Assembly (NCBI RefSeq): GCF_021531695.1 | Contig: NZ_JADYUI010000002.1 | Coordinates: forward strand, 1 to 64,000 | Reading direction: 5' to 3' | Source of the DNA: Roseburia hominis | GTDB lineage: Bacteria; Bacillota; Clostridia; Lachnospirales; Lachnospiraceae | Length of the DNA stretch: 64,000 bases | Shown here: positions 1 through 64,000 of the stretch, piece after piece | How the letters are laid out: each line of letters begins with the position of its first letter | Numbering within the stretch: position 1 is the first letter of the stretch | The notes under the pieces: generated by a model | What the model was told of the DNA's origin: nothing | Database searches by the model: none | Seen by the model: only the letters and a program-made list of their open reading frames with translations | Program-made: the position numbers and the translations under genes

Positions 1-196
1 TGCTGCTTCGCAGTCATCCGCAGGCGCTTTCGCCCCTACGGATACAGGCATCTTAAGTAAAAGATGCCTGTTCTGCTGTAAATCGGACATTCGCAATCCG
101 CTTCGCTTCTTGCTCATGAACGCTGCTGCTTCGCAGTCATCCGCAGGCGCTTTCGCCCCTACGGATACAGGCATCTTAAGTAAAAGATGCCTGTTC
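1..196. repeat. Direct repeat of a 73-bp structured unit
   Basis: Bases 1-73 recur at 124-196, offset 123. I see no difference between the copies. Each unit holds two potential hairpins: CAGGCATCTT pairing with AAGATGCCTG, and TCCG pairing with CGGA around a GC-rich loop. The 50-bp spacer carries a separate module (76-122) that recurs elsewhere in the window. The left copy begins at the window edge, so the array may extend further. No coding sense is seen. Confidence 0.85.
76..122. repeat. Copy of the CGGACATTCG intergenic module
   Basis: The stretch containing CGGACATTCGCAATCCGCTT and TTGCTCAT resembles intergenic stretches at 49079-49123, 51509-51540 and 52752-52780. All four share the core CGGACATTCG; three are preceded by TAAAG. 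It is a short dispersed repeat with no coding sense. Confidence 0.6.
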
Positions 197-203
197 AGCG
201 TTC

Positions 204-233
204 AAAAAAAGAAGATGCCCTACGACATCTTCT
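204..233 (-). terminator. Terminator of the cold-shock gene
   Basis: Read on the minus strand, AGAAGATG and CATCTTCT form an 8-bp stem followed by a run of T. It lies 35 bp past the csp stop codon. Confidence 0.85.
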
Positions 234-267
234 CTTCTGGTCTTTTGCTAAACTGCCTGAATTTATT

Positions 268-468
268 CTAAGCCAAACGTACTACATTGGCTGCCTGAGG
301 TCCTTTTTCACCTTCAACTACTTCGAATTCTACTGCTTCCCCATCTTTTAATTCCTTGAATCCATCCATTTTTAATGCTGAAAAATGTACGAAAACGTCA
401 TTTCCATCTGCATCAGAAATAAATCCATAACCTTTTTTTGCATTAAACCATTTTACAGTCCCTTGCAT
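268..468 (-). CDS. csp: Cold-shock protein, CspA family
   Basis: A 66-residue single OB-fold nucleic-acid chaperone. Both RNA-binding motifs are visible: KGYGFI (RNP1) and VFVHFSA (RNP2), after the usual opening [13 protein letters not shown]. The frame is open further upstream, but the ATG at 468 has AGGAGG at proper distance and matches the family start, so the upstream methionines are rejected. The length is typical. It is monocistronic, with its own promoter about 50 bp upstream and a terminator behind it. The family binds single-stranded RNA or DNA and melts secondary structure, in the cold or in stationary phase. Confidence 0.96.
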
Positions 469-521
469 GATATTTCCTCCTAATACTAAAGTGCACATTG
501 GCTGTGCTTGCCACAAGTTAA

Positions 522-550
522 ACACTAGCATACCTTACAAATTTTGTCAA
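522..550 (-). promoter_or_regulatory. Probable sigma-A promoter of csp
   Basis: On the minus strand a perfect -35 TTGACA (545-550) is followed after 17 nt by TAGTGT (522-527). This leaves an mRNA leader of about 50 nt before the csp start. The -35 is strong and the -10 is weak. Confidence 0.6.
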
Positions 551-600
551 CTTTACTTTTGTATTTTTATACCATTTTTCCTAAAAACTATAAGCTTCTT

Positions 601-1500
601 TTATTGTTTCAGATTTACATCGATTTGCTGGAACGGAATCTCAATCTGATGTTCATCCAGAGCATTTTTCAGATTCTCCAACAAACGCCATCTTGCTTCC
701 CAGTAATCCTCTGTCTTTACCCAGATACGACATCCTATCGTAATCTCACTTGCCCCAAGTTCTGACACAAAAACTTTTACCGGTTCATCAAGAATACGTG
801 CTTCCTCTGCCATGATAACCTCTGTGATTACCTCTTTTGCTTTCTTTAAGTCAGTATGATAAGCAACACCGATTTTAAGATCCACAATTCTCTTTTCCAT
901 CTGTGTCAGGTTCGTAAGACTACTATTTGCAAGTGTTCCGTTCGGGATTACGATTGTTTTATTATCTACTGTTTTTAGTTTTGTATACACCGTAGAAATA
1001 TGCATGACCGTTCCCTCGTTTCCATGCGTATCTTCTATAATGTAATCCCCTACCACAAATGGTTTTAAAGCTAAAATCAAAACTCCGCCTGCAAAATTGG
1101 CAAGACTTCCCTGTAAGGCAAGCCCCGCCGCCAGACTGGCTGATGTAAGTACCGCAACAATAGATGTTGTCTGTATTCCAAACAGCCCAAGTATAATACA
1201 GATTAAAATAAAATACGCAACAATTTTAATTAACGAGTCCAAAAATTGTATCACACCGGTATCAAAATTAAGTTTTGCAAGCCATTTACGAATCCGTTTT
1301 CGCAAAAATTTTACTAATTTAACTCCAATGAACCAGATAAGAATTGCTAATAAAATCTGTATTCCAAGACTGACCACCTCAGGTAAAAGCCCCTGTAAAA
1401 AACTTCGGATTTTAGACAGATCGGCATTCTGTGCCGCTTCTGCTTCCTTTTGCACAATATCCGAAAGTCTCTGCTCTGTATCCATTTCCAATAAAACCAT
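601..1500 (-). CDS. mscS: Small-conductance mechanosensitive channel, MscS family
   Basis: A 299-residue MscS-type channel that opens under membrane tension to release solutes during hypo-osmotic shock. Hydrophobic segments lie at about residues 35-60, 85-110 and 115-155. The last is the glycine/alanine-rich pore helix (ASLAAGLALQGSLANFAGG), followed by the beta domain with GTVMHISTVYTKL and the C-terminal alpha/beta cage. The length is normal for the short MscS class. The ATG at 1500 follows AGGAG by 8 nt. It stands alone: serA's terminator and a repeat element separate it from the upstream operon. Confidence 0.93.
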   Translation of the reverse strand: MVLLEMDTEQRLSDIVQKEAEAAQNADLSKIRSFLQGLLPEVVSLGIQILLAILIWFIGVKLVKFLRKRIRKWLAKLNFDTGVIQFLDSLIKIVAYFILICIILGLFGIQTTSIVAVLTSASLAAGLALQGSLANFAGGVLILALKPFVVGDYIIEDTHGNEGTVMHISTVYTKLKTVDNKTIVIPNGTLANSSLTNLTQMEKRIVDLKIGVAYHTDLKKAKEVITEVIMAEEARILDEPVKVFVSELGASEITIGCRIWVKTEDYWEARWRLLENLKNALDEHQIEIPFQQIDVNLKQ

Positions 1501-1523
1501 AAACCTTTCTCCTATTGCTTTTT

Positions 1524-1725
1524 ACCCGAATTATTCACAGCCACCACACTGACAAGCCACAGACCAGCTACGTAATGCGTATCTGTCGCTGCTTCGCAGC
1601 TTTTGTCTGAGGCTGTGTGGTGGGTGAATTCTATTCACCCGCCAAGTGAAATCATAAATTCGGCTTACAAGCAAGCTTGACGCACGAATTACAGAGTTCA
1701 CTTGGCTGCTGTGAATAAGTCGGGT
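1524..1725. repeat. Cloverleaf-like intergenic repeat element, copy A
   Basis: 202 bp bounded by 18-bp inverted repeats with one mismatch (1524-1541 and 1708-1725; ACCCGA..TATTCACAGC). Inside are three further inverted repeats: CCACCACAC with GTGTGGTGG, GGGTGAATTCTATTCACCC, and CCAAGTGAA with TTCACTTGG. The same element recurs at 25667-25856 with near-identical sequence. Copy A has about 11 extra bases (TGACAAGCCAC) near its left end. No ORF of note. It could act as folded RNA or as a miniature mobile element. Confidence 0.85.
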
Positions 1726-1817
1726 TTTATCATATTTTTTATTATAACATATGAAAACAGTGCTGCCTACATCTGGATTTTTTTCCCTTGTATTGCATCA
1801 TTATCGCACGAAGTGCT

Positions 1818-1892
1818 TTTTGTTGTATCGAAAATTCCTTGAAATTTTCGATACAACGAAAAAATGGTATGAGACTTCCCATACCATTTTTA
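1818..1892 (-). terminator. Tandem terminator hairpins behind serA
   Basis: On the minus strand, AAATGGTATG and CATACCATTT form a stem (1862-1889) followed by T residues, 9 bp past the serA stop. A second, longer hairpin with stem GTTGTATCGAAAATT follows at 1820-1857. It belongs to a palindrome family also seen at 21371-21416. Confidence 0.85.
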
Positions 1893-1900
1893 TCTTACAC

Positions 1901-3064
1901 TTATTTTACAACACGTACACGCAATACATTATCCAATGCATTTAATTTTTCAACAACATCTGCTGTTACCGGTGCATCTACATCCATCAGGGTACATGCA
2001 TAATCACCACGGCTCTTATTTGTCATGTCAGAAATATTAATATCTGCATCACCCAATACTGTGGTGTAGCTACTGATCATACCTTTCACATTCTTATGTA
2101 AGATAAGTACTCTACCGACTGCATTACATACACCCATATTGCAATCCGGATAGTTTACAGAATGTGTAATATTTCCATTCTCCATAAAATCCATAATCTC
2201 ATTGACTGCCATAACAGCACAATTATCTTCGGATTCTTCTGTGGAGGCTCCGATATGCGGTGTTACAATTACACCTTCTTTTCCAACAGTAGTCGGATTT
2301 GGGAAATCAGAAACATATTTGCGAATCTTCTTTTCTTTTAAAGCTTCTACCATTGCTTCTTCATCTACCAGCAAATCTCTTGCAAAGTTAAGTACCACTG
2401 CCTGCGGTTTCATCATCGCGATTGCTTCTTTATCAATCATCTTTTTGGTTGCATCCATAAGCGGTACATGAACGGTAATATAATCACATTCTTTATAGAT
2501 TTCTGTGACATCCTGCACATGTTTTACACCTCTGGAAAGATTCCATGCAGCGTTAACAGAAATATAAGGATCATAACCTAACACTTCCATGTCAAGATGG
2601 GTTGCGGTATTTGCAACCTTAACACCAATTGCACCAAGTCCGATAACTCCTAATTTCTTTCCTGCGAGTTCTGTTCCTGCGAAATTCTTCTTCTGCTTTT
2701 CTGCAAGTTTTGCAATATCTTCATTGCCTTCCTCAGATAATACCCAGTTGATACCGCCCTTGATATCTCTTGCTGCCAGAAGCATTCCGGCAATCACAAG
2801 TTCCTTTACACCATTTGCATTTGCGCCCGGTGTGTTAAAAACAACGATTCCCTGTTCTGCACATTTATCAAGTGGAATATTATTAACTCCGGCACCGGCT
2901 CTTGCAACAGCTGAAAGATTCTTTGGTAAATCCATATCATGCATTGCCGCACTTCTTACCAATACAGCATCTGCATTTGCAATATCATCCGTCTTTTTAT
3001 AATCTTCTGTCAACAAATCAAGACCAACATTAGAAATCGGATTTAAACATGTATACTGAAACAT
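1901..3064 (-). CDS. serA: D-3-phosphoglycerate dehydrogenase with ACT domain
   Basis: A 387-residue NAD-dependent 2-hydroxyacid dehydrogenase making 3-phosphohydroxypyruvate, the first step of serine synthesis. The nucleotide-binding motif is GVIGLGAIG near residue 140. The catalytic histidine region is TPHIGASTEESEDN. A C-terminal ACT domain (about 315-387) would bind serine or another amino acid. A TTG two codons upstream is also in frame, but the ATG at 3064 sits 9 nt from AGGAG and is preferred. It is the last gene of the leuB-ilvD-ilvB-serC-serA run, 24 bp after serC, with a terminator just beyond. Confidence 0.95.
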   Translation of the reverse strand: MFQYTCLNPISNVGLDLLTEDYKKTDDIANADAVLVRSAAMHDMDLPKNLSAVARAGAGVNNIPLDKCAEQGIVVFNTPGANANGVKELVIAGMLLAARDIKGGINWVLSEEGNEDIAKLAEKQKKNFAGTELAGKKLGVIGLGAIGVKVANTATHLDMEVLGYDPYISVNAAWNLSRGVKHVQDVTEIYKECDYITVHVPLMDATKKMIDKEAIAMMKPQAVVLNFARDLLVDEEAMVEALKEKKIRKYVSDFPNPTTVGKEGVIVTPHIGASTEESEDNCAVMAVNEIMDFMENGNITHSVNYPDCNMGVCNAVGRVLILHKNVKGMISSYTTVLGDADINISDMTNKSRGDYACTLMDVDAPVTADVVEKLNALDNVLRVRVVK

Positions 3065-3088
3065 TTCCAAACTCTCCTTTATGTATTT

Positions 3089-4171
3089 TTATGCATTCTC
3101 TGCTTCGAATTTTTTCATAAATTCAACTAATTTTTCAACGCCTTCTTTTGGCATGGCATTATAAATGGAAGCGCGCATACCACCAACCGTGCGATGTCCT
3201 TTTAAATTCACAAAGCCTGCCGCTTCTGCTTCTTTTACAAACTTGGCATCCAGGTCTTTATCCCCTGTTACAAAAGGAACATTCATAAGAGAACGGTCTT
3301 CTTTTACAACAGTTCCTTTGAACATTTTGCTTTCATCTAAGAAATCATAAAGAATTTTTGCCTTTTCTTCATTTCTTTCTTTCATAACGGAAAGTCCGCC
3401 CATCTTCTTTAACCATTTGAATACTTTTCCACAAATATAGATACCATATGCAGGCGGTGTATTGTATAAAGAACCGGCATCTGCATGTGTTTTATATTTT
3501 AACATAGTCGGAGTTCCCGGCAATGTATCTTCGGTAATCAAATCTTCACGAATAATAACGATAACAACCCCGGCAGGTCCTACATTCTTCTGAACACCAC
3601 CATAGATCACACCATATTTAGATACATCAACAGGCTCTGAAAGGAAACAGGAAGATACGTCTGCTACTAAAGTATGTCCTTTAGTATTTGGAAGTTTTTT
3701 GTATTTTGTTCCATAAATTGTATTATTTTCGCAAATATATACATAATCTGCATCTTCCGGAATATCCAAATCGGAGCAGTCCGGGATGTAAGAAAATGTC
3801 TTATCTTCGGAAGAAGCTACTGCAACTGCATCTCCGTAAATCTGTGCTTCTTTGTATGCTTTTTTTGCCCACTGACCTGTAATGATATAGGCAGCTTTTT
3901 TATTTTTCATAAGATTCATAGGAATCATGGCAAACTGCTGGGAAGCACCGCCCTGTAAAAATAATACTTTATAGTTATCCGGAATATTCATCAGATCACG
4001 GATATCTTTCTCAGCTTCTTTGATGATGTCATCATACGCTTTGGAACGATGGCTCATTTCCATAACGGACATTCCTGTTCCCTTGTAATCTAACATCTCA
4101 TCTGCTGCTTCTTTTAAGACCTCTTCCGGTAAAACGGCCGGTCCTGCAGAAAAATTATAAACTCTGCTCAT
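3089..4171 (-). CDS. serC: Phosphoserine aminotransferase
   Basis: A 360-residue PLP enzyme (class V aminotransferase fold) converting 3-phosphohydroxypyruvate and glutamate to phosphoserine. The start RVYNFSAGPAVLPEEVL is the SerC signature. The PLP lysine lies in YGGVQKNVGPAG near residue 197, and FLQGGAS binds the cofactor phosphate. The start ATG has AGGAGGAG upstream. It lies directly before serA, so the two serine enzymes are co-transcribed with branched-chain genes. No serB phosphatase is seen here. Confidence 0.96.
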   Translation of the reverse strand: MSRVYNFSAGPAVLPEEVLKEAADEMLDYKGTGMSVMEMSHRSKAYDDIIKEAEKDIRDLMNIPDNYKVLFLQGGASQQFAMIPMNLMKNKKAAYIITGQWAKKAYKEAQIYGDAVAVASSEDKTFSYIPDCSDLDIPEDADYVYICENNTIYGTKYKKLPNTKGHTLVADVSSCFLSEPVDVSKYGVIYGGVQKNVGPAGVVIVIIREDLITEDTLPGTPTMLKYKTHADAGSLYNTPPAYGIYICGKVFKWLKKMGGLSVMKERNEEKAKILYDFLDESKMFKGTVVKEDRSLMNVPFVTGDKDLDAKFVKEAEAAGFVNLKGHRTVGGMRASIYNAMPKEGVEKLVEFMKKFEAENA

Positions 4172-4200
4172 TCTCGTCTCCTCCTGTAACTCTTCCTTGT

Positions 4201-5880
4201 TTATTTATTTTCTAAGTCTTCTTCACAGAACACTTCACTGATTGCGGCGCCCGGTGCAACCATCGGCCACACTTTATCGTCACAATTTATGATACAGTCT
4301 AATACTACTGGTGTTTGCATGTCAAGTGCTTTTTGGAATGCAGCGACAAACTCTTCCTTCGTAGTCACTCGTATTCCGGTGGCTCCAAGTGCCTCTGCAA
4401 GCTTTACAAAATCTACAGAATCATTTAACACGGTAGCAGAATAACGTGCCTCGTAAAATAAATTCTGCCACTGTCTTACCATTCCAAGTACATGGTTATT
4501 GATGACAATCTGAATCAATGGTAATTTTTCTCTGACTGCTGTCGCAATTTCATTCATATTCATACGAAAACAGCCATCTCCGGCAATATTTACAACCTGT
4601 TTATCCGGATTTGCGACCTGCGCACCAATTGCGGCACCAAGTCCGTATCCCATAGTTCCAAGTCCACCGGAAGTCAAAAGCATACGAGGATTCTTATATT
4701 TGTAATACTGGGCAGCCCACATCTGATGCTGACCGACCTCCGTTACAATAACTGCCTCTCCTTTGGTCATCCTATATACTTCTTCGACAATGTAAGGACC
4801 ACTCAATCCTTCTTCATGATAGGTCAATGGATATTTTTCCTTATAATCCATGATATGCGTCATCCAGTCTTTATGCTCCATTGGCGCAAGTTTTTCATTT
4901 AACCGGTTCAAAATCTCTTTCACATCACCAATGACACTTGATGTCACAACAATATTTTTATTAATTTCCGCCGGATCTACATCGATTTGTAAAATATTTG
5001 CCTGACTTGCAAATTTCTTGGCATTTCCAATAACACGGTCGCTAAAACGCACTCCGATTGCAATCAAAAGATCACACTCACTGACTCCATAATTGGATGT
5101 CTTTGTTCCATGCATTCCAAGCATACCGGTATAGCGGACATCCGTTCCGTCAAATGCACCCTTTCCCATCAAAGAATCGCAAACCGGCGCATCGATTTTT
5201 TCAACAAATTCCTTTAATTCTTCACTTGCTCCTGAAATCACGGCACCACCACCGACAAAAACGAACGGCTTTTTTGCATTGCGAATCAGCTCTTCTGCCG
5301 TTTTTAAATCCTTTTCCGTAATTCGTCTGGTATCTCTTGGGACAGCTTCAATTTCTTTTTTGGTATATTCCGTCTTTTGTGCCGTAACATCCTTTGGAAT
5401 ATCTACAAGTACCGGACCCGGACGACCTTTCTTTGCGATACGAAATGCTCTTCTTATGGTATCCGCAAGTTTTGTGATATCCTTCACAATAAAATTGTAC
5501 TTTGTAATCGGCATCGTAATGCCTGCAATATCTACTTCCTGAAAACTGTCTTTCCCAAGTAATGGTACTCCGACATTACAGGTAATTGCCACAAGCGGCA
5601 CGGAATCCATATAAGCCGTTGCAATTCCGGTAACCAGATTCGTCGCACCGGGACCGGATGTTGCAAGACAGACTCCGACCTTCCCGGTACTTCTTGCATA
5701 ACCATCTGCGGCATGCGACGCCCCCTGTTCATGAGAAGTCAGAACATGTCTGATTTCATCTTTGTGTTTATATAATTCGTCATAAACATTTAAAATTGCA
5801 CCGCCCGGATATCCGAAAACAGTATCCACTCCCTGCTCTTTTAAACATTCAATCACGATTTGTGAACCTGTAAGCTGCAT
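4201..5880 (-). CDS. ilvB: Acetolactate synthase, large (catalytic) subunit
   Basis: A 559-residue thiamine-diphosphate enzyme condensing pyruvate with pyruvate or 2-oxobutyrate, the first common step of valine, leucine and isoleucine synthesis. The N-terminal domain has the catalytic glutamate in TSHEQGASHAADG. The C-terminal ThDP motif is GDGCFRMNMNEIATA, and the Mg/ThDP asparagine pair lies in INNHVLGM. The ATG at 5880 (GAGG 8 nt away) is preferred over the preceding in-frame TTG. No ilvN regulatory subunit gene is adjacent, so feedback control must come from elsewhere or be absent. Confidence 0.95.
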   Translation of the reverse strand: MQLTGSQIVIECLKEQGVDTVFGYPGGAILNVYDELYKHKDEIRHVLTSHEQGASHAADGYARSTGKVGVCLATSGPGATNLVTGIATAYMDSVPLVAITCNVGVPLLGKDSFQEVDIAGITMPITKYNFIVKDITKLADTIRRAFRIAKKGRPGPVLVDIPKDVTAQKTEYTKKEIEAVPRDTRRITEKDLKTAEELIRNAKKPFVFVGGGAVISGASEELKEFVEKIDAPVCDSLMGKGAFDGTDVRYTGMLGMHGTKTSNYGVSECDLLIAIGVRFSDRVIGNAKKFASQANILQIDVDPAEINKNIVVTSSVIGDVKEILNRLNEKLAPMEHKDWMTHIMDYKEKYPLTYHEEGLSGPYIVEEVYRMTKGEAVIVTEVGQHQMWAAQYYKYKNPRMLLTSGGLGTMGYGLGAAIGAQVANPDKQVVNIAGDGCFRMNMNEIATAVREKLPLIQIVINNHVLGMVRQWQNLFYEARYSATVLNDSVDFVKLAEALGATGIRVTTKEEFVAAFQKALDMQTPVVLDCIINCDDKVWPMVAPGAAISEVFCEEDLENK

Positions 5881-5916
5881 CAATTATTCCTCACTTTCTA
5901 AAACCACTCTGCTCCT

Positions 5917-7590
5917 TTATTTTCCCTGTGGAATCTCTAAAATTGCACCGCGGTTTCCGGAAGTTACCATAGAAGCATATCTTGCAAGATAACCGGTTGT
6001 TACCTTTGGCTCTCTCGGCTGCCATTTTGCTTTTCTTTCTTTTAATTCTTCCTCCGATACGTCAAGATTCAACGTCATATTCGGAATGTCGATTTTAATG
6101 ATATCTCCTTCTTCTACTAACGCAATCGGACCACCAACTGCTGCTTCCGGAGATACATGACCAATCGACGCGCCACGGCTTGCACCGGAAAAACGACCAT
6201 CCGTAATAAGTGCAACGGAAGACCCAAGTCCCATACCTGCAATTGCGGAAGTAGGATTTAACATTTCACGCATACCAGGTCCTCCTTTTGGTCCTTCGTA
6301 ACGAATTACAACGACATCACCGGCATTAATCTTTCCACCTTTAATTGCTGCTATCGCATCTTCTTCACAATCAAATACCCTTGCCGGGCCTTCATGTACC
6401 ATCATCTCATCACAAACTGCAGAACGTTTTACCACACCACCATCCGGTGCAAGATTTCCCTTTAATACTGCAAGACCACCCGTTTTACTGTATGGACGAT
6501 CCAATGGTCTTATCACTTCCGGATTTTTATTCACTGCATTTTTAATATTCTCTCCGATTGTCTTTCCTGTAACCGTCATACAATCCGTATGTAACAAGCC
6601 CGCATCTGCTAATTCTTTCATAACAGCATAAACACCACCGGCCTCATTTAAATCCTCCATATAAGTCGGACCTGCCGGTGCCAGATGACAAAGATTTGGT
6701 GTCTTTTCACTGATCGGATTTGCAAATGAAATATCAAAATCAAAGCCGATTTCATGTGCAATAGCAGGAAGGTGTAACATACTGTTAGTAGAACATCCTA
6801 ACGCCATATCTACAGTAAGTGCATTTAAGATGGCATCTTTTGTCATAATATCCCTTGGACGAATATTTTTTCGATACATTTCCATAACTGCCATACCAGC
6901 ATGTTTTGCAAGCTTAATTCTTTCGGAATAAACAGCAGGAATCGTTCCGTTACCCTGCAATCCCATTCCGAGTGCCTCTGTTAAACAATTCATGGAATTT
7001 GCCGTATACATACCGGAACAGGAACCGCAGGTCGGGCATACCTTTTCTTCGTATTCTCTGACATCATCTTCTGTCATTGTACCTGCTGCATAAGAACCTA
7101 CTGCCTCAAACATGGAAGATAAGCTTCTCTTTTGTCCCTTCACATGACCTGCAAGCATCGGACCACCGGAAACAAATACCGTTGGTACATTTAATCTCGC
7201 TGCTGCCATAAGAAGTCCCGGTACATTTTTGTCACAGTTTGGTACCATAACAAGCGCATCAAACTGATGTGCCGTTGCCATACACTCGGTAGAATCCGCA
7301 ATCAGATCTCTGGTCACAAGAGAATATTTCATTCCGACATGACCCATTGCGATTCCATCACAGACCGCAATTGCAGGAAATACAACAGGAACTCCGCCTG
7401 CTTCTGCAACACCTAATTTTACCGCGTTTACAATTTTATCCAGATTCATATGCCCCGGTACAATCTCATTATAAGAACTTACAATACCGACCATCGGTTT
7501 TTTCATTTCCTCTTCTGTAAAACCCAAAGCATTAAAAAGACTTCTGTGCGGTGCCTGCTGCATTCCGCTTTTTACATTATCACTCTTCAT
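5917..7590 (-). CDS. ilvD: Dihydroxy-acid dehydratase
   Basis: A 557-residue Fe-S dehydratase converting dihydroxy-isovalerate/methylvalerate to the 2-keto acids of valine and isoleucine. Cluster-binding cysteines are visible in [10 protein letters not shown] and in [16 protein letters not shown], and the C-terminal GRFSGASRG motif is present. The frame stays open 60 bp upstream into the leuB coding region, but the ATG at 7590 follows GAGAGGAC and gives the conventional start MKSDNVKSG. It is 43 bp behind leuB in the same operon. Confidence 0.95.
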
Positions 7591-7633
7591 CACTTTCGTC
7601 CTCTCCTGATTTTCTATAAATTCTTCCTGTTTT

Positions 7634-8734
7634 CTAGATTCGCTCCGCAATCAAATCGCCCATTTCCACAGTTCCAACCTCTTTTACCAGTGCCTTTTTC
7701 TCAATTTCCTGTGGCATAATGTCAATTGTTCTGTAACCTTCTTTTAAAACCTGTTTTACTGCAAGTTCCACTGCATCTGCTTCCCTATCCAAATCGAAGG
7801 AATAACGAAGCATCATTGCTGCACTCAAAATAGTTGCAATCGGATTTGCAATTCCCTTTCCTGCAATATCCGGTGCAGAACCACCGCTTGGCTCATACAG
7901 ACCAAACTTTGTGTCGTTTAAACTTGCAGAAGATAACATTCCGATGGAACCTGTCACCATACTTGCCTCATCCGATAAAATATCTCCAAACATATTTTCC
8001 GTCAAAATAACATCAAACTGACGCGGGTCTTTCACCAGCTGCATTGCACAATTATCTACCAACATATGCTCATATGTCACTTCCGGATAATCCTTTGCAA
8101 CTTCTTCTACGACTTTTCTCCACAATCTGGATGAATCAAGAACATTCGCTTTATCCACAGAAGTCACTTTCTTTCTGCGCTTCATTGCAATATCAAATCC
8201 GCGTTTTGCGATTCTTCTGATTTCATTCTCATTATAAGTCAAAGTATCCGTAGCAGTAGTCACTCCGTCTACTTCCTTTGTCTCTCTGTTTCCAAAATAC
8301 AAACCACCGGTCAATTCACGCATAATCATCATATCAAAACCGTCGCCGATAATGTCATCTCTTAATGGACACGCTTCTTTTAATTCTTCATACAGATATG
8401 CCGGTCTTAAATTTGCAAATAAGTTCAGTTCTTTTCTCAATTTTAAAAGTCCTGCTTCCGGTCTTAATTCCGGTGGTAATTTATACCATGGGGAAGTCGA
8501 AGTATTTCCACCGATGGAGCCCATCAGTACCGCATCTTTTGCTTTTGCCGTCTTAATTGCTTCCTCTGTTAAAGGTACTCCGGTCGCATCAATGGAGCAT
8601 CCGCCCATCAAAATCTCTTCATATACAAACTTATGACCAAATTTCTCACCAATTTTATCTAATACTTTTTTTGCTTCTCTTACAATTTCCGGTCCAATTC
8701 CATCACCGGAGATAACACCAACCTGATATTCCAT
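7634..8734 (-). CDS. leuB: 3-isopropylmalate dehydrogenase
   Basis: A 366-residue NAD-dependent oxidative decarboxylase of the leucine pathway. Diagnostic stretches are [12 protein letters not shown] at the N-terminus, [16 protein letters not shown], the Mg/substrate site [16 protein letters not shown] and the NAD site [14 protein letters not shown]. It is the first gene of the operon; AAGGAAG lies just upstream of the ATG. leuA, leuC and leuD are not in the window. The 165-nt leader contains an attenuator-like structure. Confidence 0.96.
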
Positions 8735-8752
8735 GAACTATTTACTTCCTTT

Positions 8753-8836
8753 CTAGAACAAAAGTGTGCAAAGCACACTCTCGCGTCTCAATAAACTAAT
8801 CTGCACAGCTTTTGTTCCGTGTGTGAGCAGTGCCAT
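8753..8836 (-). CDS. Candidate leucine-rich leader peptide of the leu-ilv-ser operon
   Basis: A 27-codon frame beginning MALLTHGTKAVQ lies wholly within the leader of leuB, between the promoter and the leuB ribosome site. Seven of its residues are leucine (positions 3, 4, 15, 16, 22, 25, 26), with two valines and one isoleucine. Its own ribosome site is weak (GAGAAG, about 12 nt away). It spans two alternative hairpins. Peptide-mediated attenuation is inferred from this layout. The leucine content could also be chance, because the region is palindromic. Confidence 0.35.
   Translation of the reverse strand: MALLTHGTKAVQISLLRRESVLCTLLF
8756..8817 (-). promoter_or_regulatory. Mutually exclusive hairpins in the leuB leader
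   Basis: On the minus strand AGTGTGC-TTT-GCACACT (8763-8779) is a terminator-like hairpin followed by TTTGTTC. The same 3' half plus the T-tract (8756-8769) can instead pair over about 14 bp with GAACAAAAGCTGTGC (8803-8817). That would disarm the terminator. The T-box sequence expected in Clostridia is not present. Confidence 0.45.
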
Positions 8837-8906
8837 TCGGCTATTTTCTTCTCTGCGAGCTGCGCATTGTCGCAACAAAAAACGAGGCTTCCTGCCTAGT
8901 AGTTAT

Positions 8907-8935
8907 ACTATATAGCATTTCAGCCCCGATTTCAA
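8907..8935 (-). promoter_or_regulatory. Sigma-A promoter of the leu-ilv-ser operon
   Basis: On the minus strand TTGAAA (8930-8935), a 17-nt spacer and TATAGT (8907-8912) form a near-consensus promoter. Transcription would start near 8900 and give a leader of about 165 nt before leuB. Confidence 0.75.
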
Positions 8936-9024
8936 TAAGAATTCCTATTCTACTTTTTTATAGTTGCTATTCCATCAGATTATAGAAATCCATTGTATCA
9001 TTCTTTTACTTTATATCATGATAT

Positions 9025-10269
9025 CTACAGATTGCGCTGTTGTTCAAACCGTTCTGATACTTCTTTTTTTAATTTATCAATATCAAATTTCTGGATTGCC
9101 TCTATCAGCTCTTTCACCACCAAGGTCACTTTGTTTGTTGTCTCTTCACACTGAGAAACCAGCATTTCTACTTCATTCATGGAATCCAGCGTTTCTTTTG
9201 CACTTCCGGTATTTTCTTCTGCTGTCTGCGTCAACGATACAATTCCTTCATTCATGGAATCTTTATGGTGATTCAATTCTTCTACTTCCCCACCAATGCC
9301 ATGAATCGAATCACTTACCAGCTCAATTTCTTCATTCAGAGAAGCAAAAATACTCTCTGTCTCGCTGATTTTCTCGTTCTGTTTTTCAAATGCTTCTGAT
9401 ACCTTCTTCGTAATATCTACACTGATATTAGAATTTTGAATCAAAGTTTCAACAATTTCATTAATCTTCTGTGAAGATTCTCTTGACTGATCCGCTAAAG
9501 TACGAATCTCTTCTGCTACAACCGCAAAACCTTTTCCCTGTTCTCCTGCACGGGCTGCTTCAATACTTGCATTAAGTGCAAGTAAATTGGTCTGATTCGA
9601 AATTCCTGCAATAATCTCAGTAACCGCACCGATCTGCATGGCAGACTGGTTCGTCAGGTCAGTCTGTGTCTGCACATTTTCAATGGAATCGCTGTTTTCT
9701 TTACTGATTGCAACTAATTCCTTCATGATATTCTCTGCAGATTCATTACAGGTTTTCATATTCTTTGCACTCTGTGTCAAAACCTCAATATTACCTGCAA
9801 TACTCTCCATTGCCTGACTGATATTCATAATAACTCTTTCAATATTTTCCGTCTTTTCTGCCTGGGATTCTGTATTATTCGTGATGGAGCTTACTTTCTC
9901 ATTCGCTCTTCCCACAGATTCTGTCATAGTTTCAAAAGACGTTGTAAAATCACCGGACACCTCTTCCAACTCAGTCGTTGCTTTTCTAATCTGCTTAATG
10001 ATTTCTACCTTTTCCTCACTCGCCTGTTTTACTTTTCCAAAGGCTTCACCAACTTTTCCTCCGGTCTTTTTTAGCACCATGCCACACACTGCAAATAGAA
10101 TTACCATAAGCACAATGATAATCACAGTTCCGGTCATTGCTTTCATGCTTCCATTCTGAACCAGATGCATCAGTACAATTCCCAAAATTCCGAACAGAAG
10201 TACTGGCAATGCACTGATAACTTTTAAGGCTGTCAATAATTTAACTGCTTTTTCTTCTTTCGTTTCCAT
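9025..10269 (-). CDS. Methyl-accepting chemotaxis-type receptor without a sensor domain
   Basis: A 414-residue protein with two transmembrane helices near the N-terminus (about 12-36 and 44-66) and only a short loop between them, so no extracellular ligand domain. The rest is a long coiled-coil signalling domain with the conserved tip sequence around [20 protein letters not shown]. Such receptors may sense membrane or cytoplasmic conditions, or signal with partners. The CheA/CheW contact region is intact. The gene is monocistronic, with AAGGGGG before the ATG. Its ligand cannot be inferred. Confidence 0.9.
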
Positions 10270-10296
10270 ATCAATTCCCCCTTGCCTTTTGCGAAA

Positions 10297-10323
10297 AATG
10301 ACCGAACGATAACTTCGGTCATT
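10297..10323. terminator. Hairpin terminator between yajC and the chemotaxis receptor
   Basis: AATGACCGAA pairs with TTCGGTCATT across a 7-nt loop. A-rich flank on one side and T-rich on the other let it work in either direction. It lies 21 bp upstream of the end of neither coding frame but between yajC's stop (10345) and the receptor start (10269), so it most likely ends the yajC transcript. Confidence 0.75.
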
Positions 10324-10344
10324 TCTTTTCAGTGTAAAACATTA

Positions 10345-10692
10345 CTATTTATCTGCTTTTTTTTCTTTCTTATCTGTCTTTTCTGCAACTGATTCTTCCG
10401 GTTTTTCAACTGCAGAAATTGCTGCACGCTGCATCGGAATACGACAATTCTTATTATTTCCAAACTCAACAATCACCGTATCATCGGAAAGATCAATAAT
10501 CGTTCCATAAAAACCGCTTGTCGTAAGCACGGTATCTCCAATTGCCAGTTCTGCTAACATTGCATTCTTTCTTTTCGTTTCTTTCTGCTGTGGGCGAATC
10601 ATAAAAAAGTACATAAAAGCAAATAAAATAACCAGCCAGACAATCATTCCGCCCCACGCACCTGCACTCGATGCTTCTGCTAAAATTGACAT
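10345..10692 (-). CDS. yajC: Preprotein translocase accessory subunit YajC
   Basis: A 115-residue YajC: one N-terminal transmembrane helix (about 15-36), then the family sequence FMIRPQQKETKRKNAML, a small beta domain (GDTVLTTSGFYGTIIDL) and a lysine-rich tail. YajC associates with SecDF at the Sec channel. The start is the ATG at 10692 with AGGAGG upstream; frames open further 5' but lack a ribosome site. The neighbour tgt is the classic YajC partner, although here a repeat element separates them. Confidence 0.93.
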   Translation of the reverse strand: MSILAEASSAGAWGGMIVWLVILFAFMYFFMIRPQQKETKRKNAMLAELAIGDTVLTTSGFYGTIIDLSDDTVIVEFGNNKNCRIPMQRAAISAVEKPEESVAEKTDKKEKKADK

Positions 10693-10855
10693 ATTTTTTC
10701 CTCCTAAAACTACTCTGAAATTCAAGATTTTCCAGTAAAGCAAACTTTTCAATCCGCTTCACATAGAATTAATTTCTTTCATTTCCATACTCTCTTATTT
10801 TACACAATGTTCTTTTTTACATCAAGTGTTTTTCACTTTTTTCATAAATTTTTTA

Positions 10856-11015
10856 TAACAGTTCAGCCATAACCAATATTGTGGGAGAATCATGCTTGCA
10901 TGGATGAACACACAATATTGGTTATGAGCTGAACGCCCGGTTATGAGCAATCCGCTTGTGCAGCAAGCTTTGAAGCACGAAGTGCGAGATTGCGAATGGC
11001 GTGACTGAACTGTTA
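10856..11015. repeat. Branched palindromic intergenic element between yajC and tgt
   Basis: 160 bp with outer inverted repeats TAACAGTTCAG and CTGAACTGTTA. Within lie a hairpin made from ATAACCAATATTGTG and CACAATATTGGTTAT, and a second arm closed by GCAATC and GATTGC. The whole could fold as a branched structure. It fills the gap behind the tgt stop codon. No match to the 1524-1725 family beyond short GCAAGC-type words. Confidence 0.7.
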
Positions 11016-11020
11016 CAATT

Positions 11021-12154
11021 TTATGATTGCCCCTGCTTCATACCATAGAGCTTATCATCCATATAAGAACGGTAGTTTCCTGCCTCAATCGCATCCCGTA
11101 TTTCTTCCATCATGGTATTATAAAAATACAGATTATGCATAACACAAAGACGCATTCCAAGCATTTCTTTTGCTTTTAATAAATGCCTGATATAAGCCCT
11201 TGAATAACGACGGCATGCCGGACAATTACATCCCTCTTCAATCGGTCTGTCATCAAGTTCGAACTTCTGGTTAAATAAATTTAATTTTCCCTGGTTCGTA
11301 TATACATGACCATGTCTGCCGTTTCTCGTCGGATAAACGCAGTCAAAAAAATCTACACCACGTGCAACACCCTCTAAAATATTTTCAGGTGTACCGACTC
11401 CCATAAGATAGGTTGGCTTGTCCACCGGAAGGTGTGGAACCGTAACATCTAAAATATGATACATCTGCTCATGAGTTTCTCCGACCGCAAGACCACCGAT
11501 TGCATAACCATCTAAATCCATCTCTGTAATTTGTCTGGCATGCTCAATACGGATATCGTCAAAAATGGCACCCTGATTAATTCCAAATAACATCTGGTTT
11601 TTATTAATGGTATCTTCTAATCCATTTAAGCGGTTCATTTCCGTCTTACAACGCTTTAGCCATCTGGTCGTTCTTTCGACTGAATTTTTTACATAAGTTT
11701 TATCTGCAAGCGCAGGTGCACATTCATCAAATGCCATCGCAATCGTAGATGCAAGATTGGACTGAATCTGCATACTCTGTTCCGGCCCCATAAAAATCTT
11801 TCTTCCGTCTACATGAGAATGAAAATACACTCCTTCTTCTTTGATTTTTCTAAGATCTGCCAGCGAAAAAACCTGAAATCCGCCGGAATCCGTAAGAATC
11901 GGTTTATCCCATACCATAAACTTATGAAGACCGCCAAGTTTTTTTACGATTTCATCGCCCGGTCTCACATGTAAATGATAAGTATTCGATAATTCCACCT
12001 GCGTCTTTAACTGTCCCAAATCCTCCGTAGACACAGCGCCTTTAATTGCTGCCGCCGTACCGACATTCATAAATACCGGTGTCTGTATATCTCCATGTAC
12101 GGTATGCAATACACCACGTTTCGCCAAACCATCTTTTTTTATTAATTCATACAT
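11021..12154 (-). CDS. tgt: tRNA-guanine transglycosylase
   Basis: A 377-residue enzyme exchanging guanine for a queuine precursor at wobble position 34 of GUN-anticodon tRNAs. The nucleophile and substrate motifs are seen in LTDSGGFQVFSL and in GGLAVGE; the aspartate of DCVYPTRNGRHG is the catalytic region. The zinc site is CNCPACRRY with a downstream histidine. Length is standard. The ribosome site is weak (GAGAAA). It is divergent from aroC. Confidence 0.96.
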   Translation of the reverse strand: MYELIKKDGLAKRGVLHTVHGDIQTPVFMNVGTAAAIKGAVSTEDLGQLKTQVELSNTYHLHVRPGDEIVKKLGGLHKFMVWDKPILTDSGGFQVFSLADLRKIKEEGVYFHSHVDGRKIFMGPEQSMQIQSNLASTIAMAFDECAPALADKTYVKNSVERTTRWLKRCKTEMNRLNGLEDTINKNQMLFGINQGAIFDDIRIEHARQITEMDLDGYAIGGLAVGETHEQMYHILDVTVPHLPVDKPTYLMGVGTPENILEGVARGVDFFDCVYPTRNGRHGHVYTNQGKLNLFNQKFELDDRPIEEGCNCPACRRYSRAYIRHLLKAKEMLGMRLCVMHNLYFYNTMMEEIRDAIEAGNYRSYMDDKLYGMKQGQS

Positions 12155-12270
12155 ACTATTTCTCTATACTTTCTTACTATTCTTTTCTTGATTGCTTTCT
12201 CCACAATCCCGCAAAGCCTATTATAACGGCTTTTTTTTCAAATGTACACAATAATTTTATATTTTATCTA

Positions 12271-12299
12271 TTGTAAACCTTTCTTTCATCCTCTATACT
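12271..12299 (+). promoter_or_regulatory. Sigma-A promoter of aroC
   Basis: TTGTAA (12271-12276), 17 nt, TATACT (12294-12299), followed by AGGAG and the aroC ATG at 12332. Confidence 0.7.
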
Positions 12300-12331
12300 T
12301 GTAACTGTAAAATTATAGATAGGAGAATCAT

Positions 12332-13450
12332 ATGGCAGGCTCAACTTTTGGAAATATATTTAAAATTACAACCTGGGGTGAATCCCACGGAAAAGGCATT
12401 GGTGTTGTCATTGACGGCTGTCCTGCAGGACTTCCGCTCTGTGAAGAAGACATACAGATTTATCTGAACCGCCGGAAACCGGGACAGTCAAAGTTTACAA
12501 CCCCACGAAAAGAGGATGATGCAGTAGAAATTTTATCCGGTGTATTTGAGGGAAAGACGACAGGAACCCCGATTTCGCTTATCGTATTCAACAAAGACCA
12601 GAAATCAAAGGATTACAGTGAAATTGCTTCCTACTATCGTCCGGGGCATGCAGATTATACCTTTGACATGAAATATGGTTTCAGAGATTACCGCGGTGGC
12701 GGACGCTCTTCCGGCAGAGAAACCATCGGACGTGTCGCAGCAGGTGCCGTAGCTGCAAAAATTTTAAAATCTCTTGGCATTTCGCTTTTGACCTATACCA
12801 GATCCATCGGTCCCGTTTCCATCGATATGGAAAACTTTTCTGCTGATGAGATTAGTAATAATGCCTTATATATGCCGGATAAAGAGGCTGCAAAAAAGGC
12901 GTCCGCTTATCTGGAAACGTGCATGCAGGAGCAGAACTCTTCCGGTGGTGTCGCAGAATGTGTGATTACCGGGATGCCGGTCGGCATCGGTGATCCGGTA
13001 TTTGATAAACTGGATGCAAATCTTGCAAAGGCAATTCTTTCGATTGGCGCAGTAAAAGGCTTTGAAATCGGCGATGGATTTTCGGTTTCTACTGCAACCG
13101 GATTAAACAATAATGATGCCTTTGCTTTTGCTCCTAATGGAAGCATCACAAAAGAGACAAACCACTCCGGTGGTGTACTTGGCGGAATGAGTGACGGAAG
13201 CCCGATTGTATTTCGTGCTGCCATAAAACCTACTCCATCCATTGCTGCCACACAAAAAACGGTAAATAAATCAAATGAATCCATTGCAATCAATATCAAG
13301 GGCAGACACGATCCCATTATCGTACCACGTGCTGTTGTTGTCGTAGAATCCATGGCTGCTTTAACTATCGTGGATTTATTGTTATCCAACCTTGGTGCAA
13401 AAATGGATTACCTGGAACAGATTTATAAAAAATTTCCTATACAAAAGTAA
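12332..13450 (+). CDS. aroC: Chorismate synthase
   Basis: A 372-residue FMN-dependent enzyme making chorismate from EPSP, the last step of the shikimate pathway. Signature stretches are TWGESHGKGIGVVIDGCPAG, the RRKPGQSK region, and FRDYRGGGRSSGRETIGRVAAGA; the C-terminal GRHDPIIVPRAVVVVES is also present. The start ATG follows ATAGGAGAA. It stands alone on the plus strand with its own promoter and a strong shared terminator. The rest of the shikimate pathway lies elsewhere. Confidence 0.97.
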   Translation: MAGSTFGNIFKITTWGESHGKGIGVVIDGCPAGLPLCEEDIQIYLNRRKPGQSKFTTPRKEDDAVEILSGVFEGKTTGTPISLIVFNKDQKSKDYSEIASYYRPGHADYTFDMKYGFRDYRGGGRSSGRETIGRVAAGAVAAKILKSLGISLLTYTRSIGPVSIDMENFSADEISNNALYMPDKEAAKKASAYLETCMQEQNSSGGVAECVITGMPVGIGDPVFDKLDANLAKAILSIGAVKGFEIGDGFSVSTATGLNNNDAFAFAPNGSITKETNHSGGVLGGMSDGSPIVFRAAIKPTPSIAATQKTVNKSNESIAINIKGRHDPIIVPRAVVVVESMAALTIVDLLLSNLGAKMDYLEQIYKKFPIQK

Positions 13451-13495
13451 AATGAAAGAGATTTCAACGAATTTTCCATTGAAATCTCTTTCATT
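13451..13495. terminator. Bidirectional terminator between convergent genes
   Basis: AATGAAAGAGATTTCAA pairs perfectly with TTGAAATCTCTTTCATT across an 11-nt loop, between the aroC stop and the stop of the convergent minus-strand gene. Confidence 0.9.
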
Positions 13496-13497
13496 TA

Positions 13498-13977
13498 TTA
13501 TGCGCACAAATCCACATTCTGTCCTATCACTCTTGCAGCATCATAGCTCTTAAAGTTTTTCGCATATGGATTTTGCTCTTCATATTTAATCTGAGTTGTT
13601 GTCTCTCCTCCCGATACATAAGTACGTCCACACTCCGGACATACTGCCGTATGAAGTGTCACACTCGCCTGCAGCAGAGTTGCATTCTCACTCTGTGCAA
13701 CCTTTTGATTGGCATTTGCAACATGCTCTCTCTCATGACTCATAACACGCGCGGCAGACGCCTGTGGTGAAATATGTCCCGGTGCCTTAAATGACACCAT
13801 TTCATCAGAGCCATCCTGATATTTACGATTCTTACAGGTCTCACATTCAATCTGTCCGGACTGCTCCATTCTTTTAATTTCAGACTGCGAGATATGCGCT
13901 TTTTTGGCTGCTGCAACACTGTGAACCGGCGTCACATAAGCATCGTATCTGCCAATTGCCTCTACTGGTCCAATCAT
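13498..13977 (-). CDS. Small putative zinc metallopeptidase-like protein (HExxH)
   Basis: 159 residues with no signal peptide or membrane segment. It carries HEREH within VMSHEREHVANA (about residues 79-90), a zinc-peptidase-type motif. A CxxC pair (CETCKNRKYQDGS) precedes it and another (CPECGRTYVSGG) follows it, which suggests a structural metal site. The layout resembles the SprA-related family of small putative metalloproteins; that assignment is from memory. Its substrate is unknown. The start has AAGGAGG. It ends at the terminator shared with aroC. Confidence 0.7.
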   Translation of the reverse strand: MIGPVEAIGRYDAYVTPVHSVAAAKKAHISQSEIKRMEQSGQIECETCKNRKYQDGSDEMVSFKAPGHISPQASAARVMSHEREHVANANQKVAQSENATLLQASVTLHTAVCPECGRTYVSGGETTTQIKYEEQNPYAKNFKSYDAARVIGQNVDLCA

Positions 13978-13999
13978 AAAAATCCCTCCTTACCGGATA

Positions 14000-15226
14000 C
14001 TACTCTTCTTTTCTCCTTAAAATATCATATTTCTGTAAAGTTTCTCCCAAATCAATATATAATACCTGTTTCGGATGTGGTGCAGACTCCATATCATTCC
14101 CCTCTTCATCTACAATCCGTAATACCGAAACCGGGATATTATCCCCATTCGGACGCATCACCTCAATTGTTTCCCCGACTGAGAACTTATTTCTCTGCTC
14201 AATCCGATAAAGTCCCTCGTCATTTGGCTCTCCAACAATTCCAAGATACGTATACTCTTTCTCATAAGTATTATTGTCATAAATCTGTGCTTCTTCGGAA
14301 GGTTTTCCAAAGAAAAATCCTGTCGTAAAATGCCGATAGGTACAATTCGAAATCTGGTCTAAATACCATGGCATATTTTTTCTGTATTTTTCCGGTGATT
14401 CCAAATAGTCATCAATTGCTTTTCGATAAGTTCTTGCAACCGTTGCAACATACAGAGCCGTTTTCATTCTTCCTTCGATTTTAAAGCTATCAATTCCCGC
14501 TTCTATCATCTCCGGAATATGTTCTATCATACACAAATCTTTGGAATTAAAGATATAGGTCCCGCGTTCATTCTCGTAAACCGGAAGATATTCCCCCGGT
14601 CTTTTCTCTTCCACAACCGAATACTTCCAGCGGCATGGATGTGTACAGGCTCCCTGATTGGCATCTCTTCCCGTAAAATAATTACTTAACAGACATCTTC
14701 CCGAATAAGAAATACACATTGCCCCGTGAATAAAAGTCTCTATTTCAAAATCATCCGGTATTTTTGCACGGATTTCTTTAATCTCCTTTAAAGAAAGCTC
14801 ACGCGCTGTCACAACACGAGTAGCCCCCATTTTCTGCCAGAACAAAAACGTTCCGTAATTTGTATTATTTGCCTGTGTACTGATATGAATATCAATTTCC
14901 GGACAAATTTCTTTTGCAATGGTAAAAATTCCCGGATCTGAAATAATTAATGCATCCGGTCCGATTTCTTTTAATTCTTCAAAGTACTCTCTGACTCCTT
15001 CTAAATCCTCATTGTGTGCCAGAATATTTGCTGTCACATATACTTTTACCCCACGTGCATGGGCAAATGCAATTCCCTCTTTCATGTCTTCCATTGAAAA
15101 ATTCTTTGCCTTTGCACGAAGCCCGAATACCTCTCCACCGATATATACTGCATCCGCCCCGAATACAACCGCTATTTTAAGTACCTCTAAACTGCTTGCC
15201 GGTACTAATAATTCTGGATGTCGCAT
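14000..15226 (-). CDS. trhP: U32-family protein, probable tRNA hydroxylation protein
   Basis: 408 residues, U32 peptidase family. The signature ETFIHGAMCISYSGRCLLSNYFTGRDANQG is present, with the cysteines expected to carry an Fe-S cluster and a C-terminal beta-barrel (about 330-408). In Bacillus the homologues YrrN/YrrO (TrhP) install 5-hydroxyuridine at wobble U34. The next upstream gene encodes the matching methyltransferase TrmR, which supports that role over peptidase activity. The ATG at 15226 with GAGG is chosen over an upstream ATG that lacks a ribosome site. Confidence 0.88.
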   Translation of the reverse strand: MRHPELLVPASSLEVLKIAVVFGADAVYIGGEVFGLRAKAKNFSMEDMKEGIAFAHARGVKVYVTANILAHNEDLEGVREYFEELKEIGPDALIISDPGIFTIAKEICPEIDIHISTQANNTNYGTFLFWQKMGATRVVTARELSLKEIKEIRAKIPDDFEIETFIHGAMCISYSGRCLLSNYFTGRDANQGACTHPCRWKYSVVEEKRPGEYLPVYENERGTYIFNSKDLCMIEHIPEMIEAGIDSFKIEGRMKTALYVATVARTYRKAIDDYLESPEKYRKNMPWYLDQISNCTYRHFTTGFFFGKPSEEAQIYDNNTYEKEYTYLGIVGEPNDEGLYRIEQRNKFSVGETIEVMRPNGDNIPVSVLRIVDEEGNDMESAPHPKQVLYIDLGETLQKYDILRRKEE

Positions 15227-15277
15227 ATCAATTCCTCTACTTTCTTTTTCCATTCGTTCTATCAGTCTAAAACCTAC

Positions 15278-15919
15278 TTACTTTTTTACACTTACCGTAA
15301 TCCCATCTCCAATCGGAAGTACTGCCGTCTGTAATTCCTCGTTATGAGTAAGTTCATACAAATATTCCCGCATTCTTTTATGAATTGTCCGATTTCTTCT
15401 GGTTACCGCAAATCTTGATTCTATAATATCACCATCCTGTAATACATTATCTGATATCAGCATACCACCCGGCTTTAAAAGACGCAATACTTCCGGCATA
15501 AAATTAATATATTGCCCCTTGGCTGCATCCATAAAAATAAAATCAAACGGATCTGCCAATGTAGGTAAAATATCTTTTGCATCACCGGTTAATAAGGTAA
15601 TTGTATTTTCTTTTCCTGCTCTGGTAAAATTCTCTCTTGCGATTGGAATACGCTTCTCATAATTTTCAATCGTAAGAATCTCACAGTCTATTGGATTATA
15701 CTCAGCCATAAGAATGGAAGAAAATCCGACTGCCGTCCCAACCTCCAAAATCCGTTTTGGACGGTTCATAACAAGCATAAGCTTTAAAAACGTCTGCATC
15801 TCCTTTCGGATAATCGGTACATTCGTCTTTAAAGCTTCTCTTTCAATCTGATTTAAAATATCCGTATTGCCAGTTTCTAACGAATTAATATAAGTAACCA
15901 GCCTCTCGTCTACTATCAC
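15278..15919 (-). CDS. trmR: O-methyltransferase, probable tRNA 5-hydroxyuridine methyltransferase
   Basis: 213 residues, class I SAM-dependent fold. The SAM site is RILEVGTAVGFSSILMA. Metal and substrate region residues are in FIFMDAAKGQYINF and SDNVLQDG, and the C-terminal AVLPIGDGITVSVK is typical of the YrrM/TrmR group. The initiation codon is GTG. It sits between an MltG-like gene and a U32 gene, the same order as yrrL-yrrM-yrrN in Bacillus. That context favours conversion of ho5U to mo5U in tRNA over catechol methylation. Confidence 0.85.
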   Translation of the reverse strand: MIVDERLVTYINSLETGNTDILNQIEREALKTNVPIIRKEMQTFLKLMLVMNRPKRILEVGTAVGFSSILMAEYNPIDCEILTIENYEKRIPIARENFTRAGKENTITLLTGDAKDILPTLADPFDFIFMDAAKGQYINFMPEVLRLLKPGGMLISDNVLQDGDIIESRFAVTRRNRTIHKRMREYLYELTHNEELQTAVLPIGDGITVSVKK

Positions 15920-15937
15920 TGCTTTGCCCTTTTCTGT

Positions 15938-16330
15938 TTACTCTGTTTCGGATGTCTCTGTTGTTTCCTCTTCTGCCGCCATAATCTGCATCATTTCTTT
16001 TGCTGTCATAGAAGTATTTAAGATATACGTTCCTGCCTTAATTTTATCTGCATAAGAAGACAACTTTAACTGTGCTACAAACAAATTAGCATCCCTTATA
16101 AGCCCCTCTTCTTTTAACTTATTTCCCATGTCTTTTGCTGACATATCTTCCGATATGGTAATACTTTTGTCTGTCCCAGGCGCATTCTGCACAGGATTCT
16201 CCGTAAAAACACGATATCCAAATCCATATGCCCATTTTCCTGCACAAACCAGACCTACCGCAATCAGTACAACACATAAAAGAGAAAGCATGAACCTTAC
16301 AATTTTTAAGACTATTTTGCTACTACGCAT
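15938..16330 (-). CDS. Short MltG-like membrane protein lacking the catalytic domain
   Basis: 130 residues. One N-terminal transmembrane helix (about 10-32) is followed by a small extracytoplasmic domain resembling the N-terminal (LysM-like) part of MltG/YceG: ITISEDMSAKDMGNKLKEEGLIRDANLFV and KAGTYIL. Full-length MltG is about 340 residues and carries its transglycosylase glutamate in a domain absent here. An acidic tail ends the protein. It may be a binding or regulatory form. The gene order still matches the mltG-trmR-trhP neighbourhood. Confidence 0.7.
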   Translation of the reverse strand: MRSSKIVLKIVRFMLSLLCVVLIAVGLVCAGKWAYGFGYRVFTENPVQNAPGTDKSITISEDMSAKDMGNKLKEEGLIRDANLFVAQLKLSSYADKIKAGTYILNTSMTAKEMMQIMAAEEETTETSETE

Positions 16331-16338
16331 TGCACTCT

Positions 16339-16686
16339 CTACTTCCCTTCATTTTCAAATCCGACTTCAAAATCCAGATTTTCTATCAGGCTCCAGTTAA
16401 TGTGCTGAATAATTCTGCAAAACGCCAGTTCTGAAGCCAGATATTCTGCCGCAAGCGGATTCTCACAAAGTTTCATTTTTTCCCTCTCAAGCCTGTCTAT
16501 CTCGTCAAACAAATCTGCGTTCTTGCTGTTTTGTACCTGATAGTTACGCTTTCTGAATTCATGAATTGCTTTCTCCAACTCCGGTTTTTCATGAACCCGT
16601 TCTTTATTTTTCTGGTATTCCTTATATTCATCACACTCTTTGATTGCCGCAAGCAGTGTATGCAACGCTTCGTTAATCTGTTCCAT
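16339..16686 (-). CDS. YlbF/YmcA-family protein
   Basis: 115 residues, all-helical and strongly charged. It matches the YlbF/YmcA (RicF/RicA) family, whose Bacillus members form the Y-complex that steers RNase Y and affects competence, sporulation and biofilm. The N-terminal sequence INEALHTLLAAIKECDEYKEYQ and central KPELEKAIHEFRKRNYQVQ are characteristic. It lies immediately after the RNase J gene, 29 bp away, which fits a role in RNA decay. Individual orthology to ylbF or ymcA is not decided. Confidence 0.8.
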   Translation of the reverse strand: MEQINEALHTLLAAIKECDEYKEYQKNKERVHEKPELEKAIHEFRKRNYQVQNSKNADLFDEIDRLEREKMKLCENPLAAEYLASELAFCRIIQHINWSLIENLDFEVGFENEGK

Positions 16687-16715
16687 CCTATATCATCCTT
16701 TATCTTAGGGTTTCA

Positions 16716-18413
16716 CTATACTTCCATAATAATTGGAATGATCATTGGTTTCCTCTTGGTCTCTTTCCAGACAAAATCTCCTAAGGCATCTTTGATCTCA
16801 GATTTAATTTTACCCCAATCTGTAATATTTTTCGTCATACAATACTCCATGGTTTCCTCTAAAACCTGCTTTGCTTCGTCCATAAGACTTTCGGCACCAC
16901 GCACATATACAAATCCTCTTGATACGATATCAGGTCCTGCAAGTACCTGTCCGGAACCACTTTCAAGCGTCAATACGACAATAATGATACCTTCTTCTGC
17001 CAGATGCTGTCTGTCCCGCAATACGATATTTCCGACATCACCGACACCCAGTCCGTCTACCATGACATCACCAACCGGCACACGTCCGGTCACAGCTGCC
17101 TCTTCTTCATTTAACTCTAATACATCTCCGGAAGAAAGTAAAAAAATGTGATCCTTATCAATTCCAAGTTCTTCTGCAATCTGTGCCTGTGCTTTCAAAT
17201 GTCTATACTCACCATGCACCGGAATTGCATATTTCGGACGTACCAGAGAATAAATAAGCTTAATATCCTCCTGACACGCATGTCCGGACACATGAACATC
17301 CTGAAAGATAACCTCCGCACCTTTTAAAGAAAGCTCGTTGATAATTTTTGAAACTGCCTTCTCATTTCCCGGAATCGGATTCGAACTAAGCACAATAGTG
17401 TCATGCGGTTTAATCGTGATTTTTCTGTGAATTCCTGATGCCATACGTGAAAGCGCCGCCATGGATTCGCCCTGACTTCCCGTCGTGATAAGTACTGTTT
17501 TCTCATCCGGATAATTTTTAATTTCTTCAATATCAATTAACGTATTATCCGGAATATTAATATAGCCAAGCTCCTGTGCAGTAGAAATGATATTCACCAT
17601 ACTTCTTCCTTCGATGACAACCTTTCTGCCATACTTGCAAGCAGTATCAATAATCTGCTGCACACGGTCTACATTCGATGCAAATGTTGCAATGATAATT
17701 CTGCTGTTTTTATGGTCTGCGAAAATAGTTTCAAATGTCTTTCCCACCGTCTTTTCCGACATCGTAAAGCCCGGTCTTTCTGCATTCGTGCTATCACACA
17801 TCAAAGCCAGAACACCTTTCTTACCAATTTCGCCAAAACGCTGTAAATCAATCGCATCTCCAAATACCGGTGTATAATCCACCTTAAAGTCTCCGGTATG
17901 CACAACGATTCCCGCCGGAGAATAAATTGCGAGCGCTGCTGCATCCTGAATACTGTGGTTCGTACGGATAAACTCAACCCTGAAACATCCAAGATTAATA
18001 TGCTGTCCGTATTTCACTACTTTTCTTTTTACCTTTGAAATCAGATTATGCTCTGTTAATTTGTGATCAATAATTCCCATTGTAAGCTTTGTTGCATAAA
18101 TCGGAACATTGATTTCACGTAAAACATAAGGAATTGCACCAATATGATCTTCGTGACCATGGGTAATAAAAAATCCCTTAACCTTGTCAATATTTTCTTT
18201 TAAATAAGTGATATCCGGAATCACTAAATCAATTCCATACATATCATCTTCCGGGAAAGACAGACCACAATCTACTACAATAATACTGTCTTCATACTCA
18301 AAGGCAGTAATATTCATACCAATCTGTTCCAATCCTCCCAATGGAATAATTTTTAATTTTGAATTACTATTTTCTGTTGACTTTTTTTTCAAGCCCGCAC
18401 CTCCATGATTCAT
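16716..18413 (-). CDS. rnj: Ribonuclease J
   Basis: 565 residues, beta-lactamase/beta-CASP ribonuclease with 5'-3' exo- and endonuclease activity. The zinc motif is THGHEDHIGAIP, with further metal ligands in VVHTGDFKVDYTP and in PVHGEYRHLKAQ. The beta-CASP region runs from about 215 to 370 and a C-terminal domain follows. Two ATGs lie two codons apart; the second (18413) has GGAG at 7 nt and is preferred. It is followed by the YlbF-like gene. A 160-bp gap upstream probably holds its promoter. Confidence 0.95.
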   Translation of the reverse strand: MNHGGAGLKKKSTENSNSKLKIIPLGGLEQIGMNITAFEYEDSIIVVDCGLSFPEDDMYGIDLVIPDITYLKENIDKVKGFFITHGHEDHIGAIPYVLREINVPIYATKLTMGIIDHKLTEHNLISKVKRKVVKYGQHINLGCFRVEFIRTNHSIQDAAALAIYSPAGIVVHTGDFKVDYTPVFGDAIDLQRFGEIGKKGVLALMCDSTNAERPGFTMSEKTVGKTFETIFADHKNSRIIIATFASNVDRVQQIIDTACKYGRKVVIEGRSMVNIISTAQELGYINIPDNTLIDIEEIKNYPDEKTVLITTGSQGESMAALSRMASGIHRKITIKPHDTIVLSSNPIPGNEKAVSKIINELSLKGAEVIFQDVHVSGHACQEDIKLIYSLVRPKYAIPVHGEYRHLKAQAQIAEELGIDKDHIFLLSSGDVLELNEEEAAVTGRVPVGDVMVDGLGVGDVGNIVLRDRQHLAEEGIIIVVLTLESGSGQVLAGPDIVSRGFVYVRGAESLMDEAKQVLEETMEYCMTKNITDWGKIKSEIKDALGDFVWKETKRKPMIIPIIMEV

Positions 18414-18580
18414 TTTCATTCTCCGTTCTTTTTATTTTTCCTATTTTTTCACAAAGAATAAACGTCTTCCAACCTCACTTTAAAGATTGATTTGAAAGCC
18501 GCCTCCTATGTATTGCCTGCAGTTATCTGCCTTATGACATTTCTGCATATATAAAATAGCTGTCCGTTAGTGTTTTATCG

Positions 18581-18841
18581 TTATAATTCGATATCAACAT
18601 CTTCCAGCAACTCGGAAAACACCTTTGCAATAGCTTCTAATTCCTTCTCATCTTCCACCATCTGATATATCGCCTCTTCCTCGGCTTCTTCTGATAACTC
18701 TTTCATAATAAATGCATCAGAGTCTCCATCTTCATCTTCGGTCACCAGCAAATAAGTGATGCCTCCTATTTTTGTCTGCTCTAATACATAAAATTCCAGT
18801 TTTTCCTCTGTGTCTGAATCAAAAAATTTTATTTTTTCCAT
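18581..18841 (-). CDS. DUF1292 family protein (YrzB-like)
   Basis: 86 residues, very acidic, all beta then helix, with the family pattern FFDSDTEEKLEFYVLEQTKIGGITYLLVTEDEDGDSDA. The function of the family is unknown. It follows ireB and ruvX, the same trio as yrzL-yrrK-yrzB of Bacillus and most Clostridia, which supports that it is a genuine conserved gene. Confidence 0.88.
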   Translation of the reverse strand: MEKIKFFDSDTEEKLEFYVLEQTKIGGITYLLVTEDEDGDSDAFIMKELSEEAEEEAIYQMVEDEKELEAIAKVFSELLEDVDIEL

Positions 18842-18888
18842 CCAATTCCCCTTACCTTTATATTTAACCAGACGAATCCTGTCTCTTA

Positions 18889-19329
18889 CTATTCGCCTTC
18901 TGTCTGATTTCTCAAATAATCAAGATAGCCCTGTAAAATAAACTGCGCAGCAATTTCATCTACATACTGTTTGCGATTTTCTCTACGAATCCCACTTTCC
19001 ATCATAACATTGTCTGCTGCCACAGTCGTCAGTCTCTCATCCCACAGAACAACAGGTAAACCGGTTCTTTTTTCTAACATTTCCTTAAATTCCAATGTTC
19101 TCTCGCACCGTTCCCCTTCTGTGCTGTTCATGTTTTTTGGATAACCCAAAACAATCTTTTCCACATCGCCATACTCTGTAATGATTTCTTCAATCCTTGC
19201 CAGTGTCTGACGAAGCTTCGTCGGAGACTTCCGCCGTACAATTTCAACTCCCTGCGCCGTCAAGAGCAATCCGTCACTCATCGCTACTCCTACCGTCTTC
19301 GAGCCGAAATCCAGTCCGATAATACGCAT
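18889..19329 (-). CDS. ruvX: YqgF/RuvX family nuclease, putative Holliday junction resolvase
   Basis: 146 residues, RNase H-like fold. The acidic active-site residues are seen in [15 protein letters not shown], in VLWDERLTT and in [16 protein letters not shown]. The family acts on pre-16S rRNA 5' ends or on branched DNA; which applies here is not decidable. It begins 10 bp behind ireB and is followed by the DUF1292 gene. Confidence 0.93.
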
Positions 19330-19339
19330 AAATCTCCTC

Positions 19340-19603
19340 CTATTTCCAGGAATTCGTTTTAATGTATTCTTTTAAAATTTCTTCCACAAGTTCATCACGT
19401 TCGACCTTCATAATCAGACTTCTTGCATTATTATGGCTGGTGATATAGGTCGGATCTCCTGACATAATATATCCAACAATCTGATTGACCGGATTGTATC
19501 CTTTCTCAGAAAGTGCATGATATACCACCTCAAGCACATCACTTACTTTAATCTCCGGTTCTTTTTCTACTTTAAAATATTGTGTATTATTTTTATCCTG
19601 CAT
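19340..19603 (-). CDS. ireB: IreB family regulatory phosphoprotein (UPF0297)
   Basis: 87 residues, with the family core [31 protein letters not shown]. In Enterococcus IreB is phosphorylated by the Ser/Thr kinase IreK and modulates cephalosporin resistance. The threonines near the N-terminus of that protein are the phosphosites; here NTQYFK lies at the comparable place. It starts the ireB-ruvX-DUF1292 group, 78 bp after mtaB. Confidence 0.92.
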
Positions 19604-19681
19604 CTTTTCACGCCCTTATTATTGCTCTTTTGTTCTTTTGAAGTCAAAAGCATCACTAAATCTATTTTAATATAAAATCAT

Positions 19682-20995
19682 CTAAAATTCAACCATAAGA
19701 TACAGTTCATCTTTTAGTCTGCCTTTGATTTTACCTTTTTTTAAGGTATTTGCAATGTTTTTTTCTGATAAAACCGCAACTTTTACATATTCTTTGGTAT
19801 ACCCTACAAAATACTTTTTTCCTTCATACAAAAGTTCTTCTTCCATAAGAGCTTCCGTCTCCTGCCCAATATAGGCATCACGGAACTCTTTTGACATTTC
19901 ATGCTCTAATTCCAGTAATTCGTTGCTTCTTTTTGCCTTAATTTCCTCCGGCACCTGATGTTCCATCACTGCCGCCTTCGTGCCTTTCCGCTTGGAATAC
20001 TTAAATACATGCATTTCATAAAAATGAATCTGTCGTAAAAATTCCTTTGTCTTTAAAAATTCTTCTTCTGTCTCGCCCGGAAAACCTACAATCACATCTG
20101 TTGTAATTGCCGGATGTTTAAAGTATTTTCTTAAAATCTCACATTTATTCGCATATTCTTTTGTATCATAACGGCGATTCATTCGTTTTAACGTTTCATC
20201 ACATCCGCTCTGTAAGGACAAGTGAAAATGCGGACAGAATTTCAGCATTTTACTTAACCGTTCTGCAAACTCTTCCGTAATAATACGCGGTTCCAAAGAT
20301 CCAAGACGAATTCTTTCAATTCCATCTATCGCATGCACTTCCTCTATCAGATGAAGTAAATTGTCATTGGTATCAATTCCAAAGGAACTCAAATGAATTC
20401 CGGTCAGCACCACTTCCTTATAACCATTATCTGCAAGATGCTTTACTTCATTTATGACATCCTCTGTATTACGGCTTCTCACTCTGCCTCTGGCATATGG
20501 AATAATACAATAACTGCAGAACTGATTGCATCCGTCCTGTACCTTCAAAAATGCTCTGGTATGTTCTGCTGTCTTTGCCAGCGCCATCTCCTCATAAGGC
20601 TGTGATTTTTCATTAATATCAATCACTGCTGCCAGGGGTTGTTGCTCTTTTTCCATTTTTTTCAAAAGTTCAATCAATTCATGCTTTTTGTTATTTCCAA
20701 TAATAAGATCAACGGAAAGATCTTGTTTTATCTCTTCTGTTGCTGTCTGAACATAACAGCCCATTGCAACAACGATTGCATCTGGATTTTTCTTTTTTGC
20801 CTTATGAAGCATTTGTCTTGATTTCCGGTCTGCCACATTCGTAACAGAACAGGTATTTATAATATAAATATCGGCACATTCAGAAAACGGAACAATCTCA
20901 TATCCATGTTCTTCCAACATCTGCTGTACTGCTTCTGTCTCATAAGCATTTACTTTACAGCCCAAATTGTGCAATGCTACTTTTTTCATTGACAT
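19682..20995 (-). CDS. mtaB: tRNA t6A37 methylthiotransferase MtaB
   Basis: 437 residues, radical-SAM methylthiotransferase converting t6A to ms2t6A at position 37 of tRNA. The N-terminal MTTase domain begins LHNLGCKVNAYETEAVQQML, with its cluster cysteines also in INTCSVTN and MGCYVQ. The radical-SAM motif is CNQFCSYCIIPYARGRVRSR, and a C-terminal TRAM domain (about 370-437) completes it. Two nearby ATGs (20995 and 20989) are both possible. It is divergent from the HPr-like gene. Confidence 0.94.
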   Translation of the reverse strand: MSMKKVALHNLGCKVNAYETEAVQQMLEEHGYEIVPFSECADIYIINTCSVTNVADRKSRQMLHKAKKKNPDAIVVAMGCYVQTATEEIKQDLSVDLIIGNNKKHELIELLKKMEKEQQPLAAVIDINEKSQPYEEMALAKTAEHTRAFLKVQDGCNQFCSYCIIPYARGRVRSRNTEDVINEVKHLADNGYKEVVLTGIHLSSFGIDTNDNLLHLIEEVHAIDGIERIRLGSLEPRIITEEFAERLSKMLKFCPHFHLSLQSGCDETLKRMNRRYDTKEYANKCEILRKYFKHPAITTDVIVGFPGETEEEFLKTKEFLRQIHFYEMHVFKYSKRKGTKAAVMEHQVPEEIKAKRSNELLELEHEMSKEFRDAYIGQETEALMEEELLYEGKKYFVGYTKEYVKVAVLSEKNIANTLKKGKIKGRLKDELYLMVEF

Positions 20996-21011
20996 TTTTC
21001 CTCACTTTATG

Positions 21012-21040
21012 TTGACTTTTCCTAAAAAAAACGTTACTAT
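21012..21040 (+). promoter_or_regulatory. Sigma-A promoter of the HPr-like gene
   Basis: TTGACT (21012-21017), 17 nt, TACTAT (21035-21040). It is followed by the strong ribosome site AAGGAGG at 21070-21076. Confidence 0.7.
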
Positions 21041-21082
21041 ATCTATATATCAAAGATTTGTAGTAACCAAGGAGGTCTCTAT

Positions 21083-21313
21083 ATGAAAACAGTTCAAATC
21101 TCATTAAATTCTATCGACAAGGTGAAATCTTTCGTCAATGCAATTACTCAGTTCGAGTTTGACTTTGATTTGATTTCTGGCAGATACGTGATTGATGCAA
21201 AATCCATCATGGGTATCTTTAGTTTAGATTTGTCCAAACCTATTGATTTAGCAATTCATACCGAAGCTAATACCGATGAAATTATGGAAGTCTTAAAACC
21301 ATACCTTGTATAG
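21083..21313 (+). CDS. HPr-like protein lacking the phosphorylatable histidine
   Basis: 76 residues with the size and C-terminal pattern of PTS phosphocarrier HPr: DAKSIMGIFSLDLSKPIDL corresponds to the region with regulatory Ser46. The active-site segment (normally GLHARPA, His15) is replaced by NSIDKVKSFVNAI, with no histidine nearby, so phosphotransfer from enzyme I is not expected. It may be a Crh-like regulator, which also lacks His15 and keeps Ser46; that is inference. It is monocistronic with its own promoter and terminator. Confidence 0.82.
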   Translation: MKTVQISLNSIDKVKSFVNAITQFEFDFDLISGRYVIDAKSIMGIFSLDLSKPIDLAIHTEANTDEIMEVLKPYLV

Positions 21314-21347
21314 TCGATAGAAAAATCAGAATTTAACCAAGGGGGAA

Positions 21348-21375
21348 GGGATTGTGCAACGCACAATCCCTTTTT
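21348..21375 (+). terminator. Terminator of the HPr-like gene
   Basis: GGGATTGTGC pairs perfectly with GCACAATCCC across AAC and is followed by TTTTTG. Confidence 0.92.
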
Positions 21376-21416
21376 GTTGTATAGGAAATTTCAAGGAATT
21401 TCCTATACAACAAAAA
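21371..21416. repeat. TTGTATAGGAAATT-type palindrome
   Basis: TTTTTGTTGTATAGGAAATT is mirrored by AATTTCCTATACAACAAAAA across TCAAGG, a perfect long hairpin between the HPr-like terminator and the thiI stop. It probably also terminates thiI. On the complementary strand, the run GAAGTGCTTTTTGTTGTAT matches 1810-1828, so it is a dispersed element. Confidence 0.85.
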
Positions 21417-21434
21417 GCACTTCGTTCTATTGCT

Positions 21435-22619
21435 TTATGCTTCCACCATAATTGTTTCTGTTGTATCGATTGCTGTCTGCATCAAATCATCGATTTTTTC
21501 TGCCAGCTTTTCTTCCGAACGTTTGATGACCTTAAGATTTGGTTTTGTAACCGGATGCTTCGCCACAAAAATGGTACAACAGTCTTCAAATGGTAAAATA
21601 GATGTCTCATACGTTCCAATCCGTTCTGCCACTTCTACAATCTCCTGCTTGTCAAATCCAATTAAAGGACGATATACCGGCATTTCACAGACTTCGTTTG
21701 TCACCATCAAAGATTGCATCGTCTGACTTGCCACCTGACCAATACTCTCTCCGGTGATAAGTCCTAAGCAATGATCTTCATTTGCAAAATGCTGTGCAAT
21801 TTTCATCATGTAACGCCGCATAATGATTGTCAATTCTTCATGCGGACACTGTTCATGAATATAAAGCTGAATATCCGTAAAATTTACGACATGAAGTTTT
21901 ACCGGCCCGGAATACTTTGCTACAATTTTAGCAAGATCAATGACTTTTTGTTTTGCACGTTCACTGGTATATGGCGGTGCATGAAAATAAGTTGCCTCAA
22001 TCTCAACACCTCGTTTAGAAATCATATAACCGGCAACCGGACTGTCAATTCCACCGGACAATAACAGCATTGCACGTCCAGCGGAGCCGACCGGCATACC
22101 GCCCGGTCCCGGAATTTCTACAGAATAGATGTTAATCTGGTTTCTGATTTCGATATGAATTACAACTTCCGGTGTATGCACATCCACCTTTGTCTCCGGC
22201 AATGCTTCCAATATTTTTTCTCCCAGTGCCGCATTGATTTCCATGGAATTCATCGGATAATTCTTTCTTGCTCTTCTGGCATTTACCTTAAATGTAAATC
22301 TACAGTCAGGATGCGCCTTTTTTATATAAGAAATCGTATCCTCTGCCAGTTTGTCAAATCCTTCATCTTCCACTAACACAACAGGACAGAATGCGACAAT
22401 ACCAAATACACGTTTCAGTGCTTCTACCGTCTCGTCATAATCATATTCTTCACTGACCACTTCCACATAAATGCGTCCCTGTTCTTTTCTGACTGCGAAA
22501 TCACCATCTACCGGTTTTAAAGCAAATTCGATCTGTCTTACTAATTTGTCTTCAAAAAGATAACGGTTTTTCCCCTTAATTGCAATCTCCCCGTACTTAA
22601 TTAAAAATGCTCTGTACAT
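21435..22619 (-). CDS. thiI: tRNA 4-thiouridine synthetase ThiI
   Basis: 394 residues: an N-terminal ferredoxin-like/THUMP region (about 1-165) and a PP-loop ATPase domain with LLSGGIDSPVAGYMISKRG. It adenylates U8 of tRNA for sulfur insertion and can serve thiazole synthesis. There is no C-terminal rhodanese domain, as is usual in Firmicutes. The cysteine desulfurase gene directly upstream supplies the sulfur. Confidence 0.95.
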   Translation of the reverse strand: MYRAFLIKYGEIAIKGKNRYLFEDKLVRQIEFALKPVDGDFAVRKEQGRIYVEVVSEEYDYDETVEALKRVFGIVAFCPVVLVEDEGFDKLAEDTISYIKKAHPDCRFTFKVNARRARKNYPMNSMEINAALGEKILEALPETKVDVHTPEVVIHIEIRNQINIYSVEIPGPGGMPVGSAGRAMLLLSGGIDSPVAGYMISKRGVEIEATYFHAPPYTSERAKQKVIDLAKIVAKYSGPVKLHVVNFTDIQLYIHEQCPHEELTIIMRRYMMKIAQHFANEDHCLGLITGESIGQVASQTMQSLMVTNEVCEMPVYRPLIGFDKQEIVEVAERIGTYETSILPFEDCCTIFVAKHPVTKPNLKVIKRSEEKLAEKIDDLMQTAIDTTETIMVEA

Positions 22620-22671
22620 AATTTTCCTCTTTCTTTTCCATCTTCTTCATCTATATTTTATCGCGATGTCC

Positions 22672-23829
22672 TTAAGCCCTTCTTGTATATTTCTGTAAGG
22701 TTGGAATCAATGTCTTTAGTTCGGAAACGGCATATAAAATTTCTTCCTTTGTTGTGTGCACGCTAAAACTAAACCGCACCGTAGAGTCCAAAAGACTCTG
22801 TTTTAATCCAATACTTTTTAACGTTCTGCTAACCGCAGGTTTATTGGAAGAACATGCTGAACCGGAAGAAACATAAATTTGTTTTTCCTCCAATGCATGT
22901 AACAATACCTCTGCACGAACTCCTTCTACACTCATACTTACAATATGTGGTGCACTGTCCCTATCTGTCTTTCCATTTACACTGACACCCGGAATTTCTG
23001 AGATTCCCGTCAAAAAAAGTTCTTTTAAAGAATATAAATGTTCCTGTTTTTCACTGAAATCTTCGTATATTTCAGCCGCAGCTTCTCCAAGTCCCACAAT
23101 TCCCGGAACATTTTCCGTACCAGAGCGCATTCCTCCCTGCTGTCCTCCGCCATAAATAAGCGGTTTTATCTTTGTTTTTTCTTTGACATATAAAAATCCG
23201 CTTCCTTTTGGTCCATGAATCTTATGCCCACTTACCGACAGCAAATCAATCCCGAGTTTTTTCGGATAAATCTTCATTTTCCCATAGGACTGAATTGCAT
23301 CTACATGAATCAGTGTATTTGGATTTATTGCATGAACAATTTGAACTGCTTCTTCAATTGGCTCAATTGCACCAATTTCATTATTTACCTGCATAAGGGA
23401 AACCAGAATGGTCACATCATTTACACTTTCTTTTAATTCATCCAACGAGAGGACACCATCTTGATCTACTGAAAGATAAATAACCTCAAATCCTTCTTCC
23501 TCTAAAAACTTCATCGGATTCGCAACGGAAGCATGTTCGATTGCTGTTGTAATAATGCGCTTCCCTGCCCGCTTATTGGCAAGTGCAGTCCCTATAATTG
23601 CAAGATTATTAGACTCCGTACCACCGGAAGTAAAAAAAATCTCTTTTTCATTTACTTTTAATGTTTTTGCAATTTTTTCCTTTGCTTCTTTCACATAACG
23701 TTCCGCAATAACGCCTTTCATATGCAAAGAAGAAGGATTTCCATAGTCCTCTAACAAAACTCTCTGCATTAATGCAAACGCACGCTCTGAACACTTTGTG
23801 GTTGCCGAATTATCTAAATACGCTTCCAT
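22672..23829 (-). CDS. nifS: Cysteine desulfurase, NifS/IscS type
   Basis: 385 residues, PLP enzyme. The start is MEAYLDNSATTK; the PLP lysine is in SVSGHKIHGPKGSGFLY; the catalytic cysteine lies in SSGSACSSNKPAVSRTLKS. The ATG at 23829 follows GAAGGGAAAAG; an upstream ATG seven codons earlier has a poorer ribosome site. It pairs with thiI (52 bp gap), as in Bacillus nifZ-thiI, indicating a dedicated sulfur donor for tRNA thiolation. Confidence 0.94.
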   Translation of the reverse strand: MEAYLDNSATTKCSERAFALMQRVLLEDYGNPSSLHMKGVIAERYVKEAKEKIAKTLKVNEKEIFFTSGGTESNNLAIIGTALANKRAGKRIITTAIEHASVANPMKFLEEEGFEVIYLSVDQDGVLSLDELKESVNDVTILVSLMQVNNEIGAIEPIEEAVQIVHAINPNTLIHVDAIQSYGKMKIYPKKLGIDLLSVSGHKIHGPKGSGFLYVKEKTKIKPLIYGGGQQGGMRSGTENVPGIVGLGEAAAEIYEDFSEKQEHLYSLKELFLTGISEIPGVSVNGKTDRDSAPHIVSMSVEGVRAEVLLHALEEKQIYVSSGSACSSNKPAVSRTLKSIGLKQSLLDSTVRFSFSVHTTKEEILYAVSELKTLIPTLQKYTRRA

Positions 23830-23858
23830 ACTTTTCCCTTCTATATTCATTCCGCATT

Positions 23859-24608
23859 TTATTTTTGTTCTAACATTTCAAGCTGCAGCATCAACATGGA
23901 TAACGTTGCAATTGCTGCCGTATCGGTACGCAAAATCCGTTTTCCAAGTGAAATAATTTTCATATTTTCTTCTTTTACCAGTTCGATTTCTTCTTCTGAG
24001 AATCCGCCTTCCGGTCCGATCATCACACTGATGGTATCGTCTTTCTTTAATTCCAAAACGGCTTCTTTGGTTGCTTCCATTCCCCTTTCATTTTCATAGG
24101 GAACAAGGTTTACCTTACACTCTTTTGCATAAGAAAGCGCTTCCTTAAAACTCATCACTTCATGCACTACCGGAATCAGGCTTCGTTTGGACTGCTTGGC
24201 TGCACTTTCTGCGATTGCCTGCCAGCGTTTTCTTTTATTCTCTGCCTTTTTTGCATCTAATTTCACCACACAGTATTTCATTGCTACCGGAATGATTTCA
24301 TGCACTCCAAGTTCTACTGCCTTTTGAATGACCGTTTCCATACGGTCTCCCTTCGGAAGTGCCTGAAACAGATAAATTTTGGATGAAAGTTCCGTGTTTG
24401 CTGCCTCAGAATCCAAAATATCTGCCTGTACAAAATCATCTCCAAGCTCTATAATACTGCAAAAATAATCCTGCCCTTTCTGATTGCTGACACGGATTTT
24501 CTCACCCGGTTTCATTCGCAGTACATTTTTGATATGATTCACATCCGAACCTATAATCGTAATAAATTCTTTGCCAATCTGTGCATCATCTACAAAAAAC
24601 TGATACAT
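23859..24608 (-). CDS. rsmE: 16S rRNA m3U1498 methyltransferase
   Basis: 249 residues with an N-terminal PUA-like domain and a SPOUT methyltransferase domain with C-terminal knot. Recognised by DVNHIKNVLRMKPGEKIRV, LFQALPKGDRMETVIQKAVELGV, and the SAM site VMIGPEGGFSEEE with ISLGKRILRTDTA. It is 54 bp behind prmA, the usual neighbour in Firmicutes. Confidence 0.95.
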   Translation of the reverse strand: MYQFFVDDAQIGKEFITIIGSDVNHIKNVLRMKPGEKIRVSNQKGQDYFCSIIELGDDFVQADILDSEAANTELSSKIYLFQALPKGDRMETVIQKAVELGVHEIIPVAMKYCVVKLDAKKAENKRKRWQAIAESAAKQSKRSLIPVVHEVMSFKEALSYAKECKVNLVPYENERGMEATKEAVLELKKDDTISVMIGPEGGFSEEEIELVKEENMKIISLGKRILRTDTAAIATLSMLMLQLEMLEQK

Positions 24609-24662
24609 ATGATTTCTCCCTGATCTGTCAAGTGAATATTTTCATTTTCTTTTCTTCTGTCA

Positions 24663-25622
24663 TCAGTGGCTTTTTTTCTGTGCCGTGATATTGACCCATT
24701 CGCCCTGATGATTAATTTCAAGTACCGTAAGTCCTGCTGCTTCAATTGCTGCTTTTACTTCGTTTTCCTTAAAATCAATAATACCTGAAGTGATAAAAAT
24801 ACCATTTTCCTTTAAACGTGCCGGAATAACTGGTGCCATCGGTATAATCACATCAGCTAAAATATTGGCAACCACAATGTCATATTCTTCCGTACCGACC
24901 TGTTTTTGCAAAGCGGTATCATCAATCAGGTTTCCCACATAAAATTCACCAAGCTCCTTATCAAGATGATTGACTGCCATATTCTCATACGTAGAGGTCA
25001 TACAGTTTTCATCCAGATCTGTACCTACGACATGAGATGCCCCAAGCTTTAATGCAACAATAGATAAAATACCGCTTCCACAGCCAACATCTAAAACTTT
25101 GTCACCCTCGTTCATATATTTTCGAATCTGTCTGATACACAACTGCGTCGTTTCATGTTTTCCTGTTCCAAACGACACACCCGGATCTATTTCAATCAAA
25201 AATTTATCTTTATCCTCTTCTTTTAATTCTTCCCAGGTAGGTTTAATTAAAATATCATCAATATAAAATGACTGAAAGAATTGTTTCCAGTTATTTATCC
25301 AATCCACATCTTCCGTTTCACTCTGTGTAATGGTTCCTTCCCCAATTTCCACAAACTTTCTCTGTTCTTCCAGTCCGGCTTCTACCTGTTTTAAAAGCGT
25401 AGCCGTATCCTCAGATTCTTCCAAATAAAAACTGACCTTACTAATTCCTTTATCTTCCGGTAATTCCGGTGGAAAATCAATAAACATCCCTTTTTGGTCT
25501 TCTTCGCTTAACGGAATATTATCTTCAATTTCAATTCCATCAATACCAAGTTCATTTAACATTGCACTGATAAAATCCTCTGCCTGTGTTGTTGTTTTAA
25601 TTGTAAATTTCTTCCACTTCAT
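24663..25622 (-). CDS. prmA: Ribosomal protein L11 methyltransferase
   Basis: 319 residues. An N-terminal substrate-recognition domain precedes a SAM domain with VLDVGCGSGILSIVALKLGA, and VANILADVI is the PrmA-specific motif. The central FGTGKHETTQLC is also typical. The ATG at 25622 (GAGG 6 nt upstream) is preferred over the in-frame TTG four codons earlier. It forms a unit with rsmE. Confidence 0.94.
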   Translation of the reverse strand: MKWKKFTIKTTTQAEDFISAMLNELGIDGIEIEDNIPLSEEDQKGMFIDFPPELPEDKGISKVSFYLEESEDTATLLKQVEAGLEEQRKFVEIGEGTITQSETEDVDWINNWKQFFQSFYIDDILIKPTWEELKEEDKDKFLIEIDPGVSFGTGKHETTQLCIRQIRKYMNEGDKVLDVGCGSGILSIVALKLGASHVVGTDLDENCMTSTYENMAVNHLDKELGEFYVGNLIDDTALQKQVGTEEYDIVVANILADVIIPMAPVIPARLKENGIFITSGIIDFKENEVKAAIEAAGLTVLEINHQGEWVNITAQKKSH

Positions 25623-25666
25623 GTTATTCCTCAATTTATTCCAATCTATATTTTTTGCAAACTTAA

Positions 25667-25856
25667 ACCCGGATTATTCACAACCACCACACAGACCAGC
25701 TACGCCGGCGTATCTGTCGCTGCTTCGCAGCTTTTGTCTGAGGCTGTGTGGTGGGTGAATTCTATTCACCCGCCAAGTGAAATCATAAATTCGGCTTACA
25801 AGCAAGCTTGACGCACGAATTACAGATTTCACTTGGCTACTGTGAATAATTCGGGT
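25667..25856. repeat. Cloverleaf-like intergenic repeat element, copy B
   Basis: 190 bp closed by ACCCGGATTATTCACA and TGTGAATAATTCGGGT. The three internal inverted repeats match those at 1524-1725, and from about 25707 to 25840 the two copies are almost base-for-base equal. It lies in the gap upstream of prmA and downstream of a J-domain gene. Confidence 0.85.
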
Positions 25857-25905
25857 TAATCCATATCATAGCATAGTTTCAATCTTCTTGCAAATAATAA
25901 AACCA

Positions 25906-25949
25906 AAAGCCTAATAGCCATCAACAATTGTTTTTAGCTATTAGGCTTT
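25906..25949. terminator. Terminator of the J-domain gene
   Basis: AAAGCCTAATAGC pairs with GCTATTAGGCTTT, 9 bp past the stop of the minus-strand J-domain gene. Both flanks have A or T runs. Confidence 0.85.
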
Positions 25950-25957
25950 CTTTCACC

Positions 25958-26452
25958 TTATTCCCATCTGGCTTTTAATGCATCATATTCCCGATTAATT
26001 TCCTGCACGGTGTCAGTATCACCGGAAACATTATCCGGATGATAAATCTTTATCAAATCTTTATAACGCTTTTTTAGTGCCAGCTCACTTGTCACACCTG
26101 CAAAGAACTTGTCTCCACGTGTAATCTCCATTGTAATTGACGCGCTGCCTTGTTCTTCCTGTCTGACTCTTTCATAGAAATTGCGTTTTTTCTCAATCCG
26201 GCTTTCTTCTTCCGCAAGCCGCTTTGCTTCCTCTTCTAGCAATTTCCACTTCAAATCAAATAATTGATTCTCCTGTGCTCTTCTTTTTTGAAAATCTCTT
26301 TTTTCACGTTCAAAGCGTATCTGCTTTTGTTTGAATGCAGCAATCTCTTCCTCCAATGCCTCCCTGAGCTGTCCTATTTCTTTCTCATCTTCGTCCGCTG
26401 ACAACACCTTTTTTGCTTCGTCCGTGTCTTGAGCTGTACTTATTTTACCCAT
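25958..26452 (-). CDS. Coiled-coil protein with C-terminal J domain
   Basis: 164 residues. A long charged coiled coil (about 20-105) precedes a C-terminal J domain (about 115-164) with the HPD motif in YKDLIKIYHPDNVSGD. The HPD shows it should stimulate an Hsp70, presumably the DnaK encoded nearby. It has no zinc or substrate-binding domain, so it is not a second DnaJ but a specialised recruiter. The ATG at 26452 with AGGAG is chosen over an upstream TTG. Its client is unknown. Confidence 0.75.
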   Translation of the reverse strand: MGKISTAQDTDEAKKVLSADEDEKEIGQLREALEEEIAAFKQKQIRFEREKRDFQKRRAQENQLFDLKWKLLEEEAKRLAEEESRIEKKRNFYERVRQEEQGSASITMEITRGDKFFAGVTSELALKKRYKDLIKIYHPDNVSGDTDTVQEINREYDALKARWE

Positions 26453-26467
26453 GTATGCTCCTCTCAA

Positions 26468-26666
26468 CGCAACTTATAAGAAGCAGAGCCGGTTAACTTG
26501 GTCGGAAATTGTACTCCCATCAAGACAAATCTTCCTTTACCCGCCACCTATAGAGACTTAGGTCTTCTCTAAATAAGATAAAACTCTGCTTAAAACCAAT
26601 CAGTATTCCTAACAAAAGTGTAACTCTACTTTTTCGTGAAGTCAACTATCGTTTCCGCATTCACTT
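26468..26666. other. Gap between dnaJ and the J-domain gene
   Basis: 199 bp. A possible small hairpin around AGACTTAGGTCT (about 26546-26557) is the only structure seen. It presumably carries the dnaJ terminator region and the promoter of the J-domain gene, but neither is convincing by eye. Confidence 0.4.
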
Positions 26667-27839
26667 TTATATCTCATCAAAAGCTTCTTTTATTTTGTCC
26701 TTAAACCCTTTTTTCTTCGTTTTTGCAGCGCCGGAAGTCTGCTGCTTTAAAGTCTGTCCTGTCTCTTCATCAAACGCCCGAAGCGCTTCTTTTGCAGCTT
26801 CATTTAATCCGGTCGGAACCTGAACCACCAAAGTAACATAATGGTCTCCTCTTATTGCTTTATTTCTAAGAGAAGGAACCCCTTTGCCTTTTAAACGTAT
26901 CTTCGTGTCTGTCTGCGTTCCCGGTTTTACTTCATAAACCACATCACCATCTACGGTATTGATACGGACTTCACCGCCTAATGCTGCCTGTGCAAAAGAA
27001 ATCGGTGCCGTAGAATAAATATTCATATCCTGTCTCTGGAAAATCGGATGACTGGATACAATAACTTCTACCAATAAATCGCCTCTTGGTCCACCATTAA
27101 TACCCGGTTCTCCTTTTTCCCTGATTCTGACACTCTGTCCATTATCAATTCCGGCAGGAATCGATACCTGAATTTTCTTTTTACTGGAAGTATAACCATT
27201 ACCACGACAGGTCGGACATTTTTCCTTAATAATCTGACCGCTACCATTACATTCCGGACAGGTCTGTACATTCTGCACCATGCCAAACAAAGACTGCTGA
27301 CTGTAAACAACCTTTCCTTTTCCTCCACATTTCGGACAGGTCTCTTTTGATGTTCCTGGCTTTGCTCCGGTTCCGTGACAAGTTGCACACTCATCTTTTA
27401 ATACCATTTCAATTTCTTTTTCACAACCAAAGACTGCTTCCTCAAAAGAAATTCTCACACTGGCACGAAGATTGGCTCCCTTCATCGGTCCATTATTCGC
27501 TCTTCTGCTTCTGCTTCCGCCGCCGAAAAAGTCTCCAAAGATATCTCCGAAAATATCTCCCATATCCATGTTTGAAAAATCAAATCCGCCTGCACCGCCT
27601 GCGCCACCATCAAAGGCTGCATGACCAAACTGGTCATACTGCCGTCTCTTTTCAGCATCACTTAATACTGCATATGCCTCCGATGCTTCTTTAAACTTCT
27701 TTTCTGCCTCTTTATCTCCTGGATTTGCATCCGGATGATATTTCTTTGCCAATACACGATATGCCTTTTTGATTGCAGCCTCATCTGCATTTCTATCTAC
27801 ACCTAATACCTCATAATAATCTCTTTTCTGCTCTGCCAT
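26667..27839 (-). CDS. dnaJ: Chaperone DnaJ
   Basis: 390 residues, a full type A Hsp40. The J domain (1-70) has YHPDANPG. A Gly/Phe-rich linker (about 75-115) follows, then four zinc repeats ([32 protein letters not shown]) and the beta-sandwich client domain. It activates DnaK ATPase and delivers unfolded clients. It is the last gene of hrcA-grpE-dnaK-dnaJ, separated from dnaK by 151 bp holding two hairpins. Confidence 0.97.
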
Positions 27840-27869
27840 TTCTCATTCCCTCTTTAAATTATAGACTAA

Positions 27870-27962
27870 AAGATTGTTACAAAGATTGTTGCAGCCACAA
27901 TTTACTGTAACAATCTTTATAGCAATCTGAGGTTTTCGCATGCCGGAAAACTCCGGCATGCA
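27870..27962 (-). terminator. Two hairpins between dnaK and dnaJ
   Basis: Reading the minus strand after dnaK, GCATGCCGGA pairs with TCCGGCATGC (27939-27962). Then AAAGATTGTTACA pairs imperfectly with TGCAACAATCTTT (about 27870-27920). Neither is followed by a long T run, so partial termination or mRNA processing is more likely than a full stop. Confidence 0.5.
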
Positions 27963-27990
27963 CCTGTTTTATATATTATAACGCCTCTTC

Positions 27991-30604
<2,614 letters not shown>

Positions 30605-30626
30605 AACTTTCACCTTTCTTTCTTTG

Positions 30627-31673
30627 CTACTTCTTTGGTTTATTCAAAATCCCATCCAGTTGCGATTTTAGATTTTTCAAATTATCCATGACATTTTCAT
30701 AATCCATACGCTTCGGTCCGATAATTCCTATCGTTCCCCGAACGCCCTCTCCCAATTCGTAAGTTGCAGTAACAACACTGCAATCTTTCATAGTCTGAAT
30801 TGGAGATTCATTTCCTATATATACCTGGATGCCGGTATTTTCTTCATCTTCTGCAAGATTTTCAGTCACAAGACTGACTAATTGATTTTTTTCTTCAAAT
30901 GCGTTCAGTAACTCACTTGCTTTTCCGGATTCGCTAAGCTCCGGATATTTCAAAATATTGGTTGCTCCACTCGTGTAGATTTCTAAATCCTCATCCTCTC
31001 TGATTGCTTCTGCAACAGCATCTAACACATTTCCAATTAACTGACTGTGAATTCCTGCTTTTTCTTTTAACAAGGCAATGGTTCCCAAATTAATCTGATC
31101 AATGGAAAGCCCGGTAAGATTTGTATTTAGTAACATATTCAGATTAAGCATCTGTTCATTGTTAATCGGTGCTTCCACTGACAGCAGTTTATTTTTGACC
31201 AGATTTCCCTCCAGAACAACAACCGCTAAAATATGTTCATCATCCACCATGGAAAGCTGAATGAACTTCACCTTATTATGATGACACTGCGGCGATGTAA
31301 CCATCGTTGCATAATTGGTATTTACCGCAAGTAATTTTGCCACCTGCTGTAATACCTGATCCATCTTCTCGGTATGTTCAATCACGAATTCTTTCATGTC
31401 TGCTACTTCTTTGTTCTTTTCTTCCATCAGATGGTCTACATAAAAGCGATATCCCTTATCGGAAGGAATACGACCGGCTGAAGTATGTGGTTGCAAAATA
31501 TAACCAAGCTCTTCCAGGTCAGACATCTCATTTCGAATCGTGGCTGAACTCAAATTCAAATCCGTATATTTGGAAATCGTTCTTGAGCCAACCGGTTCTC
31601 CGGTTTCCAGATAATTCTTTATAATTGCATTTAAAATTTTCGTTTTTCGTTCATCTAATTCGTTTTCTTCCAT
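30627..31673 (-). CDS. hrcA: Heat-inducible transcription repressor HrcA
   Basis: 348 residues from the ATG at 31673, which has GGAAG in front. A longer frame reaches back into the operator and is rejected. The N-terminal winged helix contains EPVGSRTISKYTDLNLSSATIRNEMSDLEELGY, and the C-terminal part has GVRGTIGIIGPKRMDYENV. HrcA binds CIRCE when kept folded by GroEL and so represses its own operon. A perfect CIRCE lies 40 bp upstream of the start. Confidence 0.97.
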   Translation of the reverse strand: MEENELDERKTKILNAIIKNYLETGEPVGSRTISKYTDLNLSSATIRNEMSDLEELGYILQPHTSAGRIPSDKGYRFYVDHLMEEKNKEVADMKEFVIEHTEKMDQVLQQVAKLLAVNTNYATMVTSPQCHHNKVKFIQLSMVDDEHILAVVVLEGNLVKNKLLSVEAPINNEQMLNLNMLLNTNLTGLSIDQINLGTIALLKEKAGIHSQLIGNVLDAVAEAIREDEDLEIYTSGATNILKYPELSESGKASELLNAFEEKNQLVSLVTENLAEDEENTGIQVYIGNESPIQTMKDCSVVTATYELGEGVRGTIGIIGPKRMDYENVMDNLKNLKSQLDGILNKPKK

Positions 31674-31713
31674 GTTTTCACTTCCGAATCTTTGGCATCG
31701 TTTTTTCGAGTTG

Positions 31714-31740
31714 TTAGCACTCATTTATTTAGAGTGCTAA
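31714..31740. promoter_or_regulatory. CIRCE operator
   Basis: A perfect copy of TTAGCACTC-N9-GAGTGCTAA, the HrcA binding site, placed just downstream of the promoter of the hrcA operon. Confidence 0.97.
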
Positions 31741-31753
31741 TTTCTATGTACTT

Positions 31754-31782
31754 AAGATAGCACCTTACTATTTCTTTGTCAA
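31754..31782 (-). promoter_or_regulatory. Sigma-A promoter of the heat-shock operon
   Basis: On the minus strand TTGACA (31777-31782), 17 nt, TATCTT (31754-31759). The CIRCE operator covers the expected initial transcribed region. Confidence 0.85.
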
Positions 31783-31802
31783 CACTTATTCCAAATTTTT
31801 TT

Positions 31803-31990
31803 AAATTTCCTATACAAGAACAAAGTGGACAAGTCCACTTCAACTCCCTGTATCCCTCACTCATGAGGGACTTGCTCCACTTTGTGCGCCGAGCACAGTC
31901 GCTTTGCGACATTTTTCCATTTGTGCGAGTGCGCATTCTTCGCAAAGCGTTTTTATTTGATAGGAAATTCAACGGAATTTCCTATCAAAT
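31803..31990. repeat. Composite palindromic element upstream of the heat-shock promoter
   Basis: An outer imperfect repeat (AAATTTCCTATACAA versus its mirror near 31958-31975) encloses nested stems: ACAAAGTGGA with TCCACTTTGT, CAAGTCC with GGACTTG, CCCTCACTCATGAGGG, and GTCGCTTTGCGAC. The right end is itself a hairpin, TTTGATAGGAAATT with AATTTCCTATCAAA. It resembles the palindromes at 1820-1857 and 21371-21416. No coding sense. Confidence 0.65.
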
Positions 31991-32018
31991 AAAAAACTCC
32001 GGGCAACTCTTACCCGGA
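31991..32018 (-). terminator. Terminator of the N-rich membrane protein gene
   Basis: On the minus strand TCCGGG-N9-CCCGGA is followed by GTTTTTT, 18 bp past the stop codon. Confidence 0.85.
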
Positions 32019-32035
32019 ATTCTCTTTTTCATATT

Positions 32036-32608
32036 TTAGTACATTGGCATCATAGTAATAAACACATTCATCATTTTATAAATCAAATATACAACATAAG
32101 CAATCCACATTATAACAATCAGGATTGTATAGATAATTGGAAATGCTTTCTTTTTCTTTAAAATATAAGCTCTCCAAAGATAATAACCCGGCTGTAAAAA
32201 AATTGCAAATAAGATAAGGCCTGTGATTTTATAATGTGCTTTGTTGATTTTTATAATATCAAGAACAATAAATACAATTGACGCTATTGAAATAACGAAT
32301 ATAGCTAAGGTCAGACCTATATAGGCAATACCAAATGGTGATTGAAAATAAGATACCGAATCCCAGAGCATTTCCCCGTCATTTGCAAACATGACCATAC
32401 CAAACGCAAGTACCAGTATCATTCTCACGACCAAAGAAGCAGCAAATAAATTTCCAAAAACATCTGTTACTTTCAACTGTACCGACTGTGGATCTACCCA
32501 TGGTCCCGGATTGTTTCCCCCATTTATATTGTTATTATAATTATTTCCATTATTCCAATTATTTTGATTATTCCAATTGTTTTCACTATTCCAATTATTT
32601 TGTTCCAT
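32036..32608 (-). CDS. Membrane protein with asparagine-rich N-terminus
   Basis: 190 residues. The first 33 are mostly Asn with regular Trp/Tyr (repeats like NNWNNQNNWNN), a low-complexity cytoplasmic tail. Then come about four hydrophobic helices (near 55-78, 92-118, 128-146 and 155-182). No family was recognised; the layout resembles small DUF-type membrane proteins of Lachnospiraceae whose tails vary in length. Monocistronic, with its own terminator. Function unknown. Confidence 0.75.
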   Translation of the reverse strand: MEQNNWNSENNWNNQNNWNNGNNYNNNINGGNNPGPWVDPQSVQLKVTDVFGNLFAASLVVRMILVLAFGMVMFANDGEMLWDSVSYFQSPFGIAYIGLTLAIFVISIASIVFIVLDIIKINKAHYKITGLILFAIFLQPGYYLWRAYILKKKKAFPIIYTILIVIMWIAYVVYLIYKMMNVFITMMPMY

Positions 32609-32663
32609 TACAAATCTCCTTTCTTTTTCTCACTGTTTTCAATCTATAATACATTAATCCGAA

Positions 32664-33827
32664 TTAATCAAGCAAAAACTGTGCCATAACATAATTACTG
32701 ACATCAAGCCCCTGTTCTGTCAAAAAAATACGACCATCCTTTTTTGCAAGAAGTCCTTCTCTTTGCAGCTTCGTTAATACCTTTCCATAAACATTTTCTA
32801 TTGATAAGCCAAACTGATTTAGAAACTGTGCCTGTGAAACTCCTTTTGTTAACCGAAGTCCCAAAAACATAAATTCTTCTATTCTTGCATTCTTATTCAA
32901 AATTTCCTGATTTTCAATTGTGAAATCTCCGGAAAGATATTTTTTTAATTCCCTCGTATTAGAAAAACGCTTTTCCTCTACAAGTGAAGCACTACCAAGT
33001 CCAAGTCCCAAATAATTTTCTCTTGTCCAATATCCAATATTATGTTCGCATTCATAGCCTTTTTTCGCATAATTGGAAATTTCATAACGAAAATAACCAT
33101 GTTGCTTTAACAATTCCTTTGTCATCTCATACATCGTACGCTCTGTCTCTTCACTTGGCAATGCCTCTGGTATTTTCCCTTGCTCTCTTAATATTTCATC
33201 GGATTCGTATTTTTCATAGAAAGGTGTTCCTTCTTCTATGATCAGACTATAAGCCGAAATATGTTCCGGTCTTAACTGAAGCACTCTCTGCAATGTCTTT
33301 TCATAGCTTTTTAATGTCTGATAAGGAAGTGCTGACATTAAATCAATATTCACATTCGAAAATCCTGATTTTCGTATCAAATCATAACTTTCCAAAAAGT
33401 CCTCATAGGTATGAATCCTTCCAAGTTCTTTTAACTCTGCATTTTCGGTCGATTGAAGTCCTATACTGATACGGTTAATTCCGGCTTTTTGATAAAACAG
33501 CAATTTTTCAAAAGAAATCGTCTTCGGATTACATTCGAGCGTAACCTCTGCATCTTTTTTTACATGAAACGCTCTATGGACTGCCTCCATAATGTCCAGA
33601 ATGAATCCTGCACGCAAAATGGACGGAGTTCCTCCACCGATAAAGATTGTGGAAATCTGATAATTTGCATAAAATGGTGCTTTTTCTTTTATTTCCGCAA
33701 GCAAACAATGTACATACTGTTCCTGCATCATCTCTGTCGCAGGTGCCGATAGAAAATCACAATAGGCACACTTCTTTTTACAAAATGGAATATGAATATA
33801 GAGTTCTAAATTTTCCTGTTTTCCCAT
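32664..33827 (-). CDS. hemW: Radical SAM heme chaperone HemW
   Basis: 387 residues. The radical-SAM cysteines are in PFCKKKCAYCDFLS (CxxxCxxC), followed by IFIGGGTPSIL and NRISIGLQSTENAELKELGRIHTYEDF. The C-terminal HemN-type domain includes YWTRENYLGLGLGSASL. The short N-terminus without extra HemN residues points to HemW (heme delivery) rather than coproporphyrinogen dehydrogenase. It lies 17 bp after lepA, the standard Firmicutes arrangement. Confidence 0.93.
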   Translation of the reverse strand: MGKQENLELYIHIPFCKKKCAYCDFLSAPATEMMQEQYVHCLLAEIKEKAPFYANYQISTIFIGGGTPSILRAGFILDIMEAVHRAFHVKKDAEVTLECNPKTISFEKLLFYQKAGINRISIGLQSTENAELKELGRIHTYEDFLESYDLIRKSGFSNVNIDLMSALPYQTLKSYEKTLQRVLQLRPEHISAYSLIIEEGTPFYEKYESDEILREQGKIPEALPSEETERTMYEMTKELLKQHGYFRYEISNYAKKGYECEHNIGYWTRENYLGLGLGSASLVEEKRFSNTRELKKYLSGDFTIENQEILNKNARIEEFMFLGLRLTKGVSQAQFLNQFGLSIENVYGKVLTKLQREGLLAKKDGRIFLTEQGLDVSNYVMAQFLLD

Positions 33828-33844
33828 TATTTTATATAAAACCT

Positions 33845-35659
33845 TTAATCTTCATCCAGCTTTAAAACACTCATGAATGCTTCCTGTGGAATTTCTACGC
33901 TGCCCACCTGGCGCATCCGTTTCTTTCCTTCTTTCTGCTTCTCTAAAAGCTTTCTCTTACGGGAAATATCACCACCATAACATTTTGCCAAAACATCTTT
34001 ACGCATTGCCTTTACCGTCTCACGTGCAATAACCTTGCCCCCGACTGCTGCCTGAATCGGAATTTCAAACAAATGTCTTGGAATTTCTTGTTTTAATTTT
34101 TCGCACATCTTTCGGCCTCTGTCATAAGCGCTGTCTTTAAATACAATAAAAGATAATGCATCCACTTCTTCCTTATTTACAAGAATATCCAATTTAACAA
34201 GTTCCGAACGGACATAACCTTTCATTTCGTAATCAAAAGAAGCATATCCTCTGGAACGTGATTTTAATGCATCAAAAAAGTCATAAATAATCTCATTCAA
34301 AGGCAAATCATACTTAATTAAGGCTCTGGTTTCCTCAATATATTCCATGCTCACATAAACACCACGACGTTCCTGGCATAAATCCATAATTGCCCCAATG
34401 TATTCACTGGTAACCATAATTTCTGCCGCAACTACAGGTTCCTCCATGTATTCAATTTCAGAAGGATCCGGCAGGTTAGACGGATTGGTCAATTCAATCA
34501 TCTCCCCATTCGTCTTATAAACCTTATAAATAACACCCGGTGCCGTTGTAACCAAATCCAGATTAAATTCACGTTCCAAACGCTCCTGTATAATTTCAAG
34601 ATGCAATAGTCCCAAAAATCCACATCGGAACCCAAATCCTAGTGCAATGGATGTCTCCGGTTCATACTGTAATGATGCATCATTAATTTGAAGCTTCTCC
34701 AATGCATCCCTTAAATCCGGGTATTTTGCACTATCCGCCGGATATAATCCGCAATACACCATTGGATTTACTTTTTTATAGCCCGGAAGCGGTTCCTTAC
34801 ATGGTCTGTTTACTTCTGTTACCGTATCACCAACCCTGGTCTCTCTGACATTTTTAATTCCGGCACAAATATAGCCAACCATTCCGGCACTTAATTCCTC
34901 ACATGGGATAAACTGACCAGCTCCAAAATAACCGATCTCTGTCACTTCATCCGTAGCCCCTGTTGCCATTAACTTGATTTTTGTTCCTACCTTTACGCAA
35001 CCTTCCTTGATACGGCAAAAGATAATAACTCCTTTATATGCATCATATATTGCATCAAAAATAAGTGCCTGAAGCGGTGCCTCCGGATCTCCAACCGGTG
35101 CCGGAATTTTCTTTACAATCTGCTCTAAGACATCTCTTACATTTAATCCTGTTTTTGCAGAAATCTTTGGTGCATCTTTTGCCTCAATTCCAATGACATT
35201 TTCAATCTCTTCAATCACCAGATCCGGTTGTGCACTTGGCAAATCAATTTTATTGATAACCGGCATAACATCAAGATTATGATCTAATGCAAGATATACA
35301 TTGGCAAGAGTCTGTGCCTCAACTCCCTGCGCTGCATCTACTACAAGAATTGCACCATCACACGCAGCAAGACTTCTTGAAACTTCATAATTAAAATCGA
35401 CATGTCCCGGTGTATCAATCAGATTAAAGATATATTCCTCGCCATCGTCTGCTTTATAGATAATACGGACAGCCTGAGATTTTATGGTAATTCCACGTTC
35501 TCTCTCCAAATCCATATTATCTAAAACCTGCGCCTGCATCTCACGACTGGTCAGCGTTCCCGTCATTTCTATAATACGATCCGCCAAAGTAGACTTTCCG
35601 TGGTCAATATGCGCTATAATACAAAAATTTCTAATTTTACTCTGGTCGATATGAGCCAT
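33845..35659 (-). CDS. lepA: Elongation factor 4 (LepA)
   Basis: 604 residues, translational GTPase. G1 is [14 protein letters not shown], the switch region has [16 protein letters not shown]3 is DTPGHVDF and G4 is NKIDLP. The LepA-specific C-terminal domain has [21 protein letters not shown]. It back-translocates or assists ribosomes under ionic or membrane stress. First of the lepA-hemW pair. Confidence 0.97.
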
Positions 35660-35697
35660 TCTATATCCTCCGTCTTCTGGGTGTTTATTATCTTTTT

Positions 35698-37803
35698 CTA
35701 TTCTTCATATGGGAAATCAACGCTTTCCATTCCATCGGTCATTTCAAGCATCGCATCTTTCCAAATGGAAGCAGGATAAGTTGCTCCCCATAAATTATCC
35801 AATGTCTGTGGTGTGTCATACCCTACCCATACAGAAATTGTATAATATGGTGTTACTCCGCAAAACCATCCATCCTTACTTTCATTCGTCGTTCCTGTTT
35901 TTCCTGCTGCCGGAATATCAGAAGAAGAATACCACTTCATTTTTGCCGCAGTACCGGATTTCACAACATCCTTCATGATATCTATCATATCTGCGGCAGC
36001 CTCTGTACTATAAACCGGAACTGCCTTATCTTCACTGAAAATATTATCATCATTGTCATCTATAATAGAAGTAATACAGGTCGGTGTACGATATTCTCCC
36101 TGATTAACCAACGTTGCATAACCACTTGCCATTTGTACTGTATTGACACCATAGGTTAAACCTCCTAATGCCGCTGACAAGGTATAATCATCCGGTACAA
36201 TCCGGTCAAACTTCATGCTTGTAATAAACGATAGTCCATAGGATGGTCCAATCTGATTAAACACCTGATAGGCACAACCATTCTTACTATTGACTACCGC
36301 ATTGCGTAAACTCATAGCTGTACCGGAAAGCTTAGATACATTGGTCCCCGTTTTCTGTGCAGCTTTGACATCAATATCATTCACCGTTGTCTCCGGTGTA
36401 TAATCCTGCATCAGTGCCGGTGTATACACAACTAATGGTTTAATGGTACTGCCCGGTTGTCTGTAGCTTTGGAATGCACGATTCAATGTATAAGTAGATG
36501 AAATTTCATCCTGGGAACGTCCGCCAATGACAGCAACCACCTTTCCGGTAGCATTATCTATGACTGTCATAGCTCCCTGCAATTTATAAATACCACTGTC
36601 ACCATTTACCTCACGGTCAAAGGATAATTCTTCATCCAGAATTCCCTGCAATGTCTCCTGTTTTCCGGTATCAAGAGAAGTATATATTTTATAGCCACCG
36701 GAATAAATATCAGCCTTTTCCAAGTCGTATTGCTCTTCATAAAGCTTCTGATAACTCTCATAATCTTCCTGATCCGTAAATTCATAACGGAACTTGAAAC
36801 CGTCTAACTTCATCAGATACTGCACCGCACAATGAATTGCATAGGTCGTTTCATAATTATGAAAACCTATCTTCTGCTTTTCTGCCCGAACCGCAAGCTG
36901 TTCCTCTTTTGCCTGCTTACACTGCTCCTCGGTAATATATCCAACCTCATACATATCATCCAATATCTTATTTCTACGTGTCAAAGCACGCTCCGGATGT
37001 TCATATGGATCATAATAAGTCGGACGGTTCGGTATTGCACACAAATATGTAATCTGTGATAAGTCGAGTTCCTTTGCACTTACTCCGAAATATGCCTGGG
37101 ACGCAGCCTCCAAACCATAAATACCATTACTAAAACATGCATCGTTAATATAGTATTCCATAATTTGTTCTTTGGTATACTTTTTCGTCAGGCGGATAGC
37201 AATCATCATCTCTTTCATCTTTCGCTCTACCGAAACCTCACGATTTAAAAATACTGTTCGCGTCAACTGTTGCGTAATTGTGCTGGCACCTGCGACTTCA
37301 TCGCCTCTGGACAAAATATAGTCAAGACTGACACGAATAATTCCTTTAAAATCAACTCCCATATTATCCCAGAAATTGCGATCCTCTACTGCAACAAAAG
37401 CATTGACTGCATCCTTTGGAATATCATCGTAAACAAGATAATTCGAATCACCATTTTCAGAAAGTTTGGCAATCAAAGTCTCATCTGCATCATAAATATA
37501 GGTCGTTTCAAACATTTTAAAGGTATCTTCCGTACTGTTATCTACACACTCATCTGCAAATTCCCGGAATTCATTGAACTCCTTACCATAACGAAAGAAC
37601 ACAATCAGACATCCAAGAATTCCGATTCCAAAGCATGCCATTAATGGCCACTTCACAATCATCCAGATCGTCTGAAAAAAATCTATAATAAATCCTCCAA
37701 TTAAGCGGAACACATAACCGCCTTCTCTGTCTGTTCCTTTCTCATGGGCATACATAATCTGTTCTAAGTAAGATTCACGTTTTTTTCTTTTTCTTTTTTT
37801 CAT
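35698..37803 (-). CDS. Class A penicillin-binding protein (transglycosylase/transpeptidase)
   Basis: 701 residues from the ATG at 37803 (GGAG 7 nt away). A basic cytoplasmic tail and one transmembrane helix (about 65-88) precede the GT51 domain, with its catalytic glutamate in [13 protein letters not shown]. Then comes the transpeptidase with RQPGSTIKP (SxxK), the SKN motif in NSKNGCAY and KTGT. It polymerises and cross-links peptidoglycan outside the membrane. Length and order match PBP1a-type enzymes. It stands alone upstream of lepA. Confidence 0.94.
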
Positions 37804-37896
37804 ATTCTCACTCCAATGTATTCTATACCATAACACACTTCAAAGAACGTTTCAATGATAGGCTTTTTAAGATTTTTTTAATTTTTTATGCATTCT

Positions 37897-39084
37897 TTAC
37901 ATTTGTTTTAAAATTTCATCAACAATAGCAGAAGCAGTATCAAACTTACTCATTTTCGGAAGTTCTATCTGCCAGTCTTTCGTAATCAGAGTTACAATAT
38001 TCGTATTTCCTCCAAATCCAGCTCCTTCCTGTTTCAAATTATTCGCTACAATCATATTGATTTTCTTTCTTTCCAATTTACTTCTCGAATTTGCAATCAT
38101 ATTACTTGTTTCCATAGAAAAGCCACAAATAAACTGATTCTCTGTTTTATGCTCACCCAGATATGCTAAAATATCATCTGTCCGCTCTAATTCCAAAGAT
38201 AATCCACCGTCTTTTTTCTTGATTTTTTCATCTGAAATAAATTTCGGACGATAATCTGCAACAGCAGCAGCTTTTATCACAATATCCTGCTTTTCATAAC
38301 ATTCCTTGACCGCTTCAAACATATCCAAAGCTGAAATAACCGGAACCATTTTTACAAAAAGTGGTGTCTGCAATGCTGTCTGTGCAGATACCAATGTCAC
38401 TTCTGCTCCACGCAATGCACAGACTTTTGCCAAAGCATAACCCATTTTCCCTGTAGAATGATTTGTAATATAGCGAACCGGATCCATTTTTTCCTGCGTT
38501 GCCCCTGCAGTAACCAATACCTTTTTTCCTAACAAATCTTTGGGATAAACTGCTTTCTTAATATATTCCAATAAAATCTCCGGTTCCGGCATCTTTCCAG
38601 CCCCGGTATCCCCACAGGCAAGATATCCACTCGCAGGTGCTATCACTTCCATCCCATAATGACGCAGCTTTTCAAGATTATCCTGAACAATCGGATTTTC
38701 ATACATATTGGTATTCATTGCCGGTGACACAATCTTCGGACATTTTGCTGCAAGAAACGTCGTCGTTAACATGTCATCTGCAATTCCATTTGCTGCCTTT
38801 GCAATCACATTAGCGGAGGCTGGTGCAATCAAAAATACATCTGCCTGTTTTGCCAGTGAAACATGCTCCACGCTATACTTAAAATTACGGTCAAATGTAT
38901 CAACCAGGCATTTATTTCCCGTTAAAGTTTCAAATGTAATAGGATTAATAAAATTCGTTGCATTTCTTGTCATGATAACAGTTACATCTGCTTTTTCCTT
39001 CACTAACATACTGGCAAGATTCGCAATCTTATAAGCTGCAATACTTCCGGTAACTCCCAATACAATATGTTTTCCCTTTAACAT
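37897..39084 (-). CDS. coaBC: Bifunctional phosphopantothenoylcysteine decarboxylase/synthetase
   Basis: 395 residues. The N-terminal flavoprotein domain CoaC (1-180) opens KHIVLGVTGSIAAYKIANLASML and has the active-site sequence SPAMNTNMYENP and the substrate clamp ASGYLACGDTGAGKM. The C-terminal CoaB domain has VTAGATQEKMDPVRYITNHSTGKMGYALA. Together they make 4'-phosphopantetheine from phosphopantothenate and cysteine. It is 13 bp behind coaX. Confidence 0.96.
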   Translation of the reverse strand: MLKGKHIVLGVTGSIAAYKIANLASMLVKEKADVTVIMTRNATNFINPITFETLTGNKCLVDTFDRNFKYSVEHVSLAKQADVFLIAPASANVIAKAANGIADDMLTTTFLAAKCPKIVSPAMNTNMYENPIVQDNLEKLRHYGMEVIAPASGYLACGDTGAGKMPEPEILLEYIKKAVYPKDLLGKKVLVTAGATQEKMDPVRYITNHSTGKMGYALAKVCALRGAEVTLVSAQTALQTPLFVKMVPVISALDMFEAVKECYEKQDIVIKAAAVADYRPKFISDEKIKKKDGGLSLELERTDDILAYLGEHKTENQFICGFSMETSNMIANSRSKLERKKINMIVANNLKQEGAGFGGNTNIVTLITKDWQIELPKMSKFDTASAIVDEILKQM

Positions 39085-39097
39085 TTGCTTTTCCTTT

Positions 39098-39880
39098 CTA
39101 TCTATGCTGACTTTCTTCTATATTTTTATCATAAATAATCTTCAGTCCTTTTAAAGCCAGCTCATCATCTACAATTACCTCATGCTTGCAATGAGGTACG
39201 ATCTCTTTTGCAAGTCCACCTGTTGCAATCACTGTTGTTGTCATCTTAAGTTCATCTTCAATTCGTTCAATCATACCATCCAGGCAGGATGCCTGCCCAT
39301 AGACGATTCCACTTTTCATACATTCAATCGTGTTTTTCCCAATGGTTCGTTTCGGTGCTTCCAGACTAATTCTTGGAAGCTGTGAGGTCTTTTCCACCAG
39401 AGATTCCAATGACACTTTCACCCCCGGAAAAATCATTCCCCCAATATAATTATTCTTTTCATCAATTACACTGATTGTCGTTGCCGTACCCATGTCAATG
39501 ACAATTAACGGTGCCCCATAATACTGAATTCCGGCAACTGCATCCACTACAAGATCACTTCCAACCTGCCCCGGATTATCCATACAGATATTAAGTCCCG
39601 TCTTTATTCCGGGTCCTACTACCATCTGTTTTACATCAACAATTTTTGCAATTGCTTTTTTCATGATATTTACTAAAGGCGGTACGACAGAAGATATGAT
39701 AGCGCCTTTGATTTTATTCATATTAATACCATGCAATTCCAATATCGTTTTTATTTGAATTGCATATTCCAACTCCGTTTTTCCAATATCCGTTGCTGCC
39801 CGTTCTACAAAATAAATTTGCTCCTCATCAATGCAGCCCATTACAATGTTTGTGTTTCCAATATCAACAGCCAGTATCAT
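39098..39880 (-). CDS. coaX: Type III pantothenate kinase
   Basis: 260 residues, acetate/sugar kinase fold. ILAVDIGNTNIVMGC is the N-terminal phosphate motif, and GSDLVVDAVAG and IDMGTATTISVID complete the site. CoaX is not feedback-inhibited by CoA and needs a monovalent cation. Adjacent to coaBC and near panT, so uptake, phosphorylation and conversion of pantothenate are clustered. Confidence 0.95.
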   Translation of the reverse strand: MILAVDIGNTNIVMGCIDEEQIYFVERAATDIGKTELEYAIQIKTILELHGINMNKIKGAIISSVVPPLVNIMKKAIAKIVDVKQMVVGPGIKTGLNICMDNPGQVGSDLVVDAVAGIQYYGAPLIVIDMGTATTISVIDEKNNYIGGMIFPGVKVSLESLVEKTSQLPRISLEAPKRTIGKNTIECMKSGIVYGQASCLDGMIERIEDELKMTTTVIATGGLAKEIVPHCKHEVIVDDELALKGLKIIYDKNIEESQHR

Positions 39881-39951
39881 ATTTTTTCCTTTCTAAAACT
39901 ATGAGAAATTTGTTTTCTCAAACTTTTCATTTTTTATAAATTAGAGAAAGC

Positions 39952-39972
39952 CCCGCAGGATAATCCTGCGGG
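39952..39972 (-). terminator. Terminator behind panT
   Basis: On the minus strand CCCGCAGGAT pairs with ATCCTGCGGG around a single T, followed by a T-rich stretch. It separates panT from coaX. Confidence 0.8.
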
Positions 39973-40053
39973 AATCTAAAATTTGTTTCTTACATCTGAT
40001 GTATTGTTTTACTCGAAAATTTCTGTTATCTAATAAATAATTTTTTTATATCT

Positions 40054-40695
40054 TTATGCTGTAACCGGTCTGATACGATATAATACCTGACCAACAGCAA
40101 CGGTAATTACTCCTGCCACCAAGGCTTCCGGGATACCGTTTCCTGCTACGATTCCCATAATAAACTTGAACAATGTATCAACGGATACACCTACTGCAGT
40201 TGCATAACTATCACGAAACATTACATAAATTCCGCCCATTACCAAAATAGTATTCGTCAAAGCCCCTGCAATTCCAGCCACCACTAATCCGACAGAAAGA
40301 GAACCCTTTCCCATCTTCATTAATTTACGAAAGGCCTGAAATACAAAATACGGCACAACACCTACTAAAATTCTCGGTACAAAACAGATAATGATACTTT
40401 TTACTGCACCTGCTCCACCCTCGATACCGGCTGCCAAAAATGGTGAAAATACAAATGATGATAACGTTCCACCAACAAAAGTTGCCTTTAACATACTGGA
40501 CAATCCAAAAACAAATCCAAGAAATGCTCCTCTTTTCGGACCTAAAAACAGTGCCCCTAAGATAACCGGAATATGGATTATCGTTGCATTAATTATGCCT
40601 AATGGTATATACCCAAATGGTGTAAATGCCATAATCACGATAATAGCTGCAAACAAGGCCGTCAGTACCAGGTTATAAGTTTTTTGACTTCTCAT
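40054..40695 (-). CDS. panT: ECF transporter S component, probable pantothenate transporter PanT
   Basis: 213 residues with about six hydrophobic helices. The stretch TLSSFVFSPFLAAG and the alanine-rich first helix (LVLTALFAAIIVIM) are typical of ECF S subunits. Vitamin specificity is inferred from position: the next genes are coaX and coaBC, and no FMN riboswitch (expected for RibU) is seen upstream. It would share the ECF energising module encoded elsewhere. A -10 like TATACT lies at 40744-40749 on the minus strand. Confidence 0.8.
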   Translation of the reverse strand: MRSQKTYNLVLTALFAAIIVIMAFTPFGYIPLGIINATIIHIPVILGALFLGPKRGAFLGFVFGLSSMLKATFVGGTLSSFVFSPFLAAGIEGGAGAVKSIIICFVPRILVGVVPYFVFQAFRKLMKMGKGSLSVGLVVAGIAGALTNTILVMGGIYVMFRDSYATAVGVSVDTLFKFIMGIVAGNGIPEALVAGVITVAVGQVLYRIRPVTA

Positions 40696-40832
40696 ATTAA
40701 ATTATCCTCCTGTTATTATTCTCTTAATCGAGATACAATACGCAGTATAGTTTAACATAATTTATCTCTGTCAGCAAGTCATGTTTTGTTTCTTTTTTCC
40801 TTTCAAGGCTGCAAAGAAAGGTCTGATTCTTG

Positions 40833-42911
40833 TTACTGTCCGCTTCGTGTCATACACTCTGCTGCTTCATATGCCTGCCGGTAAAATTCTTCCTGGGAAT
40901 CTATCGGAATCTCATTGATCTTTCTGTCAAGATACAATCCGTCCGCATTCTGCTCTTTTCCTTTTTCATCATCAGACAGCATAAGTTCAAACATGCTTCG
41001 AATTCTTCTTTTAATATCTTCATCATAGATAGGTACCGCAACTTCCACTCTTCTTATGGTATTTCTGGTCATAAAATCTGCAGAAGCAATGTAGATTTTC
41101 TGCTGTGCCCCCTGACCAAAGATATAAATTCGTGAATGTTCCAAAAATCTTCCGACAATACTAATCACTCGGATATTCTCTGTAAATCCTAAAACCTTCG
41201 GTTTAAGACAACAGATTCCTCTTACAATCAGATCAATTTTTACCCCGGCATTGCTCGCCTCAATAAATTTATCAATAATAGTCTTATCCGTAAGAGAATT
41301 TACCTTCACACCGATATAGGCATCTCCTCCGGCTTTTGCAATCTGAATCTGCTCATCAATCATACCTATAATCCTGTTTTGCAGACAATGTGGTGCTACC
41401 AGAAGACCGGACGTTGTCTCTACCGTCTCCCCTTTCTGCAATGCATCAAACACTTTTGCAGTCTCAATTCCGATATCCTGATTTGCAGTCATTAAAGAAA
41501 GATCTGTATATAATCTTGATGTTTTTTCATTATAATTTCCGGTTCCTATCTGTGTTACATAAGAAAAACCGGATGCTTCATTGGTTTTTGTAATAAGACA
41601 CAGCTTAGAATGTACCTTATACTCACCAAGTCCATATAAAATCTGACATCCTGCTTCCTCAAGCCGCTTTGACATTTCAATATTATTTGCCTCATCAAAT
41701 CTGGCACGAAGTTCTATTAAAACCACAACTTCTTTTCCGTTTTCTGCCGCTTCCACTAAAGCATCAATAATTTTACTTCTTTCTGCGACCCGATAAAGTG
41801 TCATTTTAATGGATACTACCTTTTCATCTACTGCTGCTTCTTCCAACATTTTGATAAATGGTTTCATGGACTCAAATGGATAGGAAAGCAGTCGGTCTTT
41901 CTGTTCCACCTGCTCTATGATTCCGGTCTTCAAATCAATCCCTGCCGGATTTCTCGGACTTCTCTTTTCATAGAACAACTCCGGTTTGTCTGCCAGATAA
42001 TTTTGCAGTTCAAATACATAAGATAAATCCAGCGGTGTGTCCACATTAATAAAATGTCCCTTTCCGATTTCAAGATAATTTGACAACTCTGCCTTTGCTT
42101 TATCATTAATTTCCCGGCTTAATTCTATTCTGACCGGTGATAATCGATTTCTTTTCTTAATCAGATGCTCCATCACATCTCTGTAATCCAGATCCTCATC
42201 ATAGACATCATATGCATCAATATCTGCATTTCGTGTAACACGCATGATTGCTTTTTCCCGTATTCTGTATTTTGAATACAACTTGGAAATAAAATGTAAA
42301 ATCAATTCTTCGGACAACATAAAAGTTCCGGGTCTGGTCGGAATCTCTATTAATCTTTTAAATACCATATTTTTGCATGGAACAATCCCAATTTTATTTT
42401 TTCCTTTTGGTGTCGTAAGAAGAACTACCGCATACATCTGTTTATTGGCAAGGAACGGGAATGGATGCTGCTTTCCGATAATCATCGGTGAAAGAAACGG
42501 AGCTATATGTACATCAAAATACTCTTCCAAAAATTTTCCTTCCTGATTGGAAAGTTTATTGAAATTAATAATTCTTACTCCCTTTGGCTCCAATTCTCCC
42601 ATCAACTGCTCATAAATGACTGCCTTTTTCTTTTCCAGCTGTCTGGTTTTCTTTAAAATTGCAGCTACCTGTTTTTCACTGCTCATTCCGGTTTTATTCT
42701 CACAGATTTTCTCCTTTGAATTCATCTGGGTCATTAAAGTGCCTACCCTGACCATATAAAATTCATCCAGATTTGTCTGATATATAGAAGCAAACGTTAA
42801 TCGTTCCGCCAGCGGAACCTTTTCATTTGAAGCCTCATTCAGTACCCTTTCGTTAAATGCAAGCCATGATAATTCACGATTTGTATAACAGTTTTTCTCT
42901 TCTTTTTCCAT
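40833..42911 (-). CDS. ppk1: Polyphosphate kinase 1
   Basis: 692 residues. N-terminal helical domain (REL SWLAFNERVLNEA region), then the two phospholipase-D-like catalytic domains. The autophosphorylated histidine is in YKVHSKLCLI and the second conserved histidine in EHSRIYIFG. It reversibly polymerises ATP gamma-phosphate into polyphosphate. Located 23 bp downstream of the phoH gene. No exopolyphosphatase gene is adjacent. Confidence 0.95.
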   Translation of the reverse strand: MEKEEKNCYTNRELSWLAFNERVLNEASNEKVPLAERLTFASIYQTNLDEFYMVRVGTLMTQMNSKEKICENKTGMSSEKQVAAILKKTRQLEKKKAVIYEQLMGELEPKGVRIINFNKLSNQEGKFLEEYFDVHIAPFLSPMIIGKQHPFPFLANKQMYAVVLLTTPKGKNKIGIVPCKNMVFKRLIEIPTRPGTFMLSEELILHFISKLYSKYRIREKAIMRVTRNADIDAYDVYDEDLDYRDVMEHLIKKRNRLSPVRIELSREINDKAKAELSNYLEIGKGHFINVDTPLDLSYVFELQNYLADKPELFYEKRSPRNPAGIDLKTGIIEQVEQKDRLLSYPFESMKPFIKMLEEAAVDEKVVSIKMTLYRVAERSKIIDALVEAAENGKEVVVLIELRARFDEANNIEMSKRLEEAGCQILYGLGEYKVHSKLCLITKTNEASGFSYVTQIGTGNYNEKTSRLYTDLSLMTANQDIGIETAKVFDALQKGETVETTSGLLVAPHCLQNRIIGMIDEQIQIAKAGGDAYIGVKVNSLTDKTIIDKFIEASNAGVKIDLIVRGICCLKPKVLGFTENIRVISIVGRFLEHSRIYIFGQGAQQKIYIASADFMTRNTIRRVEVAVPIYDEDIKRRIRSMFELMLSDDEKGKEQNADGLYLDRKINEIPIDSQEEFYRQAYEAAECMTRSGQ

Positions 42912-42934
42912 TATATATTTCTTCCTTTCTATTT

Positions 42935-44275
42935 CTATACCGTCATCCTTATGGCAGCTTCCATCGCAAGCGGACTTCTTACAGATTCCTCCTGCTCAAA
43001 AGTAATCTGCGCACACAGCTTACTTCCTTTCATCTTATCCGCTGTAAATACCAGACCATTATTGCGTCTGTCCAAATATCTGGAATCAATCTGATCCGGA
43101 TCTCCAAGTAAAACCACTTTGGTTCCATCTCCCGCCCTCGAAACAATTTCAAGTGCCTGGTGAACAGACAAATTCTGTGCTTCGTCTACAATAAGATAAG
43201 AATTTGTGAGATTCCTTCCTCTCAGATAACCTACCGCACATATTTTTACAATTTGTTTCTGTAACACAAAATCAATCTGATTTGCTGCCACCGTAAGATC
43301 TCTGTCTTTTCCAAACCCTGCAAAAATCTCCTGCATATTATCCATAAATGGTGCAAGTAACGGACTCATTTTTTCTTCCAGTGTTCCAGGCAAAAATCCA
43401 AGATCATTGTCTGAAACGGTATTGGATCTCGTAATTAAAATCTGGTCATAACTTCGTTCTTTCGCTTCACAGTAGGTCTGCGCAAGTCCACACGCTAAAG
43501 CAAGCAATGTCTTTCCCGTCCCCGCCGGTCCTTTTACTACTACTAAAGGGATGGTTTCCACCGGTGCAAGCAGAGCATACATTAACATTCTCTGCGTAAT
43601 ATTTTTTCCTCTTACCCCACCAAATCCCCGCAAAGATTTTTCTTTGATCAGATACAAGATTCCTTCTCTGTAATATGCCATTGCAGACTGTTTTTCGTCT
43701 TCTTTGGAAACCAGATGTACAAATTCATTTTCATAAAATGCCGCTAATTTCTTATGTCCTTTGATTTTCTTTAATTTGATCTCACCCTCATTGTAAAGTG
43801 CATCAATGACATCCGAAGCAACCGAAAGTTTTCGCTTTCCGGAATATAATTCTTCATCCTCAATCGTTTCATTTTTATACCCTTCAACATCACAACCGCA
43901 AAGCGTTGCATTAATTCGCATACTCAAATCATTGGTAATTAAAATGACCGACAACTTATTTCCATCAATTTGTTTTTGCTTCATTTCAAGTACAGTGCTG
44001 ATAATCCGATTATCCGGTACCGTCATGGAATATTCAGAAGGCATATGCTCAGAAATCATATCCGGTACAATAACAAGTGTTCCACCATCAAAAAGTTCCA
44101 CCCCCTCTTTTAAGTTTCCCTTCATTCTTAACTCGTCTAAAATCCGTATGGTTTCTCTCGTATTAAATCCACGTTCTCCAGAATCCGTTTTATGTTTATC
44201 CAGTTCCTGCAAGGTTGTTCCCGTAATTGCAACAATATTATCGGAAAATCCCATAATCGCATGCGGACTCTGCAT
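42935..44275 (-). CDS. phoH: PIN-domain/PhoH-family ATPase (YlaK type), 5' end frameshifted
   Basis: The longest uninterrupted frame gives 446 residues starting MQSPHAIMGF. The C-terminal PhoH ATPase has GPAGTGKTLLALACG (Walker A) and YLIVDEAQNLS (Walker B). The N-terminal half is a PIN nuclease domain whose first catalytic aspartate (VLDTN) lies just upstream of this start. The true start is probably the ATG at 44313, abutting the HAD stop codon with AGAGG before it. It would read MGKKIYVLDTNIL if the T6 run at 44302-44307 had seven bases. As given, the frames do not connect. Confidence 0.85.
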   Translation of the reverse strand: MQSPHAIMGFSDNIVAITGTTLQELDKHKTDSGERGFNTRETIRILDELRMKGNLKEGVELFDGGTLVIVPDMISEHMPSEYSMTVPDNRIISTVLEMKQKQIDGNKLSVILITNDLSMRINATLCGCDVEGYKNETIEDEELYSGKRKLSVASDVIDALYNEGEIKLKKIKGHKKLAAFYENEFVHLVSKEDEKQSAMAYYREGILYLIKEKSLRGFGGVRGKNITQRMLMYALLAPVETIPLVVVKGPAGTGKTLLALACGLAQTYCEAKERSYDQILITRSNTVSDNDLGFLPGTLEEKMSPLLAPFMDNMQEIFAGFGKDRDLTVAANQIDFVLQKQIVKICAVGYLRGRNLTNSYLIVDEAQNLSVHQALEIVSRAGDGTKVVLLGDPDQIDSRYLDRRNNGLVFTADKMKGSKLCAQITFEQEESVRSPLAMEAAIRMTV

Positions 44276-44313
44276 TAAGATATTCGTATCAAGAACATAA
44301 ATTTTTTCCCCAT
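44276..44313 (-). other. Frameshifted N-terminal codons of the PIN-PhoH gene
   Basis: Minus-strand sequence here encodes the expected first beta strand (KIYVLDTNIL) in the phoH frame but has no ATG, GTG or TTG in that frame. The only ATG with a ribosome site (44313) is one base out of frame across GGGGAAAAAATTT. This indicates an indel in the homopolymer: a sequencing error, slippage or a mutation. Confidence 0.75.
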
Positions 44314-45123
44314 CTACACTACCTCTTTTAATTTATTTTGTTTGGAATGATATGTCACAATCTCTCCTACTCCGTTTAAAATCAGTGACGGCCGATAAGC
44401 GTATTTTTCAATCGACTTCAAACTGGTCACTCCGGACAACACCAAAACCGTCGCCATACCGCTCTCCATACCGGAAATCACATCCGTATCCATCCGATCC
44501 CCGACCATTACAGCTTCATTCGAATGACATCCCAAAATATTTAATCCCGTCCTCATCATAAGAGGATTCGGTTTTCCGCAAAAATATGCCTGCACCCCGG
44601 TAGCCATCTCGATTGGTGCGGTCAATGCCTTACACGCCGGAGCAATTCCATGTTCAATCGGACCGGATACATCCGAATTTGCCCCAATTAATTTTGCACC
44701 CTTTAAAACCAGATTGGATGCCTTTGTCAACGTATCCAAAGAATAGGATTTTCCTTCTCCGACAATAACATAATCGGGATTTACGTCATTCATTGTAATT
44801 CCCGCATCATATAAGGCATTAAATAATCCTGCTTCCCCAATTACATAAGCGGAACACCCCGGTGCCTGCTCTTTTAAAAATGCTGCTGTTGCCAATGCAC
44901 TGGTATAAAAATGTTCTTCTGAAACTTCTAATCCCATTCGCAATAATTTCTGATTTAACTCTTTCGGTGTACATCCGCTATTATTCGTCAAAAATAAATA
45001 TTCCTTTTTTTCATTCACAAGCCATTTTAAAAATTCTTTGACTCCGGGCAAAAGCATATTTCCGTGATAAATCACGCCATCCATATCGCAGATGAATCCC
45101 TTTTTCTCTCTGAAATCAATCAT
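44314..45123 (-). CDS. HAD-IIA family phosphatase (NagD/PGP-like)
   Basis: 269 residues. HAD motif I is ICDMDGVIYHGN, motif II the threonine in FLTNNSG, and motif III/IV are GKPNPLMM and MVGDRMDTDVISGMESGM. The large cap between motifs II and III (about 80-180) marks subclass IIA (NagD, pNPPase). Members dephosphorylate sugar phosphates or 2-phosphoglycolate; the substrate here is not decidable. Its stop codon touches the probable phoH start, so the two are coupled. Confidence 0.92.
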   Translation of the reverse strand: MIDFREKKGFICDMDGVIYHGNMLLPGVKEFLKWLVNEKKEYLFLTNNSGCTPKELNQKLLRMGLEVSEEHFYTSALATAAFLKEQAPGCSAYVIGEAGLFNALYDAGITMNDVNPDYVIVGEGKSYSLDTLTKASNLVLKGAKLIGANSDVSGPIEHGIAPACKALTAPIEMATGVQAYFCGKPNPLMMRTGLNILGCHSNEAVMVGDRMDTDVISGMESGMATVLVLSGVTSLKSIEKYAYRPSLILNGVGEIVTYHSKQNKLKEVV

Positions 45124-45374
45124 ATCTTCCCTTCTTCCTTATACACTTATTCACTATAAATGTATCTGTGTCATGTAAAATCTACTATCAGGGAATTGCA
45201 AAATCTATGTAAAATAAGAGTTTCGTATTCAGGACTCATGCGAATTCTGACACGAAATTCGAATTAGCTTGCAGAAACTATACACAAATTGAATTTCATG
45301 TTATACTTTTCAGAAAATATATGATGTCAGAAACACTATGAACCATAAAGACTCATAATCCAAGGAGGTATCGC

Positions 45375-46013
45375 ATGAATCCAAAATCTACTTATCAAAA
45401 GACACTTGCAGAAACAATTATCAAAAATATGCAAAAGCGACAGATTGAAGCCTGTTACTGCGAAACTTCAAAAGAAGCTGTCGAAAAAGCCAGTTCCTAT
45501 CTCACCAAAGGAGCTGTGGTGAGCTTTGGCGGCTCTATGACATTATCGGAATGTGGTCTCATGGACAGCTTAAAAGCCAATCCTGACATCACTTTATTAG
45601 ACCGGAGTCTTTGCAAAACTCCGGAAGAAATAACTGAACTTTATCACAAAGCATTGAACTCGGATTTTTATTTTATGAGCAGTAATGCTATCACGACCGA
45701 TGGAAAGCTTGTAAATACCGATGGCACCGGAAATCGTACTGCCGCATTAATTTATGGTCCGAAAAATGTTATCATCCTTGCCGGCATGAATAAAGTCGTA
45801 AAAGATGAGGCTGCCGGACTCGCCAGAATCCACGAAAAAGCAGCCCCTCCAAACTCTGTTCGATTAAACAGAAACACACCATGTGCAAATACCGGTATCT
45901 GCGCCGACTGTCAGAATCCTGACTGCATCTGCTGCGAAACAGTCATCACCAGAAGAAGTGCCATACCAAATCGCATCAAAGTCATTTTAATCGGAGAAGA
46001 GCTTGGCTATTAA
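45375..46013 (+). CDS. LUD domain protein (LutC-like)
   Basis: 212 residues, LUD (lactate utilisation, DUF162) fold. Visible motifs are GAVVSFGGSMTLSECGLMD, FYFMSSNAITTDGKLVNTDGTGNR and VIILAGMNKVV. The C-terminus has a cysteine cluster (CANTGICADCQNPDCICC) that may bind metal. No lutA or lutB is near, so this is the common stand-alone form of unknown function. The ribosome site is AAGGAGG. It overlaps the convergent hydF by 4 bp. Confidence 0.85.
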   Translation: MNPKSTYQKTLAETIIKNMQKRQIEACYCETSKEAVEKASSYLTKGAVVSFGGSMTLSECGLMDSLKANPDITLLDRSLCKTPEEITELYHKALNSDFYFMSSNAITTDGKLVNTDGTGNRTAALIYGPKNVIILAGMNKVVKDEAAGLARIHEKAAPPNSVRLNRNTPCANTGICADCQNPDCICCETVITRRSAIPNRIKVILIGEELGY

Positions 46014-46023
46014 GCCAAACTCT
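45998..46023. terminator. Hairpin spanning the overlapping stop codons of the LUD gene and hydF
   Basis: TTGGCT (46003-46008) pairs with AGCCAA (46013-46018) around ATTA, extended by GAG/CTC after one mismatch. Both TAA stop codons lie in the loop. T runs are weak, so termination is plausible but not certain. Confidence 0.45.
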
Positions 46024-47227
46024 CCTCTTTTGGTACCGTAATCTTATCTAAAATTCCATTCAAATAAGCAATCACAATGCCATAATTTGACATCGGAATC
46101 TCCTGCTTTTTTGCCTCATTGATACGGGACATTACATATTTCCGGTTAAACATACAGGCGCCACACTGAATCACCAGATCATAGCCGGATAAATCTGCCG
46201 GAAAGTCTGCCCCTCCAACGATGTCAATCGTAAGGTTTTCTCCGACTTTTTTCCGAAGTAACCGTGGTAATTTTTCCCGCCCGATATCTTCTTTTAACGG
46301 AGCATGGGTACAACATTCCGCAATCAGAACTTTCGAATTCTCTGTCAATGTTTCTATTGCCTTTGCCCCTTCGATATAATAAGAAATATCACCTTTGTAC
46401 GCAGCAAAGAGTGTAGAAAAAGAGGTAAGCTTACTTTCCTTTGGCTTCTTTTCATACACAGTCTTATACACCTGAGAATCTGTGATAATAAGCTTTGGCG
46501 GCTCTGCCATCGCAGCAAGTGCCTGCTCTAATTTATCTGTTGTCGCACTCATCACAAGACATTTCTTATCTAACAATTCTCGAATCGTCTGTACCTGCGG
46601 CAAAATCAGTCTGCCTTCCGGTGCCTGAATATCCTGTGGCATGATAAGAAGCACCGTATCTCCTTCCGATACGAGGTTTCCCGTAATAAAACGCTTTTCT
46701 TTTGACTTCGGCAATGCTTCGATGAGAGCATTTTTTAATTCCTCGATTCCCTCTCTCTTTAAAGCACTTACCTTTAAAACCTTAGCATCTGTTTTTTCTT
46801 TTACACTTTGCTCTAACGCATCTGCATCTTCTAACACATCAATTTTACTGATTACTGCAAGTACCGGTGTATCTGCCTCTTTAAAAAAGCGATACCAGCT
46901 CAATTCTTTTTCCATGTCATAATCTTGAAAAAGGATTACTGCAATGTCCGTTTCTTTTGCAGCCTTTTCGGTTAATGCAATTCTTTTTTCTCCTAACGAA
47001 CCAATATCATCAAACCCTGCGGTATCCACCAGAACACATGGTCCGATTCCATGAATTTCCATCGACTTTTTCACCGGGTCAGTCGTCGTTCCGCTCACAT
47101 CCGAAACAATTGAGATTTCCTGATTTGCCAGCGCATTAATAAGAGATGACTTTCCACTGTTCATTTTTCCGAAAAATCCAATATGGGTTCTGTTTGCTCT
47201 TGGTGTCTGATTTAACGTTGCCTGCAT
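46010..47227 (-). CDS. hydF: [FeFe]-hydrogenase maturation GTPase HydF
   Basis: 405 residues. GTPase domain: FGKMNSGKSSLINAL (P-loop), VDTAGFDD (G3) and SKIDVL (G4). A dimerisation domain follows, then a C-terminal Fe-S domain with CTH (in AECCTHAPLKED) and CGAC (in VIQCGACMFNR). HydF is the scaffold that accepts the 2Fe subcluster from HydE/HydG and delivers it to hydrogenase. In the second motif glutamine stands where many homologues have histidine (HCxxC). hydE and hydG are not in the window. Confidence 0.94.
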   Translation of the reverse strand: MQATLNQTPRANRTHIGFFGKMNSGKSSLINALANQEISIVSDVSGTTTDPVKKSMEIHGIGPCVLVDTAGFDDIGSLGEKRIALTEKAAKETDIAVILFQDYDMEKELSWYRFFKEADTPVLAVISKIDVLEDADALEQSVKEKTDAKVLKVSALKREGIEELKNALIEALPKSKEKRFITGNLVSEGDTVLLIMPQDIQAPEGRLILPQVQTIRELLDKKCLVMSATTDKLEQALAAMAEPPKLIITDSQVYKTVYEKKPKESKLTSFSTLFAAYKGDISYYIEGAKAIETLTENSKVLIAECCTHAPLKEDIGREKLPRLLRKKVGENLTIDIVGGADFPADLSGYDLVIQCGACMFNRKYVMSRINEAKKQEIPMSNYGIVIAYLNGILDKITVPKEESLA

Positions 47228-47257
47228 AATATTTCCTCCAAATTCCCGTAACTAATA

Positions 47258-47285
47258 CAATCAGGCGGGAAATCCCGCCTGATTG
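47258..47285. terminator. Terminator of argS
   Basis: CAATCAGGCGGGA pairs perfectly with TCCCGCCTGATTG across a 2-nt gap. It lies directly past the argS stop and before hydF. Confidence 0.85.
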
Positions 47286-47288
47286 TCC

Positions 47289-49055
47289 TTACATCTTATC
47301 CGGTGCCGAAAAACCAAGTACATCGATACAGGTTTCCAAGACACGTTTTGTTAATTCTAATAACTGAATATAGGATGCCTGAAGCTTCTCATCCTCTTCT
47401 GCCATAATCTTAGTTTCATGGTAAAAATGATTAAATGCATTTGCCACATCATAAATATACGCACATACCTTGTGCGGTGCCGTCTCCTCAAACGCATTCT
47501 CCATCATGGCATTAAACTTTGAAATTTCAAGCATCAATGCCTTTTCGCTCTCGGAATTTGGTGCTGAAATTGCAGCATTTTCCGCACTTTTTCCACTCTC
47601 TTTATATTTATTTAAAATAGATTTGATTCGAACGATGGTATACAAAATATACGGACCGGTATTTCCTTCAAAAGAAGTGAATCTCTCAATATCGAATACA
47701 TAATCCTTCGATGCCTGATTGGACAAATCCCCATATTTAATCGCAGCCAATGCAACAATTCCTGCAGTTTCTCTGGCTTCTTCCCCGCTCATGTTATTGT
47801 TGTCCGAAATCTTTTTATACATTTCTTCGTTAATCGTAGAAATAAGATATTCCAGACGCATGACGCCGCCTTCTCTGGTTTTAAACGGCTTTCCGTCTTT
47901 ACCATTCATCGTACCAAAGCCAAGGAATTTTAATTCGGTCTCCGGTTTTACCAGCCCTGTCTTTCTCGCGCAACGGAATACCTGTGTAAAATAAAGCTCC
48001 TGTCTCTTATCTACCACATAAATAAAAGTATCCGGATCGTAGTCTTTCACACGCCATACAATCGTTGCAAGATCGGTTGTATTATAAAGAGATGCTCCAT
48101 CGGATTTTAAAATCATACATGGCGGAATTTCCTTCGTGTCACTTTCTTCCTTGACATCAACAACCAGCGCTCCTTCGCTGACATAGGCATAGCCATCTTT
48201 TTTCATCTTCTCTACCATGTCAGGGATATATGGCTGTGCATCGGATTCCCCTTTCCATAAATCAAACGTAACATTTAAATTCTTATAATTTCTCTTTAAA
48301 TCTGTCACAGAAACCTCTAAAATGTGAGAAAGTAATGCCTGATAGCCCTTTCTTCCATGCTGCAATTCAAATGTCGCCTGCATTGCTCTTTCTTTATATT
48401 CTGCATCTTCTTTTGACTTCTTGCTGGCTGTCGGATAAATTTCCTCCAGCTCTGAAATTGTAAACGGAGCTTCTTTCGGATAGTCACCCTCATAATTCTC
48501 ATCAAAATATACTAATTCCGGTTTTCTTTCCTTTAACTCTGTGATGATAAGCCCCATCTGCAATCCCCAGTCGCCAAGATGCACATCACCGATTACCTTA
48601 TGTCCCATAAAACGCGCGATACGCTTAATACTCTCACCGATAATCGCAGAACGGATATGTCCGACATGAAGTGGTTTTGCAACATTTGGTCCGCCATAGT
48701 CAATCATAATGGTCTTTGGATTTTTCGTCTCTTCACAGCCCAGTCTGTCATCCTCTCTCATTCCATTCATGAAATCAGCGACAAATTCTGCTGTCAGCTT
48801 CAGATTTAAGAACCCCGGTTTTACCGCTTCGACAGAAGAAAATATCTCGCTCTCCTGTAACTTTCCTGCAATCTCTTCTGCAATCACAAGTGGTGCTTTC
48901 TTATATTCTTTTACCGCTGCAAGCGCACCGTTACACTGATATTCGCATAAATCCGGACGATTCGAAAGCGTCACCTTTGCATATTTTTCATCATATCCAC
49001 ATGCAAGAAATGCCCCTTTTACTTCCTCCGTAATCAAATCTAAGACTTTTTTCAT
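47289..49055 (-). CDS. argS: Arginyl-tRNA synthetase
   Basis: 588 residues, class I aminoacyl-tRNA synthetase. An N-terminal Add-1 domain precedes the catalytic fold with PLHVGHIRSAIIGESIKRI (HIGH equivalent HVGH). The canonical KMSKS is replaced as usual in ArgRS (FKTREGGVMRL). The C-terminal anticodon domain ends SAPDKM. Monocistronic, with a near-consensus promoter and a 120-nt leader containing a hairpin. No T-box is present. Confidence 0.97.
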   Translation of the reverse strand: MKKVLDLITEEVKGAFLACGYDEKYAKVTLSNRPDLCEYQCNGALAAVKEYKKAPLVIAEEIAGKLQESEIFSSVEAVKPGFLNLKLTAEFVADFMNGMREDDRLGCEETKNPKTIMIDYGGPNVAKPLHVGHIRSAIIGESIKRIARFMGHKVIGDVHLGDWGLQMGLIITELKERKPELVYFDENYEGDYPKEAPFTISELEEIYPTASKKSKEDAEYKERAMQATFELQHGRKGYQALLSHILEVSVTDLKRNYKNLNVTFDLWKGESDAQPYIPDMVEKMKKDGYAYVSEGALVVDVKEESDTKEIPPCMILKSDGASLYNTTDLATIVWRVKDYDPDTFIYVVDKRQELYFTQVFRCARKTGLVKPETELKFLGFGTMNGKDGKPFKTREGGVMRLEYLISTINEEMYKKISDNNNMSGEEARETAGIVALAAIKYGDLSNQASKDYVFDIERFTSFEGNTGPYILYTIVRIKSILNKYKESGKSAENAAISAPNSESEKALMLEISKFNAMMENAFEETAPHKVCAYIYDVANAFNHFYHETKIMAEEDEKLQASYIQLLELTKRVLETCIDVLGFSAPDKM

Positions 49056-49078
49056 ATTCCTATCCTCTCGTATTCTGT

Positions 49079-49172
49079 AGTAAAGCGGACATTCGCAATC
49101 TGCCCCACTACTTGCTCATAACCGTTGTCACTTCGTGGCTTATCAGTAGGGGCTTTCACCCCTTAATACAAG
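49079..49172 (-). repeat. CGGACATTCG module and leader hairpin upstream of argS
   Basis: 49079-49123 carries TAAAGCGGACATTCGCAATC and CTTGCTCATAA, the same module as at 76-122. Next to it AAGCC/GGCTT and AGGGG/CCCCT form a stem-loop (about 49137-49172). Both lie within the argS mRNA leader. Confidence 0.6.
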
Positions 49173-49193
49173 CCAATCATGGTCATAACGAAT

Positions 49194-49222
49194 ATTATAA
49201 TACGAAACGAAAACGCTTGCAA
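49194..49222 (-). promoter_or_regulatory. Sigma-A promoter of argS
   Basis: On the minus strand TTGCAA (49217-49222), 17 nt, TATAAT (49194-49199). The -35 abuts the dapF stop codon. Confidence 0.8.
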
Positions 49223-49227
49223 CTTTT

Positions 49228-50067
49228 TCAGACAAAGAAATGTTCTGCGACATAAAATGTTCCGACTTTTTCTGCCCTTCCCGTCAGATACATGGTAAAA
49301 TCCGATTTAATTTCAATCAAAAGCTCCCCACCCGGCATTGTAACTATAACTTCTTTCCCGCAAACACCAAGCCGGTAAGCACTTGCTACAGCAGCACAGG
49401 CACCGGTTCCTGAGGATAAAGTATAACCTGCTCCTCTTTCATATATTTCAAGTTCAATATGTTTTTCATCTTTCACATGACAAAGCTGCAAATTCGCCTG
49501 ATTCGGAAAATAAGAGGCATTTTCTACATAAGGGCCGAGTTCTCTTACTTTCTGCCCGGAAACATTCTCCATCATAATGACACAGTTTGGCGTTCCGACG
49601 GAAACACAGGTCGCATTATATAAATTTCCATGAAACAATAATGGTTCATTCACGATTTCTTCTGTATCACCCACAACCGGAATCTTATCACAGGCAAAGA
49701 CCGGTTTTCCCATGCAGACTCTTATTTTTTCTTCCTTTTCTCCAAGAAATTCTATCTCAAATTTTCCCGCTTTTGTATACAAAGTACCTTTCTTTTCCTT
49801 CCAATTACCGGTATCTTTTAAATATTTTGCAAAGATTATGACTCCGTTCCCGCTGTGACATGCTTCGCTTCCATCCGAATTAAAAATGCGGATATATTGT
49901 TTTTCCCCTGCTTCGATTGGTCCATACAAAATACCATCTGCACCAATGCCAAAATTCCTGCGGCACAAGAAAGAAATCTGTTTCTCTTCCAGCTTCAGTT
50001 CATTTTCTTTGGGATTCAAAATAAGATAGTCATTGCCAAACCCCTGGTATTTCTGCATTTTTAGCAT
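49228..50067 (-). CDS. DapF-fold protein with both catalytic cysteines replaced by serine
   Basis: 279 residues, clearly homologous to diaminopimelate epimerase (YQGFGNDYLIL, FGIGADGIL, FNSDGSEA, ERGAGYTL, TGACAAVASA). In canonical DapF the two catalytic cysteines sit in CGNG and in ACGTGA. Here these read SGNG (in ACHSGNGVI) and SSGTGA. The glutamate of GETLA is tyrosine. It may catalyse a different reaction or use serines. Annotating it simply as DapF would be unsafe. GAGG precedes the ATG at 50067. Confidence 0.8.
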   Translation of the reverse strand: MLKMQKYQGFGNDYLILNPKENELKLEEKQISFLCRRNFGIGADGILYGPIEAGEKQYIRIFNSDGSEACHSGNGVIIFAKYLKDTGNWKEKKGTLYTKAGKFEIEFLGEKEEKIRVCMGKPVFACDKIPVVGDTEEIVNEPLLFHGNLYNATCVSVGTPNCVIMMENVSGQKVRELGPYVENASYFPNQANLQLCHVKDEKHIELEIYERGAGYTLSSGTGACAAVASAYRLGVCGKEVIVTMPGGELLIEIKSDFTMYLTGRAEKVGTFYVAEHFFV

Positions 50068-50120
50068 TTTGCTGCCTCAATCCTTTTTTATATTGTATGC
50101 TTAAAATGCTTTTTGTTGAT

Positions 50121-50565
50121 TTTTCAACGTTTACGAATGTCATCTTGCACAAAATGCATTTCAGTCTTTGTTCCGAGGTTACGGACATAAGATTTTGTAA
50201 ATGTTCTGAGAACATATACTAAATCGACCGCAACCGGCTGAAATTCGCCATCCAGGCTTAGGTTCAGCCTTCCGTCAGCATCCGTGCTGCCGGATTGCTT
50301 ATTACCTACAGAACATTAACGAAATCTAATGTCCTTCACCAGTCACAAAGACTGAAATGATTTTATGCAAGATGACAAGCAACGCCTGAAAATTATTTTC
50401 CATTTCGCATCCTCAAAAAAATGTCGTTTCAATTTGGACATAAAAAGCAATGAAACGTATATCCCTGCTTCTTTTGCTCACATGTCTTGCTGAAACAGCA
50501 GAAGAAACTTTCTGCCAAAGAAGCAGTGCATGATCTTAGTTCGTCGAATGTACAAATCAGAATTT
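50121..50565 (-). ncRNA. Structured repeat / candidate large RNA, copy 1
   Basis: 445 nt alignable with 52222-52676 over four blocks, the first (50121-50155) identical over 35 nt. Stem GTCATCTTGCACAAAAT (50139-50155) pairs with 50360-50376; ATTTCAGTCTTTGT (50158-50171) pairs perfectly with 50345-50358; CTGCTTCTTTTGC (50465-50477) pairs with 50514-50526. The one mismatch in the first stem is G-U if transcribed from the minus strand. It starts 26 nt after the stop of the minus-strand gene at 50592. It has no recognisable tmRNA, RNase P or intron core. It may be a structured RNA or a non-autonomous mobile element. Confidence 0.55.
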
Positions 50566-50591
50566 TTTGACTTTTCAGAAAATACCATTTT

Positions 50592-50849
50592 TTAAAACTT
50601 ATAAGGTGGATTTCCGGAAAAATCTGCAATCACACCATGAGGATTTTCAAGATAAAACACTTGAAAAATCGGATTATCTGCTGTCTGGTACTGTTTCTTT
50701 ACAATTGGATTAGCCATACAATCTTCCTTTACTTCCATATTATTCTCAAATACAGCCTTTCCCGCAAGACGAATCCATGCATATTCCGGTGATGCTACAG
50801 ATATTTCTATCTCCGGATTTGCCTGTAAAAATTCTTCTACTTTTGTCAT
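50592..50849 (-). CDS. Shortened pyridoxamine-phosphate-oxidase-like protein, probable internal deletion
   Basis: 85 residues. The start MTKVEEFL and the later part (IEISVASPEYAWIRLAGKAVFE, IFQVFYLENPHGVIADFSG) match FMN-binding split-barrel proteins of about 130 residues. The intervening 45 or so residues, with the ATVDGDQPRVRPFG-type flavin strand, are missing. The frame is intact and the ribosome site (AAAAGGAGA) is strong. It may be a decaying gene or a small remnant subunit. It lies behind operator-like dyads and an Rrf2 gene. Confidence 0.7.
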   Translation of the reverse strand: MTKVEEFLQANPEIEISVASPEYAWIRLAGKAVFENNMEVKEDCMANPIVKKQYQTADNPIFQVFYLENPHGVIADFSGNPPYKF

Positions 50850-50876
50850 GATAATAATCTCCTTTTCTTTTTTGTT

Positions 50877-50942
50877 GTAACTTTCTTAGTTACATCCAAT
50901 AATAACATATCATTCCTTTGATGTAATGTAAATGGTTACATC
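50877..50942 (-). promoter_or_regulatory. Promoter with probable Rrf2 operators
   Basis: On the minus strand TTTACA (50927-50932), 17 nt, TATGTT (50904-50909) drives the split-barrel gene. Inverted repeat GATGTAA (50920-50926) / TTACATC (50936-50942) overlaps the -35. A second dyad, GTAACT (50877-50882) / AGTTAC (50888-50893), lies in the early transcribed region. The half-site GTTACATC occurs at 50889-50896 and 50935-50942. Confidence 0.6.
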
Positions 50943-50995
50943 GAAATTTTGTATAAAATATGCTGCACCCACATTAGTAAGTACAGCATTTCTTA

Positions 50996-51424
50996 TCACA
51001 ATAATTTGGCTAAATCACATTTTACATCTGCAAGTGTTATTGATGCAAGCTGCTTTTCCATCGCATCCTGAACACTTTGTAGTTTATCATCCAATACCTT
51101 ATGAATATTTTTACCAACAGGACATGCCGGATTCGGATTCTCATGAAAATGAAATAATGTGTCATCTTCAATGCACTCAACCGCTCTATATACATCCAAA
51201 AAAGTAATCTCATCCAGTGGTTTTGTTATCTCTACACCTCCTGGTCCCCTCTTTACTTCTAAAAGACCGGCATCTTTAAGTTGTGACAAAAGTTTTCTTA
51301 TAATAACAGGATTTGTATTGATGCTCGCTGCAAGAAAATCACTTGTAATTTTTTTATCTTTTCCAAATGTATCCACGCAGGCAAATATATGTAATGCTAT
51401 GGTAAATCGACTTGATATCTGCAC
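50996..51424 (-). CDS. Rrf2 family transcriptional regulator
   Basis: 142 residues from the GTG at 51424 (GAGG 8 nt away), giving the typical start MQISSRFTIALHI. Winged helix with ITSDFLAASINTNPVIIRKLLSQLKDAGLLEVKRGPGG. Only scattered cysteines (in AVECIEDD and NPACPVG) follow, not the three-cysteine Fe-S pattern of IscR. It is therefore nearer the YwnA/NsrR-like redox or nitrosative sensors, ligand unknown. Likely target: the adjacent split-barrel gene via the dyads at 50877-50942. Confidence 0.88.
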   Translation of the reverse strand: MQISSRFTIALHIFACVDTFGKDKKITSDFLAASINTNPVIIRKLLSQLKDAGLLEVKRGPGGVEITKPLDEITFLDVYRAVECIEDDTLFHFHENPNPACPVGKNIHKVLDDKLQSVQDAMEKQLASITLADVKCDLAKLL

Positions 51425-51508
51425 GCTTATCACCTCAATAGATATATTATAATGGCAAGAAACACCATTGCTGCTCCGATTTTTGTTTCAGACATAGATT
51501 CTAAAAAA

Positions 51509-51540
51509 TAAAGCGGACATTCGTAATCCGCTTCGCTTAC
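51509..51540. repeat. CGGACATTCG module between Rrf2 and yjdF
   Basis: TAAAGCGGACATTCGTAATC followed by CGCTTCGCTTAC, a copy of the module at 76-122. Confidence 0.6.
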
Positions 51541-51560
51541 TAAGGGGCATTAATGCCCCT
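51541..51560 (-). terminator. Terminator overlapping the yjdF stop codon
   Basis: AAGGGGCATTAATGCCCCTT is a perfect palindrome that includes the last codons and stop of yjdF. Confidence 0.7.
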
Positions 51561-51966
51561 TATGCTTTTCTTTTTTCTTTTGCTGTTTCAGTTCAAACAT
51601 TCTTTGTTCATCAGCCTCTTTTTGTTCCCGGCTTCTTACGATACGTTCCTGTTTGTTCTGCTCTTGCTGCAATTTCAATGCTTGTTGCGCCTTAGTACTA
51701 ATGCCTCTTTCCTGCATCTGTCTTTTCGCATCTCGCTGCATTCTTTTTGGATTCTTCCTTGCTTCCTTTACAAGAGTTGCAACAGCCGGACTAAATTGCA
51801 AACGATCATAGTATTTCAATATGAACTCATTGACTTCATATTCTTTTGGTTCCGCACCAAATGTTACCTTCGCCACGGATAAATGTCCTTTTTCGAACTT
51901 CTCAAAAATTCCTACCCAAAAAGGTTCCTCGAAATACACTGTCAGCTTGCCACTTGCTTTGTCCAT
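51550..51966 (-). CDS. yjdF: YjdF family protein (DUF2992)
   Basis: 138 residues. The N-terminal beta part (LTVYFEEPFWVGIFEKFEKGHLSVAKVTFGAEPKEYEVNEF) and the basic, glutamine-rich helical tail (NPKRMQRDAKRQMQERGISTKAQQALKLQQE) are the DUF2992/YjdF signature. The molecular function is unknown. In other Firmicutes the gene is switched on by azaaromatic compounds through a riboswitch, which suggests toxin handling. The leader here carries such a structure. The ribosome site AAGGAGG precedes the ATG. Confidence 0.92.
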   Translation of the reverse strand: MDKASGKLTVYFEEPFWVGIFEKFEKGHLSVAKVTFGAEPKEYEVNEFILKYYDRLQFSPAVATLVKEARKNPKRMQRDAKRQMQERGISTKAQQALKLQQEQNKQERIVRSREQKEADEQRMFELKQQKKKEKHKGH

Positions 51967-51974
51967 AACAATCC

Positions 51975-52110
51975 CTCCTTAAATTGATTGATGTACAAAG
52001 AACGGACAACCCGGAGGGGCAGGTTACTTACCATAGCATATGCTATGACGGCCGGGCTACCTACCGGCTCTAGCACATCTACTGATGCACATTGCGTTTT
52101 TATCTTTGCA
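51975..52110 (-). promoter_or_regulatory. yjdF-type riboswitch (azaaromatic-responsive)
   Basis: The 160-nt leader of the yjdF gene on the minus strand is highly structured. It holds GCCGGTAGGTAGCCCGGC (52051-52068), a loop with the perfect palindrome CATAGCATATGCTATG (52031-52047), and CCCCTCCGGGTTGTCCG near 52000-52016. Position upstream of a DUF2992 gene is the known context of the yjdF motif RNA. I recognise the motif from context and general shape and could not score it against a model. Confidence 0.78.
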
Positions 52111-52122
52111 AATATAAGATAT

Positions 52123-52128
52123 ATTATA
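52123..52128 (-). promoter_or_regulatory. -10 element of the yjdF transcript
   Basis: TATAAT on the minus strand, about 20 nt before the riboswitch. No good -35 was seen 17 nt upstream. Confidence 0.5.
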
Positions 52129-52221
52129 GCACAACATCTGTATTTTTTCTACTGGGAAAGCATAGTAATTAAGCCTTCTCCGACAGAAAATTTCTGATTT
52201 ACAGAAATAGTACATAGGTTT

Positions 52222-52676
52222 TTTTCAACGTTTACGAATGTCATCTTGCACAAAATCTAATATCCTCCACCAGTCACAAAGGCTGAAATAATTTTGTGCA
52301 AAATGACAATTCAACGCCTGGAAAAGTATATCCCTGCTTCTTTTGCGCATATATTTTGCTGAAACAGCAGAAGAAAATGCGCCTGTAAAAAAAGACCTTC
52401 TAGTCTTTCGCTGTTTTTCTTAGAGTGAAAGCCGGGAAAGCAATCATGCTGCGGACACATGTGTGAGCACAAGAACGTACAAAAATCCACTGTCTGCAAG
52501 GCGAGTTGTGGGAGCAGCACTGTAATCGAAGCTTTTCCGGCGAACTCTTAGAAAAACAAGAAAGACGGTCCAGGGCTTTTTCACAGGCGCATTTTCTTCT
52601 GGTGTTTATATAAAAACCTTACTGCAAAAGAAGCAGTGCATAATCTTAGTCCATCTAATGTGCAAAATCAGAATTT
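52222..52676 (-). ncRNA. Structured repeat / candidate large RNA, copy 2
   Basis: 455 nt in the same orientation as copy 1 (50121-50565). It keeps the identical 35-nt first block, the 17-bp stem 52240-52256 with 52291-52307, and a perfect 13-bp stem 52334-52346 with 52624-52636. It lacks 167 nt of copy 1 (50156-50322) and carries instead a 232-nt rod (52369-52600). Its single stem mismatch is G-U on the minus strand. Short open frames inside it overlap the stems and are not believed to be coding. Confidence 0.55.
52369..52600. repeat. Long rod-like hairpin inside copy 2
   Basis: AGAAGAAAATGCGCCTGT (52369-52386) pairs perfectly with 52583-52600. Further inward TGTTTTTCTTAGAG (52412-52425) pairs with 52545-52558 with one mismatch, and GCCGGGAAAGC (52431-52441) pairs with 52531-52541. 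Most of the 232 nt can form one long interrupted helix. It is absent from copy 1. Confidence 0.8.
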
Positions 52677-52733
52677 ATCTTTCTTCTTCCAAACTAATAT
52701 GACTCCAATGCCGATACCTATTCTTTTTTTCAT
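52668..52733 (-). CDS. Small cationic hydrophobic peptide, 21 codons
   Basis: The frame encodes MKKRIGIGIGVILVWKKKDKF, less its last residue in the usual listing limit: lysine-rich ends flank an Ile/Gly/Val core that could span half a membrane. The ribosome site AAGGAGGG lies 9 nt before the ATG, among the best in the window. The stop codon falls in the first bases of the copy 2 structured element. It could be a small membrane peptide or a type I-toxin-like product. No homology is claimed. Confidence 0.5.
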   Translation of the reverse strand: MKKRIGIGIGVILVWKKKDKF

Positions 52734-52751
52734 AACAATAATCCCTCCTTA

Positions 52752-52780
52752 CAGTAAAGCGGACATTCGCCACTCACTCA
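52752..52780. repeat. CGGACATTCG module upstream of the 21-codon ORF
   Basis: AGTAAAGCGGACATTCGC followed by CACTCACTCATAA, the same core as at 49079-49123. Confidence 0.5.
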
Positions 52781-52845
52781 TAAATGTTTCAAAACGAGCA
52801 GATGATAACACCTGCCCGCCCCATAAATGAAATATTCGTCTTTTC

Positions 52846-53247
52846 TTATTTCACATCCGCCTTTGTATTTTCAAGTTCTTTTTGAAAAGCATCTTCTTTC
52901 TCATGTAAAATCTTCTCAATCCGACTCTTTTCTTCCTCATCCTCAACCGGTTTCATTCCGTATGCACCAGAATAAGAATTGGTAGCTGCATTGTAGGTAT
53001 TCTCCATTTCTTCTCTTTCCACTTTTGCAGCTTCTACCTCTTTTGCTTTTATGGCTTCATCTTCTGCTGCCTCTTTATCCAATCTTGCAATAATATCCTT
53101 TGCCGTCTTTTTTTCTGATACCGAAAGCTTTGCAAATGCCGCTTCTTCTTCACTATACGGAACCAGATTGACATTCCACCACTTAATAATACTATTCTGC
53201 ATTTCTTCACGGCGATTTCTTTCTTCAATTAAATCTTTCATGTTCAT
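52846..53247 (-). CDS. Small charged coiled-coil protein of unknown function
   Basis: 133 residues from the ATG at 53247, preceded by GGAAGCAGGG; the open frame runs further upstream without a good ribosome site. The protein is mostly helical and rich in Glu, Lys and Ala, with likely coiled coil at about 45-90 and 105-133. A short aromatic segment (IIKWWNVNLVPYSEEEAAF) near the N-terminus resembles Clostridial proteins that sit next to sigG, but no family is named. Divergent from sigG. Confidence 0.65.
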   Translation of the reverse strand: MNMKDLIEERNRREEMQNSIIKWWNVNLVPYSEEEAAFAKLSVSEKKTAKDIIARLDKEAAEDEAIKAKEVEAAKVEREEMENTYNAATNSYSGAYGMKPVEDEEEKSRIEKILHEKEDAFQKELENTKADVK

Positions 53248-53403
53248 CCCTGCTTCCTTTATCTGTTGGAAACAAAATTCCCTTTCCTTAAAATCATCAT
53301 AACATAACTTTTTCCAAAAAAGAAGTTTTTTGAATAAAAATTTCACAATCTGTGCACCCTTATTATAAAGCCTTATAAAAAGCTGGATACGGAGGTCACA
53401 TAC

Positions 53404-54204
53404 ATGGCTGCATACAAAGTAGAAATCTGCGGTGTCAATACTGCAACATTACCCATTCTGTCTGAAGAAGAAAAAACAAAACTTTTTGCCCGCATCAAAG
53501 CCGGAGATAAATCTGCAAGAGAAGAATATATCAGAGGCAATCTCCGTCTTGTTTTAAGTGTAATCAAACGTTTTTCCAACAGCAACGAAAACATGGACGA
53601 TCTGTTTCAGATTGGCTGCATCGGACTTATGAAATCCATTGACAACTTTGACGATACCATCGGTGTTAAATTCAGTACCTACGCCGTTCCCATGATTATC
53701 GGAGAAATCCGTCGCTATTTGCGCGACAACAACAGTATCCGCGTGAGTCGTTCCTTAAGAGACACCGCCTATAAAGCCATTCACGCCAAGGAACTTCTCA
53801 TTCGAAATTCCATGCAGGAACCAACCATTGAAGATATCGCAAAAGCGGCAGGCATCGCAAAAGAAGATATTTTGTTTGCATTAGATGCCATCCAAAGTCC
53901 CTTAAGTCTTTATGATCCGGTCTATACCGACGGAGGTGACACACTCTATGTCATGGACCAGATCAGTGATACCAAAAACAAAGAAGAAAAATGGGTGGAA
54001 AATCTTTCTTTAAACGATGCCATGAAACGCTTAAACAGCCGTGAAAACCACATTATTAAACTTCGCTTTTTTGAAGGCAAAACCCAGATGGAAGTTGCAG
54101 ATGAAATTCATATTTCACAGGCACAGGTCAGTCGTCTTGAAAAATCCGCCTTAAGAAGTATGAAAAACTATCTTAACGATCCCACTTGTCACAAAGTGCC
54201 GTAA
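53404..54204 (+). CDS. sigG: RNA polymerase sporulation sigma factor SigG
   Basis: 266 residues. The N-terminal KVEICGVNTATLPIL is the SigG signature. Region 2 has NMDDLFQIGCIGLMKSIDNFD with the core-binding and -10 helices; region 3 and region 4 follow, with the helix-turn-helix QMEVADEIHISQAQVSRLEKSALRSMK. It drives late forespore gene expression. Unlike Bacillus, it is on the opposite strand from sigE, with a beta-CASP gene between. Its 3' end overlaps that gene by 32 bp. Confidence 0.95.
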   Translation: MAAYKVEICGVNTATLPILSEEEKTKLFARIKAGDKSAREEYIRGNLRLVLSVIKRFSNSNENMDDLFQIGCIGLMKSIDNFDDTIGVKFSTYAVPMIIGEIRRYLRDNNSIRVSRSLRDTAYKAIHAKELLIRNSMQEPTIEDIAKAAGIAKEDILFALDAIQSPLSLYDPVYTDGGDTLYVMDQISDTKNKEEKWVENLSLNDAMKRLNSRENHIIKLRFFEGKTQMEVADEIHISQAQVSRLEKSALRSMKNYLNDPTCHKVP

Positions 54205-55780
54205 TCTGATCTGCAAATTTCGCCAGATCCTTATTGGCAAGCCCTTCATTTCTTTGTATGACACTAAGCAGCCGCTGACCTGCTGCAAGCAGTCTTGCGA
54301 ATACATTCGAAGAAGCCTTTCCCACTGGATTTTTCTTTTTTTGTACCAGTTCATGGGAGCCTTCTTTGATACAGGCTCCGGTTGCAAGATCAAAAACATC
54401 TCCGCTATATGGTGCCAGGGCACTGTAGCCTAACGTATCACACAAATGTTTTGCAAAAGATTCACAAACATCATCATCCCCATGTACCACAAATACTTCA
54501 CGCGGCGGATTCTCTGAAAAAGCCTCTGCCCATTTTGTCAGATGCTCCTTATCCGCATGACCGCTGATACCAGGAAGATTTTCAATTCTTGCATGTACTT
54601 CAATCGTTTCACCAAAAAGCTTAACTGTTTTTGCTCCATTTAAAAGAGTAGCCCCAAGCGTTCCCGGTACCTGAAATCCCACGAATAAAATCGTGGATTC
54701 TTCTCGCCAGAGATTATGTTTCAGATGATGTCTGATTCGACCTGCCTCACACATCCCGGATGCAGAAATAATGACTACCGGTTTATTGATAAAGTTGATT
54801 GCTTTTGACTCTTCACTGGTAACCGCAACTTTTAATCCCGGAAATCCAATCGGATTAATTCCATTTTTCACAAGCTCTAAGGCTTCCTCATCAAAGCAGT
54901 CTGCCACGCTCTTATTGAAAATATTTGTTGCCTCTACTGCAAGTGGACTGTCGATATATACCTCAAATTCTTCAAATTCCGGCAAAAGATGCTCTGTCTT
55001 TATTCTTCTTAAGAAATACAGCATTTCCTGCGTACGGCCAACCGAAAATGCCGGAATTACGAGATTTCCACCTTTGATAAAGGTCTCTTTGATTACTCTT
55101 GCAAGTGCCAGTGCATAATCCGGCGGCACCGAATGCAATTTATCCCCATAAGTAGATTCCATAATAACATAATCTGCATCATTAAGATAAACCGGATCTT
55201 TAATCAGAGGATGATTTCCATTTCCGATATCCCCGGAAAATACAAGCTTTCTTTCAACATCCTCTTCTTTTATCCAGATCTCAATACTGGAAGATCCAAG
55301 CAGATGTCCGGCATCCACAAAGCGAACTGAAATATCCTCTGCCACTTCGATTTTCTTGTCATATTCACACGGCACAAAATGCTGCAATACTCCAAGTGCA
55401 TCTTCCATATTGTACAAAGGAACAACTTCTTCCAGTCCGGCACGTTTTGCCTTTCGATTTCTCCACTCTGCTTCAAACATCTGGATATGTGCACTATCTT
55501 TTAGCATAATATTGCATAATTCCGTAGTTGCTTTTGTTGCAAAAATCTGTCCTCTGAAGCCATGATTGTATAAAAGCGGCAATAATCCGGAATGGTCAAT
55601 GTGCGCATGTGTGACAAAAACATAATCAATATCGGATGCATTGACCGGAATCTCCTGATTGACATACAAATCCGGTCCCTGTTCCATACCACAATCGACC
55701 AAAAAGCGCTTATTGGCAAATGAAACGAAATGACAGCTTCCTGTAACTTCATGTGCTGCACCTAAAAATTCTAATAACAT
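54173..55780 (-). CDS. Beta-CASP metallo-hydrolase, putative RNA exonuclease/endonuclease
   Basis: 535 residues. Metallo-beta-lactamase motif THAHIDHSGLLPLL with further ligands in FSGDIGNGNHPL; the beta-CASP insert runs from about 210 to 360 (ESTYGDKLH through SASGMCEAGRIRHHLKHNL). The RMMBL motif (PGISGHADKEHL and VVHGDDDVCESFA) completes the CPSF73-like layout. It is a paralogue of the RNase J encoded at 16716 but of the YSH1/KH-less type. The AGGAGA site precedes the ATG. Confidence 0.88.
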   Translation of the reverse strand: MLLEFLGAAHEVTGSCHFVSFANKRFLVDCGMEQGPDLYVNQEIPVNASDIDYVFVTHAHIDHSGLLPLLYNHGFRGQIFATKATTELCNIMLKDSAHIQMFEAEWRNRKAKRAGLEEVVPLYNMEDALGVLQHFVPCEYDKKIEVAEDISVRFVDAGHLLGSSSIEIWIKEEDVERKLVFSGDIGNGNHPLIKDPVYLNDADYVIMESTYGDKLHSVPPDYALALARVIKETFIKGGNLVIPAFSVGRTQEMLYFLRRIKTEHLLPEFEEFEVYIDSPLAVEATNIFNKSVADCFDEEALELVKNGINPIGFPGLKVAVTSEESKAINFINKPVVIISASGMCEAGRIRHHLKHNLWREESTILFVGFQVPGTLGATLLNGAKTVKLFGETIEVHARIENLPGISGHADKEHLTKWAEAFSENPPREVFVVHGDDDVCESFAKHLCDTLGYSALAPYSGDVFDLATGACIKEGSHELVQKKKNPVGKASSNVFARLLAAGQRLLSVIQRNEGLANKDLAKFADQITALCDKWDR

Positions 55781-55895
55781 ACCATCATCTCCTCATATTT
55801 CCCTTGTTCCTACACGATTAATTTGTGTTTCCTTAATATAAGAGTACCATATTTTGTACTAAATTACTAGCTTTTCAGAAAATTTTTAGAATTTT

Positions 55896-56630
55896 TTATT
55901 CAAATCTCACAATCTCTTTTTTAAGACGTTTCATGATTCTTTTTTCCAGTCTCGAGATATAAGACTGTGAAATTCCCATAATATCTGCTACTTCTTTTTG
56001 TGTCATCTCTTCTCCGCCTGCAGTACCAAGTCCAAACCGCATCTCCACAATTTTTCTTTCTCTGCCCGACAATTTTTCAATTGCTTTTAGGAGCAGTTTT
56101 TTCTCTACTTCATTCTCTATATCTTTCGAAATCAAATCTTCATCCGTGCCAAGGATATCAGACAGCAGCAACTCATTTCCATCCCAGTCCACATTTAATG
56201 GTTCATCAATCGACACTTCCAATTTCGTCTTACTGTTACGCCTTAAATACATTAAAATTTCATTTTCAATACATCTTGAGGCATACGTTGCAAGCTTAAT
56301 ATTTTTCATCGGATTAAACGTATTGATTGCCTTAATGAGTCCAATTGTCCCAATAGAAATCAAATCCTCCACACCAACTCCCGTATTATCAAATTTCTTG
56401 GCAATATAGACAACCAGCCTTAGATTATGTTCAATCAGACATTTTTTAGCATCTTCATCCTCTTCTAAATTTTCTATACAGGCTGCTTCCTCATTTGCTT
56501 CCAGTGGCGGAGGTAAAATTTCCGCTCCTCCGATATAATGGATATCCTGTTCTTTTTTGAACATCAGACTATACAAAGACGGCATGATTTTTAATTGAAA
56601 ATGTTCCGGAATATTTACTTTTATGTACAT
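55896..56630 (-). CDS. sigE: RNA polymerase sporulation sigma factor SigE precursor
   Basis: 244 residues. The first 25 to 30 form the pro-sequence that keeps SigE inactive at the membrane until SpoIIGA cleaves it; the likely region is [12 protein letters not shown]. Region 2: [37 protein letters not shown]. Region 4: [32 protein letters not shown]. SigE runs early mother-cell transcription. It lies 13 bp behind spoIIGA, as in other sporulating Firmicutes. Confidence 0.96.
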
Positions 56631-56643
56631 GTTACCTTCTCCC

Positions 56644-57426
56644 TTAACTTCTTAAAATTTTTTCATTCAATATCAACTGATATTCTCGACCGGTAAACAA
56701 TTCCTCCCTGCCAATTCCAAGAACAGCCGGTTTTATCTCTATCTTACTTTCATTCTGATATACAATCATTTTTTCCACCGTACATACCGGAAGTAATCCA
56801 TTTTCTGTACCAAGCGAAGAAAATGGAATTAACCTGATTTTCGCGTCTTTTGGCAAAATAGATACAATTTCTTTTCTGGAAACAATACTGACAGGTTCTT
56901 TCAGAAAAGGATCCGTCAAAAGATTTCCCGAATCATAATATCCTTTCAGTTCCATTTCGTTCCCTTCCACAAAAACTTTAACCGGATATATTTTTTCTAT
57001 AATCTTTGCATGATGCTCTAAATGGCACTGCAAAATCAAACAAATTCCTCCCGCCACACTCACACATAAAAGAAACCCCTTTCCCTTAAATACTTCTACA
57101 TAAAGCCACTGCATGATACCACCAAGCAGTAAAAACACCAGATAAGAAACTGCCCATTCCATCAAAAATTCTCTTTTTTCTTTCGCCCTAAAACAAATAA
57201 GCAACATAAACGGATTTAGCAAAAAATGAATAAGCAACTGATAAAAGGAATAAGATGACAATAAAAGAAACAAGCCAAGACTTACCGCACTTGACAGTAT
57301 ACTTACAAATAATAAACGTAATGTCTTTCCTTTTTTATGTAGAAACATCTTTGTAAGCGTGAGTGCTATAAAATCCATAAAACAATTTACGAAAAAAAAC
57401 ACATCTATGTATAGTTCATATTTCAC
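56644..57426 (-). CDS. spoIIGA: Pro-SigE processing aspartic protease SpoIIGA
   Basis: 260 residues. Five N-terminal membrane helices (about 5-145) anchor a C-terminal protease domain with the catalytic DSGN in [20 protein letters not shown]. The first codon is GTG (GGAGG six nt away). SpoIIGA cleaves pro-SigE in response to SpoIIR from the forespore. It is first in the spoIIGA-sigE operon, behind a Spo0A-type promoter. Confidence 0.94.
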
Positions 57427-57449
57427 AATCCACCTCCAACTCTTGTGCC

Positions 57450-57482
57450 ATTATACGTCTTTTTCCTTTCCTTTTTTGTCAA
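57450..57482 (-). promoter_or_regulatory. Spo0A-dependent-type promoter of spoIIGA-sigE
   Basis: On the minus strand a perfect -35 TTGACA (57477-57482) and a perfect -10 TATAAT (57450-57455) are separated by 21 nt instead of 17. The -35 lies within TTTTGACAAA, one base off the 0A-box complement TTTCGACAAA. The Bacillus spoIIG promoter has the same oddity (consensus hexamers 22 bp apart, Spo0A bound at the -35). Confidence 0.7.
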
Positions 57483-57525
57483 AAGACTTCCCCGTATTCC
57501 ATAAACTTATTTACAAAAACGGACA

Positions 57526-57558
57526 AAAAGACCTTCAGATCGTAATCTGAAGGTCTTT
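57526..57558. terminator. Terminator of ftsZ
   Basis: AAAGACCTTCAGAT pairs perfectly with ATCTGAAGGTCTTT around CGTA, between the ftsZ stop and the spoIIGA promoter. Confidence 0.92.
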
Positions 57559-57590
57559 ATCTTCCCATTTCAAAATAAGAAATGCTCTAT

Positions 57591-58802
57591 TTATTTTCTG
57601 GTATTTTTCAAAAATTCCGGAATCTTAATATCTTTTTCCTGAATACTGCTTTCCGGTTTCTTTGGTTTCTGGATTCCGCTGAAGCCACCTGCCGGAGTAA
57701 CACTGGATGTTGTATTACCCGTTGTATGTACGGAACCAAGTCCTGCTCCTGCTGTTCTTGAAACAAATCCATTTGTTACCGGTCTCGCATTGGAAGTACC
57801 GGAAGCATATTTGAGACCTGACATACCGGACATTACTTTCGGTGCCGGTGCTGCTTCCTCTAATCCGGTCGCGATAACGGTAATCGTTGCTTCATCTGTC
57901 ATCGTCTCATCATATTTTGCACCAAAGATGATGTTTGCATCATCTCCTGCCAGATCCTGTACATAACTTGCCGCATCACTGGCATCCATAAGGGAAATAT
58001 CACCGGAAATATTGATAATAACGTGTGAAGCACCGGTAATTGTTGTCTCAAGAAGCGGACTCGCTACTGCAAGTTTCACAGCTTCGATTGCCTTATCATC
58101 TCCCTTTGCCATACCGATACCGATATGTGCAAGTCCTTTATCTTTCATAACAGTCTGAACATCGGCAAAATCAAGATTAATCAGCGCCGGTAAATTAATC
58201 AGATCGGTAATACCCTGTACTGCCTGCTGCAATACTTCATCTGCTTTCTTTAAGGCATCCGGCATCGTTGTTCTTCTGTCCACGATTTCCAGTAATTTAT
58301 CATTCGGAATTACAATTAAAGTATCCACATTCTCTTTTAAGCGTTCAATTCCGGAAAGTGCATTGACCATACGGGTCTTTGCTTCAAACTTAAATGGCTT
58401 TGTTACCACGCCAACAGTAAGAATTCCCTGCTCTTTTGCAATTTTTGCTACAACAGGTGCTGCCCCTGTACCGGTACCGCCACCCATACCACAGGTAACG
58501 AACACCATATCTGCGCCTTTTACTGCTGCCGCCAGTTCCTCAGCATTCTCCTCTGCTGCTTTCTGTCCAATCTCAGGCTGTGCTCCTGCCCCGAGTCCCT
58601 TGGTCAGTTTCTCACCAATCTGAATCAAAGTAGGTGCTTTGCAAAGATTCAAAGCCTGTTTATCTGCATTTATTCCGATAAATTCCACGCCACCAATATT
58701 TTCATCAATCATTCTGTTTACAGCGTTATTTCCTGCTCCACCAACGCCGACCACTATTATTTTTGCATTGGAATCTGTTTCCGTTGTTGTTATTTCAAGC
58801 AA
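57591..58802 (-). CDS. ftsZ: Cell division protein FtsZ
   Basis: 403 residues, tubulin-like GTPase forming the division ring. GTP-binding [13 protein letters not shown], the signature [10 protein letters not shown] and the T7 loop [11 protein letters not shown] are present. A variable linker (about 320-385) ends in the conserved C-terminal peptide [12 protein letters not shown] that binds FtsA/SepF. No ATG is available; the start is TTG, 7 nt after GGAGG. Last gene of the dcw operon here; ftsA is absent. Confidence 0.96.
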
Positions 58803-58924
58803 GGTAGTTCCTCCTTCTTTTCCTTAACCTTCTGTCAAGATAAGTCTTTTTCTAACCATATATTCTATAATATAATTTTTCAAATAAATAATCAACCTAA
58901 AATTTTGAAAATTACCATTTTCTT

Positions 58925-59674
58925 TTACTCATTTTTCACAAAAGTAATGTCGCTCGTTTCTTCTGACCAGCTTTCCATATGCAAAACACCGTTAAGTCCT
59001 GCAATGCTTGGATAAATATAGGACAAACGGCTTATCTTCTCCGTCAGATTATCCGAATTTCCAAGCATGACCGCAACATTTCCATAATATAAAGTAATTT
59101 CCCTGTTTGTATTATAATCAATCGTATCCGGTATAAGCTCATATTTTTTTAATGTCTGGGTTAAAGAAAGCAATGTTTTTAATGCTTTTTTATTCTCAAG
59201 CGGTAATTTTTCATATAACACCACATGTTCACAGGAAATTCCGGTAATCTTAGGTACTCCCTCAATGATTTTAGAAGAAGTTTCTTCCACAAATCCATCT
59301 TTGTCAAAATAAGCATTCTGCCCGATGGACTCTATGTACAAATAACCTAACAGCCCCTTTTCATATACGTTAATATGTATCTTATGTGGGTCTTTTAACG
59401 TCACTTCCATCGTATCTACAAACGGAACTTCCTTTGTATCCAGCATCTTATACTTTAAATAAACATACAATGAATTCCACGAATAGGAATCATTTAGAAT
59501 ACTTGCTGCAATCTGTTCATCGGAATACAATTCATTTCCTTCCACCTCGACCGCCTTTACCGTAAATAAATGAATGACTAAACATCCACTAAGAACAAGT
59601 ACCAGAAAGAAAGATAAAATGACAATTGTTTTTATTTTTTTTCGTTTTTTTCTTTTTCTTTCATCACGAATCAT
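58925..59674 (-). CDS. divIB: Cell division protein DivIB/FtsQ
   Basis: 249 residues. A basic cytoplasmic tail (RDERKRKKRKKIK), one transmembrane helix (about 17-37), a POTRA domain (VKAVEVEGNELYSDEQIAASI) and the FtsQ-type beta domain. It joins the FtsL/DivIC divisome complex. The stop is followed by 122 bp before ftsZ. It sits 4 bp behind ftsW. Confidence 0.85.
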   Translation of the reverse strand: MIRDERKRKKRKKIKTIVILSFFLVLVLSGCLVIHLFTVKAVEVEGNELYSDEQIAASILNDSYSWNSLYVYLKYKMLDTKEVPFVDTMEVTLKDPHKIHINVYEKGLLGYLYIESIGQNAYFDKDGFVEETSSKIIEGVPKITGISCEHVVLYEKLPLENKKALKTLLSLTQTLKKYELIPDTIDYNTNREITLYYGNVAVMLGNSDNLTEKISRLSYIYPSIAGLNGVLHMESWSEETSDITFVKNE

Positions 59675-59678
59675 AGTA

Positions 59679-60791
59679 TTATGCCTCTAGCTTTATTCCT
59701 CTCGATACACTGAGTGCCAGCCCCATCTCGGAAAGCAGGAACAAAATGGATGTACCGCCATAACTGATAAACGGTAATGTAATACCGGTGTTTGGAATTG
59801 TATTGGTTACAACGGCGATATTTAAAATGACCTGAATTGCCACATGTGCCATGACACCGACTACAAGTAATGCCCCATACAAATCCGGCGCATTATTTGC
59901 AATCACCATAAAACGCCAGATCATCATAAGAAATAATAATATCACACAGATTGCGCCAAACAGTCCCAACTCCTCACAGATAATAGAAAAAATCATATCG
60001 TTCTGTGCTTCCGGTACGAATCCTAGCTTCTGCATACTTTCGCCAAGTCCCTTTCCAAAAAGTCCGCCCGAACCAATCGCATACAATCCCTGCAAGGTCT
60101 GATACCCTTTTTCAAAATTTTCCGGATGCAGCCAGATTTTCAAACGCTCTGCACGATAACTTTCAAACATAATAAAGACTGCACCAAACCCGACGCCGAG
60201 TCCGCCCATCAAAACGAATTGCAGATATTTCGGGCTTGCCACAAACACCAGTACAACTGTTATTCCAAGAATAATAATTGCTGTACTAAGGTTATTATAG
60301 GCAATAACTGCAACAATCGGCAACACAACAGCAACGATCTTTACCACATTCTTAAAACTCGCCATTTTCTTCGGCATCTTACTGATTGTCGTTGCCAGAA
60401 AAATGATAACGCAAAGCTTCGCAAAATCAGATGGCTGAAATGACAGAGGACCCAGACGAAGCCAGCGCTTGGAACCATTCACACTACTTCCGATAAAAAT
60501 AACGGCAGTACATAGTCCAAGTGCCAGAAGATAAGCCACTCCGGCGAATCTCGCCCACACATGATAATCAATCTTTGAAATAACAGTCATTGCGATTACA
60601 CCAAGCGTTGTCGCAAAAAGCTGTTTTTTCAGATAATAGGCGGCATCCCCAAACTTGATCTCACCATTGTAGGAACTGGTACTGTATAACATGACCAGAC
60701 CAAAACAAATTAAAAAGATAATAATAAATAAAAGGCTGTAATCAAAATATTTAATTGGCTTTTCTTTGCCGGTTCTTTGCCTTTTACTCAT
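59679..60791 (-). CDS. ftsW: SEDS peptidoglycan polymerase FtsW
   Basis: 370 residues with about ten membrane helices. Characteristic stretches are SLLFIIIFLICFGLVMLYSTSSY, LSFQPSDFAKL, the long loop with GLYAIGSGGLFGKGLGES, and PFISYGGTSILFLLSEMGLALSVSR. It polymerises lipid II at the septum with a class B PBP, the one whose gene is broken at the right end of the window. It is 4 bp behind murD and 4 bp before divIB. Confidence 0.94.
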   Translation of the reverse strand: MSKRQRTGKEKPIKYFDYSLLFIIIFLICFGLVMLYSTSSYNGEIKFGDAAYYLKKQLFATTLGVIAMTVISKIDYHVWARFAGVAYLLALGLCTAVIFIGSSVNGSKRWLRLGPLSFQPSDFAKLCVIIFLATTISKMPKKMASFKNVVKIVAVVLPIVAVIAYNNLSTAIIILGITVVLVFVASPKYLQFVLMGGLGVGFGAVFIMFESYRAERLKIWLHPENFEKGYQTLQGLYAIGSGGLFGKGLGESMQKLGFVPEAQNDMIFSIICEELGLFGAICVILLFLMMIWRFMVIANNAPDLYGALLVVGVMAHVAIQVILNIAVVTNTIPNTGITLPFISYGGTSILFLLSEMGLALSVSRGIKLEA

Positions 60792-60795
60792 CGAC

Positions 60796-62157
60796 TCACT
60801 CCTTTAAGCCTGTTACAATTTCCTTAAACATTTCTCCACGCTGTTCATAGCTTTGAAACATATCCCAGCTCGCACATGCCGGAGAAAGCAAAACAGCATC
60901 CCCGCTTACGGCATTCTCATAGCAGATATTTACTGCTTCTTCTAAGGTATCTGCAAAAACAAATTCATGAAATCCATGTTTTTTTGCAGTATTCGCAATT
61001 TTTTCCCTTGTTGCACCAATCAGGACTAATTTTTTAACCTTTCCATCAAATGCTTCAATCCACTCATCATATTCGGACTGCTTATCATATCCACCGCCAA
61101 TTAAAAACGTTGGACGGTTCATCGCGCGGATTCCCTGAATTGCAGCATCCGGATTGGTTCCCTTTGAATCATTATAAAATTTAACTCCGCGTTTTTCCGT
61201 AACATACTCAATTCTATGCTCTACCGCTTTAAATCTTACCAGAACTTCTTTTATTTTATCAAATGAAACACCATAATAATATGCCATTGCTGTTGCTGCC
61301 ATAACATTTTCGTAATTGTGGCGTCCCAAAAGATTTAATTCATTGACATTGCAAACAACTGTTGTCTTTCCCGCTTCGGCAAATAAAATATTTTCTCCAT
61401 CAAGATAAAATCCGTCCTGTAATTTTTCCCTGCTGCTGAAATAAACAGCTTTGCATGATAACGTCTTTCCAAACTCACGTAAAACAGTATCATCATAATT
61501 TAAAACACAAACCCCGGCACTGTCCTGATTTTTCGTAATACTTTCTTTTGCCGCAATATAGTTTTCCATCGTATGATGACGATTCAAATGATCCGGCGTG
61601 ATATTTAAAATTGCTGTTACCTTTGGTTTAAATTCTACTGCGGTTTCAAGCTGAAAACTGCTGATTTCCGCTACCGTTACCGTATCCTCTTTTGTTTCAT
61701 CTGCCACACTTGTATATGGAATTCCGATATTACCGACAACTTTCACGTCGTCCTTTACATGTTCCATAATCTCACCTAAAAGTGCGGTTGTTGTTGTCTT
61801 TCCATTTGTTCCGGTAATGGCTAAGATATCCCCTTTTGCACACTGATAAGCAAGCTCGATTTCTCCGATAATAAGAACTCCTCTGTCACGAAAATCATTC
61901 ACCATCGGAAGATCCGTCGGCACACCCGGACTTAATACAACAATATCAAGATTCTTTTTCACCTCATCCGGCAATTCCCCGATTACAATTCTGGCATCCG
62001 AAAATACTTCTGCTTTTTCTCTAATTTCTTCTATTTTTGCATCCTTATTTCCCTCAAAAAGAATAAGATCTGCCTGTTTCTTTTTTAGCAACGCAAAAGC
62101 TGCAATTCCACTTTTCCCGGTTCCAACAACTAAAACTTTCTTCCCTGTAAATTCCAT
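60796..62157 (-). CDS. murD: UDP-N-acetylmuramoylalanine--D-glutamate ligase
   Basis: 453 residues from the ATG at 62157 with AAAGGAG upstream; a longer frame into mraY is rejected. N-terminal Rossmann domain (VLVVGTGKSGIAAF), central ATPase domain with AITGTNGKTTTTALLGEI, and C-terminal domain with NDSKGTNPDAA and LLSPACASWDMFQSYEQRGE. It adds D-glutamate to UDP-MurNAc-Ala in the cytoplasm. Between mraY and ftsW. Confidence 0.96.
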   Translation of the reverse strand: MEFTGKKVLVVGTGKSGIAAFALLKKKQADLILFEGNKDAKIEEIREKAEVFSDARIVIGELPDEVKKNLDIVVLSPGVPTDLPMVNDFRDRGVLIIGEIELAYQCAKGDILAITGTNGKTTTTALLGEIMEHVKDDVKVVGNIGIPYTSVADETKEDTVTVAEISSFQLETAVEFKPKVTAILNITPDHLNRHHTMENYIAAKESITKNQDSAGVCVLNYDDTVLREFGKTLSCKAVYFSSREKLQDGFYLDGENILFAEAGKTTVVCNVNELNLLGRHNYENVMAATAMAYYYGVSFDKIKEVLVRFKAVEHRIEYVTEKRGVKFYNDSKGTNPDAAIQGIRAMNRPTFLIGGGYDKQSEYDEWIEAFDGKVKKLVLIGATREKIANTAKKHGFHEFVFADTLEEAVNICYENAVSGDAVLLSPACASWDMFQSYEQRGEMFKEIVTGLKE

Positions 62158-62195
62158 GTTTTCTCCTTTTGCCCTACCTTCCGGCAATTTTATAT

Positions 62196-63149
62196 TTATA
62201 ATGCAAGCAATGCCACCATGCAAAGAAGCGCAGTAATAATAGAAAATACTGCAACTACCTTTGTTTCAGACCATCCGCCAAGTTCAAAATGATGATGAAT
62301 TGGTGCCATACGGAAAATTCGTTTTCCGCCTGTCTTTTTAAAATAAGTGACCTGAATAATAACCGATAAAACTTCAACCAAATAAATAAATCCAACAATC
62401 AGAATAAACAACGGCATCTGTAACATATATGCCGTACCTGCAACAAATCCACCGAGTGCCAGAGATCCGGTATCTCCCATAAATACACTTGCCGGATAAA
62501 CATTAAATAACAAAAATCCAAGTAACGCCCCGACTACTGCACAGGTAATAGGCTCTATTCCGCTTGCTGTTCCGACTGAAACCACGCTAAAAAAGGTTGC
62601 GACCATAATCGTAACACTCGTTGCGAGTCCATCTAAACCATCCGTAAAATTAACTCCATTTACGGTTCCTATGACTGCAAAAAACAATAGTGGAATTGCC
62701 ACCCAGCCTAAATCTAAGTATTTTCCATGACTGAATGGAATTAACATCTCAAGAGATACGCCGGAAACTTTCACCATGTATACCGCAAAAATTGCCGTAA
62801 CCACAATCTGAAGCAACATTTTCTGCCAGGCTAAAAGTCCATCGGAACGACGTAACACTACTTTTAAATAATCATCTAAAAATCCGATAATTCCAAATCC
62901 TACCGTCAGAAATAAAACCGGAATGATTTTCGGATAATCTTTCATATAAAAAATGCAGGTAATAATGACACTAAGCAAAATAATGATTCCGCCCATCGTC
63001 GGAGTTCCCATCTTCTTCTGATGCGATTCCAACTCTTTCCGCTCGGTCTGACCAACCTTTAATCGTTTTAAGACCGGTATGATAAGCGGTGCTAATACTG
63101 CACTGATCACAAACGCTATAAGAACCGGTATAATTGCATGATATAACAT
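62196..63149 (-). CDS. mraY: Phospho-N-acetylmuramoyl-pentapeptide-transferase
   Basis: 317 residues, about ten membrane helices. Signature residues: KKMGTPTMGGIIIL, GFLDDYLKV, NFTDGLDGLA with the catalytic aspartates, and FRMAPIHHHFELGGWSE. It makes lipid I at the inner membrane face. The ATG at 63149 (GAGG 8 nt away) is preferred over the GTG three codons earlier. Confidence 0.96.
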   Translation of the reverse strand: MLYHAIIPVLIAFVISAVLAPLIIPVLKRLKVGQTERKELESHQKKMGTPTMGGIIILLSVIITCIFYMKDYPKIIPVLFLTVGFGIIGFLDDYLKVVLRRSDGLLAWQKMLLQIVVTAIFAVYMVKVSGVSLEMLIPFSHGKYLDLGWVAIPLLFFAVIGTVNGVNFTDGLDGLATSVTIMVATFFSVVSVGTASGIEPITCAVVGALLGFLLFNVYPASVFMGDTGSLALGGFVAGTAYMLQMPLFILIVGFIYLVEVLSVIIQVTYFKKTGGKRIFRMAPIHHHFELGGWSETKVVAVFSIITALLCMVALLAL

Positions 63150-63219
63150 AACTGACACCTCTTTATTGTACTTTTATCCATATCTATCAAGTATACGTTA
63201 TTTTTTTCTAATGTGCAAG

Positions 63220-63903
63220 TTATTCCACACGTTCTCCTGCATTTTCCGTAACAGTCTGGCCGTCACTTTGTATTCCAAGATAAGGCAGAATATTTTCAAA
63301 AATTTCCTTACAGACCGGAGCTGCAATGGTTCCTCCGTAATAAACACCCTGCGGATTATGAATAATCACAAGACAAAGTACCTTTGGGTCATCTGCCGGT
63401 GCAAAACCCAAAAAAGAAGAGATATATTTATGGGCACTTCGCGGCAAGGTCTGGGAAGTAGCTGTCTTCCCACCTATTCTGTATCCTTCAATTTTAGCTT
63501 TTTTCCCACCTCCGTCCGATACTACTTTTTCCAGCAACATCCGCATCGTTGCCGAAGTCTGCTCACTTACAATGCCATCCACTGTCTGATACTCAAAAGT
63601 TTCTACCGTCTCTTTCTCCTTGTTTTGTACCTCAATCCCAAAATGTGGAGTTACTCTCCTGCCCCCATTTATAATAGAAGAAACCGTTGTTGCAAGTTCT
63701 ATCGGTGTAATCTGAAATGACTGTCCGAAAGACATGGTAGCAAGCTCCACAAGCCCGATGTTATCTAAAGAATGCATGATCGTCGTTGCTTCTCCCGGCA
63801 GATCAATGTTTGTTTTGGAAAGCAAGCCAAATTGCTTAAAATAGCGATAAAAATTATCTACTCCAAGTCTTAATCCCAGTTCTATAAAAACAGGGTTACA
63901 GGT
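63220..63903 (-). pseudogene. spoVD: 3' part of a class B PBP gene (SpoVD/FtsI), interrupted at its SxN motif
   Basis: About 227 residues of clear transpeptidase: CNPVFIELGLRLGVDNFYRYF, GIDLPGEATTIMH-type sequence (here NIDLPGEATTIMHS), LATMSFGQSFQITPIE and the third motif GGKTATSQTLPRS, where KTA replaces the usual KTG, a variant I believe common in this family's SpoVD. The serine motif and everything upstream are missing. Homology stops at TCN, where SCN is expected (63898-63903). The frame continues only to an ATG at 63942, with a stop codon just before it. Confidence 0.75.
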
Positions 63904-64000
63904 AGTTTTTAAATTCTGTTTTTTTACTGCTTTACCAACCATTTCCCCTTATGAGTATTTCCATTTCTCTGATACTCAATCAATCCTTTTTCTTTTAATT
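63904..64000 (-). other. Foreign sequence joined to the broken spoVD
   Basis: The minus strand from the right edge reads, in another frame, LKEKGLIEYQRNGNTHKGK and five further residues to a TAA at 63924-63926. It looks like the C-terminal end of an unrelated protein and has no PBP features. It is probably the 3' end of an inserted element running beyond the window. Too short to name. Confidence 0.5.

Follow-up and report, generated by a model that had tools for sequence, protein, structure and literature searches.

What does a protein do that has the fold of the diaminopimelate (DAP) epimerase DapF and serine in place of both catalytic cysteines? The question is raised by a gene on the minus strand of Roseburia hominis contig NZ_JADYUI010000002.1 (49228..50067; ATG start, 279 residues), which lies in a stretch of 64,000 nucleotides that we call the window. 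Its product, P0001, scores 212.2 bits over residues 5-269 against the NCBIfam DapF profile TIGR00652 (cut-off 114.65) and 169.2 bits against PF01678 (cut-off 34.7), its sole Pfam match at E values up to 1. No signature of a proline racemase or 3-hydroxyproline dehydratase was found in P0001, and the profile of the bifunctional DapF/glutamate racemase, NF038284, yields 57.9 bits against a cut-off of 350. The AlphaFold model (pLDDT 91.7, pTM 0.87) has DAP epimerase 9mro as its top structural match in the PDB (Foldseek, TM 0.90), and VIA-align ranks DAP epimerase (Z 35.6) level with the O-ureidoserine racemase 7vdy (Z 35.9).

When P0001 is aligned to the sequences of solved DapFs, Ser72 and Ser219, within the motifs EACHSGNGVIIF and ERGAGYTLSSGTGACA, fall on the two catalytic cysteines. 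Ser72 (codon AGC, 49852..49854, minus strand) occupies the N-terminal position, Cys73 of H. influenzae DapF, and Ser219 (codon TCA, 49411..49413, minus strand) the C-terminal one, Cys217; in the model, each stands at the N-terminus of a helix (73-85 and 220-232, respectively). A true DAP epimerase has cysteine at both places, and P0001 at neither. The double replacement in a preserved fold, which an earlier note had read from the sequence, is confirmed by profiles, alignment and codons, with the gene on the minus strand. The note had also drawn attention to GYTLS in place of GETLA. The underlying change of the Glu of the GET motif to Tyr215 (codon TAT, 49423..49425, minus strand) is real, but it is unspecific as a marker, for Tyr occurs at this site in all 116 related sequences described below and also in 7 of 59 sequences that retain both cysteines.

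The two serines are the property of a clade. Among its 116 sequences (hereafter Ser/Ser), site 72 is Ser in 113, Thr in 2 and Gly in 1, and site 219 is Ser in 112, Thr in 3 and Asn in 1, which excludes chance or an assembly error as their source; Cys is found at both sites in 59 of 59 sequences of the comparison group (hereafter C/C), which is defined by these two sites. The members with another residue are L098 and L107 (Thr) and L034 (Gly) at the first site, and L021, L023 and L025 (Thr) and L026 (Asn) at the second. In a tree of 97 of the 178 distinct sequences, rooted at the midpoint with no outgroup, one branch parts 49 Ser/Ser from 48 other sequences with an SH-aLRT support of 100. Grouping within true DapF, the result that the earlier note had named as speaking against it, was not obtained; the Ser/Ser proteins form a clade of their own.

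A profile built from 23 Ser/Ser relatives and run on overlapping samples of the class and the phylum (291 and 299 genomes) separates cleanly, with Ser/Ser proteins at 370 bits or above and everything else at 279 or below. Within the same family, 29 of 150 sampled genomes carry a Ser/Ser relative, one of these partial; the 28 full-length loci have Ser (27) or Gly (1) at the first site and Ser (24), Thr (3) or Asn (1) at the second. At least one further DapF-family match is present in all 29, so that the Ser/Ser protein is dispensable for DAP there. Outside the family its occurrence is sporadic (six sampled genomes), and the clade extends over several families. Named carriers among the best 80 of 467 matches of an alignment-based search of contigs are Roseburia, Blautia, Dorea, Faecalicatena, Extibacter and Acetitomaculum; these carriers are examples, and as the best 80 were the ones used, the loci are biased towards near relatives. 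A search of genome contigs with the single protein gave 10 pattern matches, none of which was confirmed as a relative. One genome (G054) has two Ser/Ser copies, on contigs C17 and C44 (L062, L063), which are near-identical in the tree.

The Ser/Ser clade is an old, monophyletic DapF paralogue family under constraint. With true DapF (TIGR00652, PF01678) it shares the whole fold, catalytic positions at helix N-termini and most of the Asn, Glu and Arg residues that bind DAP, and it passes the equivalog cut-off; it differs in that both catalytic Cys are Ser, in its separate position in the tree and in being accompanied by another DapF-family match in all 29 sampled carriers of the same family. We recognised no description of a Ser/Ser DapF or of its regulator in the openly licensed literature.

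How much of the substrate pocket has survived? According to PMC12039745, the near carboxylate of DAP is held by the backbone of two loops after the cysteines, and its far amino acid by a trio of Asn, a Glu and an Arg. Asn12, Asn63, Asn192, Glu210 and Arg211 are invariant in both groups (116/116 Ser/Ser, 59/59 C/C), and they correspond to DAP contacts described in that paper. Judged by alignment, a DAP-like substrate shell appears to be largely retained in the Ser/Ser clade. P0001 itself deviates at three places. Thr159 (codon 49591..49593, minus strand) takes the place of an Asn whose role, according to the same paper, is to bind the distal carboxylate; 111 of the 116 Ser/Ser sequences have this Asn. 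The His of GNPH, which is His in 59 of 59 C/C sequences, is Asn161 in P0001 (codon 49585..49587, minus strand), as it is Asn in 38 of 116 Ser/Ser sequences, and Arg77 is replaced by Ile. Residues that are fixed in the clade and not in C/C proteins (type-II switches) include Tyr7, Gly49-Pro50, Ile78, Glu207 and Tyr215.

P0001 does not stand alone in its genome (3.11 Mb), which encodes three DapF-family proteins: a C/C DapF on contig C53, a second C/C protein on contig C22, and P0001. The earlier note had proposed a check for DapL or a second canonical DapF; both are present, the former over cut-off at 610 bits with TIGR03542 (TIGR03540 was uninformative, giving generic aminotransferase scores with none over cut-off), while a profile search of the genome found no Ddh. 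Because a canonical C/C DapF, a DapL and a second C/C DapF are available, P0001 is not the housekeeping DAP epimerase. It is accessory in its own genome, where the canonical dapF has the operator described in the next paragraph and the Ser/Ser gene lacks it.

The main new result of our analysis is a link between regulator and operator. An AraC-type regulator (HTH_18 plus AraC_binding) is encoded in 59 of 105 Ser/Ser neighbourhoods, which are related loci and not independent ones, and in 52 of the 105 an AraC-type gene immediately adjoins the Ser/Ser gene and diverges from it; L101, L105, L121, L124 and L135, which have no usable Ser/Ser ORF, are omitted from the counts. A 38-bp direct-repeat element with the consensus naGCAtTtTTTGCAATATannaaGCAntattT, a putative operator, precedes the start of the Ser/Ser gene by 41-205 bp at 56 of the 104 loci. 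It is absent at the window gene, and no stretch of the window scores above 8.6 (maximum of five shuffles, 7.7). Elsewhere in the same genome, one copy of the element (33.8 bits) stands before the canonical dapF and its downstream neighbour murE, and another (33.9 bits) separates an AraC gene from an operon that comprises a trans-sulfuration PLP enzyme, dapF2 and murE2; both sites are outside the training set of the matrix, and shuffled stretches reach at most 8.8 (18 shuffles). The AraC orthologue at the dapF2 operon is 59% identical to a Ser/Ser-linked AraC. A congener (G122) has the element before dapF-murE at 24.3 bits, and the remaining 27 loci of the 28 fetched for C/C dapF of other genomes gave no element scoring above 14; among these 28, L282 and L286 have no DapF label and L295 is not a dapF locus. 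Since the pair of AraC regulator and operator stands at dapF-murE and at the PLP enzyme-dapF2-murE2 operon, the Ser/Ser family is placed in cell-wall diamino-acid metabolism. Judged by these predicted binding sites, the regulator appears to act on genes of the DapF family and on genes for wall precursors, and the Ser/Ser and C/C forms of DapF seem to replace each other in its regulon.

The dapF2 locus of the genome (L067, 6243-10771 on C22), where the AraC regulator diverges from the trans-sulfuration PLP enzyme, the second C/C dapF and the second murE, gives the impression of a module dedicated to some alternative diamino acid of the stem peptide, lanthionine or cystathionine for instance. 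In another genome (G101), the divergent neighbour of a PLP enzyme-dapF2 pair proved not to be the AraC regulator.

A D-Ala-D-Ala ligase gene directly precedes the Ser/Ser gene with a four-base overlap in L057 and L232, a MetY gene is no more than three genes away in six loci, and a CysK gene immediately precedes it in two. No constant downstream operon partner was found among the neighbourhoods. At the window locus, P0001 is followed after a gap of 172 bp by a gene on the same strand (47289..49055, minus) that we take to be argS-like from its sequence; its family recurs as a neighbour in 31 loci. Rfam searches of 40 loci and the window revealed no lysine, T-box or SAM element at the Ser/Ser gene.

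Some genomes have the Ser/Ser protein as their only DapF relative. It is the sole PF01678 protein in a genus of three reduced genomes of 1.5-1.7 Mb (g302). One of these (G379), which is 99% complete on one contig, has adjacent dapA- and dapB-like genes (dapB over cut-off), lysA and DapD_Ac (349 bits), with no Ddh at E values up to 1e-5 and no DapL match; within the genus, the results for DapL, Ddh, lysA and dapB are those for this genome. DapD_Ac is also present in the second genome (G728, 40 contigs) and was not found over cut-off in the third (G729). Should DAP be epimerised in this genus, no candidate by homology was found for that step other than the Ser/Ser protein. That it is a working thiol-free epimerase of DAP or an analogue, and the sole one in this reduced clostridial genus, is a doubtful proposal. 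Two further genomes with only a Ser/Ser protein speak against a general role with DAP, as evidence of LL-DAP synthesis is scant or missing in them: in G400 Ddh is present, but neither DapL nor DapD_Ac exceeds the cut-off, and in G705 dapB, DapL, DapD_Ac and Ddh all lack a convincing match. Two others that seemed to combine a lone Ser/Ser protein with DapL were set aside, G518 because it is 94% complete with 5% contamination and has the gene on a 4.4-kb contig, and G172 because it is 85% complete and has a second partial PF01678 match.

From these observations, we hypothesize with a probability of roughly 0.4 that the Ser/Ser proteins are a DapF paralogue family that handles a DAP-like ligand, thiol-free proton transfer being the favoured activity. 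Conserved residues and shared regulation make it likely that the family works on a DAP-type ligand as part of wall metabolism; that it does so and also catalyses epimerisation we would put at clearly less than even odds. The protein would bind DAP or a DAP-like bis-amino acid, for which lanthionine and cystathionine are candidates, in cell-wall precursor metabolism. The two helix N-termini next to Ser72 and Ser219 would receive the alpha-carboxylate of the ligand, and Asn63, Asn192, Glu210 and Arg211 would bind its distal amino acid. The most likely step would then be the thiol-free transfer of a proton at the alpha-carbon of the bound ligand, in effect an epimerisation assisted by a hydroxyl group or by water, which may proceed more slowly, or be more specialised, than the DapF reaction. 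Partial precedents for turnover by a Ser/Ser protein may be seen, by analogy, in the reduced genus and in a Thr-for-Cys racemase, Ecl-DER, whose fold differs from that of DapF. This aspartate/glutamate racemase works with Thr for one catalytic Cys, as PMC8142540 reports; a hydroxyl residue takes the place of Cys in both proteins, but Ecl-DER has only one Cys replaced. In the related HisR, Cys-to-Ser mutants lose most of their activity, according to PMC11602996, and epimerisation by a Ser/Ser protein would thus violate the thiolate rule. Further counterpoints to our hypothesis are that Asn159, Arg77 and His161 are gone from P0001, whose gene has no operator, and that the links to Ddl, MetY and CysK are each confined to few loci. 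The earlier note had proposed a shifted chemistry and not decay. The second half of that reading is supported and the first remains a proposal: the largely kept DAP shell, the tie to the dapF/murE regulon and the position as sole DapF relative in the reduced genus make an epimerase of DAP or an analogue as live as a new reaction.

Our preference for thiol-free proton transfer over a binding protein is slight. The latter would be a pseudoenzyme derived from DapF that binds DAP or muropeptides and senses or buffers them, or modulates the AraC regulator or a DapF or Mur enzyme, with no turnover. Both acid/bases are lost while the binding shell is largely kept, the gene diverges from one regulator and is co-inherited with it, and in the sampled family another DapF relative is always present; moreover, Cys-to-Ser mutants of HisR hold sulfate or phosphate in the site, as described in PMC11602996. 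We nevertheless consider a protein devoid of turnover unlikely, if seriously to be reckoned with, because in one genus with DAP-pathway genes it would be the sole DapF relative, because the AraC neighbour is missing in the window and in several other lineages, and because a pure binder has no obvious need for Ser at both sites (112-113 of 116).

Returning to catalysis, the Ser/Ser family might carry out a new reaction on a related substrate, such as an elimination, an isomerisation or a different kind of proton shuttle, for which other families of the DapF fold that can do without a pair of cysteines offer parallels. The type-II switches would suit such a change, the fold superfamily includes PhzF and the hydroxyproline dehydratases, and a trans-sulfuration enzyme, CysK, MetY or Ddl adjoins the gene or the regulator in some lineages. 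In the trans-3-hydroxyproline dehydratase/proline racemase group, which has a DapF-like fold (Z about 24, sequence identity about 11-16%), one Cys is replaced by Ser or Thr with a changed outcome, whereas in the Ser/Ser family both are replaced. However, the evident clade-specific acid/base candidates come down to Glu207 and Tyr215, the latter shared with some C/C sequences, and no catabolic partner gene is constant. A new reaction is in our view unlikely, somewhat more so than a binding protein. The histidine racemase CntK and the O-ureidoserine racemase DcsC are like HisR in using two cysteines. DcsC (7vdy), CntK and HisR, also a histidine racemase, resemble the Ser/Ser family in being DapF-fold paralogues with substrates of their own, as described in PMC12039745 and PMC11602996. 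Two cysteines are reported for HisR in PMC11602996; the Ser/Ser family has none and has largely kept the residues for the distal amino acid of DAP.

The substitution patterns point to selection. Nine sequence pairs give pN of 0.05-0.26 against pS of 0.45-0.91, synonymous sites being near saturation. Site 72 is encoded by AGC (69), AGT (41) or TCC (3), apart from Thr (2) and Gly (1), and site 219 by all four TCN types (112 in total), apart from Thr (3) and Asn (1). As Ser codons turn over synonymously at both sites, it is serine itself that is kept; AGY at one site and TCN at the other would fit separate single-base steps from a Cys codon. The full-length Ser/Ser matches listed contain no internal stop; the TAG in L149 is simply where that gene, and with it the match, terminates. 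Purifying selection, with Ser retained through synonymous codon turnover, upholds the earlier exclusion of decay. That a duplicated dapF is losing its function is accordingly very improbable: the window copy has no operator, lacks three conserved residues and has an end branch of 0.33 against 0.17 in its congener, but the pN and pS values, the intact reading frames and the spread of the clade over several families already contradict decay for the clade.

The Ser/Ser protein probably has a job that nobody has assigned. Its genes pass the curated cut-off for 'diaminopimelate epimerase' and are therefore likely to be so labelled, although both residues of the accepted mechanism are missing. If the protein epimerises DAP, the textbook two-thiolate mechanism would be dispensable for cofactor-independent amino-acid epimerases, and gut bacteria would gain an epimerase insensitive to thiol-directed inhibitors; if it does not, common gut bacteria carry an unassigned protein in a cell-wall diamino-acid regulon. 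In either case, the regulator and its operator predict co-responding genes and metabolites that are worth testing.

Our searches also returned DapF-family proteins of a different kind. In L154 a DapF is fused behind the large subunit of carbamoyl-phosphate synthase, and the same is indicated for L158 and L173 by a long frame only; the first catalytic Cys is replaced by Ala, Ala and Gly, respectively, in the three. Many further matches in the same listing have frames near 1350 residues.

Two RNA elements were also noted in the window. A TwoAYGGAY RNA (RF01731; 50176-50341, minus strand, 106 bits) lies 109 nt upstream of the P0001 gene. It was rejected as a leader of P0001 and is probably an independent RNA, since in L068 and L087 copies are located elsewhere, on either strand. 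An azaaromatic (yjdF) riboswitch (51986-52113, minus strand, 70.7 bits) is situated directly upstream of an ORF of 138 residues (51550-51966).
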